NCBI RefSeq assembly: GCF_006538365.1
Contig: NZ_BJKN01000001.1
Location: forward strand, 737,639-801,638
DNA from: Moorella sp. E308F
Lineage (GTDB): Bacteria > Bacillota > DSM-521 > Neomoorellales > Neomoorellaceae
Direction of reading: 5' to 3'
DNA length: 64,000 bases
Shown here piece by piece: positions 1 through 64,000 of this stretch. The notes beneath the pieces are model-generated. The model had not been told where the DNA came from, ran no database searches, and saw only the letters and a list, made by a program, of their open reading frames with translations. The position numbers and the translations under genes are program-made. Each line of letters opens with the position of its first letter. The stretch's first letter is position 1.

Positions 1-899
1 AACAGATAACGGCGGCGCTCGTCGTAAGTGGCGACCATTTGCGCCACGTGTTCGTCGCATTCCCGCAGGGCGGCGATGCCGGCGGCCTGGACGAAGGAAC
101 CGGCGCAGATAAAGAGGTTCTGCTGCAGCTTTTGTAAAGGCCGGACAAACTCCGGCGGCGCGATAACGTAACCCAGGCGCCAGCCGGTCATGGCGTAGAG
201 CTTGGAAAACCCGTTGATGACAAAGGCCCGGTCGGTAAACTCCAGGATGGTATGCTCCCGGCCTTCGTAAACCAGGCCGTGGTAGATTTCGTCGGCAATG
301 ATGCAGGGTCCCAGGCCGGCCAGGGCTGCTAATTCGGCCGCTGTAAAGACGGCGCCGGTGGGATTGGCGGGAGAATTGACCATAATAGCCTTGGTCCGGG
401 GGCCGAGGCTCTCCTGGATAGCTGGAAGGCGGTACTTGAAGCCGTCTTCTTCTTTTACCGGTATAAAGACAGGCTGCCCGCCGACGTAACGGATAAAATT
501 GGGGTAGCAGGCGTAGTAGGGATCGGGGAGGATGACCTCATCCCCCTGCTCCAGGAGGACGCTAAAGGTCAGGAGCATGGCCGGCGAGGTGCCGGAAGTG
601 ACGACGATCTGGTCGGGCGAAATATTGACCCCGTATTTCCGCTGGTAGTAGTGGGCGATTTCTTCCCGGAGTTCCGGCTTGCCCAGGCTGTGGGTGTAGT
701 GGGTGTCACCATCCCGGAGAGCACGCCGGGCGGCTTCTTTGATGGGTTCCGGGGTGTCAAAATCCGGTTCGCCGATTTCCAGGTGGATGATGTTCTCCCC
801 CCGGGTTTCCATTTCTTTGGCCTTTTCCAGGATGTCCATGACGATAAAGGGCGGTATTTCCCGGGCCCTGGCGGCAATATCTTTTCTCCTGTCAGGCAT
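1..899 (-). CDS. Aspartate/aromatic-type aminotransferase, class I/II (partial, C-terminus cut by window edge)
   Basis: PLP-dependent fold-type I aminotransferase, read on the minus strand from an ATG at 899; the window edge removes roughly the last quarter, leaving about 299 codons of a family usually near 390. Visible landmarks are the N-terminal substrate region with GEPDFDTP, the cofactor-loop VVTSGTS, the NSPANPTG segment that contacts the carboxylate, and the PLP-lysine region NGFSKLYAMTGWRLGY. This set matches the Bacillus-type (subgroup I-gamma) aspartate aminotransferases, which transfer the amino group of aspartate or aromatic amino acids to 2-oxoglutarate. Substrate cannot be fixed from sequence. 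The gene is separated by about 80 bases from the vapBC pair on the same strand and is probably a separate unit. Confidence 0.9.
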   Translation of the reverse strand, partial: MPDRRKDIAARAREIPPFIVMDILEKAKEMETRGENIIHLEIGEPDFDTPEPIKEAARRALRDGDTHYTHSLGKPELREEIAHYYQRKYGVNISPDQIVVTSGTSPAMLLTFSVLLEQGDEVILPDPYYACYPNFIRYVGGQPVFIPVKEEDGFKYRLPAIQESLGPRTKAIMVNSPANPTGAVFTAAELAALAGLGPCIIADEIYHGLVYEGREHTILEFTDRAFVINGFSKLYAMTGWRLGYVIAPPEFVRPLQKLQQNLFICAGSFVQAAGIAALRECDEHVAQMVATYDERRRYL

Positions 900-978
900 A
901 TACTTCCCTGCTTCTTTATAATAATGGGTAATGTTAACGTTTTTTCGCCACGGGAAAGCAGAAATCCTGCCCGCTAAC

Positions 979-1383
979 TTATCTTTCGCTAATATTTTCA
1001 AATCCCTGCTCAAAAAAATGCCTGTCAAAAGCAAATGCCTTTTTAATACCCAGTTTACGCATCACAGCAAAGCTAACGGCATCTACCAGGCTCAAATTTC
1101 TCCTGTTGGCGGTCAAAACGGCATTGGCACCCCACTGGTGCAACTCGGCGTCAATCCATTCTACTTGCAGCAGGGGAAGTATATCTTCATGAAATACCCG
1201 CAAAGCTTCCATCCCCAGTCGCCGCTGTACCAGGGCATATGTTTCTACGAGAACGTAACTGCTGCAAATCATCGGAACACCGCTGTTTAAAAGATTTTCC
1301 CATATTTTTTTGGCAGCGGCATGATTCTCGTCGTCAGCATCGAGGATGGCTAAAAAAGCTGAAGTATCAAGATAAACATTCAT
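979..1383 (-). CDS. vapC: PIN-domain ribonuclease toxin (VapC family)
   Basis: 134-residue PIN-domain protein. The N-terminal strand MNVYLDTSAFLAIL carries the first catalytic aspartate; a conserved glutamate (YVLVETYAL) and later aspartates (SLVDAVSF, FAFDRHF) complete the acidic site expected for a magnesium-dependent RNase. VapC toxins cleave RNA, often tRNA or rRNA, when freed from the partner. Its ATG overlaps the stop of the upstream antitoxin gene by four bases, the usual translational coupling of such pairs. The RNA target cannot be told from sequence. Confidence 0.88.
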   Translation of the reverse strand: MNVYLDTSAFLAILDADDENHAAAKKIWENLLNSGVPMICSSYVLVETYALVQRRLGMEALRVFHEDILPLLQVEWIDAELHQWGANAVLTANRRNLSLVDAVSFAVMRKLGIKKAFAFDRHFFEQGFENISER

Positions 1384-1625
1384 TCCGCAAAAGCCTCCGT
1401 TAAGTAGGCATCATGATTGCGAGAGAGGTCCTTAACACCGGAGCGGAAACGCCCTGCTGCCTTTATAGCCCTCTGAATTCGTTCGTTTTGGCCAGGATTG
1501 CTACCGGCCAAGACCTGGTCCACGCCGAGCCGGATTAATTCCGCCATGGATATTTTTTTAACAGCAGCCATTTTTTTCAGGGCATGATATTGTTCTTCCG
1601 TGAGCTGGATTTGCGTACGGATCAT
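1380..1625 (-). CDS. vapB: Ribbon-helix-helix antitoxin (VapB-like)
   Basis: 81-residue protein starting MIRTQIQLTEEQYHALKKMA, a typical ribbon-helix-helix strand followed by helix (KKISMAELIRLGVDQVL). The N-terminal part should dimerise and bind the operator; the charged C-terminal tail (SGVKDLSRNHDAYLTEAF) should wrap around the PIN toxin encoded just downstream. The ATG is at 1625 on the minus strand. Autoregulation is expected from the family and was not tested here. Confidence 0.85.
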   Translation of the reverse strand: MIRTQIQLTEEQYHALKKMAAVKKISMAELIRLGVDQVLAGSNPGQNERIQRAIKAAGRFRSGVKDLSRNHDAYLTEAFAE

Positions 1626-1794
1626 TTGTTATATCATCCCTTCAATAATGATTAAAAGTAAGCATAATAATGCTATCATGATGTCACCACTTTGACAAGG
1701 GGTAGAGCAGGTGTTACCATATACGCGTCTATCTATTTAGCTCTCTCTAGATACTGGCGAATTCATGATGATATAATAATTTTGGTGATGAAAA

Positions 1795-2409
1795 GTGGCC
1801 AGAGAACTAACGGAAATAATCAAAAAACGCTATAACCGCACGGCGCTCTTTTATGATTGGATGGACCGGATGATCCCCGATGAATGGCGCCGGCGGGTGT
1901 GGCAGGAAGCCCGGGGCCGGGTGCTGGAAGTCGGGGTAGGCACAGGAGCCAATTTCCCATTTTACCCACCCGGATGCCGGATGACGGCCATTGATTTCAG
2001 CCCCGGGATGCTGGCCCGGGCCAGACAAAAGCTCCACCTGGCCGGGGCACCGGTGGATTTAAAGGAAATGGATGTCCAGCACCTTGAATTTGGAGACGCC
2101 ACTTTTGACACGGTGGTAGCTACCTGCGTTTTTTGCACAGTACCCGATCCGGTGCAGGGGCTGAAGGAAGTACGCCGGGTCTGCCGCCCCGATGGCAGGA
2201 TTGTCCTCCTGGAGCATGTGCGCAGTGAGCACTGGTTCCTCGGCCCCGTGATGGATGCCCTGAACCCGCTGGTCCTGTATCTAATCGGGTCCAACATTAA
2301 CCGCCGTACTGTGGCCAATGTGAGGATGGCCGGTATCGAGATTGACCGGGAGGAGGATCTGGCGGGAAAGATCGTTAAATTAATTGTCGGGCATCCCCGG
2401 GAAATTTAA
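1795..2409 (+). CDS. Class I SAM-dependent methyltransferase (UbiE/Methyltransf_11 type)
   Basis: 204-residue Rossmann-fold methyltransferase. Motif I is VLEVGVGTGANFPFY near residue 43, followed by an acidic strand end (MTAIDFSPGMLARA) that should hold the ribose of SAM, and motif IV around FDTVVATCVFCTVPDP. The segment LLEHVRSEHWFLGPVMDALNP resembles phosphatidylethanolamine or arsenite-type small methyltransferases, but the substrate is not decidable. The GTG at 1795 is the first start in frame and gives the expected N-terminus; the ribosome-binding site is weak (GGTGATG). No operon partner: the next feature is a leader RNA with its own promoter. Confidence 0.8.
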   Translation: MARELTEIIKKRYNRTALFYDWMDRMIPDEWRRRVWQEARGRVLEVGVGTGANFPFYPPGCRMTAIDFSPGMLARARQKLHLAGAPVDLKEMDVQHLEFGDATFDTVVATCVFCTVPDPVQGLKEVRRVCRPDGRIVLLEHVRSEHWFLGPVMDALNPLVLYLIGSNINRRTVANVRMAGIEIDREEDLAGKIVKLIVGHPREI

Positions 2410-2460
2410 AGTTGTGCCGGCAGTTTTCTTTAAGACTTTGTTAAAATATTTCTTTCACCC

Positions 2461-2489
2461 TTGCGTTCCTGGCCATGGTATGCTAATAT
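2461..2489 (+). promoter_or_regulatory. Sigma-A type promoter for the T-box leader
   Basis: TTGCGT at 2461-2466 and TAATAT at 2484-2489 are separated by 17 bases, with an extended TG two bases before the -10. It lies about 25 bases ahead of the structured leader. Confidence 0.55.
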
Positions 2490-2509
2490 ATCTTACAAAT
2501 TAGTTAATG

Positions 2510-2766
2510 CCAAAGCGATGATGGGGAGTGTCGGCGGCCCACTCCGGTAGGCGAGAGAGCTGGTGGCCGGTGGGAACCAGCCCGGAGGCTGTCGAGAGGC
2601 ACCCCTGAGTACCCGGCGAGAAATCCTGGATAAGGAAGAAGTCGGGGCGGTCATGTCCGTTACGCATGCAGAGGGGGCCAGGTTATGGCGTTTCTAACCT
2701 GGTCAATTAGGGTGGCACCGCGGGTGAAACTCTCGTCCCTTGCAGAAGGGACGAGAGTTTTTATTT
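2510..2766 (+). promoter_or_regulatory. T-box riboswitch leader with intrinsic terminator
   Basis: The signature AGGGTGGCACCGCGG starts at 2709 and is followed by a strong terminator (arms in 2730-2758, then a T tract). Stem I can be folded by hand: GGGG at 2523-2526 with CCCC at 2602-2605, then TCGGCGGC (2531-2538) with GCTGTCGA (2588-2595), and CTCCGG with CCGGAG above. This leaves the specifier loop with AGTG on the left and GAGGCA on the right, so the specifier triplet is GGC (2598-2600), with the usual purine after it. A stem III hairpin is at 2678-2702. The AGAGAGC and GGTGGG elements of stem I are present. The leader should read through into the aminotransferase-serA genes when the cognate tRNA is uncharged. 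The variable base after TGG in the T-box is C (2716), which does not fit tRNA-Gly; see findings. Confidence 0.93.
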
Positions 2767-2910
2767 TGAACTGGTTAAAAAAGGCAGGTGACCTGGGGGT
2801 TATAGCAATTTTCAAAGCCTTTTGCTGGCGTTCTTAACCCTTTAGCTTAATATAGTAAGGCTTTATGATAACTGCTTTTACCGACAAAATAACAGGAAAG
2901 GGTGTTCTCC

Positions 2911-4092
2911 ATGACTGACAAGCAAATCTTACTTCTCCCCGGGCCGACGCCGGTGCCTCCGCAGGTGGCCCTGGCCATGGCGCGGCCGGCTATAAACCAC
3001 CGCGGCCCGGAGTTCAAAGCCCTGTGGGAAGAAGTAACGGAAGGGTTAAAGGATGTCTTCCAGACCCGTTCCGAGGTAGTCATTTTAACTGCTTCGGGTA
3101 CCGGCGGCATGGAAGCGGCCGTAGCCAACCTCATTTCCCCCGGGGAAAAGGTGCTGGCCGTAACCATTGGCGCCTTTGGCGAGCGTTTTATTCAGATTTG
3201 CCGTGCCTTCGGTGTTGAAACGGAGGTTATGGCCTTCCCGTACGGTCAGGCAGCTGACCCCCGGGCCATAGCCAGACGCCTGGAAGCGGATACGGAACAT
3301 AAGATCAAGGCCATTCTAGTCCAGCATAATGAGACTTCGACCGGGGTTTTAAATGACATTCAAGCCATCAGCCGTGCCCGGGGAAGTCACCCGGCCCTGC
3401 TCATTGTGGACAGCATCAGCGGCCTGGTGGCAGCCGATTTACCTATGGACGCCTGGCATATTGATGTGGTCATCGCTGGTTCCCAGAAAGCCTTCATGTT
3501 ACCCCCGGGATTAACCATGCTGGCTGTTAGCGATCGCGCCTGGCAGGCGGCGGAAAAATGCACCAACCATCGTTTTTACCTGGATATCAAAAAGGCGAGA
3601 AATTCGGGGCTAAAGGGGCAGACGCCCTTTACACCGGCTGTCCCCCAGCTCTACGGTCTACAGGAATCCTTGCGTCTCCTGAAGACGGAAACCCTGGCCG
3701 GCAGCTTTGCCCGCCACGCCCTGATGCGGGATATGGTAAGGGCCGGGGTCCGTGCCCTTGGACTGAAGCTCCTGGCTGACGATACAGTAGCCTCGCCGGC
3801 AGTGACGGCCATCTGTGTACCGGAGGGTATGAAACCGGCAGATATCATCACTCCATTGCGGGAAAAATTTGGTGTGGTGGTGGCCGGAGGGCAGGGTGAC
3901 GTCAAGGACAGGGTATTCCGCATCGGTCATCTGGGCTATGTAAGTTTCAGCGATATCCTGGCCGGCCTGGCTGCCCTGGAAAATGTCCTCATTGATGCCG
4001 GTGTACCGGTGACCCGGGGCGCGGCAGTGGCAGCAGCCGGGGCCATATTAAGCGAAGGAATGCCTGCTGGCGTGGAAACCCTGGCCAGCTAG
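2911..4092 (+). CDS. Class V aminotransferase (serine/alanine-glyoxylate type)
   Basis: 393-residue PLP enzyme of the alanine-glyoxylate / serine-pyruvate aminotransferase family (also called the soluble hydrogenase 42-kDa subunit family). It starts with LLPGPTPVPPQVALAM, has the GTGGMEAAV cofactor loop, the aspartate of the HNETSTG...LIVDSISG region, and the Schiff-base lysine K193 in IAGSQKAFMLPPG. The ATG at 2911 has AGGAAAGG nine bases upstream, which I prefer over a GTG nine bases earlier. It sits between the T-box and serA. This suggests it supplies the transamination step of serine synthesis (phosphohydroxypyruvate to phosphoserine) or interconverts serine or alanine with glyoxylate/glycine; sequence alone cannot choose. 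Confidence 0.88.
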   Translation: MTDKQILLLPGPTPVPPQVALAMARPAINHRGPEFKALWEEVTEGLKDVFQTRSEVVILTASGTGGMEAAVANLISPGEKVLAVTIGAFGERFIQICRAFGVETEVMAFPYGQAADPRAIARRLEADTEHKIKAILVQHNETSTGVLNDIQAISRARGSHPALLIVDSISGLVAADLPMDAWHIDVVIAGSQKAFMLPPGLTMLAVSDRAWQAAEKCTNHRFYLDIKKARNSGLKGQTPFTPAVPQLYGLQESLRLLKTETLAGSFARHALMRDMVRAGVRALGLKLLADDTVASPAVTAICVPEGMKPADIITPLREKFGVVVAGGQGDVKDRVFRIGHLGYVSFSDILAGLAALENVLIDAGVPVTRGAAVAAAGAILSEGMPAGVETLAS

Positions 4093-4156
4093 AGTAGAGG
4101 AGCCGCTTGTAACCATTTTTGGCAGAGTCCCATTTCCGAGGGAGGGGATAACCAAA

Positions 4157-5734
4157 ATGCACGTTTTAGCCCTGGACGGTATAGATAAACGCGGCCTGGC
4201 TATCCTCCGGGAGGCGGGCCTGGAAGTTACGGCCGCCGGTAAAATGAATGAAGAAGAACTCAAAGACGCTATCCGTGACAGTGAAGCCTTAATCGTCCGC
4301 AGCGCAACTAAGGTAACGGCGGCGGCCATCAACGCTGCCAAAAAGTTAAAAATTATCGGCCGGGCCGGGGTGGGCACCGATAATATCGACGTCACCGCCG
4401 CAACTGAAAGGGGTATCGTGGTTGTTAATGCCCCTGAGGGCAACACCGTTGCGGCTGCCGAGCATACTATGGCCATGATGCTGGCCCTGGCCCGCAACAT
4501 ACCCCAGGCTAATGCCACCTTAAAGCAGGGTATTTGGGAGAAGAAAAAATATGTAGGCGTTGAGCTGCGGGGTAAAACCTTAGGGGTCATCGGCCTGGGC
4601 AAAATCGGCCGCGAGGTGGCCCGCCGCGCCCGGGGTATGGAAATGAAGGTTATGGCTTATGATCCCTACGTTGATCCGGAACAGGCCACGCGCCTTGAGG
4701 TCGAACTGGCCCCCCTGGAAACAGTACTGCAAGCCGCCGACTTTGTAACCGTCCACCTGCCCCTGACCAAGGAGACCCGGCACCTTCTGGGCCGGGAGGA
4801 AATGAAACTCTTGAAACCCGGAGCGCGGGTGTTGAATGTAGCCCGGGGAGGCATTATTGACGAGGCAGCCCTTTATGAAGCCTTAAAAAGCGGGCAGCTG
4901 GCCGGGGCGGCCCTGGATGTCTTTGAGGAAGAGCCGTTAAAGGCCAGCCCCCTGCTGGAACTGGACAACGTCATTGTTACCCCCCACCTGGGAGCCTCGA
5001 CGGAGGAAGCGCAGGTAGCCGTAGCAGTTGAGGTTGCTCACGATGTAGTGCGCTGCCTTAAGGGAGAACCGGTTTTGAACGCCGTCAATATCCCGGTGGT
5101 GCGGGGCCATGTAGCCGAGGTCTTGAGGCCTTACCTGCAATTAGCCGAAAAACTGGGCAGCTTCCTGGCCCAGCTCATGGAGAGCCCCATAATTGCGGCG
5201 GAAATCAGCTGCAATGGCGAGCTGGCCCAGTATGACCTGGCGCCCCTGACCAGCTCCTTCTTGAAAGGGCTACTGCGCCCCCTCCTGGCCGATGCCGTCA
5301 ACTACGTTAACGCGCCTCTGGTGGCCAAAAAGCGAGGCATACGCATCCGGGAAAAGAAGAGCCGGGAGATGGAGTACTTTGCAAACCTCATCAGCGTTAA
5401 GGTCGAAGGGCGGCGGGAGAGCCACCGCCTGGCCGGGACCGTCAACCAGGCCGGGGAACCCCGCCTGGTAAACCTGGACGGTTATAGCGTCGACGCCAGC
5501 CCGGCAGGGCACATGCTGGTGGTGCCCCACCTGGACCGGCCGCGTATAATCGGCCCGGTAGGCCTGGCCATAGGGGACCATAAAGTGAATATCGCCGCCA
5601 TGCAGGTGGGGCGGCAGGAAATAGGTGGCGAAGCCGTCATGCTTATTAGCGTTGATTCCGAAGTGCCGCGGGAAGCACTGCAGGCCATTCGCCAGGTGGA
5701 CGGCGTCCTTGATGTGCGCTATATTTACCTTTAA
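4157..5734 (+). CDS. serA: D-3-phosphoglycerate dehydrogenase (long form with ACT domain)
   Basis: 525 residues, the length of the long SerA type. It oxidises 3-phosphoglycerate to phosphohydroxypyruvate with NAD in the first step of serine synthesis. N-terminal substrate domain with GRAGVGTDNID; Rossmann domain with GLGKIGREVARRA; catalytic arginine in NVARGGIIDEAAL, glutamate in FEEEPL and histidine in VTPHLGASTEEAQ. The intervening (ASB) domain follows from about residue 310, and the C-terminus is an ACT domain (HLDRPRIIGPVGLAIG...NIAAMQVGR), which in other family members binds serine for feedback inhibition. An SD (GAGGGAGGGG) precedes the ATG at 4157. Presumably cotranscribed from the T-box leader with the upstream aminotransferase, 64 bases away. 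Confidence 0.96.
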   Translation: MHVLALDGIDKRGLAILREAGLEVTAAGKMNEEELKDAIRDSEALIVRSATKVTAAAINAAKKLKIIGRAGVGTDNIDVTAATERGIVVVNAPEGNTVAAAEHTMAMMLALARNIPQANATLKQGIWEKKKYVGVELRGKTLGVIGLGKIGREVARRARGMEMKVMAYDPYVDPEQATRLEVELAPLETVLQAADFVTVHLPLTKETRHLLGREEMKLLKPGARVLNVARGGIIDEAALYEALKSGQLAGAALDVFEEEPLKASPLLELDNVIVTPHLGASTEEAQVAVAVEVAHDVVRCLKGEPVLNAVNIPVVRGHVAEVLRPYLQLAEKLGSFLAQLMESPIIAAEISCNGELAQYDLAPLTSSFLKGLLRPLLADAVNYVNAPLVAKKRGIRIREKKSREMEYFANLISVKVEGRRESHRLAGTVNQAGEPRLVNLDGYSVDASPAGHMLVVPHLDRPRIIGPVGLAIGDHKVNIAAMQVGRQEIGGEAVMLISVDSEVPREALQAIRQVDGVLDVRYIYL

Positions 5735-5743
5735 GTTCCTTAT

Positions 5744-5771
5744 GGGGGCGGTAACGCCCCTTAAGTTTTTT
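5744..5771 (+). terminator. Weak hairpin terminator between serA and serS
   Basis: GGGGCG (5745-5750), loop GTAA, CGCCCC (5755-5760), then TTAAG and a run of six T. It may end or attenuate the serA transcript. Confidence 0.5.
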
Positions 5772-5840
5772 ACGGCAGGTTTGCCCCGAGCCTTTAATCG
5801 TGGCATAATAGTGGCAGGATTATCCACACTAACTGGATGA

Positions 5841-8579
<2,739 letters not shown>

Positions 8580-8608
<29 letters not shown>

Positions 8609-9245
8609 TCATGCCGTAGTCCGGGAGGGGTTGCGGGCCCTCCTGACCAGGGAAAAGGATATTGAGGTGGTGGGGGAAACCGGTAGTACCGCTGAGTTAT
8701 TAAACCTGGTGGATAAGGTCAGGCCGGAAGTAGTAGTCATGGACCTCCAGCTGGGCAACGGCCAGAACGGAGTAGAGGCGACCCGGGCTTTATTGCGAAA
8801 ATGGCCGGACCTCAAGATTGTTATTTTAAGCATGTACGACGATCGCGAGCTAATCTTCCGGGCCCTGGAAGCGGGGGCCAGGGGTTATGTTTTAAAGCGG
8901 GCCGGGGTGGAGGAACTTATCCAGGCCATTCGTCTGGCGGTCAAAGGTGAAGCTTTCCTCGATCCCCAGATTGCCCGGCGGGTTATCGACGGCCTGCAGC
9001 AGGGATTTTCGGCAGCCAGGGAGGATGATGCCGGGAAGGCAGAATTGACCGACCGGGAGATGGAGGTCCTGCGCCTGGCTGCCGAGGGTATGACTAATGC
9101 GGAGATTGCCAGACGCCTGTTTATCAGCGTCAAAACCGTCCAGGCCCATCGGGCCAACCTGATGCAAAAACTGGGGCTCCACGATCGGGTAGACCTGGTT
9201 AAGTATGCCATCAAAAAGGGCATTCTTAAACTGGAAGACGATTAG
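8580..9245 (+). CDS. NarL/LuxR-family response regulator
   Basis: 221-residue regulator. Receiver domain: acidic pair in LVLVDDHAVVREG, phospho-acceptor aspartate in VVVMDLQLGNGQNG, conserved T/S position in KIVILSMYDD and lysine in GYVLKRAG. The C-terminal LuxR helix-turn-helix is ELTDREMEVLRLAAEGMTN followed by EIARRLFISVKTVQAH. I place the start at the ATG at 8580, after GGGGGTGG, overlapping the kinase gene by 29 bases; a GTG at 8571 is in frame but lacks better spacing. Cognate partner of the upstream kinase; target genes are unknown, the DoxX gene downstream being one candidate. Confidence 0.92.
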
Positions 9246-9361
9246 TTGCGGTTATAGGGCTTAGAACCGAGGGGAAAATTAAGGTCGCGAACCTATGGGT
9301 TCTTTCTCTTCCCAGAGTTATAGTAAATATGCGAAGACTATCACGAAAGGGGAGAGAAAAG

Positions 9362-9886
9362 ATGCTCACCTTACTGCGCGACCGGCGTTTAAGCATTGTT
9401 TGGACCCTTTTGCGTATATGGCTGGGTTGGCAGTGGCTGGAGGCTGGCCTGCACAAACTTAGTAATCCCAAATGGACACAAAGCGGTGAAGCATTGAAAG
9501 GTTTCTGGGCCAAGGCTATCGGCGCCCTGCCGGGAAGCACGCCGGCTATTAAGTATGGCTGGTACGAAGCGTTTATTCGTTCCCTATACGATGGAGGCCA
9601 CTACACCTGGTTTGCCAAGCTGGTAGTAGCCGGTGAGATTTTAACGGGTATTGCCCTGATTTTGGGAGCAGCAACCGTATTTGCCCTGTGTGTCGGTGCA
9701 TTTATGAACCTCAATTTTATGCTCGCTGGTACCGCGAGCACCAACCCGGTGCTCTACACAGTGGCCATCATCTTGTTGCTGGCAGGAAGCGCGTCCTACT
9801 ATTACGGCGTCGACCGGCCGGTATTAACCTACCTGCAGCGTAGAAAGGAAAAAGCAACAAGCGAGTCACTGGCGGTAAGTAAATAG
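9362..9886 (+). CDS. DoxX/DoxD-family membrane protein
   Basis: 174-residue protein with four predicted membrane helices. IVWTLLRIWLGWQWLEAGLHKL is the first helix with the family's WxxAGxxK pattern, followed by a loop and helices around LVVAGEILTGIALILGAA, FALCVGAFMNLNFMLAG and YTVAIILLLAGSASYYYG. DoxX-like proteins are linked to thiosulfate:quinone oxidoreductase in archaea and to redox stress complexes elsewhere; the role here is not known. The ATG at 9362 has GGGGAGAG seven bases upstream; an in-frame ATG at 9329 would place that SD inside the gene, so I reject it. Confidence 0.8.
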   Translation: MLTLLRDRRLSIVWTLLRIWLGWQWLEAGLHKLSNPKWTQSGEALKGFWAKAIGALPGSTPAIKYGWYEAFIRSLYDGGHYTWFAKLVVAGEILTGIALILGAATVFALCVGAFMNLNFMLAGTASTNPVLYTVAIILLLAGSASYYYGVDRPVLTYLQRRKEKATSESLAVSK

Positions 9887-9913
9887 CGGTAAGTAAATAA
9901 ATAAGAACAGAAG

Positions 9914-9957
9914 AAGCTAAAGCCCCGGCATCCATATGGATGCCGGGGCTTTAGCTT
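9914..9957. terminator. 44-base perfect palindrome, probable bidirectional transcription end
   Basis: Each 22-base half is an exact reverse complement of the other, centred on ATAT at 9934-9937. The arm holds AAAGCCCCGGCATCC. It lies 27 bases behind the doxX stop. No long T run follows on either strand, although short runs flank the GC core inside the arms. Confidence 0.6.
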
Positions 9958-9998
9958 CCATGCACTATTACCAACATAAGTTCGATTTGCATTTTAAA

Positions 9999-10028
9999 TT
10001 GACAGCGACGGCAAGGGTATGTTATACT
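9999..10028 (+). promoter_or_regulatory. Promoter for the first tRNA-Ser pair
   Basis: TTGACA at 9999-10004 and TATACT at 10023-10028 with an 18-base spacer, 16 bases before tRNA-Ser(TGA). Confidence 0.75.
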
Positions 10029-10044
10029 ATACTTGCCGAGCTGG

Positions 10045-10135
10045 GGAGGGGTGTCCGAGCGGTTTAAGGAGCTGGTCTTGAAAACCAGTGATGCTCTTAC
10101 GGGCACCGTGGGTTCGAATCCCACCCCCTCCGCCA
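10045..10135 (+). tRNA. tRNA-Ser(TGA)
   Basis: Acceptor GGAGGGG pairs with CCCCTCC, discriminator G at 10132, CCA encoded. The anticodon loop CTTGAAA gives TGA. A long variable arm (about 18 bases) and T-loop TTCGAAT are as expected of tRNA-Ser. Confidence 0.97.
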
Positions 10136-10156
10136 GTAACAAAAGGAAGAAGGCGT

Positions 10157-10252
10157 GGAGAGATGGCCGAGTAGGTCGAAGGCGATCGCCTGCTAAGCGA
10201 TTGTACGGGTATAAAACCTGTACCGTGGGTTCGAATCCCACTCTCTCCGCCA
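10157..10252 (+). tRNA. tRNA-Ser(GCT)
   Basis: Acceptor GGAGAGA pairs with TCTCTCC, G73 at 10249, CCA encoded. Anticodon stem ATCGC/GCGAT with loop CTGCTAA gives GCT, reading AGC/AGU. Long variable arm present. Confidence 0.97.
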
Positions 10253-10259
10253 CAGGATG

Positions 10260-10282
10260 CCGGCGCCGGAAGGCGCCGGTTT
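10260..10282 (+). terminator. Terminator after the tRNA-Ser pair
   Basis: CCGGCGCC (10260-10267), loop GGAA, GGCGCCGG (10272-10279), then TTTAACTTT. Confidence 0.65.
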
Positions 10283-10356
10283 AACTTTACCTTTGGGGCG
10301 GCCCGCCAGGTCCGCGGCCCTGTGGCAGGAGCCGGCGTAGATATGTATGTGTACCC

Positions 10357-10385
10357 TTGACTTACTCCTGCATCTCTGGTACAAT
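10357..10385 (+). promoter_or_regulatory. Promoter for the tRNA-Arg pair and tadA
   Basis: TTGACT at 10357-10362 and TACAAT at 10380-10385 with a 17-base spacer, 25 bases ahead of tRNA-Arg(ACG). Confidence 0.7.
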
Positions 10386-10410
10386 TAACTCTGCCGGTAA
10401 AAAAGTTTGT

Positions 10411-10487
10411 GCGCCCGTAGCTCAACGGGATAGAGTAACTGGCTACGAACCAGGTGGTTGGGGGTTCGAGTCCCTCCGGGCGCGCCA
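10411..10487 (+). tRNA. tRNA-Arg(ACG)
   Basis: Acceptor GCGCCCG pairs with CGGGCGC, G73, CCA encoded; loop CTACGAA gives anticodon ACG. A34 of this tRNA is the substrate of the tadA product encoded about 110 bases downstream. Confidence 0.97.
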
Positions 10488-10499
10488 TTTTTTATTCGT

Positions 10500-10576
10500 G
10501 CGTCTGTAGCTCAGGTGGATAGAGCAGCGGTTTCCTAAACCGCGTGCCGGGGGTTCGAGTCCCTCCAGGCGCACCA
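10500..10576 (+). tRNA. tRNA-Arg(CCT)
   Basis: Acceptor GCGTCTG pairs with CAGGCGC (one G-U), A73, CCA encoded; stem GCGGT/ACCGC with loop TTCCTAA gives CCT, reading AGG. Confidence 0.96.
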
Positions 10577-10599
10577 GAATACCAGCGAGGGGGTCCTGC

Positions 10600-11055
10600 G
10601 TGGACCACCGTTTCTATATGGGGGAAGCCCTGGCCGAGGCAGAAAAGGCCTTTGCCCTGGGGGAAATCCCCATCGGTGCCGTAATAGTAGAAGGGGAGCG
10701 AATTCTTGCCCGGGCCGGCAACCGGCGGGAAACCTGGGGCGACCCCACGGCCCACGCCGAGATTATCGCCTTGCGGGAAGCGGCCCGGGTGCGGGGCAAC
10801 TGGCGCTTGACAGGTACTACCCTGTACGTAACGGTGGAACCCTGTCCCATGTGTGCTGGTGCCCTGGTACAGGCCAGGGTAAAGAGACTAGTTTATGGTG
10901 CCCCGGATTTACGCGCCGGGGCCGTAGATTCTGTAGTCAATCTGGTGGAAAATCCCCATTTTAACCACCAGGTAGAGGTTATCCCCGGCATCCGTGAAGA
11001 GGAATGCCGGCAGTTATTAAAACGCTTTTTCCAGCAAGTGCGGAGAGATGGCTGA
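10600..11055 (+). CDS. tadA: tRNA-specific adenosine deaminase
   Basis: 151-residue zinc deaminase that converts A34 of tRNA-Arg(ACG) to inosine, allowing it to read CGU, CGC and CGA. The catalytic HAE (zinc histidine plus proton-shuttle glutamate) lies in PTAHAEIIAL near residue 53 and the two zinc cysteines in EPCPMCAGAL near residue 87. The start is GTG at 10600 behind GAGGGGG. It follows tRNA-Arg(ACG) and tRNA-Arg(CCT) with no terminator in between, so enzyme and substrate may share a transcript. The last four codons and the stop lie inside the next tRNA gene. Confidence 0.96.
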   Translation: MDHRFYMGEALAEAEKAFALGEIPIGAVIVEGERILARAGNRRETWGDPTAHAEIIALREAARVRGNWRLTGTTLYVTVEPCPMCAGALVQARVKRLVYGAPDLRAGAVDSVVNLVENPHFNHQVEVIPGIREEECRQLLKRFFQQVRRDG

Positions 11056-11137
11056 GCTGGTTGAAGGCGCTCGACTCGAAATCGAGTAGGCGGCTGAAGA
11101 GGTCGCCTCGTGGGTTCGAATCCCACTCTCTCCGCCA
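11042..11137 (+). tRNA. tRNA-Ser(CGA), overlapping the tadA 3' end
   Basis: Acceptor GGAGAGA (11042-11048) pairs with TCTCTCC, G73 at 11134, CCA encoded; anticodon stem CTCGA/TCGAG with loop CTCGAAA gives CGA. Its first 14 bases are also the end of tadA. Confidence 0.96.
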
Positions 11138-11219
11138 GTAAAAGTTAATTAAGGGGTGTTGCCGTTATAAATGGCCTCCCCTTTTTCTTAAACGCCTTGA
11201 CATGCTCTTCTGAAGCGAC

Positions 11220-11248
11220 TTGCATTTAGCTGCACTTCGCTGTATAAT
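11220..11248 (+). promoter_or_regulatory. Promoter for tRNA-Ser(GGA) and SRP RNA
   Basis: TTGCAT at 11220-11225 and TATAAT at 11243-11248 with a 17-base spacer and a TG just before the -10. The TTGACA at 11197 is too far from this -10. Confidence 0.65.
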
Positions 11249-11272
11249 TTTATATAAGCACTAAATTTGCGC

Positions 11273-11368
11273 GGAGAGATGGCTGAGTTGGTCGAAGGCG
11301 CTCGCCTGGAGAGCGAGTAGACGGGTCACAAACCCGTCTCGTGGGTTCGAATCCCACTCTCTCCGCCA
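11273..11368 (+). tRNA. tRNA-Ser(GGA)
   Basis: Acceptor GGAGAGA pairs with TCTCTCC, G73, CCA encoded; stem CTCGC/GCGAG with loop CTGGAGA gives GGA. Confidence 0.97.
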
Positions 11369-11386
11369 TTTTAATTTTATAGCTTT

Positions 11387-11655
11387 GACCGTGCTAGACG
11401 GGGAGGTAGCGGTGCCCTGTAGCCCGCAAACCGCTATAGCGGGGTCGAAGTCCCACTGGCGGGCCTGACCTGTGGGGTCCGGCCGGTGTAAGGGGCGAAG
11501 AGAGCCGGGTCCTGCGCGACGAGGACTCATGAACCCCGTCAGGTCCGGGAGGAAGCAGCGGTAAGTGAACCCCCTCGGGTGCCGCGGGAGTGCCTGGTTG
11601 GAGTTACCTGCGCCGGTAACGCCCGGAGGCCATGTTCAACAGTGGGTGCACGGTC
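11387..11655 (+). ncRNA. ffs: Signal recognition particle RNA, large (Bacillus-type) form with Alu domain
   Basis: The ends pair: GACCGTGC at 11387 with GCACGGTC ending at 11655, giving about 269 bases, the size of the Gram-positive 6S-like SRP RNA rather than the short 4.5S form. The conserved helix-8 region is GTCAGGTCCGGGAGGAAGCA followed by GCGGTAAG near 11540-11570, which binds Ffh. The 5' part (GGGGAGGTAGCGGTGCCCTG) matches the Alu domain. It starts 18 bases behind tRNA-Ser(GGA), with no promoter between, so it is probably processed from a shared transcript. Confidence 0.93.
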
Positions 11656-11670
11656 ACCTAATGAGACAAG

Positions 11671-11706
11671 AAGGGATTATTCGAGCGGGGAATAATCCCT
11701 TTTTAT
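11671..11706 (+). terminator. Terminator after SRP RNA
   Basis: AAGGGATTATT (11671-11681) pairs with AATAATCCCTT starting at 11691, followed by a T tract. Confidence 0.85.
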
Positions 11707-11743
11707 ATATTTATTTTATTTTTAGCCTCCCGAGGTGAGGAGC

Positions 11744-13450
11744 TTGGCCCAGTACCAGGCCCTGTACCGGCAATGGCGCCCGCGAACCTTTGCCGAGGTA
11801 GTGGGACAGGAACATATTACCCGTACCCTGCTCAATGCCCTGCGCAACCATCGCCTGGTCCACGCCTATCTTTTCTGCGGACCCCGGGGCACCGGGAAAA
11901 CCAGTACTGCCAAAATCCTGGCCAAAGCTGTCAATTGCCAGTCGCCCCTGGAAGGAGAACCGTGCAATGAGTGCCCTAATTGCCGGCGCATCAATGCCGG
12001 TAACTCCCTGGATGTCCTGGAAATCGACGCTGCCTCCAACCGGGGTATTGACGAGATTCGTGAATTAATTGAAAAGATCCCCCTGGGGCCGGTAGAGGGC
12101 CGCTACAAGGTTTATATTATCGATGAAGTCCACATGCTGACGCAGGAGGCCTTTAATGCCCTGTTGAAAACCCTGGAAGAGCCTCCGGCCCATGCCCTTT
12201 TTATCCTGGCTACTACAGAGCCGCGTAAAGTGCTACCGACTATACTTTCCCGCTGCCAGCGTTTTGACTTTCGTCCCCTGGCGGCAGCAGCCATCAGCGG
12301 GCGCCTGCAGCAGGTGGCGGCAGCCAATAATGTCCAGATCGAGCCGGCGGCCTTAAGCCTTTTAGCCCGCAAGGCTGCCGGGGGGTTACGCGACGCCTTA
12401 AGCCTTCTGGACCAGATCATATCCACCGGCGACCAGGAGATTATTACGGCCGAACAGGTGGCCGCAACCCTGGGTACGGCGCGCCTGGATACCCTCCTGG
12501 CCATAACTGATGCCCTGGCAGCCGGCGATGGGGCAAATATGCTGCGCCTGGTAGACACAGCCCTGCAAGCGGGAGTAGAACCACAGCGGCTGCTGGAGGA
12601 CCTGCTGGAGCATACTCGCAATCTCCTTCTTTTGCATATGGATCCCCGGGCCGGAGAGTTTACCGGTCTCCTGCCGGAAGAAATGGAACAGGTGGCGGCC
12701 CAGGCGCAAAAATTTACTCCCCGGCGCCTGCTGGACCTTATGGAACGGCTGCAGGAGGGTGGAGCAGCCCTGCGCTGGAACAGCCAGCCCCGGGTCCTCC
12801 TGGAGATGACCCTGGCCGGTTTCCTGCTCGATACCGGCCCTTCTCTGGACGACCTGGCCCACCGGCTGGAGGAACTGGAAAAACGCCTGGCCGCCCTGGA
12901 TAGCAGCGGGCATGCAAAAGGGCAACTGCCTGAAATAAAACCCGGGGAAACGCCGGGCAAGCCCGGACTTGCCGGCAGGGGCCGGCATGCTTCGGAGACG
13001 ACCGGCCAGAGAAAAGCAGAAGGCGTGACTTTGCCTGGTAAAGGGGAAAACCCTGCTTCCCGGATCCGGCCTGCAGCCCGGCAGCAGGAGGGAGTTTCGC
13101 CTGCCGTTTTTCCGCCATTAGAATTATCTACCGTTCAGGAACGCTGGCCGGAAGTCCTGGCAGCGGCCCGCCGGGAAAGCGTCCACCTCCAGGCTTATTT
13201 ACGGGCCGGGGAGCCGGTGGCTGTCACGGGGGATAGCCTGACCCTGGAAGTCAAAACGGATTTCCACCGCGGCATGCTGGAACAGCCCGCCAACCGACAG
13301 AAGGTGGAAGCAGTCCTGGCTAGGGTTTTCGGCCGGCCCCTCAAGCTTGTTATTACGGCGGGGAGGCCGCCTGTGGACGGGGTGAGCCAGGAAGTATTAG
13401 ATAAGCTGGTAGAATATTTCGGTCCCGACAAAGTGGAGATCAAGGATTAA
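11744..13450 (+). CDS. dnaX: DNA polymerase III subunit gamma/tau
   Basis: 568-residue clamp-loader ATPase. Walker A GPRGTGKTSTAK near residue 48; a zinc module with four cysteines (CQSPLEGEPCNECPNC); Walker B DEVHMLTQEAFNALLKTLEE; sensor/arginine-finger SRC in LSRCQRFDF. The tail from about residue 365 is low-complexity, rich in G, P and K, followed by a C-terminal domain that resembles the tau domain binding the polymerase. The TTG at 11744 gives the family N-terminus MAQYQALYRQWRPRTF and has GAGGTGAGG upstream; an in-frame GTG at 11735 lies inside that SD. First gene of the conserved dnaX-ebfC-recR-yaaL-bofA block. Confidence 0.96.
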   Translation: MAQYQALYRQWRPRTFAEVVGQEHITRTLLNALRNHRLVHAYLFCGPRGTGKTSTAKILAKAVNCQSPLEGEPCNECPNCRRINAGNSLDVLEIDAASNRGIDEIRELIEKIPLGPVEGRYKVYIIDEVHMLTQEAFNALLKTLEEPPAHALFILATTEPRKVLPTILSRCQRFDFRPLAAAAISGRLQQVAAANNVQIEPAALSLLARKAAGGLRDALSLLDQIISTGDQEIITAEQVAATLGTARLDTLLAITDALAAGDGANMLRLVDTALQAGVEPQRLLEDLLEHTRNLLLLHMDPRAGEFTGLLPEEMEQVAAQAQKFTPRRLLDLMERLQEGGAALRWNSQPRVLLEMTLAGFLLDTGPSLDDLAHRLEELEKRLAALDSSGHAKGQLPEIKPGETPGKPGLAGRGRHASETTGQRKAEGVTLPGKGENPASRIRPAARQQEGVSPAVFPPLELSTVQERWPEVLAAARRESVHLQAYLRAGEPVAVTGDSLTLEVKTDFHRGMLEQPANRQKVEAVLARVFGRPLKLVITAGRPPVDGVSQEVLDKLVEYFGPDKVEIKD

Positions 13451-13470
13451 AAAGGAGGACTATTAAGCCA

Positions 13471-13785
13471 GTGGGTATGAACAATATCAACAAGATGATG
13501 AAGCAGATGCAAAAGATGCAGGCCCAGATCGCCAAACTCCAGGACGAGCTGGGGGAAAAGACAGTGGAAGCAGCCGCCGGCGGCGGTGCCGTTGTGGCTA
13601 CGGCCAACGGCCGCCAGGAAATTGTCGGGATAAAAATTGACCCGGCTGCCGTGGATCCTGATGATGTGGAAATGCTCCAGGACCTGATCCTGGCCGCCGT
13701 CAACGAAGCCTTGCGCCAGTCCCAGGAAATGGCGGCCAGGGAAATGGGAAAAATTACGGGAAACATGCGGCTGCCGGGGTTTTAA
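13471..13785 (+). CDS. Nucleoid-associated protein, YbaB/EbfC family
   Basis: 104 residues: an N-terminal helix rich in M, K and Q (NKMMKQMQKMQAQIAKLQ), a central sheet (VVATANGRQEIVGIKIDP) and a C-terminal helix, the layout of the YbaB dimer that binds DNA. AAAGGAGGAC lies 10 bases before the GTG at 13471. Its place between dnaX and recR is conserved across bacteria. Confidence 0.93.
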   Translation: MGMNNINKMMKQMQKMQAQIAKLQDELGEKTVEAAAGGGAVVATANGRQEIVGIKIDPAAVDPDDVEMLQDLILAAVNEALRQSQEMAAREMGKITGNMRLPGF

Positions 13786-13788
13786 AAA

Positions 13789-14388
13789 ATGAATTACCCG
13801 GAACCCCTGAACAAACTGATTGCAGCCCTGGGCAAACTGCCGGGAGTGGGACCCAAAACAGCCCAGCGCCTGGCCTTCTACCTTCTCAACGCCCCGGCGG
13901 CAGAGGCGGAAAACCTGGCCGCAGCCATCCTGGAGGCCCGCCGTAAGATCCATTATTGCTCTATATGCGGTAACCTCACCGACCGCGATCCCTGCCTTCT
14001 GTGCACCGATCCGGAAAGGGATCATACCATAATCTGCGTGGTGGAGGAGGCCCGGGACATTGTGGCCCTGGAAAAAACCCGCCAGTACCGGGGCTTATAT
14101 CATGTTTTACAGGGTGCCATTTCACCCGTGGACGGGATAGGCCCGGACCAGCTAAAGGTTAAAGAGCTTTTACGGCGCCTCCAGGGAGGGAAGGTCAAAG
14201 AAGTAGTGCTGGCCACCAATGCCGATGTGGAAGGAGAGGCCACGGCCCTTTATCTCGCCAGGCTGTTAAAGCCCCTGGCCGTCAGGGTAACCCGCCTGGC
14301 CTACGGCCTGCCGGTGGGAAGCGACCTTGAATACGCCGATGAAATCACCCTGGCCCGGGCCTTCAGCGGCCGCCATGAAATGGAATAA
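13789..14388 (+). CDS. recR: Recombination mediator RecR
   Basis: 199 residues, full length. N-terminal helix-hairpin-helix (LPGVGPKTAQRLAFYLL), C4 zinc finger (CSICGNLTDRDPCLLC, about residues 57-72), Toprim domain (ICVVEEARDIVALE to LATNADVEGEATALYLARLL) and C-terminal Walker-like segment. RecR acts with RecO/RecF to load RecA on gapped DNA. The start is 3 bases after the ebfC stop, so the genes are coupled. Confidence 0.96.
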   Translation: MNYPEPLNKLIAALGKLPGVGPKTAQRLAFYLLNAPAAEAENLAAAILEARRKIHYCSICGNLTDRDPCLLCTDPERDHTIICVVEEARDIVALEKTRQYRGLYHVLQGAISPVDGIGPDQLKVKELLRRLQGGKVKEVVLATNADVEGEATALYLARLLKPLAVRVTRLAYGLPVGSDLEYADEITLARAFSGRHEME

Positions 14389-14465
14389 AAATGGAATAAA
14401 AAGCAGGCAAGAAATTATTCCCAGCTGCATATTTTATAAGCAAATGGCAGTTGGGAGGTGGCCGC

Positions 14466-14672
14466 ATGCAGGAGTGGGGCCTGAAAGCGGAACTGGAAGT
14501 GCTGGCCGAAGCTATTAGGGAAGCCAGGGAAGAATGGTGGGCAGCCCAGCGCTTTTTTGCCGAGGTAACGGAACCCGATCTGGTGGATCAGGCCATCTAC
14601 CGGCTGGAAGCGGCAGAAAGGAAATATATGTACCTGTGGAAGTTAGTAAGGAGTGGTAGCCATGGGTGGTGA
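14466..14672 (+). CDS. yaaL: YaaL-like small protein (DUF2508)
   Basis: 68 residues, one long helical pattern (LEVLAEAIREAREEWWAAQRFF) with charged C-terminus. The ATG at 14466 has GGGAGGTGG upstream. Function is unknown; the position between recR and bofA is that of yaaL in Bacillus. It overlaps bofA by 11 bases. Confidence 0.75.
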   Translation: MQEWGLKAELEVLAEAIREAREEWWAAQRFFAEVTEPDLVDQAIYRLEAAERKYMYLWKLVRSGSHGW

Positions 14673-14937
14673 GACCGTCCAGCTGATTCTGGCAGGTATT
14701 TTTTTACTGTTTCTATTTTATCTCGTGGGCAGCATTTTATTAAAGCCCTTGAAGTGGATTTTTAAGATTATTGTTAACTCCTTCTTCGGACTTCTCCTCC
14801 TCTGGGCTTTTAACTTTTTTGGTTCCAATTTTAACTTTTTCATCCCCCTGAACTGGCTTACTGTTTTAATCGCCGGTTTTCTGGGACTACCCGGATTAAT
14901 CCTGCTGATTTTTTTACGCCTGGTCCTGGGGACGTGA
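14662..14937 (+). CDS. bofA: Pro-sigma-K processing inhibitor BofA family
   Basis: 91 residues, almost all hydrophobic with two to three membrane helices (VQLILAGIFLLFLFYLVGSI, IVNSFFGLLLLWAFNFFG, WLTVLIAGFLGLPGLILLIF). In Bacillus BofA holds the SpoIVFB protease inactive in the forespore outer membrane until sigma-K is needed. TAAGGAGTGG precedes the ATG at 14662. Evidence that this organism sporulates. Confidence 0.85.
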   Translation: MGGETVQLILAGIFLLFLFYLVGSILLKPLKWIFKIIVNSFFGLLLLWAFNFFGSNFNFFIPLNWLTVLIAGFLGLPGLILLIFLRLVLGT

Positions 14938-14974
14938 GGGTAGGTATACACCCGGGGCGGCCCGCGGCACCAGC

Positions 14975-15000
14975 AGTCCGGTTAAAGCCGGGCTTTTTTA
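14975..15000 (+). terminator. Terminator of the dnaX-bofA operon
   Basis: AGTCCGG (14975-14981), loop TTAAAG, CCGGGCT (14988-14994), then a run of six T. Confidence 0.8.
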
Positions 15001-15094
15001 TTTTTTAGACAGTATTTCAAAGCGGGAGCCATGCCTGCAAGTATGCTATTTCTGCAGGAGCGCATACTAACTACCGGGGTGAAGAAAAGCGCGT

Positions 15095-15748
15095 ATCGTT
15101 GAGGCTTACCTGGGGGAATACGGCAGCGGCAAGTCGGAAAACGCCGTTAACCGGGCTGTTTTTTTACGGGAGCAGGGACGGCAGGTAACCCTGGCCGACC
15201 TGGATACCGTGGAACCGTGCTATACTTTGCGCCCCCTGAAACTCAAGCTGGAAGCCATGGGGATCAAGGTACTGGGCTGGGAGACGCGGCAGGTGACCGG
15301 CTGGGGTGAGGCCGGGACGGTCCTGCACCCGGCTGTCCGCTGGGCCCTGCACCAGGAAGGGGACGTGATCATCGATGCCGGCTATGGCACAGCCGGTGCC
15401 GGTACTTTACACTTGCTGGAAGGAGCAGGAACAGCATCCGATCTCCGGGTCCTGGCTGTGATCAATACTGCCCGCCCGGCCACGGCCACGGTTGAGGATA
15501 TTATCGTCCATGTACGCTCTTTAGGCCGGGTGGACGGCCTGCTCAATAACACCCACCTGGGGGAAGAGACAACGGTAGACCTCATCCAGGCCGGGGCCAG
15601 GAAGGTAACTGCTGCGGCCCGGGAATTAAACCTCCCGGTAGTGGCCACGGCAGTAATGTTCGAACTGGCCTCATTTATAGGCGAGCGCGATATTTGTGGC
15701 AATCCTGTCCGGGCAATCAAACGCTACATGCCCCTGGCATTCTGGTAG
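15095..15748 (+). CDS. P-loop nucleotide-binding protein of unknown role, start codon non-canonical or frameshifted
   Basis: The reading frame opens after a stop at 15080-15082 and codes for RKARIVEAYLGEYGSGKSEN onward, a clear Walker A (GEYGSGKSE). It runs on with LADLDTVEPCYTLRP and DVIIDAGYGTAGAG, like the switch regions of CobQ/MinD/CobB-type NTPases. No ATG, GTG or TTG lies in frame before the P-loop; the first candidate is ATC at 15095, 12 bases after GGGGTGA. A GTG at 15079 would give VKKSA in another frame and join after a one-base shift. The first in-frame GTG, 15209, would remove the P-loop. It ends about 45 bases before the 2-oxoacid oxidoreductase operon. I do not recognise a specific function. 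Confidence 0.6.
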   Translation: MVEAYLGEYGSGKSENAVNRAVFLREQGRQVTLADLDTVEPCYTLRPLKLKLEAMGIKVLGWETRQVTGWGEAGTVLHPAVRWALHQEGDVIIDAGYGTAGAGTLHLLEGAGTASDLRVLAVINTARPATATVEDIIVHVRSLGRVDGLLNNTHLGEETTVDLIQAGARKVTAAARELNLPVVATAVMFELASFIGERDICGNPVRAIKRYMPLAFW

Positions 15749-15793
15749 GGGTATTTTCCCAGGGGGATTTTCGCTGGAACGGGGTGTATAATT

Positions 15794-16885
15794 ATGGCAA
15801 CCAGGCCAGTTACGGGCGAGCAGCGGGCCTTCATGACCGGCAACGAGGTGGTGGCCTGGGCGGCCCTGGCCGCCGGGGCCGACATCATGTACGGCTACCC
15901 CATTACGCCGCAGAATGAAATCATGCACTACTGGACCCGGATGGCGCCCAAATATGAACGGGGCTTTCTCCAGACGGAAGATGAAATCGCGGCCGGTTTT
16001 GCTACTGTCGGGGGTGTCCTGGCAGGGAAGCGGGCCTTTACGGCTACGGCCGGGCCGGGCAACGTCCTGATGCAGGAAGCCATGGCCATGGCCGAAATGA
16101 TGCGCCTGCCCACGGTAGTTGTGGTAACCCAGCGGGGCGGTCCTTCGACGGCCACGGTCATCTATTCCCAGCAGGAGCTCAATCTGACCTGTTTCGGCGG
16201 CAATGGCGAGGGCTTGAGGATTGTTTATTCCCCGTCTTCCCATGATGAGTTGTTTCTTTATACCATTAAAGCCTTTAACAGCGCCTGGAAATATCGTTTT
16301 CCCACCTTTGTCCTGGGGGACGGGTATCAATCCAAAATGCGGGAACCGGTAACCATCTTCGACCCTGAAGCCCGGGGCATTACCATGGAACCGTGTCGCC
16401 CCATGGTGGGCCTGCCGGGCCTGCCTGGAGAAGAGCGCGACCCGGTCCACCTGCGTAATACCTATAACCTGGAAGATGAGCTTTATGAGGTGCTGATGAC
16501 CGCCATAAAAGAGTATGAAGCCATAGCGCCGCAGGTGGTGGAGTGGGATACCTACGCCGTCGATGACGCCGAGTTGCTTATTATTGCCCACGGGGTTGTT
16601 TCCCGGGCCGCCCGGGCGGCCGTTGTTTCCCTGCGGGAAAGAGGTTTCAAGGCCGGCTATTTCCGGCCCGTAACCTTAAAGCCCTTCCCGGCGGAAACCT
16701 TGAGGCCCCTGGCAGCCCGGGCCCGCAACCTCCTGGTGGTCGAGTCGGCCTACGGGCAGCTAAAACGGCAGGTCCAGGCCGGCCTTTACGGCCTGGAGAC
16801 GCCGGTCACCGGCTACCTGCGCCCGGGAATGGGGATTACGCCGGAAGAAATAGTGGAGTTTGTCCATGCGAAGGAGCTGATCTAA
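15794..16885 (+). CDS. 2-oxoacid:ferredoxin oxidoreductase, alpha subunit
   Basis: 363 residues. Contains the substrate-binding motif YGYPITPQNEIMHYW, the pyrimidine-binding domain that activates TPP (DEIAAGFATVGGVLAGKRAFTATAGPG, split here for the family) and a C-terminal domain (LLVVESAYGQLKRQV). With the beta subunit it decarboxylates a 2-oxoacid to the acyl-CoA while reducing ferredoxin. The separate-subunit layout alpha-beta-gamma-delta is that of 2-oxoglutarate or 2-oxoisovalerate enzymes; substrate is not fixed by sequence. The ATG at 15794 is behind a GGGG-rich SD. The gene ends at the first base of the next start. Confidence 0.9.
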   Translation: MATRPVTGEQRAFMTGNEVVAWAALAAGADIMYGYPITPQNEIMHYWTRMAPKYERGFLQTEDEIAAGFATVGGVLAGKRAFTATAGPGNVLMQEAMAMAEMMRLPTVVVVTQRGGPSTATVIYSQQELNLTCFGGNGEGLRIVYSPSSHDELFLYTIKAFNSAWKYRFPTFVLGDGYQSKMREPVTIFDPEARGITMEPCRPMVGLPGLPGEERDPVHLRNTYNLEDELYEVLMTAIKEYEAIAPQVVEWDTYAVDDAELLIIAHGVVSRAARAAVVSLRERGFKAGYFRPVTLKPFPAETLRPLAARARNLLVVESAYGQLKRQVQAGLYGLETPVTGYLRPGMGITPEEIVEFVHAKELI

Positions 16886-17679
16886 TGGCCATCGCCGCCC
16901 AACCGCAAATGCCCCGGGTATGGCGGGCAGAGACCAAGCCCCACAAGTTTTGCCCCGGCTGCGGCCACGGTATAGTCCTCAAAGCCCTGGGGGAGGCTAT
17001 CGACGCCCTGGATATCCAGGAACGAACCATCTTTGGATGCGACATCGGCTGCTCGCTGCTTTCCTGGGACTTTTTCAACCTGGACACCGTCCAGACCCAC
17101 CACGGCCGCACCACGCCGGTGCTGGTGGGCATCAAGCGGGCGCGGCCGGAACTGGTGGTCGTTTCCTACATGGGCGACGGCGGCGCCTACGCCATCGGCG
17201 CCCAGCACCTGGTCAGCAGCGCCAGCCGCAACGACCTGGTGACGATTATCGTGGTCAACAATACCGTCTACGCCATGACCGGCGGCCAGATGGCCCCGAC
17301 CACCCTGCCGGGACAGAAGACGGAAACCACTCCCTATGGCCGCGACGCCAGGCTCACCGGCCGGCCCATCCTGGGCCCGGAACTGGTGGCGGCCATTGCC
17401 CCGCCGGGAGCCTACGTCGCCCGCGGGAGCATAGCCAATATCGTCCAGCTGAAAAACTTTATCCAGAAAGGCCTGCAGAACCAGCTGGAAGGCCGGGGTA
17501 TCGCCTTTATCGAGGCCCTGTCGTCCTGCCCCACCAACTGGCATACCAATGCTGCCGCAACCTGGCGTTTTGTGGAAAAAGAAATGACCGCCTATTTCCC
17601 TGTCGGGGAACTAAGGACACCGGAAGAGAAAGCAGCCGGCCGGCTCCAGGAGGTGCCACCCCGTGGATTTCAATCTTAA
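16885..17679 (+). CDS. 2-oxoacid:ferredoxin oxidoreductase, beta subunit (TPP-binding)
   Basis: 264 residues. TPP/magnesium motif GDGGAYAIGAQHLVSSASRN with NNTVYAMTGGQ, and conserved cysteines (FCPGCGHG, FGCDIGCSLL) that hold a cluster in related enzymes. The C-terminal SCPTNWHTN matches beta subunits. It starts at 16885, overlapping the alpha stop by one base. Confidence 0.92.
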   Translation: MAIAAQPQMPRVWRAETKPHKFCPGCGHGIVLKALGEAIDALDIQERTIFGCDIGCSLLSWDFFNLDTVQTHHGRTTPVLVGIKRARPELVVVSYMGDGGAYAIGAQHLVSSASRNDLVTIIVVNNTVYAMTGGQMAPTTLPGQKTETTPYGRDARLTGRPILGPELVAAIAPPGAYVARGSIANIVQLKNFIQKGLQNQLEGRGIAFIEALSSCPTNWHTNAAATWRFVEKEMTAYFPVGELRTPEEKAAGRLQEVPPRGFQS

Positions 17680-18229
17680 AATCGCCCTGGCCGGGGAAGG
17701 AGGGCAGGGGGTGCAGTCGGTGGCCGAGATTATCACCGAGGCGGCCTATCAGGCCGGCTTCCAGGCCCTGTATATCCCCAATTTTGGCGTCGAACAGCGG
17801 GGCGGCGTTTCGGTGGCCTTTGTTCAGGTAAGCAGGGAGCCAGTGAGCGCGCCCAAGTTTACTACCGGTGATATTGTGGTAGCTTTAAGCCACCGGGCCG
17901 TAGAGCGGGTACGGCAGTATGTAGGCGAAAAGACATTACTGGTTTATGAGGCCGGCCTGGAAGACGACGTGCGGCAGGTTTACGGGGAAAGGCAGAGACG
18001 TCTGGCCGTCCCGGCCCTGGCCATAGCCCAGGAGGAAATGCACCCCAGGGTCTTTAACGTCATCATCCTGGGAGTGCTGGTGGGCGTAACGGGCTTTTTA
18101 GAGCGCCGGGATGTAGAACAGGCCCTGGAACGCCAGTTTGGCCACAAGTTTGCTCAGGACCCGGACCTCAGGGAATTAAACTACCGTGCCCTGGACCGGG
18201 GGTACGAGATAGGGAGAGAGAACTTATGA
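17663..18229 (+). CDS. 2-oxoacid:ferredoxin oxidoreductase, gamma subunit
   Basis: 188 residues, starting with IALAGEGGQGVQSVAEIITEAA, the glycine-rich CoA-binding start of gamma subunits, then YIPNFGVEQRGGVSVAFVQ. GGAGGTG precedes the GTG at 17663; overlaps the beta gene by 17 bases. Confidence 0.92.
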   Translation: MDFNLKIALAGEGGQGVQSVAEIITEAAYQAGFQALYIPNFGVEQRGGVSVAFVQVSREPVSAPKFTTGDIVVALSHRAVERVRQYVGEKTLLVYEAGLEDDVRQVYGERQRRLAVPALAIAQEEMHPRVFNVIILGVLVGVTGFLERRDVEQALERQFGHKFAQDPDLRELNYRALDRGYEIGRENL

Positions 18230-18525
18230 GCGTAACTTTCAAAGCCATTACCACCGAGAATGGCAAAGGGATCTTCCATCTGTTCCCGGCCCTGTGCAAG
18301 GGCTGCGGCCTCTGCATCGAGAAGTGTCCTGTAGACACCATCGGCTGGGCTAAACAACTGGGGGCCTTCGGTACCCCGGTGGTGGAACCGGGGCACGGGA
18401 AACCCTGCATTGCCTGTAAAAAATGCCAGCTCGTCTGCCCCGATGCCGCCATCTGGATCGAAAGGCGCGACGGCAAGGGCCGGGATACTAGCCTGACAGC
18501 TGCTCCGGAAAAGCATGTCCAGTAA
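18226..18525 (+). CDS. 2-oxoacid:ferredoxin oxidoreductase, delta subunit (2x[4Fe-4S] ferredoxin)
   Basis: 99 residues with two cluster motifs: CKGCGLCIEKCPVD and CIACKKCQLVCPDA. It should carry electrons from the TPP site to soluble ferredoxin. It overlaps the gamma gene by four bases. The linker between the clusters (GWAKQLGAFGTPVVEPGHGK) is as in KorD-type subunits. Confidence 0.92.
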   Translation: MSVTFKAITTENGKGIFHLFPALCKGCGLCIEKCPVDTIGWAKQLGAFGTPVVEPGHGKPCIACKKCQLVCPDAAIWIERRDGKGRDTSLTAAPEKHVQ

Positions 18526-18886
18526 TTGGACGCGGGGCAGGAAGCTGGCGTAGATCTATTTTGATGGCTTGTAAGTTGGCCAGAAAGCGGCGTAAATAAA
18601 ACTACAGGTTAGAAATATCCCAGTAGAGATGCCGTCAGCCGCGCTCTTTTAGAAACTTAGGGGTCTCCGTAGGGAAAAATGGAACTCCAGCACCAATGGC
18701 AGTAAAGCCTTTGCCGACCTGAAGCTCCATGATATCTCCATATCTCCAACACCATCATAAGGATCTATAGATGGGTCCGGAACCCTATTTTATGCAAAAG
18801 CCGCAAGGCTAATTTTATTGTCTTTATTGATATATGTAGCCTGATCGTGTACAATTAGTGTATCATAACTTCCGGGGGGCTTAAAG
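18526..18886. other. Intergenic stretch, 361 bases, possible gene remnant
   Basis: No ORF of normal size. On the minus strand 18635-18730 codes for a 31-residue peptide starting MELQVGKGFTAIGAGVPF, which reads like a coherent protein end but has no homolog I recognise. An AT-rich promoter-like patch precedes the antitoxin gene. Confidence 0.4.
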
Positions 18887-19174
18887 GTGCGTTTTGTGAC
18901 CGTGCGTGAATTAAGGATAAAATCGGGCGAGATATGGCGCCAGTTACAAAAGGAGGGAGAGCTGGTAATTACCTCTAATGGTAAGCCAGTGGCGGTACTT
19001 TCCAATATAGAAGAAAAATATCTGGAAGAGTACTTGCAAAACTTGCGTCGTGTCCGGGCAGTACTGGCTGTAAAAAATATGCAAGCAAGAGCCAGGGAAA
19101 AAGGATTGAATAAAATTAAGGACGCAGAAATTGAAGCTGAAATTAAAGCCGTTAGACGGAGCCGCAGCCAATGA
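18887..19174 (+). CDS. Phd/YefM-family antitoxin
   Basis: 95 residues; the first 45 (RFVTVRELRIKSGEIWRQLQ, VITSNGKPVAVLSNI) match the Phd/YefM DNA-binding fold. The C-terminal half is highly charged (RAREKGLNKIKDAEIEAEIK), as expected for a toxin-wrapping tail. GTG start at 18887. Overlaps the PIN toxin by four bases; together they form a second toxin-antitoxin pair in the window, with a different antitoxin fold from the first. Confidence 0.82.
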   Translation: MRFVTVRELRIKSGEIWRQLQKEGELVITSNGKPVAVLSNIEEKYLEEYLQNLRRVRAVLAVKNMQARAREKGLNKIKDAEIEAEIKAVRRSRSQ

Positions 19175-19584
19175 AAATTGTCCTCGATACAAACGTGTTG
19201 GTTTCGGGACTTTTGAAAGCCCATAGCCATGCCGGTACCATTGTCCGGCTCATTGCTAATGGTCGAATCAAGGTTGTTTATGATGCCCGTATCCTATCTG
19301 AGTACCGCGAAGTGCTTTGTCGTCCCAAATTTGGTTTTGCCAAAGCAGAAGTTGATGCCCTTATAACCCTGATCGAAGCAGAAGGTATTCTAGTGACAAC
19401 TGAACCCTTGCCGGTGCCATTACCAGATCCTGATGACGAACCTTTTCTAGAAGCTGCTATGGCCATTGAAGGAGCCATACTTGTTACAGGTAACAAGAAA
19501 CACTTTACGGTGCCTGAATCTCCAGTAACTATTCTTAATCCTTCGGAATTTATCTCCCTTTGGCGAAATATCAAACATAAATAA
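19171..19584 (+). CDS. PIN-domain toxin (PIN_3 / COG1569 type)
   Basis: 137 residues. IVLDTNVLVSGLLKAHSHAG holds the first catalytic aspartate; LSEYREVLCRPKF the glutamate; PDPDDEPFLEAAMA and LVTGNKKHF the remaining acidic/metal region and the GNKKHF signature of this PIN subgroup. Expected RNase toxin held by the upstream antitoxin. Its sequence differs clearly from the VapC at 979-1383. Confidence 0.85.
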   Translation: MKIVLDTNVLVSGLLKAHSHAGTIVRLIANGRIKVVYDARILSEYREVLCRPKFGFAKAEVDALITLIEAEGILVTTEPLPVPLPDPDDEPFLEAAMAIEGAILVTGNKKHFTVPESPVTILNPSEFISLWRNIKHK

Positions 19585-19974
19585 TGCACTTTAGCACGGA
19601 TGGTTTTGCGAAAATATATTATTTAACAAAGAGGATGAGAAAAGCAATTTACTGGACACAGGGCTCATGGACCTGCGCGAAGTCGATCAATTTTTCTCTA
19701 GCCTGAGCTTTGGAAATATAGACGGATAAAAATATATAAAACTAGCCGCGGAGTGCCATCCCACGACAGGAAAATTTAGGTTTATGGCGAATAATGACAT
19801 AAAATACAATTTATTGTAAACGAATCATGGGGCTGTTGCCAAACCTTTTGTAACTAATGCAACAGGACCAGGTATGAGTAACTATTGTACTTTTACTGTT
19901 GATTTTCCATAATGATTATAGCATAGATTGTGTTAGGCAGTGGAAAAAATGACCATGGGAAAGGAGTAAATTGG
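19585..19974. other. Intergenic stretch, 390 bases, AT-rich, possible remnant
   Basis: Frame from 19595 to about 19726 reads ...LLDTGLMDLREVDQFFSSLS and stops; it has no convincing start and may be the tail of a lost gene. A 7-base inverted repeat (CTGTTGC at 19833, GCAACAG at 19859) is present. Nothing else recognised. Confidence 0.35.
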
Positions 19975-20145
19975 TTGGATAAATTTCTTAATAGTACCAT
20001 CTGGAATACATTTATTCTTATAGTAATGGGGATAATAGCTTTCTTCACTAAAGAGATCGTAACCTTTTTTATGCTTGGATTTATAATTATTATCCTATCA
20101 AACATCTATAATGTCCTTAAAAAAATTAGTGATAAAATAGATTAA
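19975..20145 (+). CDS. Small two-helix membrane protein, unknown
   Basis: 56 residues from a TTG at 19975 with AAGGAG nine bases before it. Two hydrophobic helices (WNTFILIVMGIIAFF and IVTFFMLGFIIIILSNIY) and a charged tail (NVLKKISDKID). Codons are AT-rich compared with neighbours (ATT, TTT, AAA common), suggesting transfer or relaxed selection. No family recognised. The SD and spacing make translation plausible. Confidence 0.55.
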   Translation: MDKFLNSTIWNTFILIVMGIIAFFTKEIVTFFMLGFIIIILSNIYNVLKKISDKID

Positions 20146-20292
20146 TTACCCTGAGGGAGGTCTAAAACGCCTCTAGATTCTTAAAAACGCTATACTATCT
20201 GCCCAAAACAGAAACAGAAGGTTCATGTCTCCTGGCCACGATAGAGGCAAGAGTATATGGTCTGGCAGCCAGACGGCTGCGCCGGAAAAGCA

Positions 20293-20322
20293 TTGACAGG
20301 GATGATGGAATAAGGATATATT
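20293..20322 (+). promoter_or_regulatory. Promoter for the formyltransferase gene
   Basis: TTGACA at 20293-20298 and TATATT at 20317-20322, spacer 18 bases. Confidence 0.6.
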
Positions 20323-20396
20323 AAAGTTGAGGGAAAATTTATAACCCCCATCTACCTGTCAGGGGTAGGCAAAAATATGGGAGGGGAGATGTTTTT

Positions 20397-21320
20397 TTGC
20401 GTATTATATTTATTGGCCAGGCGCCCTTTGGTAGAGACTGCCTGCAGGCCCTTCTTGATCAGGGGGAAGAAATTGCCGGCGTCCTCACCGTGCCGGACCG
20501 GCCGGGGCAAAAGGGGCCCAATCCGGTTAAAGAGCTGGCCCTGCAGCGCGGCCTGCCCCTCTTGCAGCCTGCGCGTTTGAAGGAACCGGAAGCCTTGACG
20601 TGGGTTAAAAACCTCAGGCCCGACCTGCTGGTGCTGGCCTTCGTAACCGATATTGTCCCCCAGGCCATGATTGACCTGGCCACTTACGGCGGCATTAATT
20701 ATCACCCTTCATTGCTACCTAAATACCGCGGTGGCAGTGCCATGAACTGGGCCATTATCAACGGCGAAACGGAAACAGGCGTTACCATCCATCAGATTGA
20801 TGCCGGTATTGATACGGGTCCCATTATCCTGCAGCAGAAAGTGGCTATCGACCCTGATGATACGGTAAAATCATTATACTTTGAGAAACTCTACCCCTTA
20901 GGCGTGCAAATGGTAGCCGAGGCCGTCCGTTTAATCCGGGAGGGGAAGGCGAGCCCGGTGCCCCAGGATGAGAGGCAAGCTTCTTTCCAGCCGGTAATAA
21001 AGGAAGCAGATGTGCAAATCGACTGGCGGCAAAGCACCCAAAAGATTTACAACCTTATCCGCGGTTCCAACCCCAACCCGGGGGCCTGGACTACCTTCCG
21101 GGGGGGAAAGCTAAAGATATGGGAGGCCAGTCCATACCGGGCATACGGCAACCCGGGTACCATAGTAGCAATCCCGGGCGAGGAAGGCTTTGTTATCGCT
21201 ACAGGAGACGGGGCCATTCTGGTCCGCCGGGTGCAGTACGGTAGCTCTTCCGATAAGGTTTCTGCCCTGCAGTTTGCAACTTCTGCTGCTATCCGGCCGG
21301 GTGAACAGGTGGGCATTTAA
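20397..21320 (+). CDS. Methionyl-tRNA formyltransferase-like protein
   Basis: 307 residues, close to Fmt length (about 315). N-terminal formyltransferase domain with the catalytic N-x-H in GGINYHPSLLPKYRGGSAMN and the catalytic aspartate in VTIHQIDAGIDTGPIILQ; C-terminal OB-like Fmt_C domain (IYNLIRGSNPNPGAW onward). It would transfer the formyl group of 10-formyl-tetrahydrofolate. GGSAMNW replaces the GAAPI seen in canonical Fmt, and the gene does not sit with def or other Fmt neighbours. It may therefore be a paralog acting on another amine. TTG start at 20397, eight bases behind GGAGGGGAG. It has its own promoter. Confidence 0.75.
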   Translation: MRIIFIGQAPFGRDCLQALLDQGEEIAGVLTVPDRPGQKGPNPVKELALQRGLPLLQPARLKEPEALTWVKNLRPDLLVLAFVTDIVPQAMIDLATYGGINYHPSLLPKYRGGSAMNWAIINGETETGVTIHQIDAGIDTGPIILQQKVAIDPDDTVKSLYFEKLYPLGVQMVAEAVRLIREGKASPVPQDERQASFQPVIKEADVQIDWRQSTQKIYNLIRGSNPNPGAWTTFRGGKLKIWEASPYRAYGNPGTIVAIPGEEGFVIATGDGAILVRRVQYGSSSDKVSALQFATSAAIRPGEQVGI

Positions 21321-21642
21321 TAATATATTCCCTGTCTGCTGGTTAGACCATAAGACAGGCAGCTAATTAATAAAAGAAGGAGAAAAAAGCTTTATCAGCG
21401 TTTTATTTTGTCTATCTAAAGGATTTTATAAACCAGACAATTCTTGACACCTGTCCAAAGTTATTGCTAGAGTTAAATTAATGAATATTATAGCTTTGTG
21501 ATATTACTAACAAAATAGACAGGAGGCTGGTGCTGGCGGAAATATACTTTTTTATCCTGGTCGCACCGCTGGCGAGCGGTGTTTGGATATAGATAATGAG
21601 TCTGGCTATGATTTTTAATGGGGAAGGGAGAGGGGTTTAATA
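21321..21642. promoter_or_regulatory. Leader region of the glcDEF-type operon
   Basis: A promoter TTGACA (21444-21449) - 18 bases - TAGAGT (21468-21473) is followed by a long leader. The leader holds a 20-codon ORF (21530-21592) and an inverted repeat ACCGCT/AGCGGT inside it. Confidence 0.5.
21530..21592 (+). CDS. Possible 20-residue hydrophobic leader peptide
   Basis: AGGAGG at 21521-21526 stands four bases before a GTG that opens 20 codons (MLAEIYFFILVA, then PLASGVWI) and a TAG. It lies about 50 bases before the FAD-oxidase gene. The peptide is hydrophobic, like a single membrane helix. The SD is better than that of many annotated genes here. It may be a leader peptide or a small subunit. 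No homolog recognised. Confidence 0.45.
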   Translation: MLAEIYFFILVAPLASGVWI

Positions 21643-23037
21643 ATGGTCGATCAATCAACCCTTAACGAGCTGGTGAGAATTGTCGGCAGAGAGAATGTCT
21701 TAACGTCAAAAGTATCTTTGAATACCTACATGTACGATGCTTCCCTCGTTTACGGCCAGCCCGAAGTTGTTGTCTATGTACAAAATGCCCAGCAGATAGC
21801 TGCTATCATGAAACTGGCCAGCAGTAAAAAGATCCCGGTAACCCCTCGCGGGGGTGGTACATGTTTGAGCGGCGGTGCTGTACCGCAGCGCGGCGGAATA
21901 GTTATTGTCATGACCAGGATGAACCGCATCCTGGAGATTGATCCCGAAAACCGGGTGGCGGTGGTGGAACCGGGCGTTACCAATATGGAACTGCAAAAGG
22001 CCGTCGCTCCTTATGGTTTGGTTTATATGCCCGACCCGGCCAGCCAGAAAGTATCGACCATGGGAGGCAACCTGGGAGAGAACTCGGGTGGTATGCGCGG
22101 GATTAAATATGGCCTCACCAGGGACCATATCATCGGCATGGAGCTTGTTTTATCGAACGGTGAAATTGTGCAAATCGGAGGCAAACTGGAGCCGATTGCC
22201 CAGGAATTAAACCTCAATGCCCTGCTGATTGGTTCGGAGGGCAACCTGGGTATTGCTACCAAGATCATTTGTAAGTTGACGCCTGCACCCCGTGCCAACC
22301 GCACCATGCTGGCCACCTATAAAACCCTTGAAGATGCCGGCACTTCAGTCTCGGCCATCATTGCCCGCGGCATTATCCCCTGTACCCTGGAACTGATGGA
22401 CAACAAGATCATCAATGCCGTTGAAGACTGGCTGCATATCGGCTTGCCGGTAGATGCAGGTGCTATACTCTTAATTGAGGTGGACGGCTGGGATGCCGGC
22501 CTGGACCGCCAGGCGCAGCAGATAATGGAGATCTGCCGGGAGAATGGGGCTACCGATGTAAAGCTGGCCAAGAATGCCAAGGAACGGGACGACCTGTGGA
22601 CGGCACGGCGTATGGCTATTGGTGCCATTGGCCGCCTGGCTCCCAATTACGATATGGAAGATGCCACCGTACCCCGCACCAAACTACCGGAGATCCTGAA
22701 AGAAGTGAACCGTTTAAGTCAGGAATATAATCTGGCCATTGGTATGCTGGCCCACGCCGGCGACGGCAACCTGCATCCCCTGGTTCTTTTCGATGAGCGG
22801 AATAAAGAACAAATGGAGCGGGTGGAAAAAGTTAGGGCCGCCCTTTTCCGCAAGGCCCTGGATCTGGGTGGCACCCTGTCTGGCGAGCATGGCATTGGCC
22901 TGGCCAAACTGGAATTTGTACGCTGGGCCTTCAACCCGGAGGAACTCCGGTTTTTACGCCGGGTGCGCCTGGCCTTTGATCCCAGCGAGATATTAAACGC
23001 CGGTAAGACTGTACCCGATACCGATACGGCGGCCTGA
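21643..23037 (+). CDS. FAD-linked 2-hydroxyacid dehydrogenase subunit (GlcD-like)
   Basis: 464 residues. FAD_binding_4 domain (VVVYVQNAQQIAAIMKLA, TPRGGGTCLSGGAVPQRGGI, and MGGNLGENSGGMRGIKYGLT) and FAD-oxidase C domain (MLAHAGDGNLHPLV, SGEHGIGLAK). Such subunits oxidise glycolate or lactate. With the next two genes it forms a GlcDEF-type complex, probably delivering electrons to an ETF or quinone. The ATG at 21643 has GGGAGAGGGG upstream. Substrate, lactate versus glycolate, not decidable. Confidence 0.88.
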   Translation: MVDQSTLNELVRIVGRENVLTSKVSLNTYMYDASLVYGQPEVVVYVQNAQQIAAIMKLASSKKIPVTPRGGGTCLSGGAVPQRGGIVIVMTRMNRILEIDPENRVAVVEPGVTNMELQKAVAPYGLVYMPDPASQKVSTMGGNLGENSGGMRGIKYGLTRDHIIGMELVLSNGEIVQIGGKLEPIAQELNLNALLIGSEGNLGIATKIICKLTPAPRANRTMLATYKTLEDAGTSVSAIIARGIIPCTLELMDNKIINAVEDWLHIGLPVDAGAILLIEVDGWDAGLDRQAQQIMEICRENGATDVKLAKNAKERDDLWTARRMAIGAIGRLAPNYDMEDATVPRTKLPEILKEVNRLSQEYNLAIGMLAHAGDGNLHPLVLFDERNKEQMERVEKVRAALFRKALDLGGTLSGEHGIGLAKLEFVRWAFNPEELRFLRRVRLAFDPSEILNAGKTVPDTDTAA

Positions 23038-23050
23038 GGAGGACAGCAAA

Positions 23051-24409
23051 ATGCGGCAAGAAAATATTAATAAGCTGGAGAAGATTCTTGGTGCCGGGAA
23101 TTGTCAGATAGACCCAGACATCCGGCGCCAGCACAGCTGCAGCAAGACGGCCCTGCCGGACGCTGTTGTTTACCCGGAGAGCAGCCAGCAGGTAGCTGAG
23201 GTTTTGAAGCTCGCCGGTGAAGAGGGCATACCTGTGGTCCCCTGGGGAGCTGGTACCATGGCCTGCCGAGGCCTGTTGCCGCTGGCGGGAGGGTTGTTAA
23301 TCAACCTTACCCGGATGAATAAAATTATTGAATATGATTATGAGAACATGACCGCCTATGTGGAAGCTGGTATCCCCCTGGGCGAGCTGCAAAAAACGTT
23401 GCGGACCCATAACTTATACTGGCCCGTCGAGCCGGTAGAACCGGATACCTGCACCGTTGGCGGGTGCATAGCCGCCGGTGCGTCAGGCCCCAGCAAGCTC
23501 GGTTATGGCGATGTTAAATTTCATATTTTAGGCCTGGAAGTTGTTTTACCTACCGGAGAAATTATCCACACCGGCGGGAAAACCGTTAAAAACGTCCAGG
23601 ATTATGATAACACCCGCTTTCTGGCCGGCTCCTGGGGAGCCCTGGGCATTATCACCAAGGCCATGTTGAAATTAAGGCCCGTGCCGGAAAAGGAAACGAC
23701 GGTTTTCTTGCCCTTTAAACAACTGAAAGAAGCCATAGCAGCGGCCCGCATCATCAGGAATGATACCTTACCTGTGGCTCTGGAATTACTGGACGGCGCC
23801 GCCATGGCGGTACTGGCCCGGGCCGGGTGGAAGGCTGATGGTAAGGGACCCGGCGTGCTGGTGGCCTATAATGGCTTTAGAGAACAGGTAGACACCCAGG
23901 TTGATTATGTCAAAAAACAATTTCCGGCTGCCACCATCTTGGAAGGGGAGGCGGCTGCTGCCGCCTGGCAGGCCCGCCGGCAGCTATTCCCTGTCTTTGC
24001 CGGTGCGTCCGGGGCCATTCTGGCCAGCGTAGCCATACCTTTTACTGCCATGGAGGAATTTTTAACCCGGGCCCGCGACGAGCTGAAACAGAGCCGCAAA
24101 GGAGCAGCCCTGGCAGCCCATTTCGGCAACGGTCACGTCCATATTTTCCTCGACGAGGCTCCAGGTGCCTATGCCGGTGTACAGGAAACTGTTAATCGCC
24201 TGGCAACACTAGCCGGAGACCTGGGCGGGCTGCTGGTTGTAGATAATATCGATGACCTGACTTTAACGCGGCGCTGGGTTGAGGCGCGGGGGAGGGCTGT
24301 TATGGAGTTACTGTCCCGGCTTAAGGCGGCCTTCGACCCGCAGCGGATTATGGCCCCCAACAGCAAGGTCCTGGCGTATGTTATTGATAACAGCAGGGCG
24401 GTATCCTGA
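23051..24409 (+). CDS. FAD-binding oxidase subunit (GlcE/GlcD-like)
   Basis: 452 residues with a second PCMH-type FAD domain (VVPWGAGTMACRGLLPLAGG, CTVGGCIAAGASGPSKLGYG) and a C-terminal part with HFGNGHVHIFL. It is longer than Escherichia coli GlcE and nearer to a diverged GlcD copy. SD AGGAGGA; 13 bases after the previous stop. Likely partner subunit of the 21643 product. Confidence 0.82.
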   Translation: MRQENINKLEKILGAGNCQIDPDIRRQHSCSKTALPDAVVYPESSQQVAEVLKLAGEEGIPVVPWGAGTMACRGLLPLAGGLLINLTRMNKIIEYDYENMTAYVEAGIPLGELQKTLRTHNLYWPVEPVEPDTCTVGGCIAAGASGPSKLGYGDVKFHILGLEVVLPTGEIIHTGGKTVKNVQDYDNTRFLAGSWGALGIITKAMLKLRPVPEKETTVFLPFKQLKEAIAAARIIRNDTLPVALELLDGAAMAVLARAGWKADGKGPGVLVAYNGFREQVDTQVDYVKKQFPAATILEGEAAAAAWQARRQLFPVFAGASGAILASVAIPFTAMEEFLTRARDELKQSRKGAALAAHFGNGHVHIFLDEAPGAYAGVQETVNRLATLAGDLGGLLVVDNIDDLTLTRRWVEARGRAVMELLSRLKAAFDPQRIMAPNSKVLAYVIDNSRAVS

Positions 24410-24427
24410 GACGAGGAGGAACAGGTC

Positions 24428-25723
24428 ATGGTCAAGACTTTTCGGCAGTATGAAGAAGATATCGTACGTTGTAACCGGTGCGGCTTTTGCGAAGAGGTAT
24501 GCCCTACCTATAAGGTAACCGGCGAGGAGTTTTCCCTGGCCCGGGGGCGCAACCGTTTGATGCGCCAGTCCATGGAAGGACACTTTGATTTAACCAAAGA
24601 GCCGGAGATAAACCACCATATTTACTCCTGCCTTCTCTGCGGCGCCTGCGTTGTCACCTGCCCCTCCTCCGTTATTACCGATACCCTGGTTAAGGCTGCC
24701 CGGGCGGAAATTACCCGTGCCAACGGCAATCCCTTCCCCATTCGCATGGCCCTGCGCGGCGTTCTGGCCAGGCAGAGGCGCCTGACCCTGGGGGCGAAGG
24801 CCCTGCGCTTTTACCAGCGCAGCGGCGCCAGGTGGCTCGCCCGCCATACCGGCTTCCTTGGTTTGCTGGGGTCCCTGGGCAAGGCTGAAGGGCTGCTGCC
24901 CGACATCCCGGCCCGTACTTTGAGGGAGCGCTTACCGGAAGTTTTAAAGAAGCCCCTGAAACCCCGCCATAAAGTGGCCTATTTTGCCGGTTGCATGATG
25001 AACAACTTCTTTCCCCAGGTCGCCGAATCTACCCTGCGTGTTTTCCAGGAAAATGATATCGAGGTTGTGGTACCGGTTTCCAACTGCTGCGGTATTCCCC
25101 ACGAAGCTTACGGCGAGACAGAAATGCATATCAAACTGGCCAAAGAAAACCTGGATTCCTTTAAACGCTTTAATGTGGAAGCGGTAGTTACCGATTGTGC
25201 CAGCTGCGCCCACGGTCTTCACTATTATGCCGAACTCCTTAAAGATGACCCCGAGTATGGCCCCCTGGCGCAGGAGTTTGCCGCCAAGGTAAAGGAAGCC
25301 TCCCAGTACCTGGCGGAAGTGGGCTTTAAGAAAGAGATGGGACCGGTCAACGCCACCGTAACCTATCATGATCCCTGCCATGCCGTCCGGGGGCTGAAAA
25401 TCAAGAATGAGCCGCGCCAGATTTTAAAGAGCATCCCGGGAGTCAAATTTGTGGAGATGAATGAGTCCGACTGGTGCTGCGGCGGTGCCGGCTCCTATAA
25501 CGTTACCCATTATGACTTATCGCAGCGAATCCTGGCCCGTAAGATGGAGAACTTTAAGAAAACCGGTGCCCAGTACCTGGCAACTTCCTGCCCGGCCTGC
25601 CTGATGCAGCTGGCCCACGGCCTGGACGTCCACCATTTACCTGCCCGGGCCATCCACGTCATGCAGCTTCTGGACCAGGCCTACCAGAACCGGTCTGTGA
25701 AGAGCGGTGCCAGGGCTGTTTAA
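24428..25723 (+). CDS. Iron-sulfur subunit (GlcF/LutA-like) with CCG domains
   Basis: 431 residues. Two [4Fe-4S] motifs near the N-terminus (CNRCGFCEEVCPTY and CLLCGACVVTCPSS) and two cysteine-rich CCG domains (FAGCMMNNF...NCCGIPHEAYG and YHDPCHAVRG...WCCGGAGSYN). Same layout as GlcF and heterodisulfide-reductase D-like subunits. It should accept electrons from the two flavoproteins upstream. SD GAGGAGGA; last gene of the operon. Confidence 0.9.
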   Translation: MVKTFRQYEEDIVRCNRCGFCEEVCPTYKVTGEEFSLARGRNRLMRQSMEGHFDLTKEPEINHHIYSCLLCGACVVTCPSSVITDTLVKAARAEITRANGNPFPIRMALRGVLARQRRLTLGAKALRFYQRSGARWLARHTGFLGLLGSLGKAEGLLPDIPARTLRERLPEVLKKPLKPRHKVAYFAGCMMNNFFPQVAESTLRVFQENDIEVVVPVSNCCGIPHEAYGETEMHIKLAKENLDSFKRFNVEAVVTDCASCAHGLHYYAELLKDDPEYGPLAQEFAAKVKEASQYLAEVGFKKEMGPVNATVTYHDPCHAVRGLKIKNEPRQILKSIPGVKFVEMNESDWCCGGAGSYNVTHYDLSQRILARKMENFKKTGAQYLATSCPACLMQLAHGLDVHHLPARAIHVMQLLDQAYQNRSVKSGARAV

Positions 25724-25739
25724 GGGAACTGGCAGCTTG

Positions 25740-25770
25740 AGCCCCCTGTCTGATCGGCAGGGGGCTTATC
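25740..25770 (+). terminator. Terminator of the glcDEF-type operon
   Basis: AGCCCCCTG (25740-25748), nine-base loop, CAGGGGGCT (25758-25766), followed by TATCTTAT. Confidence 0.65.
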
Positions 25771-25835
25771 TTATCCCCCTTTTCATTTCATATAGCAATG
25801 CAGGGCTGAATAGGATCATCTCAGGGGGTGAGGAG

Positions 25836-26612
25836 ATGATCCTGTTATGGCGCCGGCGCCGGTTGGTCAACATCCTGATCCCGGCGCTGTTGTTTTTCCT
25901 GGGTTTATACCTGGGTGCCAGGCTGGCCGATTACCAGCCCCTGGCATCTATGGTTGGGCGGACCAGGAAATTATTGCCTATATACAGCGTTTACACCACA
26001 GAAAAAAAGGTAGCCCTTTCCTTTGATGCCACCTGGGGTGCAGAGTACACACCCAAATTGTTAACCACCTTAAAACAGCATAATGTTAAAACGACCTTTT
26101 TTTTAACCAATATCTGGCTCAAGAAATACCCCGAAGTTGCCAAACAGATCGCTGCTGCCGGTCATGAAATCGGCCTGCACTCGGCCACCCATCCTCATTT
26201 TACCGCCTTAAGTGAGGCGGAAATGGAAAAAGAGCTGCAGGAAAATAGCCGGATGGTGCGGGAAATAACTGGCTATAAGGCAGAACTCTTCCGGCCTCCC
26301 TTTGGCGATTATAACGACACGGTCATCCGTACCGCGGAGCGGCTGGGGTACCGGGTCATCCAGTGGGATGTGGATTCCCTGGACTGGCAGGAACACATGA
26401 CGGCCGGGGCCATTTTGAACCGGGTGTTAAAAAACATTAAACCGGGCTCCATTGTTCTTTTTCACAATAACGGTCGCTATACGGCCGATGTTCTGAGCCC
26501 CCTCCTGGAAAAGCTCAAGGCCGATGGCTACCAGGTGGTGCCGGTAGGGGATCTGATCATCAAGGGGGATTACTATATTGACCACGCCGGCGTACAGCAC
26601 CCCGGGCGATGA
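25836..26612 (+). CDS. Polysaccharide deacetylase with N-terminal membrane anchor (PdaB/sporulation type)
   Basis: 258 residues. An arginine-rich start and one membrane helix (LVNILIPALLFFLGLYLG) precede a carbohydrate esterase 4 domain: motif 1 VALSFDATWG (catalytic and metal aspartate region), motif 2 HEIGLHSATHPHF (metal histidines), motif 3 LFRPPFGDYN, and ending GSIVLFHNN. Such enzymes remove acetyl groups from peptidoglycan or related glycans outside the membrane; the short PdaB-like form is often sporulation-linked. The ATG at 25836 follows GGGGGTGAGG. I cut off an upstream in-frame extension that crosses the terminator. Confidence 0.88.
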   Translation: MILLWRRRRLVNILIPALLFFLGLYLGARLADYQPLASMVGRTRKLLPIYSVYTTEKKVALSFDATWGAEYTPKLLTTLKQHNVKTTFFLTNIWLKKYPEVAKQIAAAGHEIGLHSATHPHFTALSEAEMEKELQENSRMVREITGYKAELFRPPFGDYNDTVIRTAERLGYRVIQWDVDSLDWQEHMTAGAILNRVLKNIKPGSIVLFHNNGRYTADVLSPLLEKLKADGYQVVPVGDLIIKGDYYIDHAGVQHPGR

Positions 26613-26628
26613 GGGGGCGAAAAAATAT

Positions 26629-26656
26629 TTTGTAGGCCCGGGATGTGTGTTACAAT
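26629..26656 (+). promoter_or_regulatory. Promoter overlapping the start of the decarboxylase-family gene
   Basis: TTGTAG at 26629-26634 and TACAAT at 26651-26656, spacer 16 bases. Transcription would start near 26663, at an in-frame GTG. Confidence 0.5.
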
Positions 26657-26662
26657 AACATC

Positions 26663-28093
26663 GTGAAGACCCAAGGGCAAGCGCCTCTCTGGGAGGCGCT
26701 TTTAAATTACCGGCGCCAGCGACTTAATTCCTGGCATACACCCGGTCATAAGGACGGAGCCTATACCTGGCCCTCCTGGCGGCAGGCCCTGGGGGAGGAA
26801 ACCCTGGGGCTGGACCTTACCGAGGTGCCGGGTTTGGACAATCTGGCCTGTCCCGGCGGGGCCATCCGGGCGGCCCAGGAGAAGGCCGCCGCCTTTTATG
26901 GGGCGGCGCGGACCTTTTTTCTGGTGAATGGGGCCAGCAGCGGCCTTATGGCCGTCATCCTGGCTGTCTGCCGGCCCGGGGATGAGGTTATACTACCCCG
27001 TTATGCCCACCGTTCCGTTTTTAACGGTTTGATCTTGAGCGGGGCCAGGCCGGTTTATATGGAAACGGAATGGCTGGCCTCACCCGGCATCCCTCTGGGG
27101 GTGACCCCGGCGGTTTTAGCCAGAACACTTAAGGCCCATCCCCGGGCCAGGCTCCTGCTCCTGGTTCACCCAACCTATGAGGGGATCGTTCCCCATAGCC
27201 GGGAACTGATAGCCCTGGCCCATGACCATGGCCTGGTCGTCCTGGTAGATGCCGCCCATGGAGCCCACTTCGGCCTTGACCCGATGCTGCCGCCCTCACC
27301 CCTGGCCCTGGGGGGGGATTATGTGGTTCAGAGCACCCACAAGACCATGGGGGCCCTTACCCAGGCGGCCATGTTGCACCTGCGGGAAGCCGGGACAGGT
27401 GATGCAATAGCAGCGGCTTTAAACCTTTTACAGACCACCAGCCCTTCCTATTTACTGCTGGCTTCCCTGGATGTGGCCCGGCTCCAGGCGGAAGAGCGGG
27501 GCCGGCGGGACTGGGGCCGGACTGTGGCCAGGGCGTTGCGGCTGCGGGAAAAACTGGCAGCGGCCGGCATACCCTGCCTGGCCCCTGCAGATGTGACGGG
27601 ACCTGCGGCTTCCGGCCTGGATGTCACCCGCTTGTTGTTGCCGGCGGCCCCTTTCGGTGTCAGCGGGCCGGAAATAGCTGCCTTTTTACGACGCGCCGGT
27701 CAGGAAATAGAGCTGGCCGGGCCGGACTATATCCTGTTAATCATCACCCCCGGCGATGGCGGGGCCAAAATCAATTCTCTCTTGAAAGCTCTGCTGGCCC
27801 TGCCGCGGGTGGCCGGCCGGGTGCCGCCGGAAGCAAATGGTAAAGCGGGAGCAAGTCCCGGCCCCTGGACTGTTCCGCCCCGGCAGGTGCTGACGCCCCG
27901 GGAAGCCTGGCTGGCCCCCCGGCGGGAAATACCCTTAAAGGAGGGGGAAGGCCGGATTTGCGCCGAGCTGATCGCCCCCTGCCCCCCCGGCCTGGCCCTG
28001 GTCGTACCGGGAGAGGTCCTGACCGAGGAAGTAATTGCCAGGCTGGTATGCTTGCGGGGGCCGGAGGGTAAGGTGCTGGTAGTAGATGAGTGA
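26663..28093 (+). CDS. Orn/Lys/Arg decarboxylase family protein (YaaO-like)
   Basis: PLP-dependent fold-type I protein. After a short N-terminus (QAPLWEALLNYRR) comes WHTPGHKDG, then FFLVNGASSGLMA, HRSVFNGLILSGARPVY, LLVHPTYEGIVP, and the PLP lysine in VVQSTHKTMGALTQAA. The C-terminal part has the OKR_DC_C pattern (VVPGEVLTEEVIARL). These enzymes decarboxylate basic amino acids to polyamine precursors; YaaO precedes tmk in many Firmicutes. The start is uncertain: GTG at 26663 (476 residues, possibly leaderless) or GTG at 26645 (482 residues); neither has a clear SD. A terminator-like hairpin lies inside the first codons. Confidence 0.85.
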   Translation: MKTQGQAPLWEALLNYRRQRLNSWHTPGHKDGAYTWPSWRQALGEETLGLDLTEVPGLDNLACPGGAIRAAQEKAAAFYGAARTFFLVNGASSGLMAVILAVCRPGDEVILPRYAHRSVFNGLILSGARPVYMETEWLASPGIPLGVTPAVLARTLKAHPRARLLLLVHPTYEGIVPHSRELIALAHDHGLVVLVDAAHGAHFGLDPMLPPSPLALGGDYVVQSTHKTMGALTQAAMLHLREAGTGDAIAAALNLLQTTSPSYLLLASLDVARLQAEERGRRDWGRTVARALRLREKLAAAGIPCLAPADVTGPAASGLDVTRLLLPAAPFGVSGPEIAAFLRRAGQEIELAGPDYILLIITPGDGGAKINSLLKALLALPRVAGRVPPEANGKAGASPGPWTVPPRQVLTPREAWLAPRREIPLKEGEGRICAELIAPCPPGLALVVPGEVLTEEVIARLVCLRGPEGKVLVVDE

Positions 28094-28133
28094 GAAATGT
28101 TTATTCTTTAGGAAAAAGTGCAGGTGACGTTAC

Positions 28134-28769
28134 GTGCCTGGCGGCCTGTTCATTACCCTGGAGGGTCCGGACGGTGCCGGCAAGACTACCCAGATGGAAC
28201 GCCTGGAGCGTTTCTTACGCCGGCGGGGCTATGCTGTCGAATGTACCCGGGAACCCGGCGGGACGCTCCTGGCTGAAGCCATCAGGCAGCTGCTCCTGGA
28301 ACCGCGCTACGGTCCTGTTGATGCCCGGGCCGAAATCCTGCTCTATGCTGCCGCCAGGGCCCAGCATGTAGCCGAGCGCATCCGGCCGGCCCTGACAGCA
28401 GGGAAAATAGTCCTCTGCGACCGCTTTACAGATTCCAGCATCGCCTACCAGGGTTACGGCCGCAAGCTGGGGATAGAGATGGTGCGCCAGGTAAACAAAA
28501 TGGCTACCGGGGGCCTCTTACCGGATCTTACCCTTTTAATCGATGTACCGGTAGAGTTGGGTTTGGCGCGGCTCCGGGGGAAAGGAACTGCCGACCGCCT
28601 GGAGGGGGAAGACCTCGCCTTTCACCGGCGGGTACGCCGGGGTTACCTGGAATTGAGGCGCCTGGAGCCGCAGCGCGTTCGCCTCATTGATGGTACCGGT
28701 TCCCCGGATGCTGTGTGGTCGCAGATTGAAAAGGTAGTAGAGCCCTGGCTGGAAGCGAGGGGAGGCTGA
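28134..28769 (+). CDS. tmk: Thymidylate kinase
   Basis: 211 residues. P-loop in LEGPDGAGKTTQMERL (residues 8-17), DR(F/Y) motif CDRFTDSSIAYQGYGR, and the lid region (ADRLEGEDLAFHRRVRRGY). It phosphorylates dTMP to dTDP. GTG start at 28134 with AGGTGAC upstream. Stop abuts the holB start without spacing. Confidence 0.95.
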   Translation: MPGGLFITLEGPDGAGKTTQMERLERFLRRRGYAVECTREPGGTLLAEAIRQLLLEPRYGPVDARAEILLYAAARAQHVAERIRPALTAGKIVLCDRFTDSSIAYQGYGRKLGIEMVRQVNKMATGGLLPDLTLLIDVPVELGLARLRGKGTADRLEGEDLAFHRRVRRGYLELRRLEPQRVRLIDGTGSPDAVWSQIEKVVEPWLEARGG

Positions 28770-29645
28770 ATGGCAGCAGGAGAGCAGATGGCAGGTGTGA
28801 AGCCGAAAGCTTTAATGGCGGCCCGCCGGCAGCTGCAGCAGGCCCTGCAAAAGGGTAAACTCGCCCATGCCTATCTCCTGGCAGGCGGTAGTGAGGCTGC
28901 GCGGATAGAACTGGCCAGGTACCTGGCTGCGGCCCTGAACTGCCGGGAACCCCGCGAGGGGGAACCCTGCGGCCGCTGTCGTTCCTGCCGGCAAATGGCC
29001 GGCGGTAACCACCCGGATTTTTATCTCTTCAAGCCCCAGGGTACCACGCTAAAAATTGACCAGATCCGGGAACTGGAAAGGCAGTTGGCTTTTCGGGCCT
29101 TCCAGGGAGGGGCCAGGGTGGCCGTCCTGGCCGGGGCCGATGCTATGACCGAAGCAGCAGCCAACTGTTTGCTGAAGACCCTGGAAGAGCCCCCGGAAGG
29201 AGCTTATCTTATTTTACTGGCTGCCCAGCCGGACTTATTGCTGCCCACCATCCGTTCCCGCTGCCAGGAACTGCACCTGGGCTGGGAAAGCGGGGTTTCG
29301 CCTGCCGGTGTCACTTACTGGAACCGCCTGACGAGGGCCGGTTTGGCGGCAATGTTGCAAGAAATCCTGCCCGAGCTGGAAAAGGAAAACGATCTCCAGG
29401 GCGTTCTCCAGGCCATGGCCCTGGCCTGCCGGGACCAGCTGGTCTGGCAGTTAACAGGAGCGGCAACACTATTACTGCAGCCAGGATGCTTTTTACCGGT
29501 ACCGCTGTCACCGCGGAAACTATGGCGTTGTTTCCGGCTCATCCAGGCTGCGCAGGCGGCTATTGAACGCAACGGCAACCGCCGCCTGGCCCTGGAAGTA
29601 TTGATGTTTAACCTGCACCGGGAGCTGGCCGATACCCCTGTATAG
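28770..29645 (+). CDS. holB: DNA polymerase III delta' subunit
   Basis: 291 residues, clamp-loader fold like DnaX: KGKLAHAYLLAGGSE in the P-loop position without a working GKT (normal for delta'), a zinc module of four cysteines (CREPREGEPCGRCRSC), LLKTLEEPPEGAYLIL and SRCQEL. It pairs with DnaX in the clamp loader. The ATG follows the tmk TGA directly. Confidence 0.92.
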   Translation: MAAGEQMAGVKPKALMAARRQLQQALQKGKLAHAYLLAGGSEAARIELARYLAAALNCREPREGEPCGRCRSCRQMAGGNHPDFYLFKPQGTTLKIDQIRELERQLAFRAFQGGARVAVLAGADAMTEAAANCLLKTLEEPPEGAYLILLAAQPDLLLPTIRSRCQELHLGWESGVSPAGVTYWNRLTRAGLAAMLQEILPELEKENDLQGVLQAMALACRDQLVWQLTGAATLLLQPGCFLPVPLSPRKLWRCFRLIQAAQAAIERNGNRRLALEVLMFNLHRELADTPV

Positions 29646-29712
29646 AGCGGGAACTTTCGTGATGCTTAGCTTCCACCATTATTAAATAGACGCAAATGCA
29701 GGGAGGTGAAAC

Positions 29713-30525
29713 ATTATAGTTACTGTTATTGGCGTTCGGTTTAAAAAGGCCGGTAAAATATATTACTTTGACCCTGGCGAACTGGAGCTTAACAGGGGCG
29801 ACCATGTAATCGTGGAGACTACCCGGGGCCTGGAATATGGTGAAGTGGTCATCCCGCCGCGCCAGGTTGATGAAGACCAGGTAGTGCAGCCGTTGCGGCC
29901 GGTTATCCGCCGGGCAACGGCGGCCGATACCGAACAGGTGAATATCAACCGCCAGAAAGAGAAGGAAGCCTTCGTCATCTGCCGGCAAAAAATTGCCGAG
30001 CACGGTTTGCCCATGAAATTAATTGACGTCGAATTTACCTTTGACGTGAGCAAAATCATTTTCTACTTTACGGCCGAAGGGCGGGTCGACTTTCGCGAGC
30101 TGGTCAAAAACCTGGCGGCTATCTTTCGCACCCGCATAGAATTACGCCAGATTGGTGTCCGGGATGAAGCCAAGACGCTGGGTGGGCTGGGTTGCTGCGG
30201 CCGGCCTATCTGCTGTGCCACTTTTCTGGGTGAGTTTGACCCGGTTTCCATCCGTATGGCCAAAGAACAAAACCTGTCTTTAAATCCCACCAAGATTTCA
30301 GGCCTGTGCGGCCGGCTTATGTGTTGCCTGCGTTACGAGAATAACGTTTATGAAGAGGCACGACGCCACTTCCCTCCGTGTGGCACCATGGTCAAGACAC
30401 CGGCAGGTTCGGGCCGGGTAACAGGGCACAATATCCTTAAGGAAACCGTCATGGTCGAAATACCCGAGCATGGTACTATGGAATTTCCCCTGAAAAATAT
30501 CGGGAGAGAAGAGCATGAGCAGTAA
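29713..30525 (+). CDS. yaaT: PSP1/YaaT (RicT) family protein, non-canonical start
   Basis: About 270 residues. TVIGVRFKKAGKIYYFDPGE is the conserved N-terminus, and a cysteine-rich centre (GLGCCGRPICCATFL and GLCGRLMCCLRYE) matches the iron-sulfur-binding RicT region. In Bacillus RicT works with RicA/RicF in sporulation, competence and RNase Y control. GGGAGGTG at 29701-29708 is followed by ATT (29713) and ATA (29716), with no ATG, GTG or TTG before the conserved block. Alignment by eye with Bacillus YaaT (M-Y-N-V-V-G-V-R) puts the start at ATT or ATA. The first ATG, 29812, would cut off 33 conserved residues. Confidence 0.85.
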   Translation: MIVTVIGVRFKKAGKIYYFDPGELELNRGDHVIVETTRGLEYGEVVIPPRQVDEDQVVQPLRPVIRRATAADTEQVNINRQKEKEAFVICRQKIAEHGLPMKLIDVEFTFDVSKIIFYFTAEGRVDFRELVKNLAAIFRTRIELRQIGVRDEAKTLGGLGCCGRPICCATFLGEFDPVSIRMAKEQNLSLNPTKISGLCGRLMCCLRYENNVYEEARRHFPPCGTMVKTPAGSGRVTGHNILKETVMVEIPEHGTMEFPLKNIGREEHEQ

Positions 30526-30832
30526 TTTTGCGGATTCTCAAGGCGGCACACTGGCTGTAGCCCTGGCGGAACTGGAAGGGCACCTGGGTGAGGTTTTAAA
30601 GGAAGTCCGGCGCCTCCGGGCTTTAGCGCGGGCCCTGGAGGAAGAAAACCAGCGCCTCAGGACTATCATGTTTGCAGAACAGGCCGGGGAAGGAGGTTAC
30701 CAGCAGCTATTACGCTTTTATGAGGAGGGTTTCCACGTTTGCCCGCCCCATTTTGCCCGGGTGCGGGATAGTGATGGCTGCCTTTTCTGCTTGAGTTTCT
30801 TAGAGAAGAAGGGATTACATCCCCATGGCTAG
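30515..30832 (+). CDS. yabA: Replication initiation control protein YabA
   Basis: 105 residues: an N-terminal coiled coil (LAELEGHLGEVLKEVRRLRA, ALARALEEENQRL) for tetramer formation, a linker, and a C-terminal zinc module (HVCPPHFARVRDSDGCLFCL). In Bacillus YabA binds DnaA and DnaN and restrains initiation. The ATG overlaps the yaaT end by 11 bases. A rather short linker, otherwise normal. Confidence 0.9.
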   Translation: MSSNFADSQGGTLAVALAELEGHLGEVLKEVRRLRALARALEEENQRLRTIMFAEQAGEGGYQQLLRFYEEGFHVCPPHFARVRDSDGCLFCLSFLEKKGLHPHG

Positions 30833-31682
30833 CCTTTACCTGGTAGCAACCCCCATTGGCAATCTGGAAGACATTACCCTGCGGGCTCTAAAGGTCCTGC
30901 AGGAGGTCGATTTAATCGCTGCTGAGGATACACGCCGCACCCGGGAACTCCTGGCCCATTATGATCTGCACACGCCCCTGACCAGTTATCACCGCCACAA
31001 CCAGGCCAGTAAAACTCCTTATTTATTAAAGATGCTCCAGGAAGGCAAGGAGGTTGCTGTTGTTTCCGATGCCGGCCTACCGGGCATCAGCGACCCGGGA
31101 GAAGAGCTGGTGCGGCGAGCGATAGCCGCCGGCATCACAGTAGTACCCATTCCCGGCGCCAACGCCGCCCTTACGGCCCTGGTGGCCTCCGGTTTACCGG
31201 CCGGCCGTTTCGTCTTTGAGGGTTTTTTGCCCCGGGCCGGGAAGGAGCGCCGGGAAAGGCTGGCAGCCCTGGCGGCCGAGGAACGGACCTTGATTTTTTA
31301 TGAGGCCCCGCATCGCCTGGTGGCTACCCTGGCGGATTTAACGGCAACCTTGGGAGAACGCCGGGTTGCCGTTGGCCGGGAGCTGACAAAAAAATTTGAG
31401 ACCATCTGGCGGGGGTTGCTGTCGGAAGCAGTAGCGCATTTCCAGGCCAACCCGCCCCGGGGAGAGATTACCCTGGTAGTGGCCGGGGCCGACCCGCCCC
31501 CCTTGCCGGCTTATGATCCGGCCCGGGCGGCAGCGGAGGTGGCGGAGCTGGAAGCTGCCGGTTGCGACCGTAAAGAGGCTATGGCCAGGGTAGCCAGGCG
31601 CTACGGCCAGCCCCGGCGGGAAATTTATCGCGCCTGCCTGCAGGCCCGTAAAAAAGGCTGCCAGGCTCCCCTGACAAAATAA
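30825..31682 (+). CDS. rsmI: 16S rRNA (cytidine-1402-2'-O)-methyltransferase
   Basis: 285 residues, tetrapyrrole-methylase fold: LYLVATPIGNLEDITLRAL at the start, EDTRRTRELLAHY, VVSDAGLPGISDPGEELV and PIPGANAALTALVASGL. It methylates the 2'-hydroxyl of C1402 with SAM. Overlaps yabA by eight bases. Ends just before the shared terminator with abrB. Confidence 0.95.
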   Translation: MASLYLVATPIGNLEDITLRALKVLQEVDLIAAEDTRRTRELLAHYDLHTPLTSYHRHNQASKTPYLLKMLQEGKEVAVVSDAGLPGISDPGEELVRRAIAAGITVVPIPGANAALTALVASGLPAGRFVFEGFLPRAGKERRERLAALAAEERTLIFYEAPHRLVATLADLTATLGERRVAVGRELTKKFETIWRGLLSEAVAHFQANPPRGEITLVVAGADPPPLPAYDPARAAAEVAELEAAGCDRKEAMARVARRYGQPRREIYRACLQARKKGCQAPLTK

Positions 31683-31710
31683 AAGGCGCCTGAAGGCGCC
31701 CCTTTTCCAT
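31680..31710. terminator. Bidirectional terminator between rsmI and abrB
   Basis: GGCGCC/GGCGCC hairpin (31685-31700) flanked by A-rich and T-rich runs, so that either strand shows a T run after the stem. Confidence 0.75.
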
Positions 31711-31727
31711 ACTTGCTTTTACCTGAT

Positions 31728-31985
31728 TTAGACAGCCCTGGCCTGCTGGCTCATGGCTTCCAGGCATGACCGGCAGACGTTTTTGCCGTGGAAATTGACG
31801 ATGTCCTCGGCATTACCACAGAAAACACAGCCGGGCTCATACTTTTTCAGGATAATTTTCTCGTGGTCGACGTAAATCTCCAGGGCGTCTTTTTCATCGA
31901 TGCCCAGGGTACGCCGCAGCTCAATGGGAATGACTACCCGGCCGAGCTCGTCCACTTTACGTACCACACCCGTAGATTTAATCAT
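31728..31985 (-). CDS. abrB: AbrB-family transition-state regulator with C-terminal zinc finger
   Basis: 85 residues. The N-terminal swapped-hairpin DNA-binding domain reads STGVVRKVDELGRVVIPIEL then RRTLGIDEKDALEIYV. The C-terminus adds CVFCGNAEDIVNFHGKNVCRSC, two CxxC pairs likely to bind zinc. AbrB represses transition-phase and sporulation genes in Bacillus. It is transcribed away from metG, as in Bacillus; ATG at 31985, with GGGGAGGGGAG upstream on the minus strand. Confidence 0.93.
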   Translation of the reverse strand: MIKSTGVVRKVDELGRVVIPIELRRTLGIDEKDALEIYVDHEKIILKKYEPGCVFCGNAEDIVNFHGKNVCRSCLEAMSQQARAV

Positions 31986-32107
31986 GGCTCTCCCCTCCCC
32001 ATTTCAACATGTTTCGACAACCTGTCTATATGGTACCAGCGTTTCCAGTAAAAGTCAACCATATTTCGGACAAAAAATTAGCCTTCTCGCGCCATTATAG
32101 CCAAAAC

Positions 32108-32137
32108 TTGACAACTTGCTCTTTTTTTTAATATAAT
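32108..32137 (+). promoter_or_regulatory. Consensus promoter of metG
   Basis: TTGACA at 32108-32113 and TATAAT at 32132-32137, both perfect, spacer 18 bases, 33 bases before the metG ATG. Confidence 0.8.
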
Positions 32138-32169
32138 ACTCCTGAATTTGCCGAAAGGGGACGACCAGG

Positions 32170-34122
32170 ATGGGGGACAAGGTTTTCTACGTTACCACCC
32201 CTATTTATTATCCCAGCGATAAACTGCATATTGGTCATGCCCTGACGACCACCATGGCCGATACCCTGGCCCGCTACAAGCGCCTGCGTGGTTATGATGT
32301 TTATTTTCTCACCGGTTCCGACGAGCACGGCCAGAAGATCCAGCGCAAGGCCCGGGAAGCAGGCCTGCCGCCCAAAGCGTACGTTGACGGGATAGTGGCC
32401 ACTTTCCAGGAACTCTGGCGCCGTCTTAATATTTCTTATAACGACTTTATTCGCACCACCGAACCGCGCCATACGCGGGTGGTCCAGCAGCTGCTGCAAA
32501 AAATTTACGACCAGGGGGATATCTATAAGTCCACCTACGAGGGCTGGTACTGTACCCCCTGTGAAACCTTCTGGACAGAACGGCAGCTCAAGGACGGCAA
32601 CTGCCCCGACTGCGGCCGGCCGGTGGAACTGGTAAAGGAAGAAAGCTATTTCTTCCGGATGAGTAAATATGCCGATCGCCTGTTGCAATATATAAAAGAA
32701 CATCCTGACTTCATCCTGCCCGTTTCCCGGCGCAACGAGATGATCAGCTTTATTGAAGGCGGCCTTGAGGACCTGTGTATATCCCGGACCACCTTTGACT
32801 GGGGTATACCGGTGCCCATGGACCCCAGGCATGTTATTTATGTCTGGTTTGATGCCCTCACCAACTACATTTCCGCCCTGGGCTACGGCACGGAAGATGA
32901 TCGCCTCTTCCGTAAATACTGGCCGGCTGCCGTGCACCTGGTGGGTAAGGATATCGTCCGCTTCCATACCATTATCTGGCCCATTATCCTCATGGCCGCC
33001 GGTATTGACCCGCCGCGCCAGGTCTTTGGCCACGGCTGGCTCCTGGTGGACGGCGGCAAGATGTCCAAGTCCAGGGGCAATGTTGTCGATCCCATGGTGC
33101 TCATCGATCGCTACGGCGCCGACGCCATCCGTTATTTCCTCTTGCGGGAAATGCCCTACGGCGCCGACGGTTACTACAGTGAAGAGGCCTTAATTGCCCG
33201 CATCAATACCGATCTGGCCAACGACTTTGGCAACCTGTTGAGCCGCACGACGGCCATGATTGAAAAATTTAACGGCGGGGTGATTGCCGCGCCCTGCAGC
33301 CCGGAGCCCCTGGATGAGGAGTTAAAGGCCATAGCCAGGGCTGTGCCGGATGAGGTGGACGCGGCCCTGAACAATTTTGAATTCGCGCGGGCCCTCACCG
33401 CCATCTGGCGCCTGGTTAACCGGGCCAATAAATACATTGAGGAGACGGCTCCCTGGGCCCTGGCGAAAGACCCCTTAAAGAAACCGCGCCTGCAGACGGT
33501 CCTTTACAACCTGGCCGAGGCCATGCGCCAGGCTACCATCATGGTGGGGCCCTTTATGCCCGGCGTACCGGCCCGGGTGTGGGAGCAGCTGGGCCTTGCG
33601 CATGTCCCTGCGGCCCATACGTGGGAAAGCCTGGCCACCTGGGGAGGGATTCCCGCCGGCACCCGGGTGAAACGAGGCCCGGCCCTCTTCCCTCGCATTG
33701 AACTTGACGAACAGGAAGGAGAAGACCAGGTGACACTACAGGAGAAGCCGGCGACGTCGCCCGCAGTTAAAGAAGACACAGCTGTTAAACCCGTGGCCGA
33801 AGAGATAACCATCGAGGAATTCGCCCGGCTCAAGCTGCGGGTAGCTGAGGTGCTGGCCGCAGAAAAGGTGGCCAACGCCGACAGGCTCCTGAAGCTGGAA
33901 GTTAAAGTTGGTGACGAACGGCGGACTATCGTGGCGGGCATCGCCCGCTACTACCGGCCGGAAGAACTGGTGGGCAAAAAGGTGGTTATTGTAGCCAACC
34001 TGAAGCCGGCCAAAATTAAGGGCATTGTCTCCCAGGGGATGGTGCTGGCGGCTGTCGCCGGCGATACCTTAAGCCTCATCACACCGGAGCGGGCTGTTCA
34101 GGACGGCGCCCAGGTGCGGTAA
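32170..34122 (+). CDS. metG: Methionyl-tRNA synthetase with C-terminal tRNA-binding domain
   Basis: 650 residues, class I synthetase. HIGH signature at KLHIGHALTTTMAD, zinc knuckle CTPCETFWTERQLKDGNCPDC, KMSKS in DGGKMSKSRGNVVDP, anticodon domain from about 380 to 520, then a linker rich in E, T and P and a tRBD/EMAP-II-like domain (LKLRVAEVLAAEKVANADRL...GIVSQGMVLAA). The ATG at 32170 follows GAAAGGGGACGA. The tatD gene starts on the base after its stop. Confidence 0.97.
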   Translation: MGDKVFYVTTPIYYPSDKLHIGHALTTTMADTLARYKRLRGYDVYFLTGSDEHGQKIQRKAREAGLPPKAYVDGIVATFQELWRRLNISYNDFIRTTEPRHTRVVQQLLQKIYDQGDIYKSTYEGWYCTPCETFWTERQLKDGNCPDCGRPVELVKEESYFFRMSKYADRLLQYIKEHPDFILPVSRRNEMISFIEGGLEDLCISRTTFDWGIPVPMDPRHVIYVWFDALTNYISALGYGTEDDRLFRKYWPAAVHLVGKDIVRFHTIIWPIILMAAGIDPPRQVFGHGWLLVDGGKMSKSRGNVVDPMVLIDRYGADAIRYFLLREMPYGADGYYSEEALIARINTDLANDFGNLLSRTTAMIEKFNGGVIAAPCSPEPLDEELKAIARAVPDEVDAALNNFEFARALTAIWRLVNRANKYIEETAPWALAKDPLKKPRLQTVLYNLAEAMRQATIMVGPFMPGVPARVWEQLGLAHVPAAHTWESLATWGGIPAGTRVKRGPALFPRIELDEQEGEDQVTLQEKPATSPAVKEDTAVKPVAEEITIEEFARLKLRVAEVLAAEKVANADRLLKLEVKVGDERRTIVAGIARYYRPEELVGKKVVIVANLKPAKIKGIVSQGMVLAAVAGDTLSLITPERAVQDGAQVR

Positions 34123-34893
34123 ATGCCGGAACTCATTGATTCCCACGCCCACCTCAACGATCCGGCCTTTGCCGCCGACCTGAACGGTGTCCTGGGCCGT
34201 CTGCAGGAGGCCGGCGTCGTGGCCGTAATCAACGTGGGTTATGATGTATCCTCTTCCCGGCGGGCGGTGGAGCAGGCCCACGCCTGGCCCTTCATCTACG
34301 CTGCCGTGGCCGTCCACCCCCATGATGCGGCGACTTTCGACACTGAGGCGGAGGCGGTCATCGGCGGCCTGGCAAGGGACAGCCGGGTGGTGGCCATTGG
34401 CGAAACGGGGCTTGACTACTATCGCAACCTTTCGCCGCGGCAACGCCAGCAGGAAGTCTTTCGCTGGCACCTGGAGCTGGCCCGATCTTTACGCCTGCCG
34501 GTGATTATCCATGACCGTGACGCCCATGGGGATACCCTGCGGATTTTAAAAAAGGCTGGGCCTTTCCCGGCGGGGGGCGTTCTCCACTGCTTCTCCGGCA
34601 GCTGGGAAATGGCCCGGGAGTGCCTGGAGATGGGCTTTTATATCTCCTTTGCCGGCCCGGTGACCTTTAAAAATGCTTCCAAGTTGCGGGCTGTAGCGGC
34701 ACAGGTACCTCTGGAGCGGCTGCTGATTGAAACCGACTGCCCTTACTTAACCCCGGAACCGTACCGCGGCCGGCGCAACGAACCGGCTTATGTAGAATTG
34801 GTGGCCGGGGCCATAGCCGCTGTCCGGGGCCTGGCACCGGAAGCCGTCAGCGAAGCCACCGCGGCCAACGCCCGGCGCCTGTTTGGGATTTGA
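34123..34893 (+). CDS. tatD: TatD-family metal-dependent hydrolase
   Basis: 256 residues, amidohydrolase-type barrel. Metal ligands are seen in IDSHAHLNDPAF, AIGETGLDYYR, LPVIIHDRDAH, VLHCFSGS and LIETDCPYLTPEP. Known members act as 3'-5' exonucleases/DNases. Starts directly after metG, so expression is coupled to it. Confidence 0.92.
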   Translation: MPELIDSHAHLNDPAFAADLNGVLGRLQEAGVVAVINVGYDVSSSRRAVEQAHAWPFIYAAVAVHPHDAATFDTEAEAVIGGLARDSRVVAIGETGLDYYRNLSPRQRQQEVFRWHLELARSLRLPVIIHDRDAHGDTLRILKKAGPFPAGGVLHCFSGSWEMARECLEMGFYISFAGPVTFKNASKLRAVAAQVPLERLLIETDCPYLTPEPYRGRRNEPAYVELVAGAIAAVRGLAPEAVSEATAANARRLFGI

Positions 34894-36021
34894 TCAGAAA
34901 AATTCCCGCAGTACGTAATCACGGAACATCGGCTCAACGAATGTATAAGACCCGCGCCCCTTCTTCTCGATCACTGTTTTAGCCAGCAAATGATCTATCG
35001 TCCGTTTAATTTCATTAGGATTGGCGTTTTCTATGCTATAAATGCTGGTTCCTGTGGCAATGCGCTTTAATACCTGGCGTCCAGTGAAACTCAGGTTTAG
35101 ATCGTCTAGTAATTCATCGTAGATGGGTGCAAGAGTCAGCAGGGCACGATCATATCCCAAGCGTACAAACTCAAGGGATATGGTGTTCTGCCCGGCTTCA
35201 AGCAATGCGTAGTATAGTTCGGAACATACAACCATCGTGTCCTGGGGATGCCCTCCGGTTTTACGGGTAATTTCCTTTATTGCTTCCGGGGTAGATGTGA
35301 TTCCCCTGGTGCGGAACTTTTTGGCAATATATTCCGCCCAGGCCGTTTCGGGAATCGAGGGTATGGGAAGAATAGTGGCGAACCGGTAAAAGGCTTCCTT
35401 TTTGTCAGCGAATAGGGTTTTCATTATGCCCTCTTTTGATCCCAGGAACAAGTAGGCCACATCTTCTTGATTTTGAAAATAGGAACGCATCTTTTTATAG
35501 ATTTCCGTCCCTGCTACCCGGCAAGCGTCTTGAAATTCATCGAACAAGATAACCACCGGCTTTTTATCCCGTTTAGCCAACACCCCGGGCAAGTTCAGCG
35601 CATAGTCAAGCAAGGCTTCATCGCTTTGCTCGCCTTGCGAAAGCCCCAAATCGAGTTCAAGGTCCTGGAGCTTAATTGCCAGTTTCGCAGTGCCGACAAT
35701 GGTTTTAGTCCGGTCTTTCCACGCATCGATTGTCTTGCGAATGCCAGTCCTGTTTTCCAGGCAAGCGTTAATCAGCGCAACGGCCAGATCACGCTTGCTG
35801 GAAAGCCGGAAAAGATCAACTGAAGCGATATAAAAACCTTTTACCTTTAGCTGCCTTAGCACCTCATGGGCCAACGAGGTTTTTCCTATGCGCCGTGGGC
35901 CGTAAAGCATGACGCTTTGACCCTCAGAGAGCCTGGTTACAAGGGAGGTAATGAAGTCCTCCCTGTCGACGATATCTTCTTCCGCAACAGGACCGCCGAT
36001 GGGAAATAGCTTACCTGGCAT
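34894..36021 (-). CDS. AAA ATPase with C-terminal winged helix (archaeal-ATPase/AAA_16-like)
   Basis: 375 residues from the ATG at 36021 (AAGGGG spaced eight bases upstream; the TTG at 36027 would be too close). Walker A in SVMLYGPRRIGKTSLAHEV, Walker B in PVVILFDEFQDACR, sensor region in LFLGSKEGIM, and a C-terminal winged-helix-like end (FTGRQVLKRIATGTSIYSIE). These stand-alone ATPases are common in archaea and thermophiles and usually lack a known role. It is on the opposite strand inside the conserved tatD-yabE block, which marks it as inserted. A perfect 23-base palindrome stands 42 bases upstream. Confidence 0.82.
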   Translation of the reverse strand: MPGKLFPIGGPVAEEDIVDREDFITSLVTRLSEGQSVMLYGPRRIGKTSLAHEVLRQLKVKGFYIASVDLFRLSSKRDLAVALINACLENRTGIRKTIDAWKDRTKTIVGTAKLAIKLQDLELDLGLSQGEQSDEALLDYALNLPGVLAKRDKKPVVILFDEFQDACRVAGTEIYKKMRSYFQNQEDVAYLFLGSKEGIMKTLFADKKEAFYRFATILPIPSIPETAWAEYIAKKFRTRGITSTPEAIKEITRKTGGHPQDTMVVCSELYYALLEAGQNTISLEFVRLGYDRALLTLAPIYDELLDDLNLSFTGRQVLKRIATGTSIYSIENANPNEIKRTIDHLLAKTVIEKKGRGSYTFVEPMFRDYVLREFF

Positions 36022-36062
36022 TATCAACGCCCCTTGATATTATTATCCATGATTATTACTTA

Positions 36063-36085
36063 TTGTGTAATATTATATTACACAA
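36063..36085. promoter_or_regulatory. 23-base perfect palindrome, likely operator of the AAA ATPase gene
   Basis: TTGTGTAATAT on the left, central T at 36074, ATATTACACAA on the right, an exact reverse complement. It lies in the only region that could hold the promoter of the leftward ATPase gene. Confidence 0.6.
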
Positions 36086-36258
36086 AGCGTAATAAAGCAA
36101 TATTTTCCCGGCCATTCCAAAACTCGCTCCAGTAAATAGGGGTATACCGCTTGAAATAGGTTATAATCCTCCTGCCTCCAGGGCAGGATTTTCTACGGGT
36201 ATAAAAGGCGAATATTCTGGCAAGGCTATAGCTGGCATAATATGGAAGGAGTGACGTT

Positions 36259-37245
36259 ATGTTCAAGATATTTCCTCCTTCCGGCCAGCGGCCTGCCTCT
36301 GGTCGGAGAAAACTATTGCTGGCGCTGACCTGCCTGCTGCTAGGGCTCCAGTCACTGCTGCTGGTAGGCTGGACCGGTAAACGCGTCGATATTTTTGCAG
36401 ATGGCGGCGCCAGGCAGGTGGCCACCAGCCAGTGGTTCTTTGGCGAAGGATGGGACCCTGCTGGCAGCCAGATAAGAATAGGTGACTGGGTTTTACCCCT
36501 GCCCGGCGCCTGGTTCTGGCCAGGTTTAAAGCTGATCATGGCCGGCAGTGTGCCGGTAGCGGCTGAGATTGCCGGTCAGAACCTCTGGTCCCAGGTGCCG
36601 TTACCGGCGGCAGCCGGCATCCTGGCCCAGGAGGGCATAACCCTGGGTCCTGAAGACCGGGTAGAAAGCAATCTGGGCAGCAATGATCCATACCAGTATG
36701 TCCGGGTCATCAGGGTGGAAAATGCTATTGAACTGAGCCAGGAAGTAGTACCGCCTCCCCTGGTGCGCCGGCCGGATCGAACTTTACAGCCGGGGAAGGA
36801 AAAGGTTGTCCAGGAAGGTCAGCCTGGTGTTCGTTATTATAAATACCAGGTAAAGAAAGAGAATGGCGTCGAAGTCGAACGCCAGCTCCTGGACACCTGG
36901 ATCGAAGTCCAGCCCCAGCCACGGATAGTGGCCTACGGTAGCCGCGCCTACCCGGCAGTTACGGCGGCCCGGGTGGGGGATACCCTGAAGGTGATAGCTA
37001 CGGCCTATACCCACACCGGTAACCGGACGGCTACCGGCATCTGGCCCTACCGGGGAATAGTGGCCGTCGATCCCCGGGTCATCCCCCTGGGGACCAGGCT
37101 TTACGTAGAAGGCTACGGCTATGCCGTGGCCCAGGACACGGGTGGCCTGATTAAGGGCAACCGCATTGACGTGTTTTTAGAAAGTGAGGCCGAAGCCATC
37201 CAGTGGGGCCGGCGGCCGGTTACGGTGCGGATTCTCGGTTATTAG
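36259..37245 (+). CDS. G5 and 3D-domain cell-wall protein (YabE/RpfB-like)
   Basis: 328 residues. One N-terminal membrane/signal helix (KLLLALTCLLLGLQSLLLVG), an unassigned middle, a G5 domain (about 170-235, with QEGQPGVRYYKYQVKKENG) and a C-terminal 3D domain (VIATAYTHTGNRTATG, GIVAVDPRVIPLGTRLYVEG, KGNRIDVFLESEAEA) with its three conserved aspartates. The 3D fold resembles MltA-type lytic enzymes and resuscitation-promoting proteins. Lacks the DUF348 repeats present in the next gene. ATG at 36259 behind GGAAGGAGTGA. Confidence 0.85.
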   Translation: MFKIFPPSGQRPASGRRKLLLALTCLLLGLQSLLLVGWTGKRVDIFADGGARQVATSQWFFGEGWDPAGSQIRIGDWVLPLPGAWFWPGLKLIMAGSVPVAAEIAGQNLWSQVPLPAAAGILAQEGITLGPEDRVESNLGSNDPYQYVRVIRVENAIELSQEVVPPPLVRRPDRTLQPGKEKVVQEGQPGVRYYKYQVKKENGVEVERQLLDTWIEVQPQPRIVAYGSRAYPAVTAARVGDTLKVIATAYTHTGNRTATGIWPYRGIVAVDPRVIPLGTRLYVEGYGYAVAQDTGGLIKGNRIDVFLESEAEAIQWGRRPVTVRILGY

Positions 37246-37359
37246 GAAAATAATACCAGATATGGGGGCAGGAAAATCTTCCCCCGCGTCGAAGTATTTA
37301 TTCGTCGATGCCTCTCAAGAGGCAGGCGTAAAACCGATATTTTGCAGGGAGGTGACCCA

Positions 37360-38361
37360 TTGGACGGGTGGATTACTCACTGGCGCCAGAAGACTTCCCG
37401 GGGGCGCCGCCGGCCCTGGCTCTGGCTCCTGGTGGCGGTATTGCTGCTTTTTACCGGCACTGGGTGGGGAGTAATGAACTTTGCCTGGAAGCAGGTAACC
37501 CTTCAGGTAGACGGGCGTGAAATCGAGGCCCGGACCTTTGCCGGCCAGGTAGGGCAATTTTTAAATGAGCAGCAGATTACCCTGGGGCCAGAGGATGTTG
37601 TTCTGCCGGCCCTGGACGCACCTGTGACTAAAGGCATGGTGGTGACGGTCAAAAGGGCCGTTCCGGTAAAGATAATTGCCGATGGGCAGGAAAGGGAAAT
37701 ATGGACTCCTTCGGTGACGGTGGCCGAGGTTTTAAATAAGGTGGGAGTAACCTTGCAGCCGCAAGACCGGGTTACCCCGGGTCTAACCACCACCGTAAGG
37801 GCAGGAGACACAATTAAAGTTACCAGGGTCACCTACAAAATGGAAACGGTTAACAGGGAAATTAATTACCGGGTGGAGCGCCGACCCGACGGGAAAATAG
37901 AAAAAGGTATTACCCGCCTGGTGCAGAGGGGGCAAAAGGGTATCCAGGAAGAAACATACCGGATCGTCTATGAAGACGGGCAGGAAACAGGCCGCGAGCT
38001 GGTAGTAACCAGGGTAGTTAAAGAACCTGTACCGGAGATAATAGCTGTAGGAACCCTGGATATGGCTTCCCGTGGGGGGTACAGTTTTCGCTTTGAGCGG
38101 GTTATCTGGGCCGTCGCTACGGCATACACCCACACTGGTTCACGGACGGCGACGGGGGTTTATCCCCGGGTAGGGACCATTGCCGTGGACCCCAATGTAA
38201 TTCCCCTGGGTACCAGGCTCTACGTGGAAGGCTATGGCTTTGGCATTGCCCAGGACGTGGGCAGTGCTATCAAGGGTAACCGCATTGACGTTTTTCTGGA
38301 CACGGAGGCGGATACGGCCCGCTGGGGCGTCCGCCGGGTGAAGGTTTATATTTTGCGCTAA
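37360..38361 (+). CDS. DUF348-G5-3D protein (YabE-like)
   Basis: 333 residues from a TTG at 37360 with GGGAGGTGA upstream. N-terminal membrane helix (PWLWLLVAVLLLFTGTGWG), two DUF348 repeats (VTLQVDGREIEARTFAG; VKIIADGQEREIWTPSVT), a G5 domain (GITRLVQRGQKGIQEETY) and a 3D domain nearly identical in layout to that of the upstream gene (AVATAYTHTGSRTATG, KGNRIDVFL). This is the architecture of Bacillus YabE, a probable cell-wall lytic protein. A tandem paralog of the 36259 gene. Confidence 0.88.
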   Translation: MDGWITHWRQKTSRGRRRPWLWLLVAVLLLFTGTGWGVMNFAWKQVTLQVDGREIEARTFAGQVGQFLNEQQITLGPEDVVLPALDAPVTKGMVVTVKRAVPVKIIADGQEREIWTPSVTVAEVLNKVGVTLQPQDRVTPGLTTTVRAGDTIKVTRVTYKMETVNREINYRVERRPDGKIEKGITRLVQRGQKGIQEETYRIVYEDGQETGRELVVTRVVKEPVPEIIAVGTLDMASRGGYSFRFERVIWAVATAYTHTGSRTATGVYPRVGTIAVDPNVIPLGTRLYVEGYGFGIAQDVGSAIKGNRIDVFLDTEADTARWGVRRVKVYILR

Positions 38362-38388
38362 AACCACCCTCCGGCGGGTGGTTTTTTG
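38360..38388 (+). terminator. Terminator after the 3D-domain pair
   Basis: AACCACCC (38362-38369), short loop, GGGTGGTT (38376-38383), then TTTTTG. Confidence 0.8.
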
Positions 38389-38485
38389 TTTTATGCCATC
38401 CGGCCTGCAATTTAGGTTTTTTCCATTTACATATATTTGTACCGTGGCTGCAGATGTAGTATAATACCTCTATGGAGGGATAGGG

Positions 38486-39367
38486 GTGGATTCTGTAGCC
38501 ACGCCAGGTAAAACCCTGGCCCTGATCCGGGAAAAAGGGCTGGTACCCCGTAAATCCCGGGGCCAGAATTTTCTTGTGGATAGCAACATCGTGCGAAAGA
38601 TCGCCAGGGCCGCCGGCCTTGGCCCTGATGATACAGTTGTCGAGATAGGCCCCGGCCTGGGGGCCCTTACCCAGGAGCTGGCGGAACAGGCGGGACTGGT
38701 AATTGCCATTGAAATCGACCGGGATTTAATATCTGCTTTAGAAGAAAACTTAAAGGATAAGGTCAATGTGCGCCTGGTTGCCGGCGACGCCTTAAAAGTT
38801 AATTTTGACGAGCTAGTTGCCAGATTTAAGAGAGATGGAGGAGGAAGGTTGCCCACATATAAGCTGGTGGCCAACCTTCCTTATTATATAACCACCCCCA
38901 TCCTGATGCATTTACTGACCGGTAAATTTCAGATTACGGAACTTGTTTTAATGGTCCAGGCTGAAGTGGGCTACCGGATGCTGGCCTTACCGGGAAGCAA
39001 GGATTACGGCGCTTTGAGTGTAGTGGTCCAGTATTATACAAAACCAGCTATTATCTTGAAGGTACCGCGCACCGTCTTTTACCCGCGGCCGGAGGTCGAC
39101 TCCCTGGTTGTGAAACTGACCCGCCGACCTGAGCCGGCCGTACAGGTAGGGGATGAAGATTTCTTTTTCCGGGTGGTCCGGGCCGCCTTTAACCAACGGC
39201 GTAAGACTCTATTAAACGCCCTGGGGAGCCTGGGGTTGGAACGTCCCCTGTTACTAAAAGCGATGGCAGCTACCGGAGTTGATCCCCGGAGAAGGGGAGA
39301 GACCTTGACGATTGAAGAGTTTGCCAACTTGAGTAAAGCGTTACAACAGCAAATAGAAAGAAGGTGA
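38486..39367 (+). CDS. ksgA: 16S rRNA dimethyladenosine transferase
   Basis: 293 residues. SAM motif I in VVEIGPGLGALTQELA, EIDRDLISALEEN, then the NLPY catalytic motif in LVANLPYYITTPILMHLL, FYPRPEVDSLVVKL and AFNQRRKTLLNAL. It dimethylates A1518/A1519 of 16S rRNA. GTG start at 38486 with GGAGGGATAGG upstream. The rnmV (RNase M5) gene that often precedes ksgA in Firmicutes is absent here. Confidence 0.95.
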   Translation: MDSVATPGKTLALIREKGLVPRKSRGQNFLVDSNIVRKIARAAGLGPDDTVVEIGPGLGALTQELAEQAGLVIAIEIDRDLISALEENLKDKVNVRLVAGDALKVNFDELVARFKRDGGGRLPTYKLVANLPYYITTPILMHLLTGKFQITELVLMVQAEVGYRMLALPGSKDYGALSVVVQYYTKPAIILKVPRTVFYPRPEVDSLVVKLTRRPEPAVQVGDEDFFFRVVRAAFNQRRKTLLNALGSLGLERPLLLKAMAATGVDPRRRGETLTIEEFANLSKALQQQIERR

Positions 39368-39849
39368 TGACGGTGTATTATATCAGTCCTACCAAGGGTC
39401 GCCTGACGGCTGAAGAAATGTTTGCCGACATGATGCAGTTTATCGAGGCCAATCCCGAAGCCCAGTACAAGATCATTATTGGCACGGATTCCCAGGCTCG
39501 GCTCCGCACCTGCTTTGTTACAGCTGTAATAGTTCACCAGGTAGGCAGGGGAGCCCGTTACTACTACAGAAAAAGGTACCAGCGCAAGATTACTTCCTTA
39601 CGCCAAAAGATCTTTTATGAAACGGCTTTGAGCCTGGAAACGGCAACCTTTATCGCTCAGAAGCTATCAGCCAGCGGTCATGCTGATCTCAACCTGGAGA
39701 TCCACCTGGACATCGGGCCCAACGGCAATACCAGGGATTTAATCCGGGAAATTGTCGGCATGGTGGTGGGCAGCGGTTTTGCCGCCAGGATCAAACCCTA
39801 TTCATGCGGGGCCTCCAAGGTGGCCGATAAATATACCAAGAGCGGTTAA
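39367..39849 (+). CDS. YkuK-like RNase H-fold protein (DUF458)
   Basis: 160 residues. IIIGTDSQARLRTCFVTAVI holds the first acidic strand of the RNase H fold; LNLEIHLDIGPNGNTRDLI and the C-terminal SCGASKVADKY match YkuK proteins. Enzymatic role unproven. The ATG at 39367 shares its first base with the ksgA stop. Confidence 0.78.
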   Translation: MTVYYISPTKGRLTAEEMFADMMQFIEANPEAQYKIIIGTDSQARLRTCFVTAVIVHQVGRGARYYYRKRYQRKITSLRQKIFYETALSLETATFIAQKLSASGHADLNLEIHLDIGPNGNTRDLIREIVGMVVGSGFAARIKPYSCGASKVADKYTKSG

Positions 39850-39889
39850 AGCAGGTCGACACCGGCCTTTTCAAGCCCGGCGGTTATGT

Positions 39890-39937
39890 AAAAAAGGTGG
39901 CATGGCCTAATTTTAAGGCCGCCACCTCAATTTTTTA
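39890..39937. terminator. Bidirectional terminator between ykuK-like gene and sleB-like gene
   Basis: AGGTGGC (39895-39901) pairs with GCCACCT (39921-39927) with an inner GGCC/GGCC stem; T runs follow on both strands. Confidence 0.8.
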
Positions 39938-39946
39938 ATGCAATTT

Positions 39947-40732
39947 TTAACGAGCAAAGACATGGTTGCCAATCTGGGTAATAATGGTCCGTGTCCAGAC
40001 CCAGGAATTTGCTGGAACTAGAGCCGGATTCCAGAAATAGAGGGCTCCGCCGCTTGGATCGTAGCCCCGCAGGGCTTCGCGGGCCGCCTGGTAGGCAGTA
40101 GCATCGGGGGTCAGGTAAAACTGGCCGTCGTTTACCGAAGTAAAGGCGTCAGGTTCATAGATGACACCGGCGATGGTCCGGGGGAAACGCCCGTCCCGGG
40201 TACGGTTAATGGCTACTGCGGCCACGGCTACCTGGCCGGCATATGGTTCACCCCGGGCTTCACCATAGATTAGATGGGCCAGCAGGTCCAGATCGCTGGA
40301 ACTGTAATTACTGCTTGTACCCCGGGAGGCCGCAGGCTGGTAGGGTCCGGCCGGGATGCGTAAGATTTGTCCCGGGTATATAACATCGCTGGTGAGATTA
40401 TTGGCGGCCATGATTTGCTGGTAGGACAGGCCGTAGCGTTGACCGATAAGGAATAGGGTATCGCCGGGCTGGACGACGTAAGTACTACCATCCCGGTCAG
40501 GTACCCAGAGGGTCTGGCCGGGATAGATCCACGTACTGGTCAAGTTGTTTGCTTGTTGGAGATCCCAGGCGCTGATACCGTAGCGCAGGCCGATGAGATA
40601 GAGGGTATCGCCGGGCTGGACGGTGTAGGTGGCGGCACCTGCTGGGCCGGCAAAGACGAGGATACCGATTAGCAGGAGAGAAGCCAGGCAAAATAGCCGC
40701 AGGCTGGGAAGAACTGTTCTGGAAATTGCCAT
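39947..40732 (-). CDS. LysM-containing cell wall hydrolase, SleB type
   Basis: 261 residues, read on the minus strand. A signal peptide (LFCLASLLLIGILVFAGPAGA) is followed by two LysM modules (YTVQPGDTLYLIGLRYGIS; YVVQPGDTLFLIGQRYGLS), a linker and a Hydrolase_2 domain (LLAHLIYGEARGEPYAGQVA, AVAINRTRDGRFPRTI, GALYFWNPA), the fold of the spore cortex-lytic enzyme SleB. Probably a spore or cell-wall lytic transglycosylase. SD AAGGAG is unusually close to the ATG at 40732 (three bases). Confidence 0.9.
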   Translation of the reverse strand: MAISRTVLPSLRLFCLASLLLIGILVFAGPAGAATYTVQPGDTLYLIGLRYGISAWDLQQANNLTSTWIYPGQTLWVPDRDGSTYVVQPGDTLFLIGQRYGLSYQQIMAANNLTSDVIYPGQILRIPAGPYQPAASRGTSSNYSSSDLDLLAHLIYGEARGEPYAGQVAVAAVAINRTRDGRFPRTIAGVIYEPDAFTSVNDGQFYLTPDATAYQAAREALRGYDPSGGALYFWNPALVPANSWVWTRTIITQIGNHVFAR

Positions 40733-40907
40733 CAACTCCTTCGAACTATTTTTGCTATATCTCCCGGCCTGTCATCCAGCTTACTACAATTATACATTTA
40801 ATTATCATGGCCCGTCATTGTTAAATAGTTACCAGCATCGGAGCATTATGGTAACTTTACATAATCATCAGGGCAAGATGAAAGGTTATTGCCCGGGTAC
40901 AGCCCTC

Positions 40908-40935
40908 ACCTCCTTAAATCCCGGGGCATAAAATA
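40908..40935 (+). promoter_or_regulatory. Sigma-K-like promoter of yabG
   Basis: AC at 40908-40909, 17 bases, then CATAAAATA at 40927-40935, matching the CATA-N3-TA form of the Bacillus sigma-K -10. Bacillus yabG is a sigma-K gene. Confidence 0.5.
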
Positions 40936-40969
40936 GAATGATACAGGGCTTACGGGGGAGGGGAGAAGG

Positions 40970-41881
40970 TTGAATAACATTAAGCCCGGGGATATCGTGG
41001 CGCGGAAAAAATACGGCAAAGATATTTTTTTTAAAGTAAAGTCACTTATTATAACTGATGCGGGAGAAACGACTGCTATTTTAAGAGGACTGGATGTCAG
41101 GCTGGTAGCTGATGCCCCCCTGGAGGACCTGGAACTGCAGCCGGCCGAAAAAGTGCTGCGTTACCGCCATTGCGACATTCAAAAGCACAGCCTTTGTTTC
41201 CGGCGGATTTTGCAGCGCCGGGAAGCCGAGAGGGAGGTTTTTTTACTGCGGGGTGAAAGGCCGGGCCGGGAAGAAAGGGAACCGGACAAGAGGGAAGACA
41301 TCCCTGGCGATGGTTTTTTTGAGGTACCGGGCCGGGTGCTGCATATTGACGGCGACGAGGAATACCTCGATAAATGCCTCCATGCCTATGAGCAGCTAAA
41401 AATACCGGCCCAGGGCGTATGCCTGCCTGAAGAACAGCAGGCAGCTAAAGTGGAGGAGCTTTTAAAGGAATATACCCCCGATATTCTGGTCCTTACGGGT
41501 CATGATGGCCTGCTACGGGAAAAGAGCAGCAATTATACCGATCTGGACAGCTACCGCCATTCGAAGCACTTTGTAGCGGCAGTAAGGGCGGCTCGGACTT
41601 TGAGGCCTACCCATGATGACCTGGCTATTTTTGCCGGGGCCTGCCAGTCCCATTATGAAGCCCTGCTTAAAGCCGGAGCCACCTTTGCCAGTTCGCCCCG
41701 CCGGGTTTTAATTCATGCCTACGACCCGGTTTTTGTAGTGGAGCGCATTGCCTATACAACCATTGAAAAAACCCTGGGCCCTGCGGATATAATTAAAGAT
41801 ACCATCACCGGCAATGAAGGTATAGGGGGCATAGAGATTAAAGGCAAACTGCGCCTTGGTTACCCTACTTCCCCTTATTGA
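40970..41881 (+). CDS. yabG: Sporulation-specific protease YabG
   Basis: 303 residues. IKPGDIVARKKYGKDIFFKV begins the conserved N-terminal part; DILVLTGHDGL and IFAGACQSHYEALLKAGATF are the conserved core of peptidase family U57. In Bacillus YabG cuts spore-coat proteins late in sporulation. TTG start at 40970, behind GGGAGGGGAGAAGG. A sigma-K-like promoter precedes it. Confidence 0.93.
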   Translation: MNNIKPGDIVARKKYGKDIFFKVKSLIITDAGETTAILRGLDVRLVADAPLEDLELQPAEKVLRYRHCDIQKHSLCFRRILQRREAEREVFLLRGERPGREEREPDKREDIPGDGFFEVPGRVLHIDGDEEYLDKCLHAYEQLKIPAQGVCLPEEQQAAKVEELLKEYTPDILVLTGHDGLLREKSSNYTDLDSYRHSKHFVAAVRAARTLRPTHDDLAIFAGACQSHYEALLKAGATFASSPRRVLIHAYDPVFVVERIAYTTIEKTLGPADIIKDTITGNEGIGGIEIKGKLRLGYPTSPY

Positions 41882-41924
41882 AGATATCTTAATAACAAAG
41901 GCGAAAATTATACCATTATTCCCC

Positions 41925-41954
41925 TTGACAATAAGCCGGTTTCTCTAGTAGAAT
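41925..41954 (+). promoter_or_regulatory. Upstream veg promoter (P1)
   Basis: TTGACA at 41925-41930, 18 bases, TAGAAT at 41949-41954. Confidence 0.6.
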
Positions 41955-41966
41955 AAAATGAATAAC

Positions 41967-41995
41967 TTGACACCACCCTCCTGCTGTTGTATAAT
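41967..41995 (+). promoter_or_regulatory. Main veg promoter (P2), full consensus
   Basis: TTGACA at 41967-41972, 17 bases, TATAAT at 41990-41995. In Bacillus the veg promoter is among the strongest known. Confidence 0.85.
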
Positions 41996-42024
41996 AAGGT
42001 ATACGCGGAAAGAGGGTGGTCTTT

Positions 42025-42300
42025 TTGGCGGGCAAGGAAGTACTGGCAACTATCAGAGAGGACCTGGAGGCCCGGGTAGGCCAGAAGGTAAGGCTGAGGG
42101 CCAACCGCGGGCGGAAAAAGATCCTGGAGAGGACCGGTATACTGGAAAAGACTTACCCCAACATCTTTGTAATCCGACTGGAAGAGAGTAAAAGCCCGGA
42201 ACGCCGGATATCCTTCAGCTATACCGATGTCCTTACCAATACAGTAGAATTAATGGTCGAGGGTGAGACCGGCGTTAAAAAACTTGGCGCCAAACATTAA
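42025..42300 (+). CDS. veg: Veg protein
   Basis: 91 residues: ATIREDLEARVGQKVRLRAN followed by RGRKKILERTGILEKTYPNI, an SH3-like basic fold, then FSYTDVLTNTVELMV. Bacillus Veg stimulates biofilm genes indirectly by affecting SinR; its direct activity is unknown. TTG start at 42025 after GAGGGTGGT. It follows yabG as in Bacillus. Confidence 0.92.
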   Translation: MAGKEVLATIREDLEARVGQKVRLRANRGRKKILERTGILEKTYPNIFVIRLEESKSPERRISFSYTDVLTNTVELMVEGETGVKKLGAKH

Positions 42301-42303
42301 GGG

Positions 42304-42332
42304 GCTATCAGGTCATACCTGATAGCTTTTTG
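42304..42332 (+). terminator. Terminator of veg
   Basis: GCTATCAGGT, CAT loop, ACCTGATAGC (42304-42326), then five T. Confidence 0.92.
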
Positions 42333-42397
42333 TATCGCAATGATTGCATATTTTAAGTTACCCTACCCCATACTACCAGCAGGGGTGGGGTTTTTTG

Positions 42398-43207
42398 TTG
42401 CAAATAGTGGTCTGTGTCAAACAGGTACCGGACACGGCTGAAGTCAGGATTGACCCCCGGACCAATACTCTGGTCCGGGCCGGGGTACCGGCCATTATCA
42501 ACCCCTTTGATGCCCATGCTGTCGAGGCCGCGGTCCGGCTAAAGGAAAAGTACGGCGGCCGTGTTACGGCCCTGTCCATGGGGCCGCCCCAGGCTGAAGA
42601 GGTGCTGCGGCGGGCCCTGGGTATGGGGGCCGACCAGGCTATCCTCCTCACCGACCGGGCCTTTGCCGGTTCCGATACCCTGGCCACCAGCTATATCCTG
42701 GCCCGAGCCATCGAAACCATAAGCCGGGAAACGCCGGTTGATCTGGTCTTTTGCGGTAAGCAGGCCATTGACGGCGATACGGCCCAGGTAGGGCCGGGAA
42801 TAGCCACCCGGCTGGGTTTCACCCAGCTGACCTATTGTATGGCCATTGACGCCGTAGATTTGGAACAGGGTTACATCCATGTCCAGCGCAAGCTGGAAGG
42901 AAAGCGGGAAATCATCCGCGGCCGGTTGCCGGCCCTATTAACGGTGGTTAAGGACTTAAATGAACTGCGGTACCCTTCCTTGCCAGCCTTAATCAGGGCG
43001 GCCCGGGCAACCATCACCACCTGGGGTAAAGACAACCTGGACCTTGACCCGGCGCAAATTGGCCTCAAAGGCTCTCCTACCTCCGTCCGGCGCATCTTTG
43101 CCCCACCGGTACGGCCGGGCGGAGAGATAATTCCCGGCGATCCCCGGGAAGCGGCGGCGCTCCTGGTAGAAAAACTCGTACAGACGAAGGTTATAGCTGA
43201 TAAATAA
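42398..43207 (+). CDS. etfB: Electron transfer flavoprotein, beta subunit
   Basis: 269 residues. Starts QIVVCVKQVPDTAEVRIDP, has the ETF-beta signature around TALSMGPPQAEEVLRRALGMG and FCGKQAIDGDTAQVGPGIA. With EtfA it carries one or two FADs between dehydrogenases and an acceptor. TTG start at 42398 after AGGGGTGGGG, first gene of etfBA-fixCX. The Fix-type partners suggest an electron-bifurcating or quinone-linked complex. Confidence 0.93.
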   Translation: MQIVVCVKQVPDTAEVRIDPRTNTLVRAGVPAIINPFDAHAVEAAVRLKEKYGGRVTALSMGPPQAEEVLRRALGMGADQAILLTDRAFAGSDTLATSYILARAIETISRETPVDLVFCGKQAIDGDTAQVGPGIATRLGFTQLTYCMAIDAVDLEQGYIHVQRKLEGKREIIRGRLPALLTVVKDLNELRYPSLPALIRAARATITTWGKDNLDLDPAQIGLKGSPTSVRRIFAPPVRPGGEIIPGDPREAAALLVEKLVQTKVIADK

Positions 43208-43220
43208 TGGAGGAATACCC

Positions 43221-44249
43221 ATGCCGGCTAATACAGCGAATGCCGGTTATCGCGGCGTCTGGGTCTTTATTGAACAGGTGGGGGGAGAAGTAGCCCCCGT
43301 CTCCTGGGAACTCCTGGGGGCAGGCCGGCAACTGGCCGGTGCCCTGGGGGTAGAGCTGGCCGGGGTCCTGCTGGGCCAGGGGGTGGCCGGCCTGGCTGAC
43401 GGGGCGTGGGTCTACGGGGCGGATAAGGTCTACCTGGTCGAGAACCCCGTCCTGGCACACTACCGTACGGCCCCCTATGCCCAGGCCCTGGTACAGCTGG
43501 TAAAACAGTACCAACCGGAGATACTGCTCCTGGGGGCCACCAGTCTGGGCCGGGATCTGGCGGGAGCCGTGGCCACCGCCCTGGGCACCGGCCTGACGGC
43601 AGATTGCACCAGTCTCACCATTGACCCGGAAACACGCCTCCTGGAGCAGACCCGGCCGGCCTTTGGCGGTAATGTCATGGCCACCATTCTCTGTCGCCGG
43701 CACCGTCCCCAGATGGCCACCGTCCGGCCGCGGGTTATGCCCATGCCGTCCCGCCAGGAAGGCCGCCGGGGAGAGCTGGTGCGGTTGGATATGGCCTTCA
43801 ATGAAGCCGAGGCCCGGGCCGAGGTTATAGAGGTCATCGAAGAAAAAAACAAAGCCGTCTACCTTGACCGGGCGGAGATCATCGTTGCCGGTGGCCGCGG
43901 CGTGGGGTCGAAGGAAAACTTACGCCTCCTGGAAGAACTGGCCGGGGTCCTGGGCGGCACCCTGGGCGCCTCACGCGCGGCGGTGGAGGCCGGATGGCTG
44001 CCTCCGGAGTACCAGGTGGGCCAGACGGGGGTTACCGTGCGGCCCAAAATCTATTTTGCCATCGGCATTTCCGGAGCCATCCAGCACCTGGTTGGCATGC
44101 AGGGTGCCGACGTTATCGTAGCCGTTAATAATGACCCGCAGGCCCCAATTTTTAAAATTGCCACCTATGGTATCGTCGGCGATTTACGGGAGGTAGTTCC
44201 GGCATTAACAGCGGAATTTCGCCGCCGGCTGGCCCCGGGACCCGCGTAG
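43221..44249 (+). CDS. etfA: Electron transfer flavoprotein, alpha subunit
   Basis: 342 residues. N-terminal ETF domain, and the C-terminal FAD domain with [32 protein letters not shown], and the FAD-binding end [20 protein letters not shown]. The ATG at 43221 has GGAGGAATACCC upstream. Pairs with EtfB. Confidence 0.94.
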
Positions 44250-44317
44250 GCCGGCAACAAACAGGGTTATTTAATAGTATACACAGTTTATCTGCAGTTT
44301 GACTTGGGGGCATTATT

Positions 44318-45616
44318 ATGGCGCTTAGGTTTGAAGTCGTCGTTGTGGGCGCCGGGCCGGCCGGGCTAGCGGCGGCCATAACCCTGGCCCGGGCCGGCGT
44401 GGAGGTAATTATCTTTGAACGCGGCGAGCACCCCGGGAGCAAAAACGTCATGGGCGGGGTCCTTTACCGCCACCCCACCGAAACGATAGTTCCCGGGTTT
44501 TACCGGGAGGCCCCTTTAGAGCGGCCGGTGGTGGAGCAGCGCCTGTGGTTGCTAACCGATGAAGCGGCCCTTACTTTGGGTTACAAAAGCATGGCCTTTG
44601 CCGTCGAGCCTTACAACGCCTTTACCGTGCTGAGGGCCCGCTTTGACCGCTGGCTGGCGGAACAGGCCGTGGCAGCCGGGGCCTTGCTGATTAATGAAAC
44701 CGTCGTCGAGGACCTCCTCTGGGAGAAGGATCGCGTCGTTGGGGTAAGGGCGGGCCGGGCTGAGGGCGATGTCCGGGCGGAGGTAGTCATCCTGGCCGAG
44801 GGCGCCAATTCCCTTTTAACCCAGAAGGCCGGCCTGAAAAAGGACGGCATCAATACCAACCAGCTGGCCGTAGCCGTCAAAGAGATCATTGCCCTGCCCC
44901 GGGAAAAGATTGAGGACCGCTTTAACCTGGAAGAAGGCCAGGGCTGCACCATTGAACTCCTCGGTGAAGCCACTAAAGGTATGATGGGTACGGCCTTTAT
45001 CTATACCAACAAGGATTCCCTATCCGTTGGTGTAGGCGTCCTTCTGTCGAGCCTGATCCGCCGCCGTTTGAACCCCAACGATCTCCTGGAACACCTGAAA
45101 AGTCATCCCATGGTGCGGCGGCTCCTGGCCGGGGGGGAGAGCAAGGAATACCAGGGCCACCTGATTCCCGAAGGCGGCTACCGGGCCATTCCTAAACTCT
45201 ATGGCAACGGCGTCCTGGTAGCCGGTGACGCCGCCATGCTGGTCAACGGGATTCACCGGGAAGGCTCGAATCTCGCCATGACCTCCGGCCTGCTGGCAGC
45301 GAAAACCATCCTGGCCGCCCGGGAAAAGGGCGACTACAGCGCGGCCAACCTGGCGCCCTACCGGGAGATGCTGGCGGAGAGCTTTGTCTTGCAAGACTTG
45401 CAGAAATACCAACGGGCCCCCTTTTTCTTTGACCAAAATCCCCACTTCTTTACCCTGTATCCGCAGCTCCTTTCCCGGGCCGCCAGGGAGTTTTTAACTG
45501 TCGATAATGTACCCAAGGGGGAAAAGCAGAAGCGCATTTGGAGAGAAATTACGGCCCAACGCAGCCGTATACAACTGGCCGGGGACCTTTACCACCTCTG
45601 GAGGGTGATGGGATGA
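44318..45616 (+). CDS. fixC: FixC-like flavoprotein dehydrogenase (ETF-quinone oxidoreductase family)
   Basis: 432 residues. N-terminal Rossmann FAD motif VVVGAGPAGLAAAITLARAG and EHPGSKNVMGGVLY; second FAD contact VLVAGDAAMLVNGIHREGSN. It belongs to the FixC/ETF-QO family that takes electrons from EtfAB to quinone, or together with FixX forms part of a bifurcating complex. Overlaps the fixX gene by four bases. The ATG at 44318 has only a weak purine stretch (TTGGGGG) upstream. Confidence 0.92.
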   Translation: MALRFEVVVVGAGPAGLAAAITLARAGVEVIIFERGEHPGSKNVMGGVLYRHPTETIVPGFYREAPLERPVVEQRLWLLTDEAALTLGYKSMAFAVEPYNAFTVLRARFDRWLAEQAVAAGALLINETVVEDLLWEKDRVVGVRAGRAEGDVRAEVVILAEGANSLLTQKAGLKKDGINTNQLAVAVKEIIALPREKIEDRFNLEEGQGCTIELLGEATKGMMGTAFIYTNKDSLSVGVGVLLSSLIRRRLNPNDLLEHLKSHPMVRRLLAGGESKEYQGHLIPEGGYRAIPKLYGNGVLVAGDAAMLVNGIHREGSNLAMTSGLLAAKTILAAREKGDYSAANLAPYREMLAESFVLQDLQKYQRAPFFFDQNPHFFTLYPQLLSRAAREFLTVDNVPKGEKQKRIWREITAQRSRIQLAGDLYHLWRVMG

Positions 45617-45894
45617 TGCGCCTGGAAGATAAACTCTTCCTCAACCGTTACCAAACGGATAAGCACCCTCACTTAAGGATCAAGGACCGGGAGGTCTGCC
45701 GCCACTGTGACGGCAGGCCCTGCACCTTTATTTGCCCGGCCCGGGTATATGTCTGGAATGAAGGGGAGAAACGGATCGAGACGGCCTACGAGGGTTGCGT
45801 GGAGTGTGGCACCTGTCGCTACGGCTGCGCCCACGATAACATTGACTGGCGTTATCCCCGCGGCGGCTTCGGCATCCTTTATAAATATGGTTAA
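45613..45894 (+). CDS. fixX: FixX-like ferredoxin
   Basis: 93 residues. Cysteines in VCRHCDGRPCTFICPARVY and GCVECGTCRYGCAHDNIDW; the second group is a [4Fe-4S] motif and the first is partly degenerate, as in FixX. Start at the first of two adjacent ATGs, 45613. It should link FixC to its partner. Confidence 0.9.
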   Translation: MMRLEDKLFLNRYQTDKHPHLRIKDREVCRHCDGRPCTFICPARVYVWNEGEKRIETAYEGCVECGTCRYGCAHDNIDWRYPRGGFGILYKYG

Positions 45895-45984
45895 ACCAAT
45901 ACCTGGACTTGATTTTTTTGTATGGGCACACTTACCAGGAAAACTAATATTATGTAGTATAAGTATACTCCTGGAGGTGGCCCT

Positions 45985-46413
45985 ATGACCATCGAGCAAA
46001 TAATCAAGCTTCTCAACCTGGACCTGTCCTGGGAATACGCCGCCATGATCCAGTATATCCAGCATGCCAGCATGCTTACCGGTCCCCAGTATGTTGCTAT
46101 TATCGATGAAGAGCTCCAGCATGCCCAGGAAGAACACGAGCATGCCGTAAAGTTAAGCGACAAGATCCAGTACCTGGGCGGCATTCCTACCGTCCAGGTG
46201 CAGGAAATCAAGACCTCCCTCAATAACGTAGAAATGCTGCGCCAGGACCTGGAAGCCGAGTATGACGCCCTGAATCGTTACCTGCAGCGCATTGAACAAC
46301 TGGAAGCCTTGAAATTGTACGATGTCGCCCAGGTCATCAGGGAGATTGCCGTAGTTGAGCAGGAACATATTATTGACCTGGAGAAGGCCCTGGGTATCCA
46401 GAAGGTAAGATAA
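45985..46413 (+). CDS. Ferritin-like di-iron protein
   Basis: 142 residues, four-helix pattern. Potential di-iron ligands: glutamate in SWEYAAMIQYIQHA, EExxHA-type IIDEELQHAQEEHEHA, and two later glutamates in LEAEYDALNRYLQRIE and VVEQEHIIDLE. Close to bacterioferritin/rubrerythrin-like domains; no rubredoxin domain. Likely iron storage or peroxide reduction. The ATG at 45985 follows TGGAGGTGG. Lies 90 bases behind fixX. Confidence 0.8.
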   Translation: MTIEQIIKLLNLDLSWEYAAMIQYIQHASMLTGPQYVAIIDEELQHAQEEHEHAVKLSDKIQYLGGIPTVQVQEIKTSLNNVEMLRQDLEAEYDALNRYLQRIEQLEALKLYDVAQVIREIAVVEQEHIIDLEKALGIQKVR

Positions 46414-46893
46414 CACCGTTTTGCCCCCTAAGCCATGGATGAAGCAACCAGTGCCATGGCAATTTTTTTGTTACGGCTCTGGCAACCATGGGCGGGGTAA
46501 ATTAACGATTGCTTTTTTCCGAGAGAAGGAATTTGTTGAGCGGGGTCGAATATAAAAATATTAAAGCAAATTATTGGAGGATAATTCCAGCGATGGCAAA
46601 GAGCATAACAGAAATTAACATAAAAAATAAAAATAACCAATGGGGGGGGGGGGGGATTATATGCCTTGTATGTAAAATATTGGAAAAAAGTTTCCCCTCT
46701 ATTAGCCCCCTTAAAATTACTGCAAATAACATTCCTCCCAACCCATCCAGTGTTACCTTCCATAACACCTCCAGGAACCAGAATTTCCTTGTGATTTTTC
46801 GGAAAAATGTCCAGGGGTCACTGGACAGCCGTCACCATACCTTCTCCTCTGCTCCCAGGGTTTCCTAAGAGATATCTTTCTTATGTAAATAGC
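46414..46893. other. Intergenic AT-rich stretch with a 14-base G run
   Basis: No convincing gene. G14 at 46642-46655. The minus-strand frame 46571-46768 codes for a 65-residue, largely hydrophobic peptide (DGLGGMLFAVILRGLIEGK; WLFLFFMLISVMLFAIAG) with four prolines made by the C tract; GGAGG precedes a start in a different frame. It could be a small, possibly phase-variable membrane protein or a chance frame. Confidence 0.4.
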
Positions 46894-46988
46894 TTAAAGT
46901 GTTCAAGGGCAAACCACTCGAAAGGGTGGGACGCAAAGCCATGGGTCTGTAGCCACTTGTTGGTATGACTGCCAGGCTGCCACTTTAA
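46894..46988 (+). ncRNA. Cyclic di-GMP-I (GEMM) riboswitch aptamer
   Basis: P1 is TTAAAGTG (46894-46901) with CACTTTAA (46981-46988). Inside it are the class I signatures AGGGCAAACC, a GAAA-capped hairpin (CCACTCGAAAGGGTGG) and GGGACGCAAAGCC, then a second arm ending GACTGCCAGGCTGCC. This matches the Vibrio Vc2 aptamer core, including the tetraloop and the GACGCAAAGCC strand. It stands upstream of the operon starting at 47182 with no gene in between. Confidence 0.93.
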
Positions 46989-46995
46989 AGTAAAG

Positions 46996-47034
46996 GGCAG
47001 CCATGCGAATTACTCGTGGCTGCCTTGCTATTTC
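46996..47034 (+). terminator. Riboswitch expression-platform hairpin
   Basis: GGCAGCCATG (46996-47005) pairs with CGTGGCTGCC (47015-47024), followed by TTGCTATTT. Its left arm GGCAGCC is also complementary to GGCTGCC at 46975-46981 in the aptamer, giving a possible anti-terminator. Confidence 0.6.
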
Positions 47035-47181
47035 TAGATGGAACGAAGGCGGGGGCGGGTTCAGTGCAAAGGGATACAGTTACCCAAATTTTACTTGAGA
47101 TAAGGAAAAAACTTCTCTTTATGGGAGAAAGAGAATCTTTAAACCTGGTTTAAAGCCAGAGCAGTAGAGGGGGGGTCAGCT

Positions 47182-48441
47182 ATGCAAGAGTGTAGCCAGT
47201 GTGCCCGCAAGACCCCAGATCGTTCTTGTGTCGATTGCGATTATTTCATGAGCCCCGGCCCTTTACGCCGTAAGCCACCGGTACCCATAGGCATTAGCCT
47301 GGTTGCCCCCGATGGGAAACGTTATGCTGGCCGTATTCTCGTATTGAATACCATGGAACTGGGCCTGGAAACACAAGCTCCCATTCCCGGTCAATACCGG
47401 ATTTATTTAAAGCAGCATCTTAGCCTGGATGTAGCAGGGGTACCGACCAAGGGCAAGGGTGACATCCACCTCTTTGATATCATAGCCGTTTACCGGGGCG
47501 AGGAAACAGCCAGCCGTCTGGGTAATGAAGAATACCGTTTACTGACGGGTAGTACGGGGGACTTCATTGAGCAAGTATCCCAATTAGTTCCCGCCCATTT
47601 ACAGGACCTGGTTAAAGAACGACTGCGTGCCGAGTTAGAAAGCTCGGAGATTTTTAATGCCATGCGGTTGGGCAAGGTAATGCGTTACGAAAAGGGGCGT
47701 TTTCGCCATCTGACAGGACAGGCTGACCTGGAACTGCCCCTGCCGGCAATAGAAAATTTAATGCGCCAGGCAATACACCGGGGAACCCACTGCCGGGAAG
47801 TGATAGTAAGTGATGACGGTAAAAGGATTTTTGACCTGCACGGTATACCCCTTGACTCCCGGTCAGGGGGCCTGCTGGCCTTTGATCTTACCGAAATTAT
47901 TGAAAAGGAAAGGCAGATGCGCTGCCAGGAGATGCAGGCCTACCGGGAAGCCGTGGCTGCCGTCACCAATGGGCGCCTGCAGCTTTTGACTTCAGAAGAA
48001 ATGGTAGCTGTATTATCCGAGGGGAATGAACTGGCAAGGGGAGTAGTTAACAAGGCTGCTGACATAGCTTTGGCTCGCAGCAAGTTATGCAGCTTGCTAC
48101 CTGCGGCTTTTAGCGCCCGCGCGTACGGCATGGCCTTATCTTTAACGGAGGCTTTGACCAATACATTAAAACACGCTACGGGTGGTGAATGGGTGGTACG
48201 GCAGACGGATGCGGCCATCCGGGTAATTATTCAAGACCAGGGCCAGGGAATTAAGATAAAAGATTTACCCAAAGCGGCTTTAATGCGACATTACTCCACA
48301 AAAAATTCTCTTGGTTGTGGGTTTACTTTAATGCTTTATTATGCTGATAAAGTTTATCTAACTACCGGTTCCAGGGGAACCACCCTGGTCCTTGATTTCC
48401 ATCAATCAGCAGATGAAGATATCTGTTCTCCAGCTTCTTAA
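47182..48441 (+). CDS. Zinc-ribbon/PAS-like protein with RsbW/RsbT-type HATPase domain
   Basis: 419 residues, in order: a zinc ribbon (CSQCARKTPDRSCVDC, cysteines 4, 7, 16, 19); a beta-rich segment of about 90 residues (KPPVPIGISLVAPDGKRYAG, VLNTMELGLETQ) that resembles a degenerate PilZ domain; a linker helix; a PAS-like domain (about 165-255); and a C-terminal HATPase_c_2 (about 305-410). The HATPase has N box SLTEALTNTLKHA, G box IIQDQGQGIKI and a lid STKNSLGCGFTLML. No histidine-kinase dimerisation domain is present, so it is likely a serine/threonine kinase or anti-sigma-type switch protein acting on the STAS proteins downstream. First gene behind the c-di-GMP riboswitch. Start ATG 47182 behind GAGGGGGGG. 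Confidence 0.8.
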   Translation: MQECSQCARKTPDRSCVDCDYFMSPGPLRRKPPVPIGISLVAPDGKRYAGRILVLNTMELGLETQAPIPGQYRIYLKQHLSLDVAGVPTKGKGDIHLFDIIAVYRGEETASRLGNEEYRLLTGSTGDFIEQVSQLVPAHLQDLVKERLRAELESSEIFNAMRLGKVMRYEKGRFRHLTGQADLELPLPAIENLMRQAIHRGTHCREVIVSDDGKRIFDLHGIPLDSRSGGLLAFDLTEIIEKERQMRCQEMQAYREAVAAVTNGRLQLLTSEEMVAVLSEGNELARGVVNKAADIALARSKLCSLLPAAFSARAYGMALSLTEALTNTLKHATGGEWVVRQTDAAIRVIIQDQGQGIKIKDLPKAALMRHYSTKNSLGCGFTLMLYYADKVYLTTGSRGTTLVLDFHQSADEDICSPAS

Positions 48442-48466
48442 GTAAAGAAAGAGGAGGAGCGATATT

Positions 48467-48796
48467 ATGCTGGCAATTTCTGTAACCAAAGGCACTTATG
48501 GGCGCTGTTTAAACCTTAAAGGGGAGTTAGACATGGAAACCCTGGCCACGCTGGAGCGAGCAGCAGAAGTACAGGAAGGAGAGGGGCAATTGGAAATAAA
48601 CCTGGCAGGAGTATCCTTTATAGATTCTACAGGTCTCAGGGGTTTATTAGAAATACAGCGCCGGTGGTCAATGAAGGGAGGTAAGGTACGGGTTATTAAC
48701 CCCTGTCCGGAGATTGCCGAAGTTTTTCGGCTGGTAGGTATGGAAGAACTTTTAGATTGTAGTGACCAGAGCAAGGCAACCGGGGGTGAATATTAA
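48467..48796 (+). CDS. STAS-domain anti-sigma-factor antagonist (first copy)
   Basis: 109 residues, SpoIIAA/RsbV type. The conserved loop SFIDSTGLRGLLEIQRR carries the serine expected to be phosphorylated; NLAGVSFIDS and VRVINPCPEIAEVFRLVGM complete the fold. It should be phosphorylated by an HATPase kinase and dephosphorylated by a PP2C phosphatase; both are encoded on either side. GAGGAGGAG precedes the ATG at 48467. The stop abuts the next start. Confidence 0.9.
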   Translation: MLAISVTKGTYGRCLNLKGELDMETLATLERAAEVQEGEGQLEINLAGVSFIDSTGLRGLLEIQRRWSMKGGKVRVINPCPEIAEVFRLVGMEELLDCSDQSKATGGEY

Positions 48797-49534
48797 ATGT
48801 CCCTGGATACCGGTGGCAAGGGGAAACAAATAATACATGCCGGTATACAGGGTGCGGGGTGTAGTATTCCAGCAGACCTGGAAGGCGGCGACTTTTTTGA
48901 TTTTATTCCCCTGGGTGAAGACCAACTTATTGTTGCTATCGGAGATGTAATGGGTAAAGGTATGCGTGCCGCCGGGCAAATGAAGGAGCTTTGTACAATC
49001 TTACATGCCTGTACCAGGAAAGATCTGTCCCTATTGGAAATCATAAATCAGCTGGCTGCAATCGGAGGAAAACAGCTGCACCGCGCCGGTTCCTTTGCTA
49101 CCCTGTGCCTTATTTCTTATGAACAGCAGCATAATTGTTTAACCTGCCTCAGCGCCGGACACCCGTCTCCGGTAATATTTTCAGGCCGTAATATCCACGT
49201 ACCCCGGGTAAGGGGGGTGGCCCTGGGCTTCCTGGAAGAATACCAGGGTACTCGACCGGAACAAGTTGTCCTGTCTCGCGGCGATGTAGTTATCCTGTAT
49301 ACCGATGGCCTGGTAGAAGCCCGCGATGCCAACGGTCAAAATTATGGTTTAAATCGCCTCAAAGAGATAGTTGCCGCCAATACCTGCCTGGATGCAGTTG
49401 AACTCCAGGAGGTTATCTTAAATGACTTATTTACCTTTACCGGCTGCAGGCAGCAAAGGGATGATGTAACCCTGGTAATCCTTAAGAAAGAGCTGGAAAA
49501 GGGGGGTGAGTGTCATGGAGATCAGGGTAAATAA
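48797..49534 (+). CDS. SpoIIE/RsbU-type PP2C phosphatase without sensor domain
   Basis: 245 residues, just the catalytic domain: metal-binding GGDFFDFIPLGED, GDVMGKGMRAAGQM, LTCLSAGHPSPVIF, VILYTDGLVEARD and a final RDDVTLVIL. It should dephosphorylate the neighbouring STAS proteins. Without a fused sensor, its input must come from its level, a partner, or the riboswitch. Starts directly behind the STAS stop and overlaps the next STAS gene by 20 bases. Confidence 0.92.
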   Translation: MSLDTGGKGKQIIHAGIQGAGCSIPADLEGGDFFDFIPLGEDQLIVAIGDVMGKGMRAAGQMKELCTILHACTRKDLSLLEIINQLAAIGGKQLHRAGSFATLCLISYEQQHNCLTCLSAGHPSPVIFSGRNIHVPRVRGVALGFLEEYQGTRPEQVVLSRGDVVILYTDGLVEARDANGQNYGLNRLKEIVAANTCLDAVELQEVILNDLFTFTGCRQQRDDVTLVILKKELEKGGECHGDQGK

Positions 49535-49835
49535 AGAAAAGGAAAAGGCCACCCTGCTGGTAGCGGGGGAATTGGACTACAGCAATGTTGCTCAGCTGCA
49601 GCAAGAGATTGAAAGGCAGGAGGCTCCCGTGGTGGAGGTAGTTCTTAAGGACCTGCAGTTCATGGATTCCTCCGGTGCCGGGATGCTTCTTAACCAGGCC
49701 AGGTTGTTGAGCCAGCAGAACCGCGTTTTGAAAATTACCCATATCCCCGCAAATATTCGCCATGACCTGGAAATAATCGGCTTTTTCCGCGTCTTAGAAA
49801 CCCTTAAAGGCGCCCCTCAAAGTGGAGGGGAGTGA
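49515..49835 (+). CDS. STAS-domain anti-sigma-factor antagonist (second copy)
   Basis: 106 residues from the ATG at 49515 (AAGGGGGGTGAG upstream); a GTG at 49506 lies within that SD. Phospho-site loop LQFMDSSGAGMLLNQAR; LDYSNVAQLQQEIE and FFRVLETLKGA. Clearly different in sequence from the first STAS copy, so the two may have separate partners. Confidence 0.9.
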   Translation: MEIRVNKEKEKATLLVAGELDYSNVAQLQQEIERQEAPVVEVVLKDLQFMDSSGAGMLLNQARLLSQQNRVLKITHIPANIRHDLEIIGFFRVLETLKGAPQSGGE

Positions 49836-51650
49836 TTGCATGTGGAATCTTTAAAGACTGGAGCCCTTGAACAGCCCGGGGAAAAGGGCGTGGCACCCCG
49901 GGCGGCCATAATAAACGGACAGCTGGTAATAGAACACCCGCCCGGAGGCCCTTATCCGGTGATCGTGCCCTGCCCGGGGTTGCGCCTGGTAGTAAATGGG
50001 GAAGAACGAAGCGAACCGACGCCTGTAAATGAGAAGGACAGGGTGGAAATAATCGTCCTGGATGAAAGGCGGGAAGGATACTGGCAGGTAAAGGTTAGTG
50101 CGGATAAACAGGAGGCATTTTTACAGGTAAAACCCTGGGTATTAGTCCGGCGGCAAGTGCGGGACCTGCCACCGGCGCGGGTTTTATACCTGGAGGTCCT
50201 GGAGCACGAAGATTTCTATAAACCCTTTACCCTGGAAGATTTAACCAGGGAAATGGGGCGCCAGGGTATCAAGTATGGTATCGACTGGCAGGCCTGTGCC
50301 CGGGGACTTGAAGCCTCAACCGAGGGTACTTTAATTATTGCCCGGGGGCAACCACCAGTACCAGGTAAAGACGCCACGGTAGAATTATTCTTTACTACCC
50401 AGCAAAAGGTTCCAGTAGCAGTCGGAGAAGAGGAGACAGTGAACTTCCGGGAAAGGTTTCGTTTTACCGCGGTTGAAGCCGGAATGGTCCTGGCCAGGAA
50501 ACACCCGGCCGAAGTTGGGCGGCCGGGGAAGGCGGTAACGGGGGAAATAATCGTGCCCCCCGAGCCCAGGGATATTCAAATGACAGCCGGTTCCGGCGCT
50601 GTTTTAAGCAAAGATGGTTTGGAGATCATTGCTACCATAGCCGGCCGCCCCGTGGCAAGGGGGGTTAAAGGGCGGGTTGTTATCAGTGTGCTCCCCGCCC
50701 TCATGCACCCTGGTAATGTTGATATTACCTCGGGAAACATTTCTTTCACCGGCGATGTAATGATTGCCGGCCAGGTTGAAGAAGGGATGAGTGTTGAGGC
50801 TGGCGGTAATATTTATATAGAGGGCGCTGTATCCAGGGCCATGGTCCGGGCCGGGGGCTTAATTGAGGTAGGCGGCAACGTTTTTTCTTCCCTGCTGGCC
50901 GCCGGGAGTACGGTGGCTTTGCAGCAGAAATTCGGCTCAATACTTGCCAGGGTTGCTACCATCCTGGAGCAATTTGTAGCCGCTGCTATCCAGCTTTTCC
51001 ATCATCCTTCCTTCAAAAAGGATGACCTTAAAGGTGGTATTGGTCCCCTGGTATTACTGCTTTTAGAGAAGAAATTTCGCGAGCTTCCTGCGGCGGTAGA
51101 ATTACTAAAAAAGGAAGCCCACAGCCTTCCTGCTATATCAATGAATAGTTCGACGGCATTGATAAATGAACTGGAACGCCTGGTAAGGACACCATTGGCC
51201 ATCAACAGTTTAGAACAACTGGAATCAATGTTGAAAGAAATTATAACCTGGCGGGATGAGATTAATATACCGCCTCAAGGTGCGGCCGACATTATAATTC
51301 ACTACGCCATTAACTCAACCGTTATAGCCACCGGTAACATTAAAGTAATAGGTGATGGCTGTTATCATACCAGGTTGCAGGCCGGGAAAGCGGTAGCTGT
51401 GCATGGTGTGTTCCGCGGTGGGGAGATCCAGGCCCAGGGTGACGTTTATATTAAAGAACTGGGCTCCCGTACCGGTACGAGTACCAGGGTCGAAACCCAG
51501 GCCGGGGCTACTGTGACCATAGCTCATGCTTTTGAGAATACTTCCATCCGGATAGGTTCCCGCCAGTATTCTTTTGTTCAGGAAGAATGGGGAGTGCGGC
51601 TATGGCTTGACCGGGAAGGAAACCTGGCCAGGCGTACTATTCCAGCCTGA
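49836..51650 (+). CDS. FapA family protein (DUF342)
   Basis: 604 residues. N-terminal domain (about 1-200), then the FapA core with a right-handed beta-helix pattern (VDITSGNISFTGDVMIAGQV, GNIYIEGAVSRAMVRAGG, LIEVGGNVFSSLLAAGS), a central helical insertion (about 375-480), and more helix turns at the C-terminus (GNIKVIGDGCYHTRLQAGK). Named flagellar assembly protein A in Vibrio-type genomes but widespread in Gram-positives with unclear role; polymer- or surface-related scaffolding is a guess. Start TTG 49836 or GTG 49842; GGAGGGGAG spacing slightly favours the latter. Last gene of the operon. Confidence 0.85.
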   Translation: MHVESLKTGALEQPGEKGVAPRAAIINGQLVIEHPPGGPYPVIVPCPGLRLVVNGEERSEPTPVNEKDRVEIIVLDERREGYWQVKVSADKQEAFLQVKPWVLVRRQVRDLPPARVLYLEVLEHEDFYKPFTLEDLTREMGRQGIKYGIDWQACARGLEASTEGTLIIARGQPPVPGKDATVELFFTTQQKVPVAVGEEETVNFRERFRFTAVEAGMVLARKHPAEVGRPGKAVTGEIIVPPEPRDIQMTAGSGAVLSKDGLEIIATIAGRPVARGVKGRVVISVLPALMHPGNVDITSGNISFTGDVMIAGQVEEGMSVEAGGNIYIEGAVSRAMVRAGGLIEVGGNVFSSLLAAGSTVALQQKFGSILARVATILEQFVAAAIQLFHHPSFKKDDLKGGIGPLVLLLLEKKFRELPAAVELLKKEAHSLPAISMNSSTALINELERLVRTPLAINSLEQLESMLKEIITWRDEINIPPQGAADIIIHYAINSTVIATGNIKVIGDGCYHTRLQAGKAVAVHGVFRGGEIQAQGDVYIKELGSRTGTSTRVETQAGATVTIAHAFENTSIRIGSRQYSFVQEEWGVRLWLDREGNLARRTIPA

Positions 51651-51670
51651 TAGAAGAGATCCGGATACAA

Positions 51671-51695
51671 AACCCCCCTGAAGGGGGGCTTTTTG
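51671..51695 (+). terminator. Terminator of the riboswitch operon
   Basis: CCCCCCT, short loop, AGGGGGG (51673-51688), CT and then T's that end at the group II intron boundary. Confidence 0.85.
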
Positions 51696-53584
51696 TGCGC
51701 CCGGCATGGGCGTTAACTTGGTGGTGAAAGTCCACTGCAGGCGAGGCAGCACGAGTCTGCTAGCCAAAGGCAAGGGTGCCCATCGCGAGGTGGGATCCGG
51801 AGGAAGCCGGAGGCAAAGTCACGGCCCGATGAACAAGAACCCCATAGGAGGCTAGACCATCCGGATGAGCTGGCGAAACACAGCGAAATCCCAGGCTGCC
51901 AAGGGATGGTAGAGTATATGGGGCGGGCGCGGGGCGAAGGTTAACGCTCTTACCCGGGGAGGCCTGCCGGATAAGCCAGGAAAAGCTGGCAACCCGTGTC
52001 GAAAGGCACGGCTGAACCGGCAGGAGTCAGCAGAAGGCATAGTACCCTGGGGGTCATGAACTCCAGGGGAAGGCCCGAACATCAAGTCAGAGGTGAGACC
52101 GATGCGTTCGCGAGAAGGGCGAAGACAGCAGAAACCCCCGGAAGGGGCCTGCCCGCGGGAGGAAGTGGTGAAGCCACAGGGGACCGCGGGAGGGCCGAGT
52201 TCTTCTCCGGCACAAAGCGGGACGTCACCTCGCGGAGGCCAAGGTAGCGGCCTGATGGAACAGGTGGTGGAAAGGCAAAACATGCTGGCCGCGTGTAAGC
52301 GGGTAGAGCGGAACGGAGGCGCACCCGGCGTGGACGGCATCCCGACCGAACGGCTGCGGGACCAAATCCGCGCCGAATGGCCGCGTATCCGGGAAGAACT
52401 GCTCGCGGGAACCTACAGACCAAAGCCCGTACGCCGGGTCGAAATCCCGAAACCCGGGGGAGGCAAACGGATGTTAGGGATACCCACCGTGATGGACCGC
52501 CTGATCCAGCAGGCCCTCCTGCAAGTATTGATGCCCATCTTCGAACCGCAGTTTTCAGAAAGCAGTTTCGGGTTCCGACCCGGAAGGAGAGCCCATGACG
52601 CGGTAAAGAAGGCGCGTCAATACGTGGAAGAAGGATACGAATGGGCGGTAGACCTGGATATCGAGAAATTCTTCGACCGGGTAAATCACGACATCCTCAT
52701 GGCCCGGGTGGCCCGGAAAGTAACGGATAAGAGGGTACTAAAACTCATCCGCCGTTACCTCCAGGCGGGGGTTATGGTGAACGGAGTGGTCATGGAAAGG
52801 GAAGAAGGAACGCCCCAGGGTGGACCCTTAAGCCCGCTCCTGGCCAACATCCTCCTGGACGACCTGGACAAAGAACTGGAGAAGAGGGGCCACAAGTTCG
52901 TCCGTTACGCCGATGACTGCAACATCTACGTCAAAAGCAAACGAGCGGGAGAAAGGGTCATGGAAAGTATCCGCAACTTCCTGCAGGAGCGGTTAAAGCT
53001 CAAGATTAACGAGCAAAAGAGCGCGGTAGACCGACCGTGGAAACTGAAATTCCTGGGGTTCAGTATGTATAAGCCTAAGGCAGGAGTAATCCTCATCCGC
53101 CTGGCGCCGCAGACCATCGACCGGGTGAAAACGAAAATCCGGGAGATAACTGCCCGGAATAAACCCGTAAGCATGGCCGAGCGCATAGAGCACCTGAACG
53201 CCTATTTGGGCGGATGGATAGGATACTTCGCCCTGGCCGACACGCCCAGCACTTTTAAGAACATAGAAGGCTGGATGCGGAGGAGGCTGCGCATGTGCCT
53301 CTGGAAGCAGTGGAAGCGAGTACGGACCAGGTATCGCGAACTACGCGCACTGGGTTTACCAGAATGGGTAGTACATGAATACGCCAACGCTCGCAAAGGG
53401 CCATGGCGGATGGCCCATGGGCCAATGAATAGAGCCCTGGGCAATACCTACTGGCAGTCCCAGGGCCTCATGAGCTTAACCGAACGCTATCTCAGTCTTC
53501 GTCAAGCTTGGTGAACCGCCGGATGCGGACCCGCATGTCCGGTGGTGTGAGGGGACGGGGGCTAGCCGCCCCCTCCTACTCGAT
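51695..53584 (+). mobile_element. Group II intron with LtrA-type open reading frame
   Basis: The 5' end GTGCGCCCGGCATGGGC starts at 51695 directly behind the T run of the preceding terminator. About 400 bases of structured, ORF-free RNA (domains I-III) precede the reverse transcriptase gene in domain IV. Domain V is near 53513-53549 (ACCGCCGGATGCGG pairs with CGCATGTCCGGTGGT) and domain VI is the GGGGGCTAGCCGCCCCC hairpin, ending CTACTCGAT at 53584. The location right after an intrinsic terminator is the target choice known for class C introns; I did not classify the ribozyme. All parts look intact. Confidence 0.88.
52102..53514 (+). CDS. ltrA: Group II intron reverse transcriptase/maturase
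   Basis: 470 residues. RT fingers and palm: MLAACKRVERNGGAPGVDGI, SSFGFRPGRRAHDAV, VDLDIEKFFDRVNHDI, EGTPQGGPLSPLLANILL and catalytic YADD in KFVRYADDCNIYVKS. The maturase/X domain follows (LNAYLGGWIGYFALADTP; WMRRRLRMCLWKQWKR). There is no HNH endonuclease at the C-terminus. The ATG at 52102 has AGAGGTGA upstream; the first 50 residues are basic and may be non-essential, with an alternative ATG at 52255. Needed for splicing and retrohoming. Confidence 0.93.
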   Translation: MRSREGRRQQKPPEGACPREEVVKPQGTAGGPSSSPAQSGTSPRGGQGSGLMEQVVERQNMLAACKRVERNGGAPGVDGIPTERLRDQIRAEWPRIREELLAGTYRPKPVRRVEIPKPGGGKRMLGIPTVMDRLIQQALLQVLMPIFEPQFSESSFGFRPGRRAHDAVKKARQYVEEGYEWAVDLDIEKFFDRVNHDILMARVARKVTDKRVLKLIRRYLQAGVMVNGVVMEREEGTPQGGPLSPLLANILLDDLDKELEKRGHKFVRYADDCNIYVKSKRAGERVMESIRNFLQERLKLKINEQKSAVDRPWKLKFLGFSMYKPKAGVILIRLAPQTIDRVKTKIREITARNKPVSMAERIEHLNAYLGGWIGYFALADTPSTFKNIEGWMRRRLRMCLWKQWKRVRTRYRELRALGLPEWVVHEYANARKGPWRMAHGPMNRALGNTYWQSQGLMSLTERYLSLRQAW

Positions 53585-53605
53585 ACTTCCAGGAGGAAAT
53601 CAAGG

Positions 53606-53644
53606 GTGGAGGAAGAATTATTAAGGGGTTTTCGCAATAACTAG
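53606..53644 (+). CDS. Possible 12-codon ORF in the 3' exon behind the intron
   Basis: AGGAGG at 53591-53596 is spaced nine bases from GTG, which opens MEEELLRGFRNN and a TAG. It starts 22 bases after the intron end. Too short to judge; recorded because the SD is strong. Confidence 0.25.
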   Translation: MEEELLRGFRNN

Positions 53645-53666
53645 ACTGTGGTAAAGAAGGGATATC

Positions 53667-54611
53667 ATGCAACTTGAAGACATCAAGGAAATAGCCGTTT
53701 TAGGTACCGGCACCATGGGCCATGGTATTGCTTTATTATGCGCCCTGGCAGGGTATCAAGTGCGGCTTTTTGGCCGTAGTGAGGATAGCCTTAACCGCGG
53801 CTTCCGGAACATTCGCTCCGGCCTGGAGTTGCTGGCAAAGGGTGGCCTCGTGGAGGCTTCCCGGACTGAAGGAGTTATGACGAACATTAAAGGGTTCACG
53901 ACCCTTGCTGAGGCCGCTGCAGGGGCCGATTTTGTCATTGAAGCCATTGTTGAGGACCTGGCTGTTAAGCAAGGGGTATTTCGCGAAGTCGAGGCTCTGG
54001 TTCCACCCCACACCATCCTGGCTTCAACCACATCCGGCCTGGACCCCACAAAGCTGGCGGCATTAACCAGGCGGCCGGAAAGGGTTATTGTTACCCACTT
54101 CTGGAATCCACCCCATTTACTCCCCCTGGTAGAGATAGTGCGGGGAGAAAAAACGACTGACGCTACCGTGGGAGTTGCCATGGCTCTGGTTGCCAGATTG
54201 GGGAAGAAACCTATTGAAGTCAAAAAGGCTATTCCCGGCTTTGTGGGCAACCGGTTGCAGTTCGCCCTCCTGCGCGAGGCCCTGTACATCGTCGAACAGG
54301 GCTGGGCGACGCCAGAGGATGTGGATGCGGCCGTTAAATACAGTTTTGGCCGACGCCTGGCAGTTACCGGTCCCCTGGAAAGCGCCGACCTGGGCGGATT
54401 GGATGTGTTTTATAGCATCCAGTCTTACCTTAACCAGGACCTCTGCCATGAACGGGGGCCGTCACAGCTTCTCAAGGAAAAAGTAGAGCGGGGAGAACTG
54501 GGTGTAAAGACCGGCCGCGGCTTTTACGACTGGCAGGATGGACGGGTGCTGGCCATTAAAAAAGCCAGGGAAGAAGACCTGATTAAGCGGCTGCAGGAAG
54601 ATAAGTTTTAA
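53667..54611 (+). CDS. 3-hydroxyacyl-CoA dehydrogenase (3-hydroxybutyryl-CoA dehydrogenase type)
   Basis: 314 residues, slightly longer than typical Hbd (about 280). NAD-binding VLGTGTMGHGIALLCALAGY, catalytic-region VTHFWNPPHLLPLVEIVRG (histidine of the dyad), GFVGNRLQFALLREAL and C-terminal GVKTGRGFYDW. It should interconvert 3-hydroxyacyl- and 3-oxoacyl-CoA. It stands alone without thiolase or crotonase neighbours, so its pathway is unclear. In related proteins the WNPPH form replaces the FNP of Hbd and is linked to other 3-hydroxy acids. Confidence 0.85.
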   Translation: MQLEDIKEIAVLGTGTMGHGIALLCALAGYQVRLFGRSEDSLNRGFRNIRSGLELLAKGGLVEASRTEGVMTNIKGFTTLAEAAAGADFVIEAIVEDLAVKQGVFREVEALVPPHTILASTTSGLDPTKLAALTRRPERVIVTHFWNPPHLLPLVEIVRGEKTTDATVGVAMALVARLGKKPIEVKKAIPGFVGNRLQFALLREALYIVEQGWATPEDVDAAVKYSFGRRLAVTGPLESADLGGLDVFYSIQSYLNQDLCHERGPSQLLKEKVERGELGVKTGRGFYDWQDGRVLAIKKAREEDLIKRLQEDKF

Positions 54612-54642
54612 GAAGACGGTTGCTCATGTTTAGTTGAGAGTT

Positions 54643-54678
54643 AAAAAGGCCAGGAGTTTTAACTCCTGGCCTTTTTGA
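54643..54678. terminator. Bidirectional terminator between hydroxyacyl-CoA dehydrogenase and PFOR genes
   Basis: AAAAAGGCCAGGAGTT (54643-54658) pairs with AACTCCTGGCCTTTTT (54661-54676); T runs on both strands. Confidence 0.92.
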
Positions 54679-54694
54679 TTACAGGCTATAGGGT

Positions 54695-58282
<3,588 letters not shown>

Positions 58283-58391
58283 CTATCATTAGAAAAAAAA
58301 ATGGTCAATACCAAGTATGCAATACACATAATACATATAAAATATAATAATAAGAATACAAAATAATTACACAAAAAAGACCTAGCAGGGA

Positions 58392-58424
58392 GATGTTCCC
58401 GGCGATACCATAGCCGGGAACATC
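58392..58424 (-). terminator. Terminator of the lipoprotein gene
   Basis: GATGTTCCCGGC and GCCGGGAACATC flank a nine-base loop (58392-58424). On the minus strand it follows the gene ending at 58471; a T run appears about 15 bases beyond the stem. Confidence 0.55.
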
Positions 58425-58470
58425 CTGTCCGGATGCAAGCAAAAACAGGTTTGCCTGAACCGAAAACCTC

Positions 58471-59748
58471 TTAGGGCCCCGTACCTATATCATCAATGCG
58501 CCAGCCGGTGGTCGGAGTTTCCCGCCGCAGGGTAATAAAACGAATCTGGCGGCCGCTGTCGTAGCTGATGACACGCCTGACGTTGATGTCTACTTCCACC
58601 ACGTATTTCTTAACATCCGCCTGCTCTGACGACGGATCATGGTAGGGCTGTATACGGATCACTTTGGCCCGGGTGATGTTGTTTATTTCGTCGGCATCAT
58701 TGGTAGCGTAGGAATAATTATAGAGGCGGTTGTTGTCCATGTTGCGGAACAGGTAACTTACCAGGCGCCGGCGCGTTTCCGTGGCATGAGCCGTACGGGG
58801 ATCTTTGTTGTCTATGGCTTCGTAGTAGGTCTCAATAACTTTTTCCGGCGTCATCTGGCTGATCAGCTTCTCCTGGGGGTTATCATGGTCAATATACTGG
58901 TCTACCCACTCGCCCCAGGTTTTGCCGGTGATTTCCTCCAGCCGCCGGCCTTTAAGGGAACAGGCAAAGGCATAGTGCCGTCCGGCATCAAGCCAGGCTC
59001 CTATTATTTTCGGACCATCTTTAACAATAACGGCCCGGTTAGCCTCCTGGCGGGGAGCCATGAAAGCCGGCAGGGGCTCTTCGATTTTATAAAGGTTAAC
59101 GGTGACGCTTTTACCCAGGTAGGGGCTGAGATCGAGGCCCACATCCTTACTCAGTTCATTGTTATAGGCATAGTAAAGGGAAACGGGATATTCCCCCGAT
59201 TCATGGATAAACCTTTCGGGGAGGCGGCCGTTATAGCTTTTAATTTTATAGAAAACAGTCCACCCGTACTGTTTTAGAAAGGCGGCATCGGCCGGGTCGA
59301 TGTCACTGGAGGCATCGGGGTATTCGGCCAGGGGAGCCAGTTTTGCGGCAAACTCCGCCGGTACCTGGCGCCAGCCGTCTTCCAATTTCAGGTAACCGGG
59401 GTTGTTATCTTGATGCCAGTAAGGATATTGCTTGCTGGCGATGGTTTCACCGTTTCTTATGTATTTGAAGGCAAGATAGTCCTTGCTGCCGTACCAAGAT
59501 TTAGGTGGCGGGTCAATTTTGGGCAGCGGGCCGAGGAGATGTAAAAAGCGCTGGGTCAGTTGCTTGTCGACAAGGTTAATAACCTGGCGGGGTTCTCCGC
59601 CTGGCTGCTGGGTTACATAAAACTCCAGGCCGGTAATCTCATCCTTAAATTCATTAAAGGTAGCCGCTGTCTCTTTGCGGGTCTGGCAACCGCCCAGGAT
59701 CAGGATGATGAAAACAGCCGCTAGAGATATGGATAAACCTCTCCGCAT
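58471..59748 (-). CDS. Lipoprotein of unknown function
   Basis: 425 residues. Signal peptide with lipobox LILGGCQTRK (cysteine near residue 21), so it should be anchored on the outer face of the membrane. The middle (SWYGSKDYLAFKYIRNGETI, AFLKQYGWTVFYKIKSYNG) has no motif I recognise; the last ~130 residues (MTPEKVIETYYEAIDNKDPR to RRETPTTGWRIDDIG) have the NTF2-like layout of DUF4829-type domains. Start ATG at 59748, with AAAGGAGAAT upstream on the minus strand. It stands alone between PFOR and the tungstate genes. Confidence 0.7.
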   Translation of the reverse strand: MRRGLSISLAAVFIILILGGCQTRKETAATFNEFKDEITGLEFYVTQQPGGEPRQVINLVDKQLTQRFLHLLGPLPKIDPPPKSWYGSKDYLAFKYIRNGETIASKQYPYWHQDNNPGYLKLEDGWRQVPAEFAAKLAPLAEYPDASSDIDPADAAFLKQYGWTVFYKIKSYNGRLPERFIHESGEYPVSLYYAYNNELSKDVGLDLSPYLGKSVTVNLYKIEEPLPAFMAPRQEANRAVIVKDGPKIIGAWLDAGRHYAFACSLKGRRLEEITGKTWGEWVDQYIDHDNPQEKLISQMTPEKVIETYYEAIDNKDPRTAHATETRRRLVSYLFRNMDNNRLYNYSYATNDADEINNITRAKVIRIQPYHDPSSEQADVKKYVVEVDINVRRVISYDSGRQIRFITLRRETPTTGWRIDDIGTGP

Positions 59749-59900
59749 ATATATTCTCCTTTATTTAGAATACCTATCATAAATTATAGACGTATTTTCC
59801 CAAATTAAGGTTCCCCACGGGGAAATAAGAATTATACTTTACCTGGAGCTATTGTACACCCAAAGCCGGAAGGTGCAAATAGTTTTTTACGATAAAAACC

Positions 59901-59929
59901 TTGACCGTGCTTTCTCGGAAATTTACAAT
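59901..59929 (+). promoter_or_regulatory. Promoter of the ModE-like/tup operon
   Basis: TTGACC at 59901-59906, 17 bases, TACAAT at 59924-59929. Confidence 0.6.
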
Positions 59930-59956
59930 TAAATATAGTTGTCCGAGGTGGAGAGT

Positions 59957-60283
59957 ATGCGGGTACGTTATAAATTCTGGCTGGAAGACGGTGAGCATAT
60001 TTTTGGCGAGGGCCTCTTTGAGCTTCTGCAGGAGATTGACCGGCGGGGTTCCATTAACCAGGCGGCCCGGAGCCTCAACATGTCCTACCGTCAGGCCTGG
60101 GGTCAGGTTAAAAAGGCGGAAGGCCGGCTGGGGGAAAGGCTCCTCTCTACCCGGGTGGGAGGTGAGACGGGAGGCGGAGCCGAATTAACGCCTGCCGGCA
60201 GGTGGTTTTTGCAGCGTTACAAGCAGTTTAGGCGCGATGCTGGGGAGGCCATTGAAGCAGCTTTTCAACGTCATTTTGGTTAA
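59957..60283 (+). CDS. ModE-like winged-helix regulator without metal-binding domains
   Basis: 108 residues. The wHTH of ModE N-termini is seen in FELLQEIDRRGSINQAARSL, NMSYRQAWGQVKKAEGRLG, GGGAELTPAGRWFLQRY. The C-terminal MoP/TOBE domains that bind molybdate in full ModE are absent. It most likely regulates the tupABC genes that follow within 55 bases. ATG at 59957 with GAGGTGG upstream. How it senses metal is not evident; TupC carries a TOBE-like tail. Confidence 0.85.
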   Translation: MRVRYKFWLEDGEHIFGEGLFELLQEIDRRGSINQAARSLNMSYRQAWGQVKKAEGRLGERLLSTRVGGETGGGAELTPAGRWFLQRYKQFRRDAGEAIEAAFQRHFG

Positions 60284-60335
60284 TTTTTTTATACCAGCGC
60301 TATGCTGGGATAAACATAATGAGAGGGGATACATA

Positions 60336-61256
60336 ATGGGAAAAATTACAAAATGTACCGCTGCCTTACTCGCCTTGGGTTTCCTCCTGGTAGTCGTGAC
60401 AGGCGGTTGCGGCCGGGCTGTCAGGCAGGAAAACAACCAGCCTGCCCCTGTGTCCAATAAGGATACTGCTCAAGGGCACGCCAAAAAAGACCTGATTCTG
60501 GCAACCACTACCAGTACCATGGACAGCGGCTTACTCGATGTCCTGATCCCAATATTTGAGCAAAAAACTGGCTATACCGTTAAGCCCAATGCCGTCGGTT
60601 CGGGACAGGCCCTGGCCATGGGCGACCAGGGCAATGCCGATGTGCTCCTCGTCCACGCCCCGGCGGCCGAAATGGAGCTGGTAAAAAAGGGGACGGTTAT
60701 TAACCGCCAGCTGGTCATGCATAATGATTTCATTGTTGTTGGCCCCCCCGGTGACCCGGCCGGGATTAAAGGGGTCAAAAAGGCGGCGGATGCTTTTAAG
60801 GAGATTGCCGCTAAACAAGCCATCTTTATCTCCCGGGGCGACGATTCCGGCACCCATAAGATGGAGAAAAGCCTCTGGCAGGCAGCCAATATTAAACCGG
60901 AAGGTAAATGGTACCAGGAGGCCGGATCCGGTATGGGGCAGACCTTAAACATCGCATCTGAAAAAGGCGGCTACACCCTGACGGACCGTGCCACTTACCT
61001 CGCGTTGAAGAAGAACCTTAAACTGGACATCATGGTGGAGGGCGATAAGGCTTTGCTGAATATTTACCATGTCATGCAGGTGAACCCGGATAAATTCCCG
61101 GGGATGGCCATTAACAGCGAAGGGGCCAGCGCCTTTGTGGACTTCATGATAGCCCCGGAGACGCAGAAGATCATCGGCGACTTTGGCAAAGATAAATTCG
61201 GCCAGCCCCTCTTCTTTCCCGATGCCGGTAAAGATGAAAATACCCTGGGCCAGTAA
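60336..61256 (+). CDS. tupA: Tungstate ABC transporter substrate-binding protein
   Basis: 306 residues. Signal peptide with lipobox (VVVTGGCGRA), so a lipoprotein. The anion-binding TTTS motif lies in LILATTTSTMDSGLLDVLIP, and SRGDDSGTHKMEKSLW is the second binding segment typical of TupA. Family members bind tungstate with very high affinity and reject molybdate. The ATG at 60336 follows GAGAGGGGA. Tungsten would supply W-dependent formate dehydrogenase or aldehyde ferredoxin oxidoreductase, known in acetogens. Confidence 0.92.
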   Translation: MGKITKCTAALLALGFLLVVVTGGCGRAVRQENNQPAPVSNKDTAQGHAKKDLILATTTSTMDSGLLDVLIPIFEQKTGYTVKPNAVGSGQALAMGDQGNADVLLVHAPAAEMELVKKGTVINRQLVMHNDFIVVGPPGDPAGIKGVKKAADAFKEIAAKQAIFISRGDDSGTHKMEKSLWQAANIKPEGKWYQEAGSGMGQTLNIASEKGGYTLTDRATYLALKKNLKLDIMVEGDKALLNIYHVMQVNPDKFPGMAINSEGASAFVDFMIAPETQKIIGDFGKDKFGQPLFFPDAGKDENTLGQ

Positions 61257-61267
61257 GGGGATAAACT

Positions 61268-62026
61268 GTGGATGTAGTCTGGCAGGGATTGGTACAAGCC
61301 TTCTATTTACTAATTAGCCTGGACCCTGGGGTTATTGAAGTGGTAGCCCTGACCCTCAAGGTTTGTGGCCTGGCTACCGCCGTTAGCGTTTTCCTGGGGG
61401 TCCCCGTGGGCACTTTCCTGGCTCTGAAGGAATTTCCCGGCCGCCGGCTCATCGTCAGCCTGGTCAATACCGGCATGGGCCTGCCGCCGGTAGTCGTTGG
61501 TCTCTGGGTGAGTTTTCTCCTCTGGCGCAGCGGCCCCCTGGGCCGGCTGGGGCTCATTTATACCCCGGCAGCCATGGTAATTGCCCAGGCATTTATTGCC
61601 GCCCCCCTGGTAACCGGCCTGACCATGGCTGCCATCCAGCAGTTGCCGGTCAAACTTAAGACCCAGGTCCTGGCCCTGGGGGCTTCACCGAGGCAGTTTT
61701 ACTGGACCCTCATCAAAGAAGCCCGCCTGGGCATCCTGGCGGCCATTATTGCCGGTTTCGGCGCGGTTATTTCCGAGGTAGGGGCAGCAATGATGGTTGG
61801 CGGGAACATCATGCACCAGACCCGGGTCCTGACCACGGCCACGGTAATGGAGGTGTCCAGGGGACATTTTGATATTGCCATGGCCCTGAGCTTTATCCTC
61901 CTGGGCCTGGCCTTCAGCATCACAGTCCTCCTGACCCTTTTACAGCAGAGGACGCGGGTTGTACCGGACGGCAGGAAGAATTTATACCGCGGGGGGAAGT
62001 TCGATGGGTATCAGCATCCGGGCTGA
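61268..62026 (+). CDS. tupB: Tungstate ABC transporter permease
   Basis: 252 residues with five to six membrane helices. EAA-type loop that docks the ATPase: QVLALGASPRQFYWTLIKEA. VSVFLGVPVGTFLALKEFPG and MVGGNIMHQTRVLTTATVME are typical of TupB. GTG start at 61268, after GGGGAT. Overlaps tupC by 23 bases. Confidence 0.92.
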   Translation: MDVVWQGLVQAFYLLISLDPGVIEVVALTLKVCGLATAVSVFLGVPVGTFLALKEFPGRRLIVSLVNTGMGLPPVVVGLWVSFLLWRSGPLGRLGLIYTPAAMVIAQAFIAAPLVTGLTMAAIQQLPVKLKTQVLALGASPRQFYWTLIKEARLGILAAIIAGFGAVISEVGAAMMVGGNIMHQTRVLTTATVMEVSRGHFDIAMALSFILLGLAFSITVLLTLLQQRTRVVPDGRKNLYRGGKFDGYQHPG

Positions 62027-63074
62027 AGGACTGCGGGTCAGCAAGGGCGGGCGTGAGGTTCTGGCCGTTGATAACCTGGAAATCGGTCGGGGAGAGGTAT
62101 GGGGCCTTATCGGCCCCAACGGTGCCGGTAAAAGCACCCTGCTCCAGGTCCTGGCCTTACTGGAAGAGCCGGATAGCGGCAGCATTTTCTTCGATGGGCA
62201 AAAAATCGATTACCACCGGGCTCTCTCCTGGCGCCGGCAGTTGGCGGTGGTTTTCCAGGAGGCCTTGTTACTGGATACGACAGTCTTTAACAACGTAGCT
62301 GTGGGCCTGCGTTTCCGGGGTATTCCCTGGCCGGTAGTAAAGGAGCGGGTTGAACGCTGGCTGGAAGTTCTCCGGATCAGCCACCTGGCCGGCCGGCCGG
62401 CCAGGCGGCTTTCTGGCGGTGAAGCCCAGCGAGTCAGCCTGGCCAGGGCTTTTGCCCTGGAGCCGCGGGTCCTTTTCCTGGATGAACCCTTTGCCGCCCT
62501 GGATGCTCCCACCAGGAGCGCCCTGCTGGAAGAACTCCACCTTATCCTGCGGCAGACGAGGATTACGGCCATTTTTGTTACCCACGATTTTACCGAGCTG
62601 CCTTTCCTGGCGGACCGCGTGGCGGCCCTCCAGGGGGGGCGAATTGTCCAGAGCGGTAGCCCGGAAAATATTCTCCGACAGCCGGCCAGTGTGGAGCTGG
62701 CAGCCTTTGTCGGCATTACCAACCTCCTGCCGGGTGAAGCGCGCTTAAACGGCAGCGGCCCCGTCCAGGTCCGCCTCCAAGGGGGGATGACCATCCTGGC
62801 CGGTACGCGCGTGGGTGGGCGGGTGGTAGCCTGCCTGCGGCCGGAAGAAATAATTATTCAGGGTGTTAATGCTGCTGTGCCACTGGCTAACAACCTGCGG
62901 GGGCGGATCAAGCACATTATACCCCAGGGGGGCCTGTATCGGATTGAACTCGACTGCGGCCTGCCTTTGGTGGCCCTGGCCGGGGCTTCCCAGCTGCGCC
63001 AGGGCTGCCTGCAGCCTGGAGGAGAAGTTCTGGCCACCTTCCCGCCGGAAGCCGTGCACCTGATTCCGGCGTAG
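62004..63074 (+). CDS. tupC: Tungstate ABC transporter ATP-binding protein
   Basis: 356 residues. Walker A IGPNGAGKSTLLQVLALL, Q-loop VVFQEALLLD, signature RRLSGGEAQRVSLARAFALE, Walker B VLFLDEPFAALD and H-loop IFVTHDF. A C-terminal TOBE-like extension (about 240-356; VVACLRPEEIIIQG, LVALAGASQLRQG) may bind oxyanion and regulate transport, as in ModC. ATG at 62004 inside tupB, with GGGGGGAAG upstream. Confidence 0.92.
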   Translation: MGISIRAEGLRVSKGGREVLAVDNLEIGRGEVWGLIGPNGAGKSTLLQVLALLEEPDSGSIFFDGQKIDYHRALSWRRQLAVVFQEALLLDTTVFNNVAVGLRFRGIPWPVVKERVERWLEVLRISHLAGRPARRLSGGEAQRVSLARAFALEPRVLFLDEPFAALDAPTRSALLEELHLILRQTRITAIFVTHDFTELPFLADRVAALQGGRIVQSGSPENILRQPASVELAAFVGITNLLPGEARLNGSGPVQVRLQGGMTILAGTRVGGRVVACLRPEEIIIQGVNAAVPLANNLRGRIKHIIPQGGLYRIELDCGLPLVALAGASQLRQGCLQPGGEVLATFPPEAVHLIPA

Positions 63075-63382
63075 TCGGCACTGCCGCATGTCATTGCCCC
63101 TTGACCCGCCGTACTTTATTGTAAGGAAACTGCAAATAAATAAGACCCTTATGCCACTAACGCGGCACCAGCAGAAGGATGAAAATAACGGGCAGGCATT
63201 TGTTTGGAGCGAGCAAAAACAATGCTAGCCTGGAGCGAAGTTATTTTCAGGGTAGAAATGCAGGTAGCGGGGAAACAGCGTCTTTTTTTGGCCTGACTGG
63301 TTGTTTACGAAGATTTGTTTTACTAACTCTTGCAGGCTTTTAATTAACTACGCTATAATAGGCGCGAAAGGCGGTGAGGGCA
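63075..63382 (+). promoter_or_regulatory. Intergenic region with long hairpin and promoter for the PhoB-type regulator
   Basis: A nested hairpin spans 63181-63248 (GAAAATAAC with GTTATTTTC outside, CAGGC with GCCTG and GCATTTGTTT with AAACAATGC inside). A promoter TTGCAG (63330-63335) - 18 bases - TATAAT (63354-63359) precedes the next gene by 23 bases. Confidence 0.55.
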
Positions 63383-64000
63383 GTGCCCAAGGTGCTGATT
63401 GTTGATGATGAACCGGCGATCCTGGAGCTGGTATCCTTTAACCTGCAACAGGCGGGTTTTACTACCGTCACGGCCAGTGACGGAGCGGAGGCCCTGCAAA
63501 AGGCGGCCAAGGAAAAGCCGGATCTTATTATTTTAGATGTAATGTTACCTAAAGTGGACGGCTTTGAAGTCTGCCGCAGCCTGAGGGCCAGGGGCAATAC
63601 CCCCATCCTTATGCTTACAGCCCGCCGGGAAGAGATAGATCGGGTCCTGGGGCTGGAACTGGGAGCCGATGATTACCTCACCAAGCCCTTCAGTCCCCGG
63701 GAGCTGGTGGCCCGGGTACGCGCTATATTGCGACGGGCGGCAGAAAACATGCGCCAGCCGGACGAAATCATCACCATCGGTGATGTGGTGATTAACCCGG
63801 CCAGCCATGTGGTCACGGTAAAGGGTAAACCCGTAGATTTGACCCTGAAGGAGTACCAGCTCCTGCACCTGCTGGCGGAAAACCGAGGGCGGGTTTTCAG
63901 CCGGGAAGCACTGCTGGAACGCCTCTGGGAAGGTGAATATTACGGCGATACACGTACCATCGATGTTCATATCCGCCATTTGCGGGAAAAAATAGAAGAA
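63383..64000 (+). CDS. OmpR/PhoB-family response regulator (partial, cut by window edge)
   Basis: 206 codons present, lacking only the last ~25 residues of the usual 230. Receiver: LIVDDEPAILELVSFNLQQA, phospho-aspartate in LIILDVMLPKVDGFEV, T in PILMLTARRE and K in DYLTKPFSPREL. The C-terminal winged helix is typical of OmpR/PhoB (DLTLKEYQLLHLLAENRGRV, SREALLERLWEGEYYGDTRT, VDVH-like IDVHIRHLREKI). GTG at 63383 behind GGCGGTGAGG. A histidine kinase gene should follow beyond the window. PhoP/PhoB-like; regulon unknown. Confidence 0.93.
   Translation, partial: MPKVLIVDDEPAILELVSFNLQQAGFTTVTASDGAEALQKAAKEKPDLIILDVMLPKVDGFEVCRSLRARGNTPILMLTARREEIDRVLGLELGADDYLTKPFSPRELVARVRAILRRAAENMRQPDEIITIGDVVINPASHVVTVKGKPVDLTLKEYQLLHLLAENRGRVFSREALLERLWEGEYYGDTRTIDVHIRHLREKIEE

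Follow-up and report, generated by a model that had tools for sequence, protein, structure and literature searches.

The locus considered here raises the question of what a partner-switching system may control when its genes lie behind a c-di-GMP riboswitch and end in FapA, with no sigma factor gene seen among them. The operon occupies part of the window, namely, the whole stretch of 64,000 nucleotides of Moorella sp. E308F that was analysed, and all features described below are on its + strand. The answer that we favour, with slightly better than even confidence, is that the operon is a partner-switching module repressed by c-di-GMP, with FapA as its likely output. No earlier description of this combination, which the first-pass annotation had not recognised as a known system, was found in the open-access papers searched.

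The five-gene order previously annotated, that is, kinase, STAS, PP2C, STAS and FapA, was confirmed at 47182-51650. The kinase-like protein (47182-48441; 419 aa) has a HATPase_c_2 domain at residues 308-404, preceded by a Cys4 motif (residues 4, 7, 16 and 19), a conserved beta-rich domain without family up to about residue 130, and a PAS-like middle. Thus, of the zinc-ribbon/PAS-like/HATPase architecture first proposed, the HATPase domain and the four N-terminal cysteines stand, while the PAS match is sub-threshold (E 0.094). The kinase gene is followed by those for STAS protein 1, of the anti-sigma-antagonist type (48467-48796; candidate phospho-Ser54, DST motif conserved), a SpoIIE-type PP2C phosphatase with conserved metal-binding Asp motifs (48797-49534), STAS protein 2 (49506-49835; candidate phospho-Ser55, DSSG) and a FapA of 604 aa (49836-51650), whose FapA_N and beta-solenoid domains both pass their cut-offs (PF03961/PF20250; 136.1 and 99.4 bits). 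An intrinsic terminator, CCCCCCTGAAGGGGGG followed by a T-run, closes the operon (51673-51693). All parts of a partner switch are therefore present, namely, a HATPase kinase, STAS proteins with conserved Ser and a PP2C with catalytic Asp, and the kinase, both STAS proteins and the PP2C are predicted, from their sequences, to act as such a system.

As annotated, the PP2C has no extra sensor domain that we could find. The accompanying suggestion that the riboswitch may be the main input is nevertheless doubtful, because the Cys4 motif, the beta-rich domain and the PAS-like middle of the kinase could sense something as well. A PilZ identity for this N-terminal domain, plausible by eye, was rejected: it had no Pfam support on 14 members, it was unsupported by a PDB sequence-profile search, and an hhalign comparison with the YcgR-like PilZ protein of this genome did not support it either. 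An AlphaFold model of the kinase, built from four near-identical sequences, was unusable (mean pLDDT 37).

The class I c-di-GMP (GEMM-I) aptamer reported in front of the operon, at 46899-46985, scores 65.5 bits with Rfam RF03167 (c-di-GMP-I-GGC; gathering 59) and 73.5 bits with the parent model RF01051 (gathering 35). With it, six GEMM-I elements pass the cut-off in the genome of 3.06 Mb. The ligand label of the GGC variant was set aside, since the consensus G of RF03167 (GACGCgAAGC) is an A in the window, so that the sequence at the positions contacting the ligand is the one expected for ordinary c-di-GMP. By the usual numbering, the contact bases are canonical and fit neither the cGAMP nor the GGC variant. 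Searching for the gene order and counting aptamers, as the first-pass annotation had proposed, showed that the arrangement is not specific to this strain: the order HATPase kinase, STAS, PP2C, STAS, FapA occurs in 24 loci, which represent 10 family-level groups; an aptamer is found in the leaders of 20 of these loci, the others (L054, L057, L058 and L071) having none even at E 1. Given that about 0.1% would be expected by chance to have a correctly oriented aptamer within 1 kb upstream (from six per 3 Mb), the pairing of aptamer and operon goes beyond chance.

The leader also holds the elements of a transcriptional switch. A predicted antiterminator (46975-47002), in which GGCUGCC of the aptamer 3' strand (46975-46981) pairs with GGCAGCC (46996-47002), forms a duplex of -18.5 kcal/mol, better than shuffled arms (p 0.018), and this pairing is kept in relatives. 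It overlaps a predicted intrinsic terminator of -19.5 kcal/mol, GGGCAGCCAUGCG..CGUGGCUGCCU with a U-rich tail (46995-47034), whose hairpin is also present in near Moorella relatives. The two competing folds of the window leader are nearly balanced, at -54.3 and -52.2 kcal/mol. Competition between terminator and antiterminator had p < 0.05 in 14 of the 20 leaders tested, and 0.051 in another; in L028, L034, L055, L059 and L068 the complementarity between terminator and aptamer was no better than with shuffled arms. Since the 5' arm of the terminator can pair with the 3' strand of the aptamer, c-di-GMP should turn the operon OFF, and we infer that the leader is probably an OFF switch at high c-di-GMP. 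The proposal that c-di-GMP determines how much of the entire partner switch is made is probably correct.

In relatives, an HD-GYP gene, of the c-di-GMP phosphodiesterase family, lies between the aptamer and the kinase. Its product matches HD_5 (E 1e-27) and keeps the metal-ligand residues, whereas the GYP motif no longer contains the proline (GY[A/E/V/Y/L]), which makes phosphodiesterase activity uncertain. Six of eight tails of these proteins match the Spo0E-like family PF09388 (E 0.1 or better), at least four of them above gathering (L026, L054, L056 and L060); the family was not found in the tail from L029, and L068 has a stand-alone Spo0E-like ORF of 52 aa (41.2 bits) directly behind the aptamer. 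In the window, the gap of 197 nt between aptamer and kinase preserves the two ends of an HD-GYP gene that is otherwise deleted, namely, a 5' remnant with its GTG start at 47064 (47056-47101; VQRDTVTQILLEIR; 89% over 46 nt against the intact L026 gene) and a 3' remnant (47103-47142; 97.5% over 40 nt), with the junction at about 47102. The five-gene operon of this strain thus appears to be a derived form, because this gene has been deleted. Remnants also occur in L032, L055 and L063, which makes at least four losses of the gene, with kinase, STAS, PP2C and FapA retained. Neither gene nor remnant is detectable in six syntenic loci, and hence the phosphodiesterase is not essential. Relocation was also considered and rejected for G000, where no ortholog was found elsewhere and the best match reaches only 44% over the HD part. 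The first-pass annotation had missed the deleted gene, and it left the sign of the switch, which is predicted here as OFF, unstated.

These losses bear on the output of the partner switch. The kinase and STAS proteins might regulate c-di-GMP turnover by acting on HD-GYP, FapA being a second or accessory partner; four further loci of the same kind have HD-GYP fused to HATPase (L145, L147, L152 and L065), unrelated HD-GYP proteins lie upstream in L057-L059, and SiaABC, which regulates the cyclase SiaD, provides a precedent (PMC7647112). We nevertheless think this unlikely, since where HD-GYP was lost and the rest stayed, the window included, the rest must do something else. We are similarly doubtful that the switch controls an unlinked sigma factor (FliA, SigF or another) with FapA merely co-transcribed. 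The closest named NCBIfam models are indeed SpoIIAB/RsbW-type anti-sigma factors and SpoIIAA-type antagonists, and fliA is present elsewhere in Moorella; the kinase, however, falls far below the anti-sigma equivalog cut-offs (28.9 bits against 135 for spIIAB, 12.4 against 145 for RsbW), and none of the 24 loci has a sigma factor gene that we could see. Moreover, FapA stays beside STAS and HATPase/PP2C genes across several other gene orders, despite the rearrangements that these imply. Between the two outputs first considered, FapA or a sigma factor, this linkage strengthens FapA, which may be contacted by the STAS proteins. Against FapA as the output, the survey found no partner switch close to the majority of FapA genes that lie outside the operon. 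The operon FapA falls on a branch apart from most fliA-linked FapA, and no linkage of it to fliA was found. Flagellin occurs in 32 of 32 genomes that carry either the system or a HATPase related to it, a weak phyletic test given a base rate of 322 of 398 sampled genomes (81%).

It also seems quite improbable to us that the riboswitch is an ON switch, or that it has been without control in this strain since the deletion. Some species do have class I switches of the ON type (PMC6366702), and the U-tract of the terminator, TTGCTATTTC, is weak; yet complementarity between the aptamer 3' strand and the terminator 5' arm is an OFF architecture, seen in most leaders including that of the window, where leader and downstream genes are intact.

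Under the favoured reading of a c-di-GMP-repressed module acting through FapA, the folded aptamer would block the antiterminator at high c-di-GMP, so that transcription ends in the leader, and low c-di-GMP would allow readthrough into the operon. In relatives, the HD-GYP protein would be the first product, and its predicted degradation of c-di-GMP would favour its own further expression, a double-negative feedback that could give a bistable low-c-di-GMP (motile) state; its Spo0E-like tail may dephosphorylate Spo0A~P and hold sporulation back. Kinase and PP2C would set the phosphorylation of both STAS proteins, of which an unphosphorylated one would bind or release FapA, and FapA may in turn affect the assembly of flagella or some other function in motility. 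The window strain would keep the riboswitch and the partner switch, and, with most of the phosphodiesterase gene deleted, the feedback step would be gone at this locus.

Each part has known counterparts. The Cd1 class I riboswitch of the C. difficile flgB operon (PMC6366702) likewise joins its aptamer to a terminator platform, precedes a motility operon in a species of Bacillota, and is OFF, as predicted here, whereas the window aptamer precedes a partner switch and FapA, and that of relatives a phosphodiesterase-type gene, a kind of target that c-di-GMP riboswitches rarely control (PMC6366702). SiaABCD of Pseudomonas aeruginosa (PMC7647112) also ties a PP2C, a HATPase-type kinase and a phosphorylated antagonist to c-di-GMP metabolism, but SiaD is a cyclase, in place of the phosphodiesterase-type HD-GYP protein found here, SiaA has a sensor part, and the system lacks riboswitch and FapA. 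SpoIIAA/SpoIIAB/SpoIIE and RsbV/RsbW/RsbU share with our operon the grouping of STAS, HATPase kinase and SpoIIE-type PP2C genes in a single operon; here, in contrast, there are two STAS proteins, FapA takes the last position, no sigma factor gene was seen, and the kinase carries its Cys4, unassigned and PAS-like N-terminus. FapA of Vibrio vulnificus, as cited in PMC7914778, is controlled by a phosphorylation-dependent partner, EIIA-Glc, with effects on flagella; the kind of partner differs, and the operon FapA is off the main fliA-linked branch. Spo0E of C. difficile and Bacillus, which represses sporulation and affects motility (PMC11115286), has the SxxxD signature in common with the HD-GYP tail of relatives, although this tail is fused to HD-GYP behind a c-di-GMP riboswitch, and the window strain lacks it.

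The conserved module would join four regulators usually studied apart, namely, a c-di-GMP riboswitch, a c-di-GMP phosphodiesterase bearing a Spo0E-like tail, a partner switch and FapA. It would offer a candidate non-sigma output for partner switches and a c-di-GMP riboswitch that may control c-di-GMP turnover, and it makes the choice of spore-forming anaerobes between swimming and sporulating testable in culturable acetogens, with the natural deletion in the window strain as a comparison.

Upstream of the aptamer, an ORF of 119 codons from TTG (46509-46868), possibly a slippage-prone leader ORF, has a good Shine-Dalgarno and an ATG at about 46594, is interrupted by a poly-G tract and ends 30 nt before the aptamer. 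Both its halves are open in nearly all near relatives, and the tract length is in frame only in some. The tract in the window is a G14 homopolymer (46642-46655); with 12 other loci, this makes 13 in which 11-22 G occur near the operon. Such long tracts are rare genome-wide in the order sample, and G009, G012 and G018 have a tract of G12 or longer nowhere except near the operon. The tract upstream of the operon, with similar ones at several c-di-GMP and chemotaxis genes in these genomes, suggests slippage-based phase variation, and we tentatively place the operon in a c-di-GMP regulon that would be recognisable by long poly-G tracts of varying length, a reading that we hold at less than even confidence. 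If the tracts slip, such contingency elements would give random cell-to-cell variation in c-di-GMP signalling. This layer would come on top of the OFF riboswitch and of a module of phosphodiesterase, Spo0E, partner switch and FapA by which motility is coupled to sporulation. Of the tracts elsewhere, 23 could be assessed: 12 lie upstream of a gene for HD-GYP, MCP or CheW, and 6 are internal to an HD-GYP gene.

The leader aptamer at 46899-46985 scored 65.5 bits with the c-di-GMP-I-GGC model (RF03167) and 73.5 bits with its parent GEMM-I model (RF01051; cut-off 35). Because the base that distinguishes RF03167, in the consensus as its alignment shows, is A in the window, we read the likely ligand as c-di-GMP. 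The five genes behind it (47182-51650), namely a HATPase kinase (47182-48441), STAS, PP2C, STAS and FapA, proved to be those named in the first-pass annotation, and the operon ends at a terminator (51673-51688). In a protein search across named genomes, the kinase matched proteins of Moorella mulderi, M. sulfitireducens and M. stamsii at 95-96%. The window's genome comprises 3.06 Mb in 10 contigs.

Kinase matches at E <= 1e-10 were found in 13 of the 22 genomes of the order sample, and relatives at E <= 1e-12, many of them partial, in 44 of 398 genomes phylum-wide. Among the loci dissected, the order kinase-STAS-PP2C-STAS-FapA occurs at 24 loci from 10 family codes; the window is one of them, and loci truncated at a contig end or disrupted by an insertion or frameshift are counted too. 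The aptamer precedes 20 of these, the syntenic loci searched without a leader aptamer being L054, L057, L058 and L071; given six aptamers per genome, chance falls far short of explaining this association. In the FapA tree, the protein of L032, a locus from the window's own family (genome G016), clusters with FapA from other families, pointing to transfer of the whole operon as one unit. Transposase-like ORFs split FapA in L025 (5969-7783) and the kinase gene in L031 (3171-4440), so that operon breakdown is under way in some lineages. In G129, a 5.0 Mb genome with 7% contamination, the kinase/FapA module is present in several copies (L064, L065, L173). Directly past the window's operon terminator lies a group II intron with a reverse transcriptase/maturase (51700-53584), which L023, L026 and L027, all near relatives, lack at the corresponding site. 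A search of the open-access literature turned up no account of the combination.

A terminator-like hairpin follows the aptamer in all leaders examined, and in most of them the aptamer 3' strand (GGCUGCC) can pair with the 5' arm of that hairpin (GGCAGCC or a variant). The energy of this duplex beats that of shuffled arms at p < 0.05 in 14 of 20 leaders, and at 0.051 in one further, with the loci related to one another and the shuffles simple. Outside the core, the pairing bases vary by lineage yet remain complementary (ACUUUA/UAAAG in Moorella, CCGG/CCGG in L033, CCGC/GCGG in L060 and L063). Without ligand, the antiterminator and terminator folds of the window are nearly balanced (-54.3 versus -52.2 kcal/mol). 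Bound ligand would keep the 3' strand within the aptamer and free the terminator, and the window riboswitch should thus be an OFF switch, as are the functioning class I switches of C. difficile (PMC6366702).

The near relatives L023 and L025-L027, together with L029, L033, L034, L054, L056 and L060, carry a gene of about 240-270 aa before the kinase, after the aptamer or promoter region. The encoded protein has an HD_5 domain (E about 1e-27); across eight members its HD, H, HH and D residues never vary, while the GYP proline is replaced. Six of the eight also match the Spo0E-like family PF09388, with the SxxxD signature of such proteins (PMC11115286). Different HD-GYP proteins occupy this position in L057-L059. 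In the window as assembled, leader alignment with relatives leaves only 46 nt from the start of the gene and 40 nt from its end, with a junction near 47102; this deletion may be either true or an assembly error. A genome search found no ortholog elsewhere in the window's genome. Remnants also occur in L032, L055 and L063, which argues that the gene has been lost repeatedly, with the rest of the operon kept.

Over the syntenic loci, the HATPase motifs of the kinase and the PP2C aspartates are conserved, as is, for each of the two STAS proteins, the first Ser of its DST/DSS motif. The kinase N-terminus has four invariant cysteines followed by a conserved, beta-rich region that reaches about residue 130 and was matched by none of the libraries searched, and there may therefore be a protein-level input in addition to the riboswitch.

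Sixty FapA loci were picked from the phylum search, and the best-scoring 20 of these mostly adjoin fliA; STAS with HATPase and/or PP2C accompanies FapA in L145, L152, L167 and L171. In the FapA tree, the operon FapA is set apart from most fliA-linked FapA, and the partner-switch label requires six changes versus 24.4 with shuffled labels, the starred branches requiring at least three. The HATPase protein itself bears an HD-GYP domain at four loci with STAS and FapA (L145, L147, L152, L065). Among divergent loci, L068 has a stand-alone 52-aa Spo0E-like ORF (41.2 bits) after the aptamer, as well as an HD-GYP gene, and HD-domain proteins of L066 and L069 have a weak N-terminal Spo0E-like match, which in L069 exceeds the cut-off only if the segment is scanned alone. 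Parts of four kinds, HD-GYP, Spo0E-like, partner-switch and FapA, are thus repeatedly found together in varying arrangements, and it is chiefly on this ground that we read them as one system. A second FapA of the window's genome (684 aa; L172, 5383-7437, on contig C3) carries Jag_N at its N-terminus; by eye, the gene before it is Fur-like and the one after it Crp-like.

From family membership we infer the activities in the following mechanism. At low c-di-GMP, transcription would read through the leader, producing phosphodiesterase and partner switch; the phosphodiesterase would keep c-di-GMP low, the Spo0E-like tail would dephosphorylate Spo0A~P, and STAS would set FapA. At high c-di-GMP, transcription would terminate in the leader. 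The riboswitch-phosphodiesterase circuit could form a double-negative, bistable loop; in the window strain, judging from the assembly, the phosphodiesterase step is absent at this locus. In both C. difficile and B. subtilis, Spo0E connects sporulation with motility (PMC11115286), and sequestration controls FapA in V. vulnificus (PMC7914778).

A G14 tract (46642-46655) lies 244 nt before the window's aptamer, and tracts of 11-22 G occur at the operon in 12 further loci, downstream of the aptamer in L028 and L059 and at a second, HD-GYP-bearing aptamer in L064. Tracts of G12 or more are rare; G009, G012 and G018 have none other than at the operon. Elsewhere, mostly in the order sample, 27 were found, 4 of them at contig ends; of the remaining 23, classified outside G001, G020 and G021, 12 precede HD-GYP, aptamer-MCP, MCP or CheW genes, 6 fall within an HD-GYP gene, in its 3' part, and 5 are in other places. 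Upstream of many intergenic tracts there is a Shine-Dalgarno with an ATG, and downstream a TA-rich flank that is similar between them. At the Moorella operon tract, the flanking ORF parts are open in nearly all relatives and in-frame only in some, by tract length; either a slippage-prone contingency ORF or a non-coding element would fit this pattern. Slippage-based phase variation is possible for the poly-G tracts.

In Moorella and relatives, the tracts before HD-GYP, c-di-GMP-aptamer-MCP, MCP and CheW genes (L214-L217, L221, L222, L227, L228, L231, L233, L235) have similar flanks, often with a small ORF; those of G12-G15 in the 3' part of HD-GYP genes (about 480-770 aa as read), seen in several genomes, are at L212, L224, L225, L232, L236 and L237. 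Further class I c-di-GMP aptamers in these genomes are found close to genes of the methyl-accepting chemotaxis type (L001, L003, L214, L216, L221, L231), two of them in tandem in L214. A sub-threshold c-di-GMP-I-like match of 27.5 bits (L007, G000:C3:367902-367986), located between the flagellin region and that of fliA, may be a degenerate aptamer or chance.
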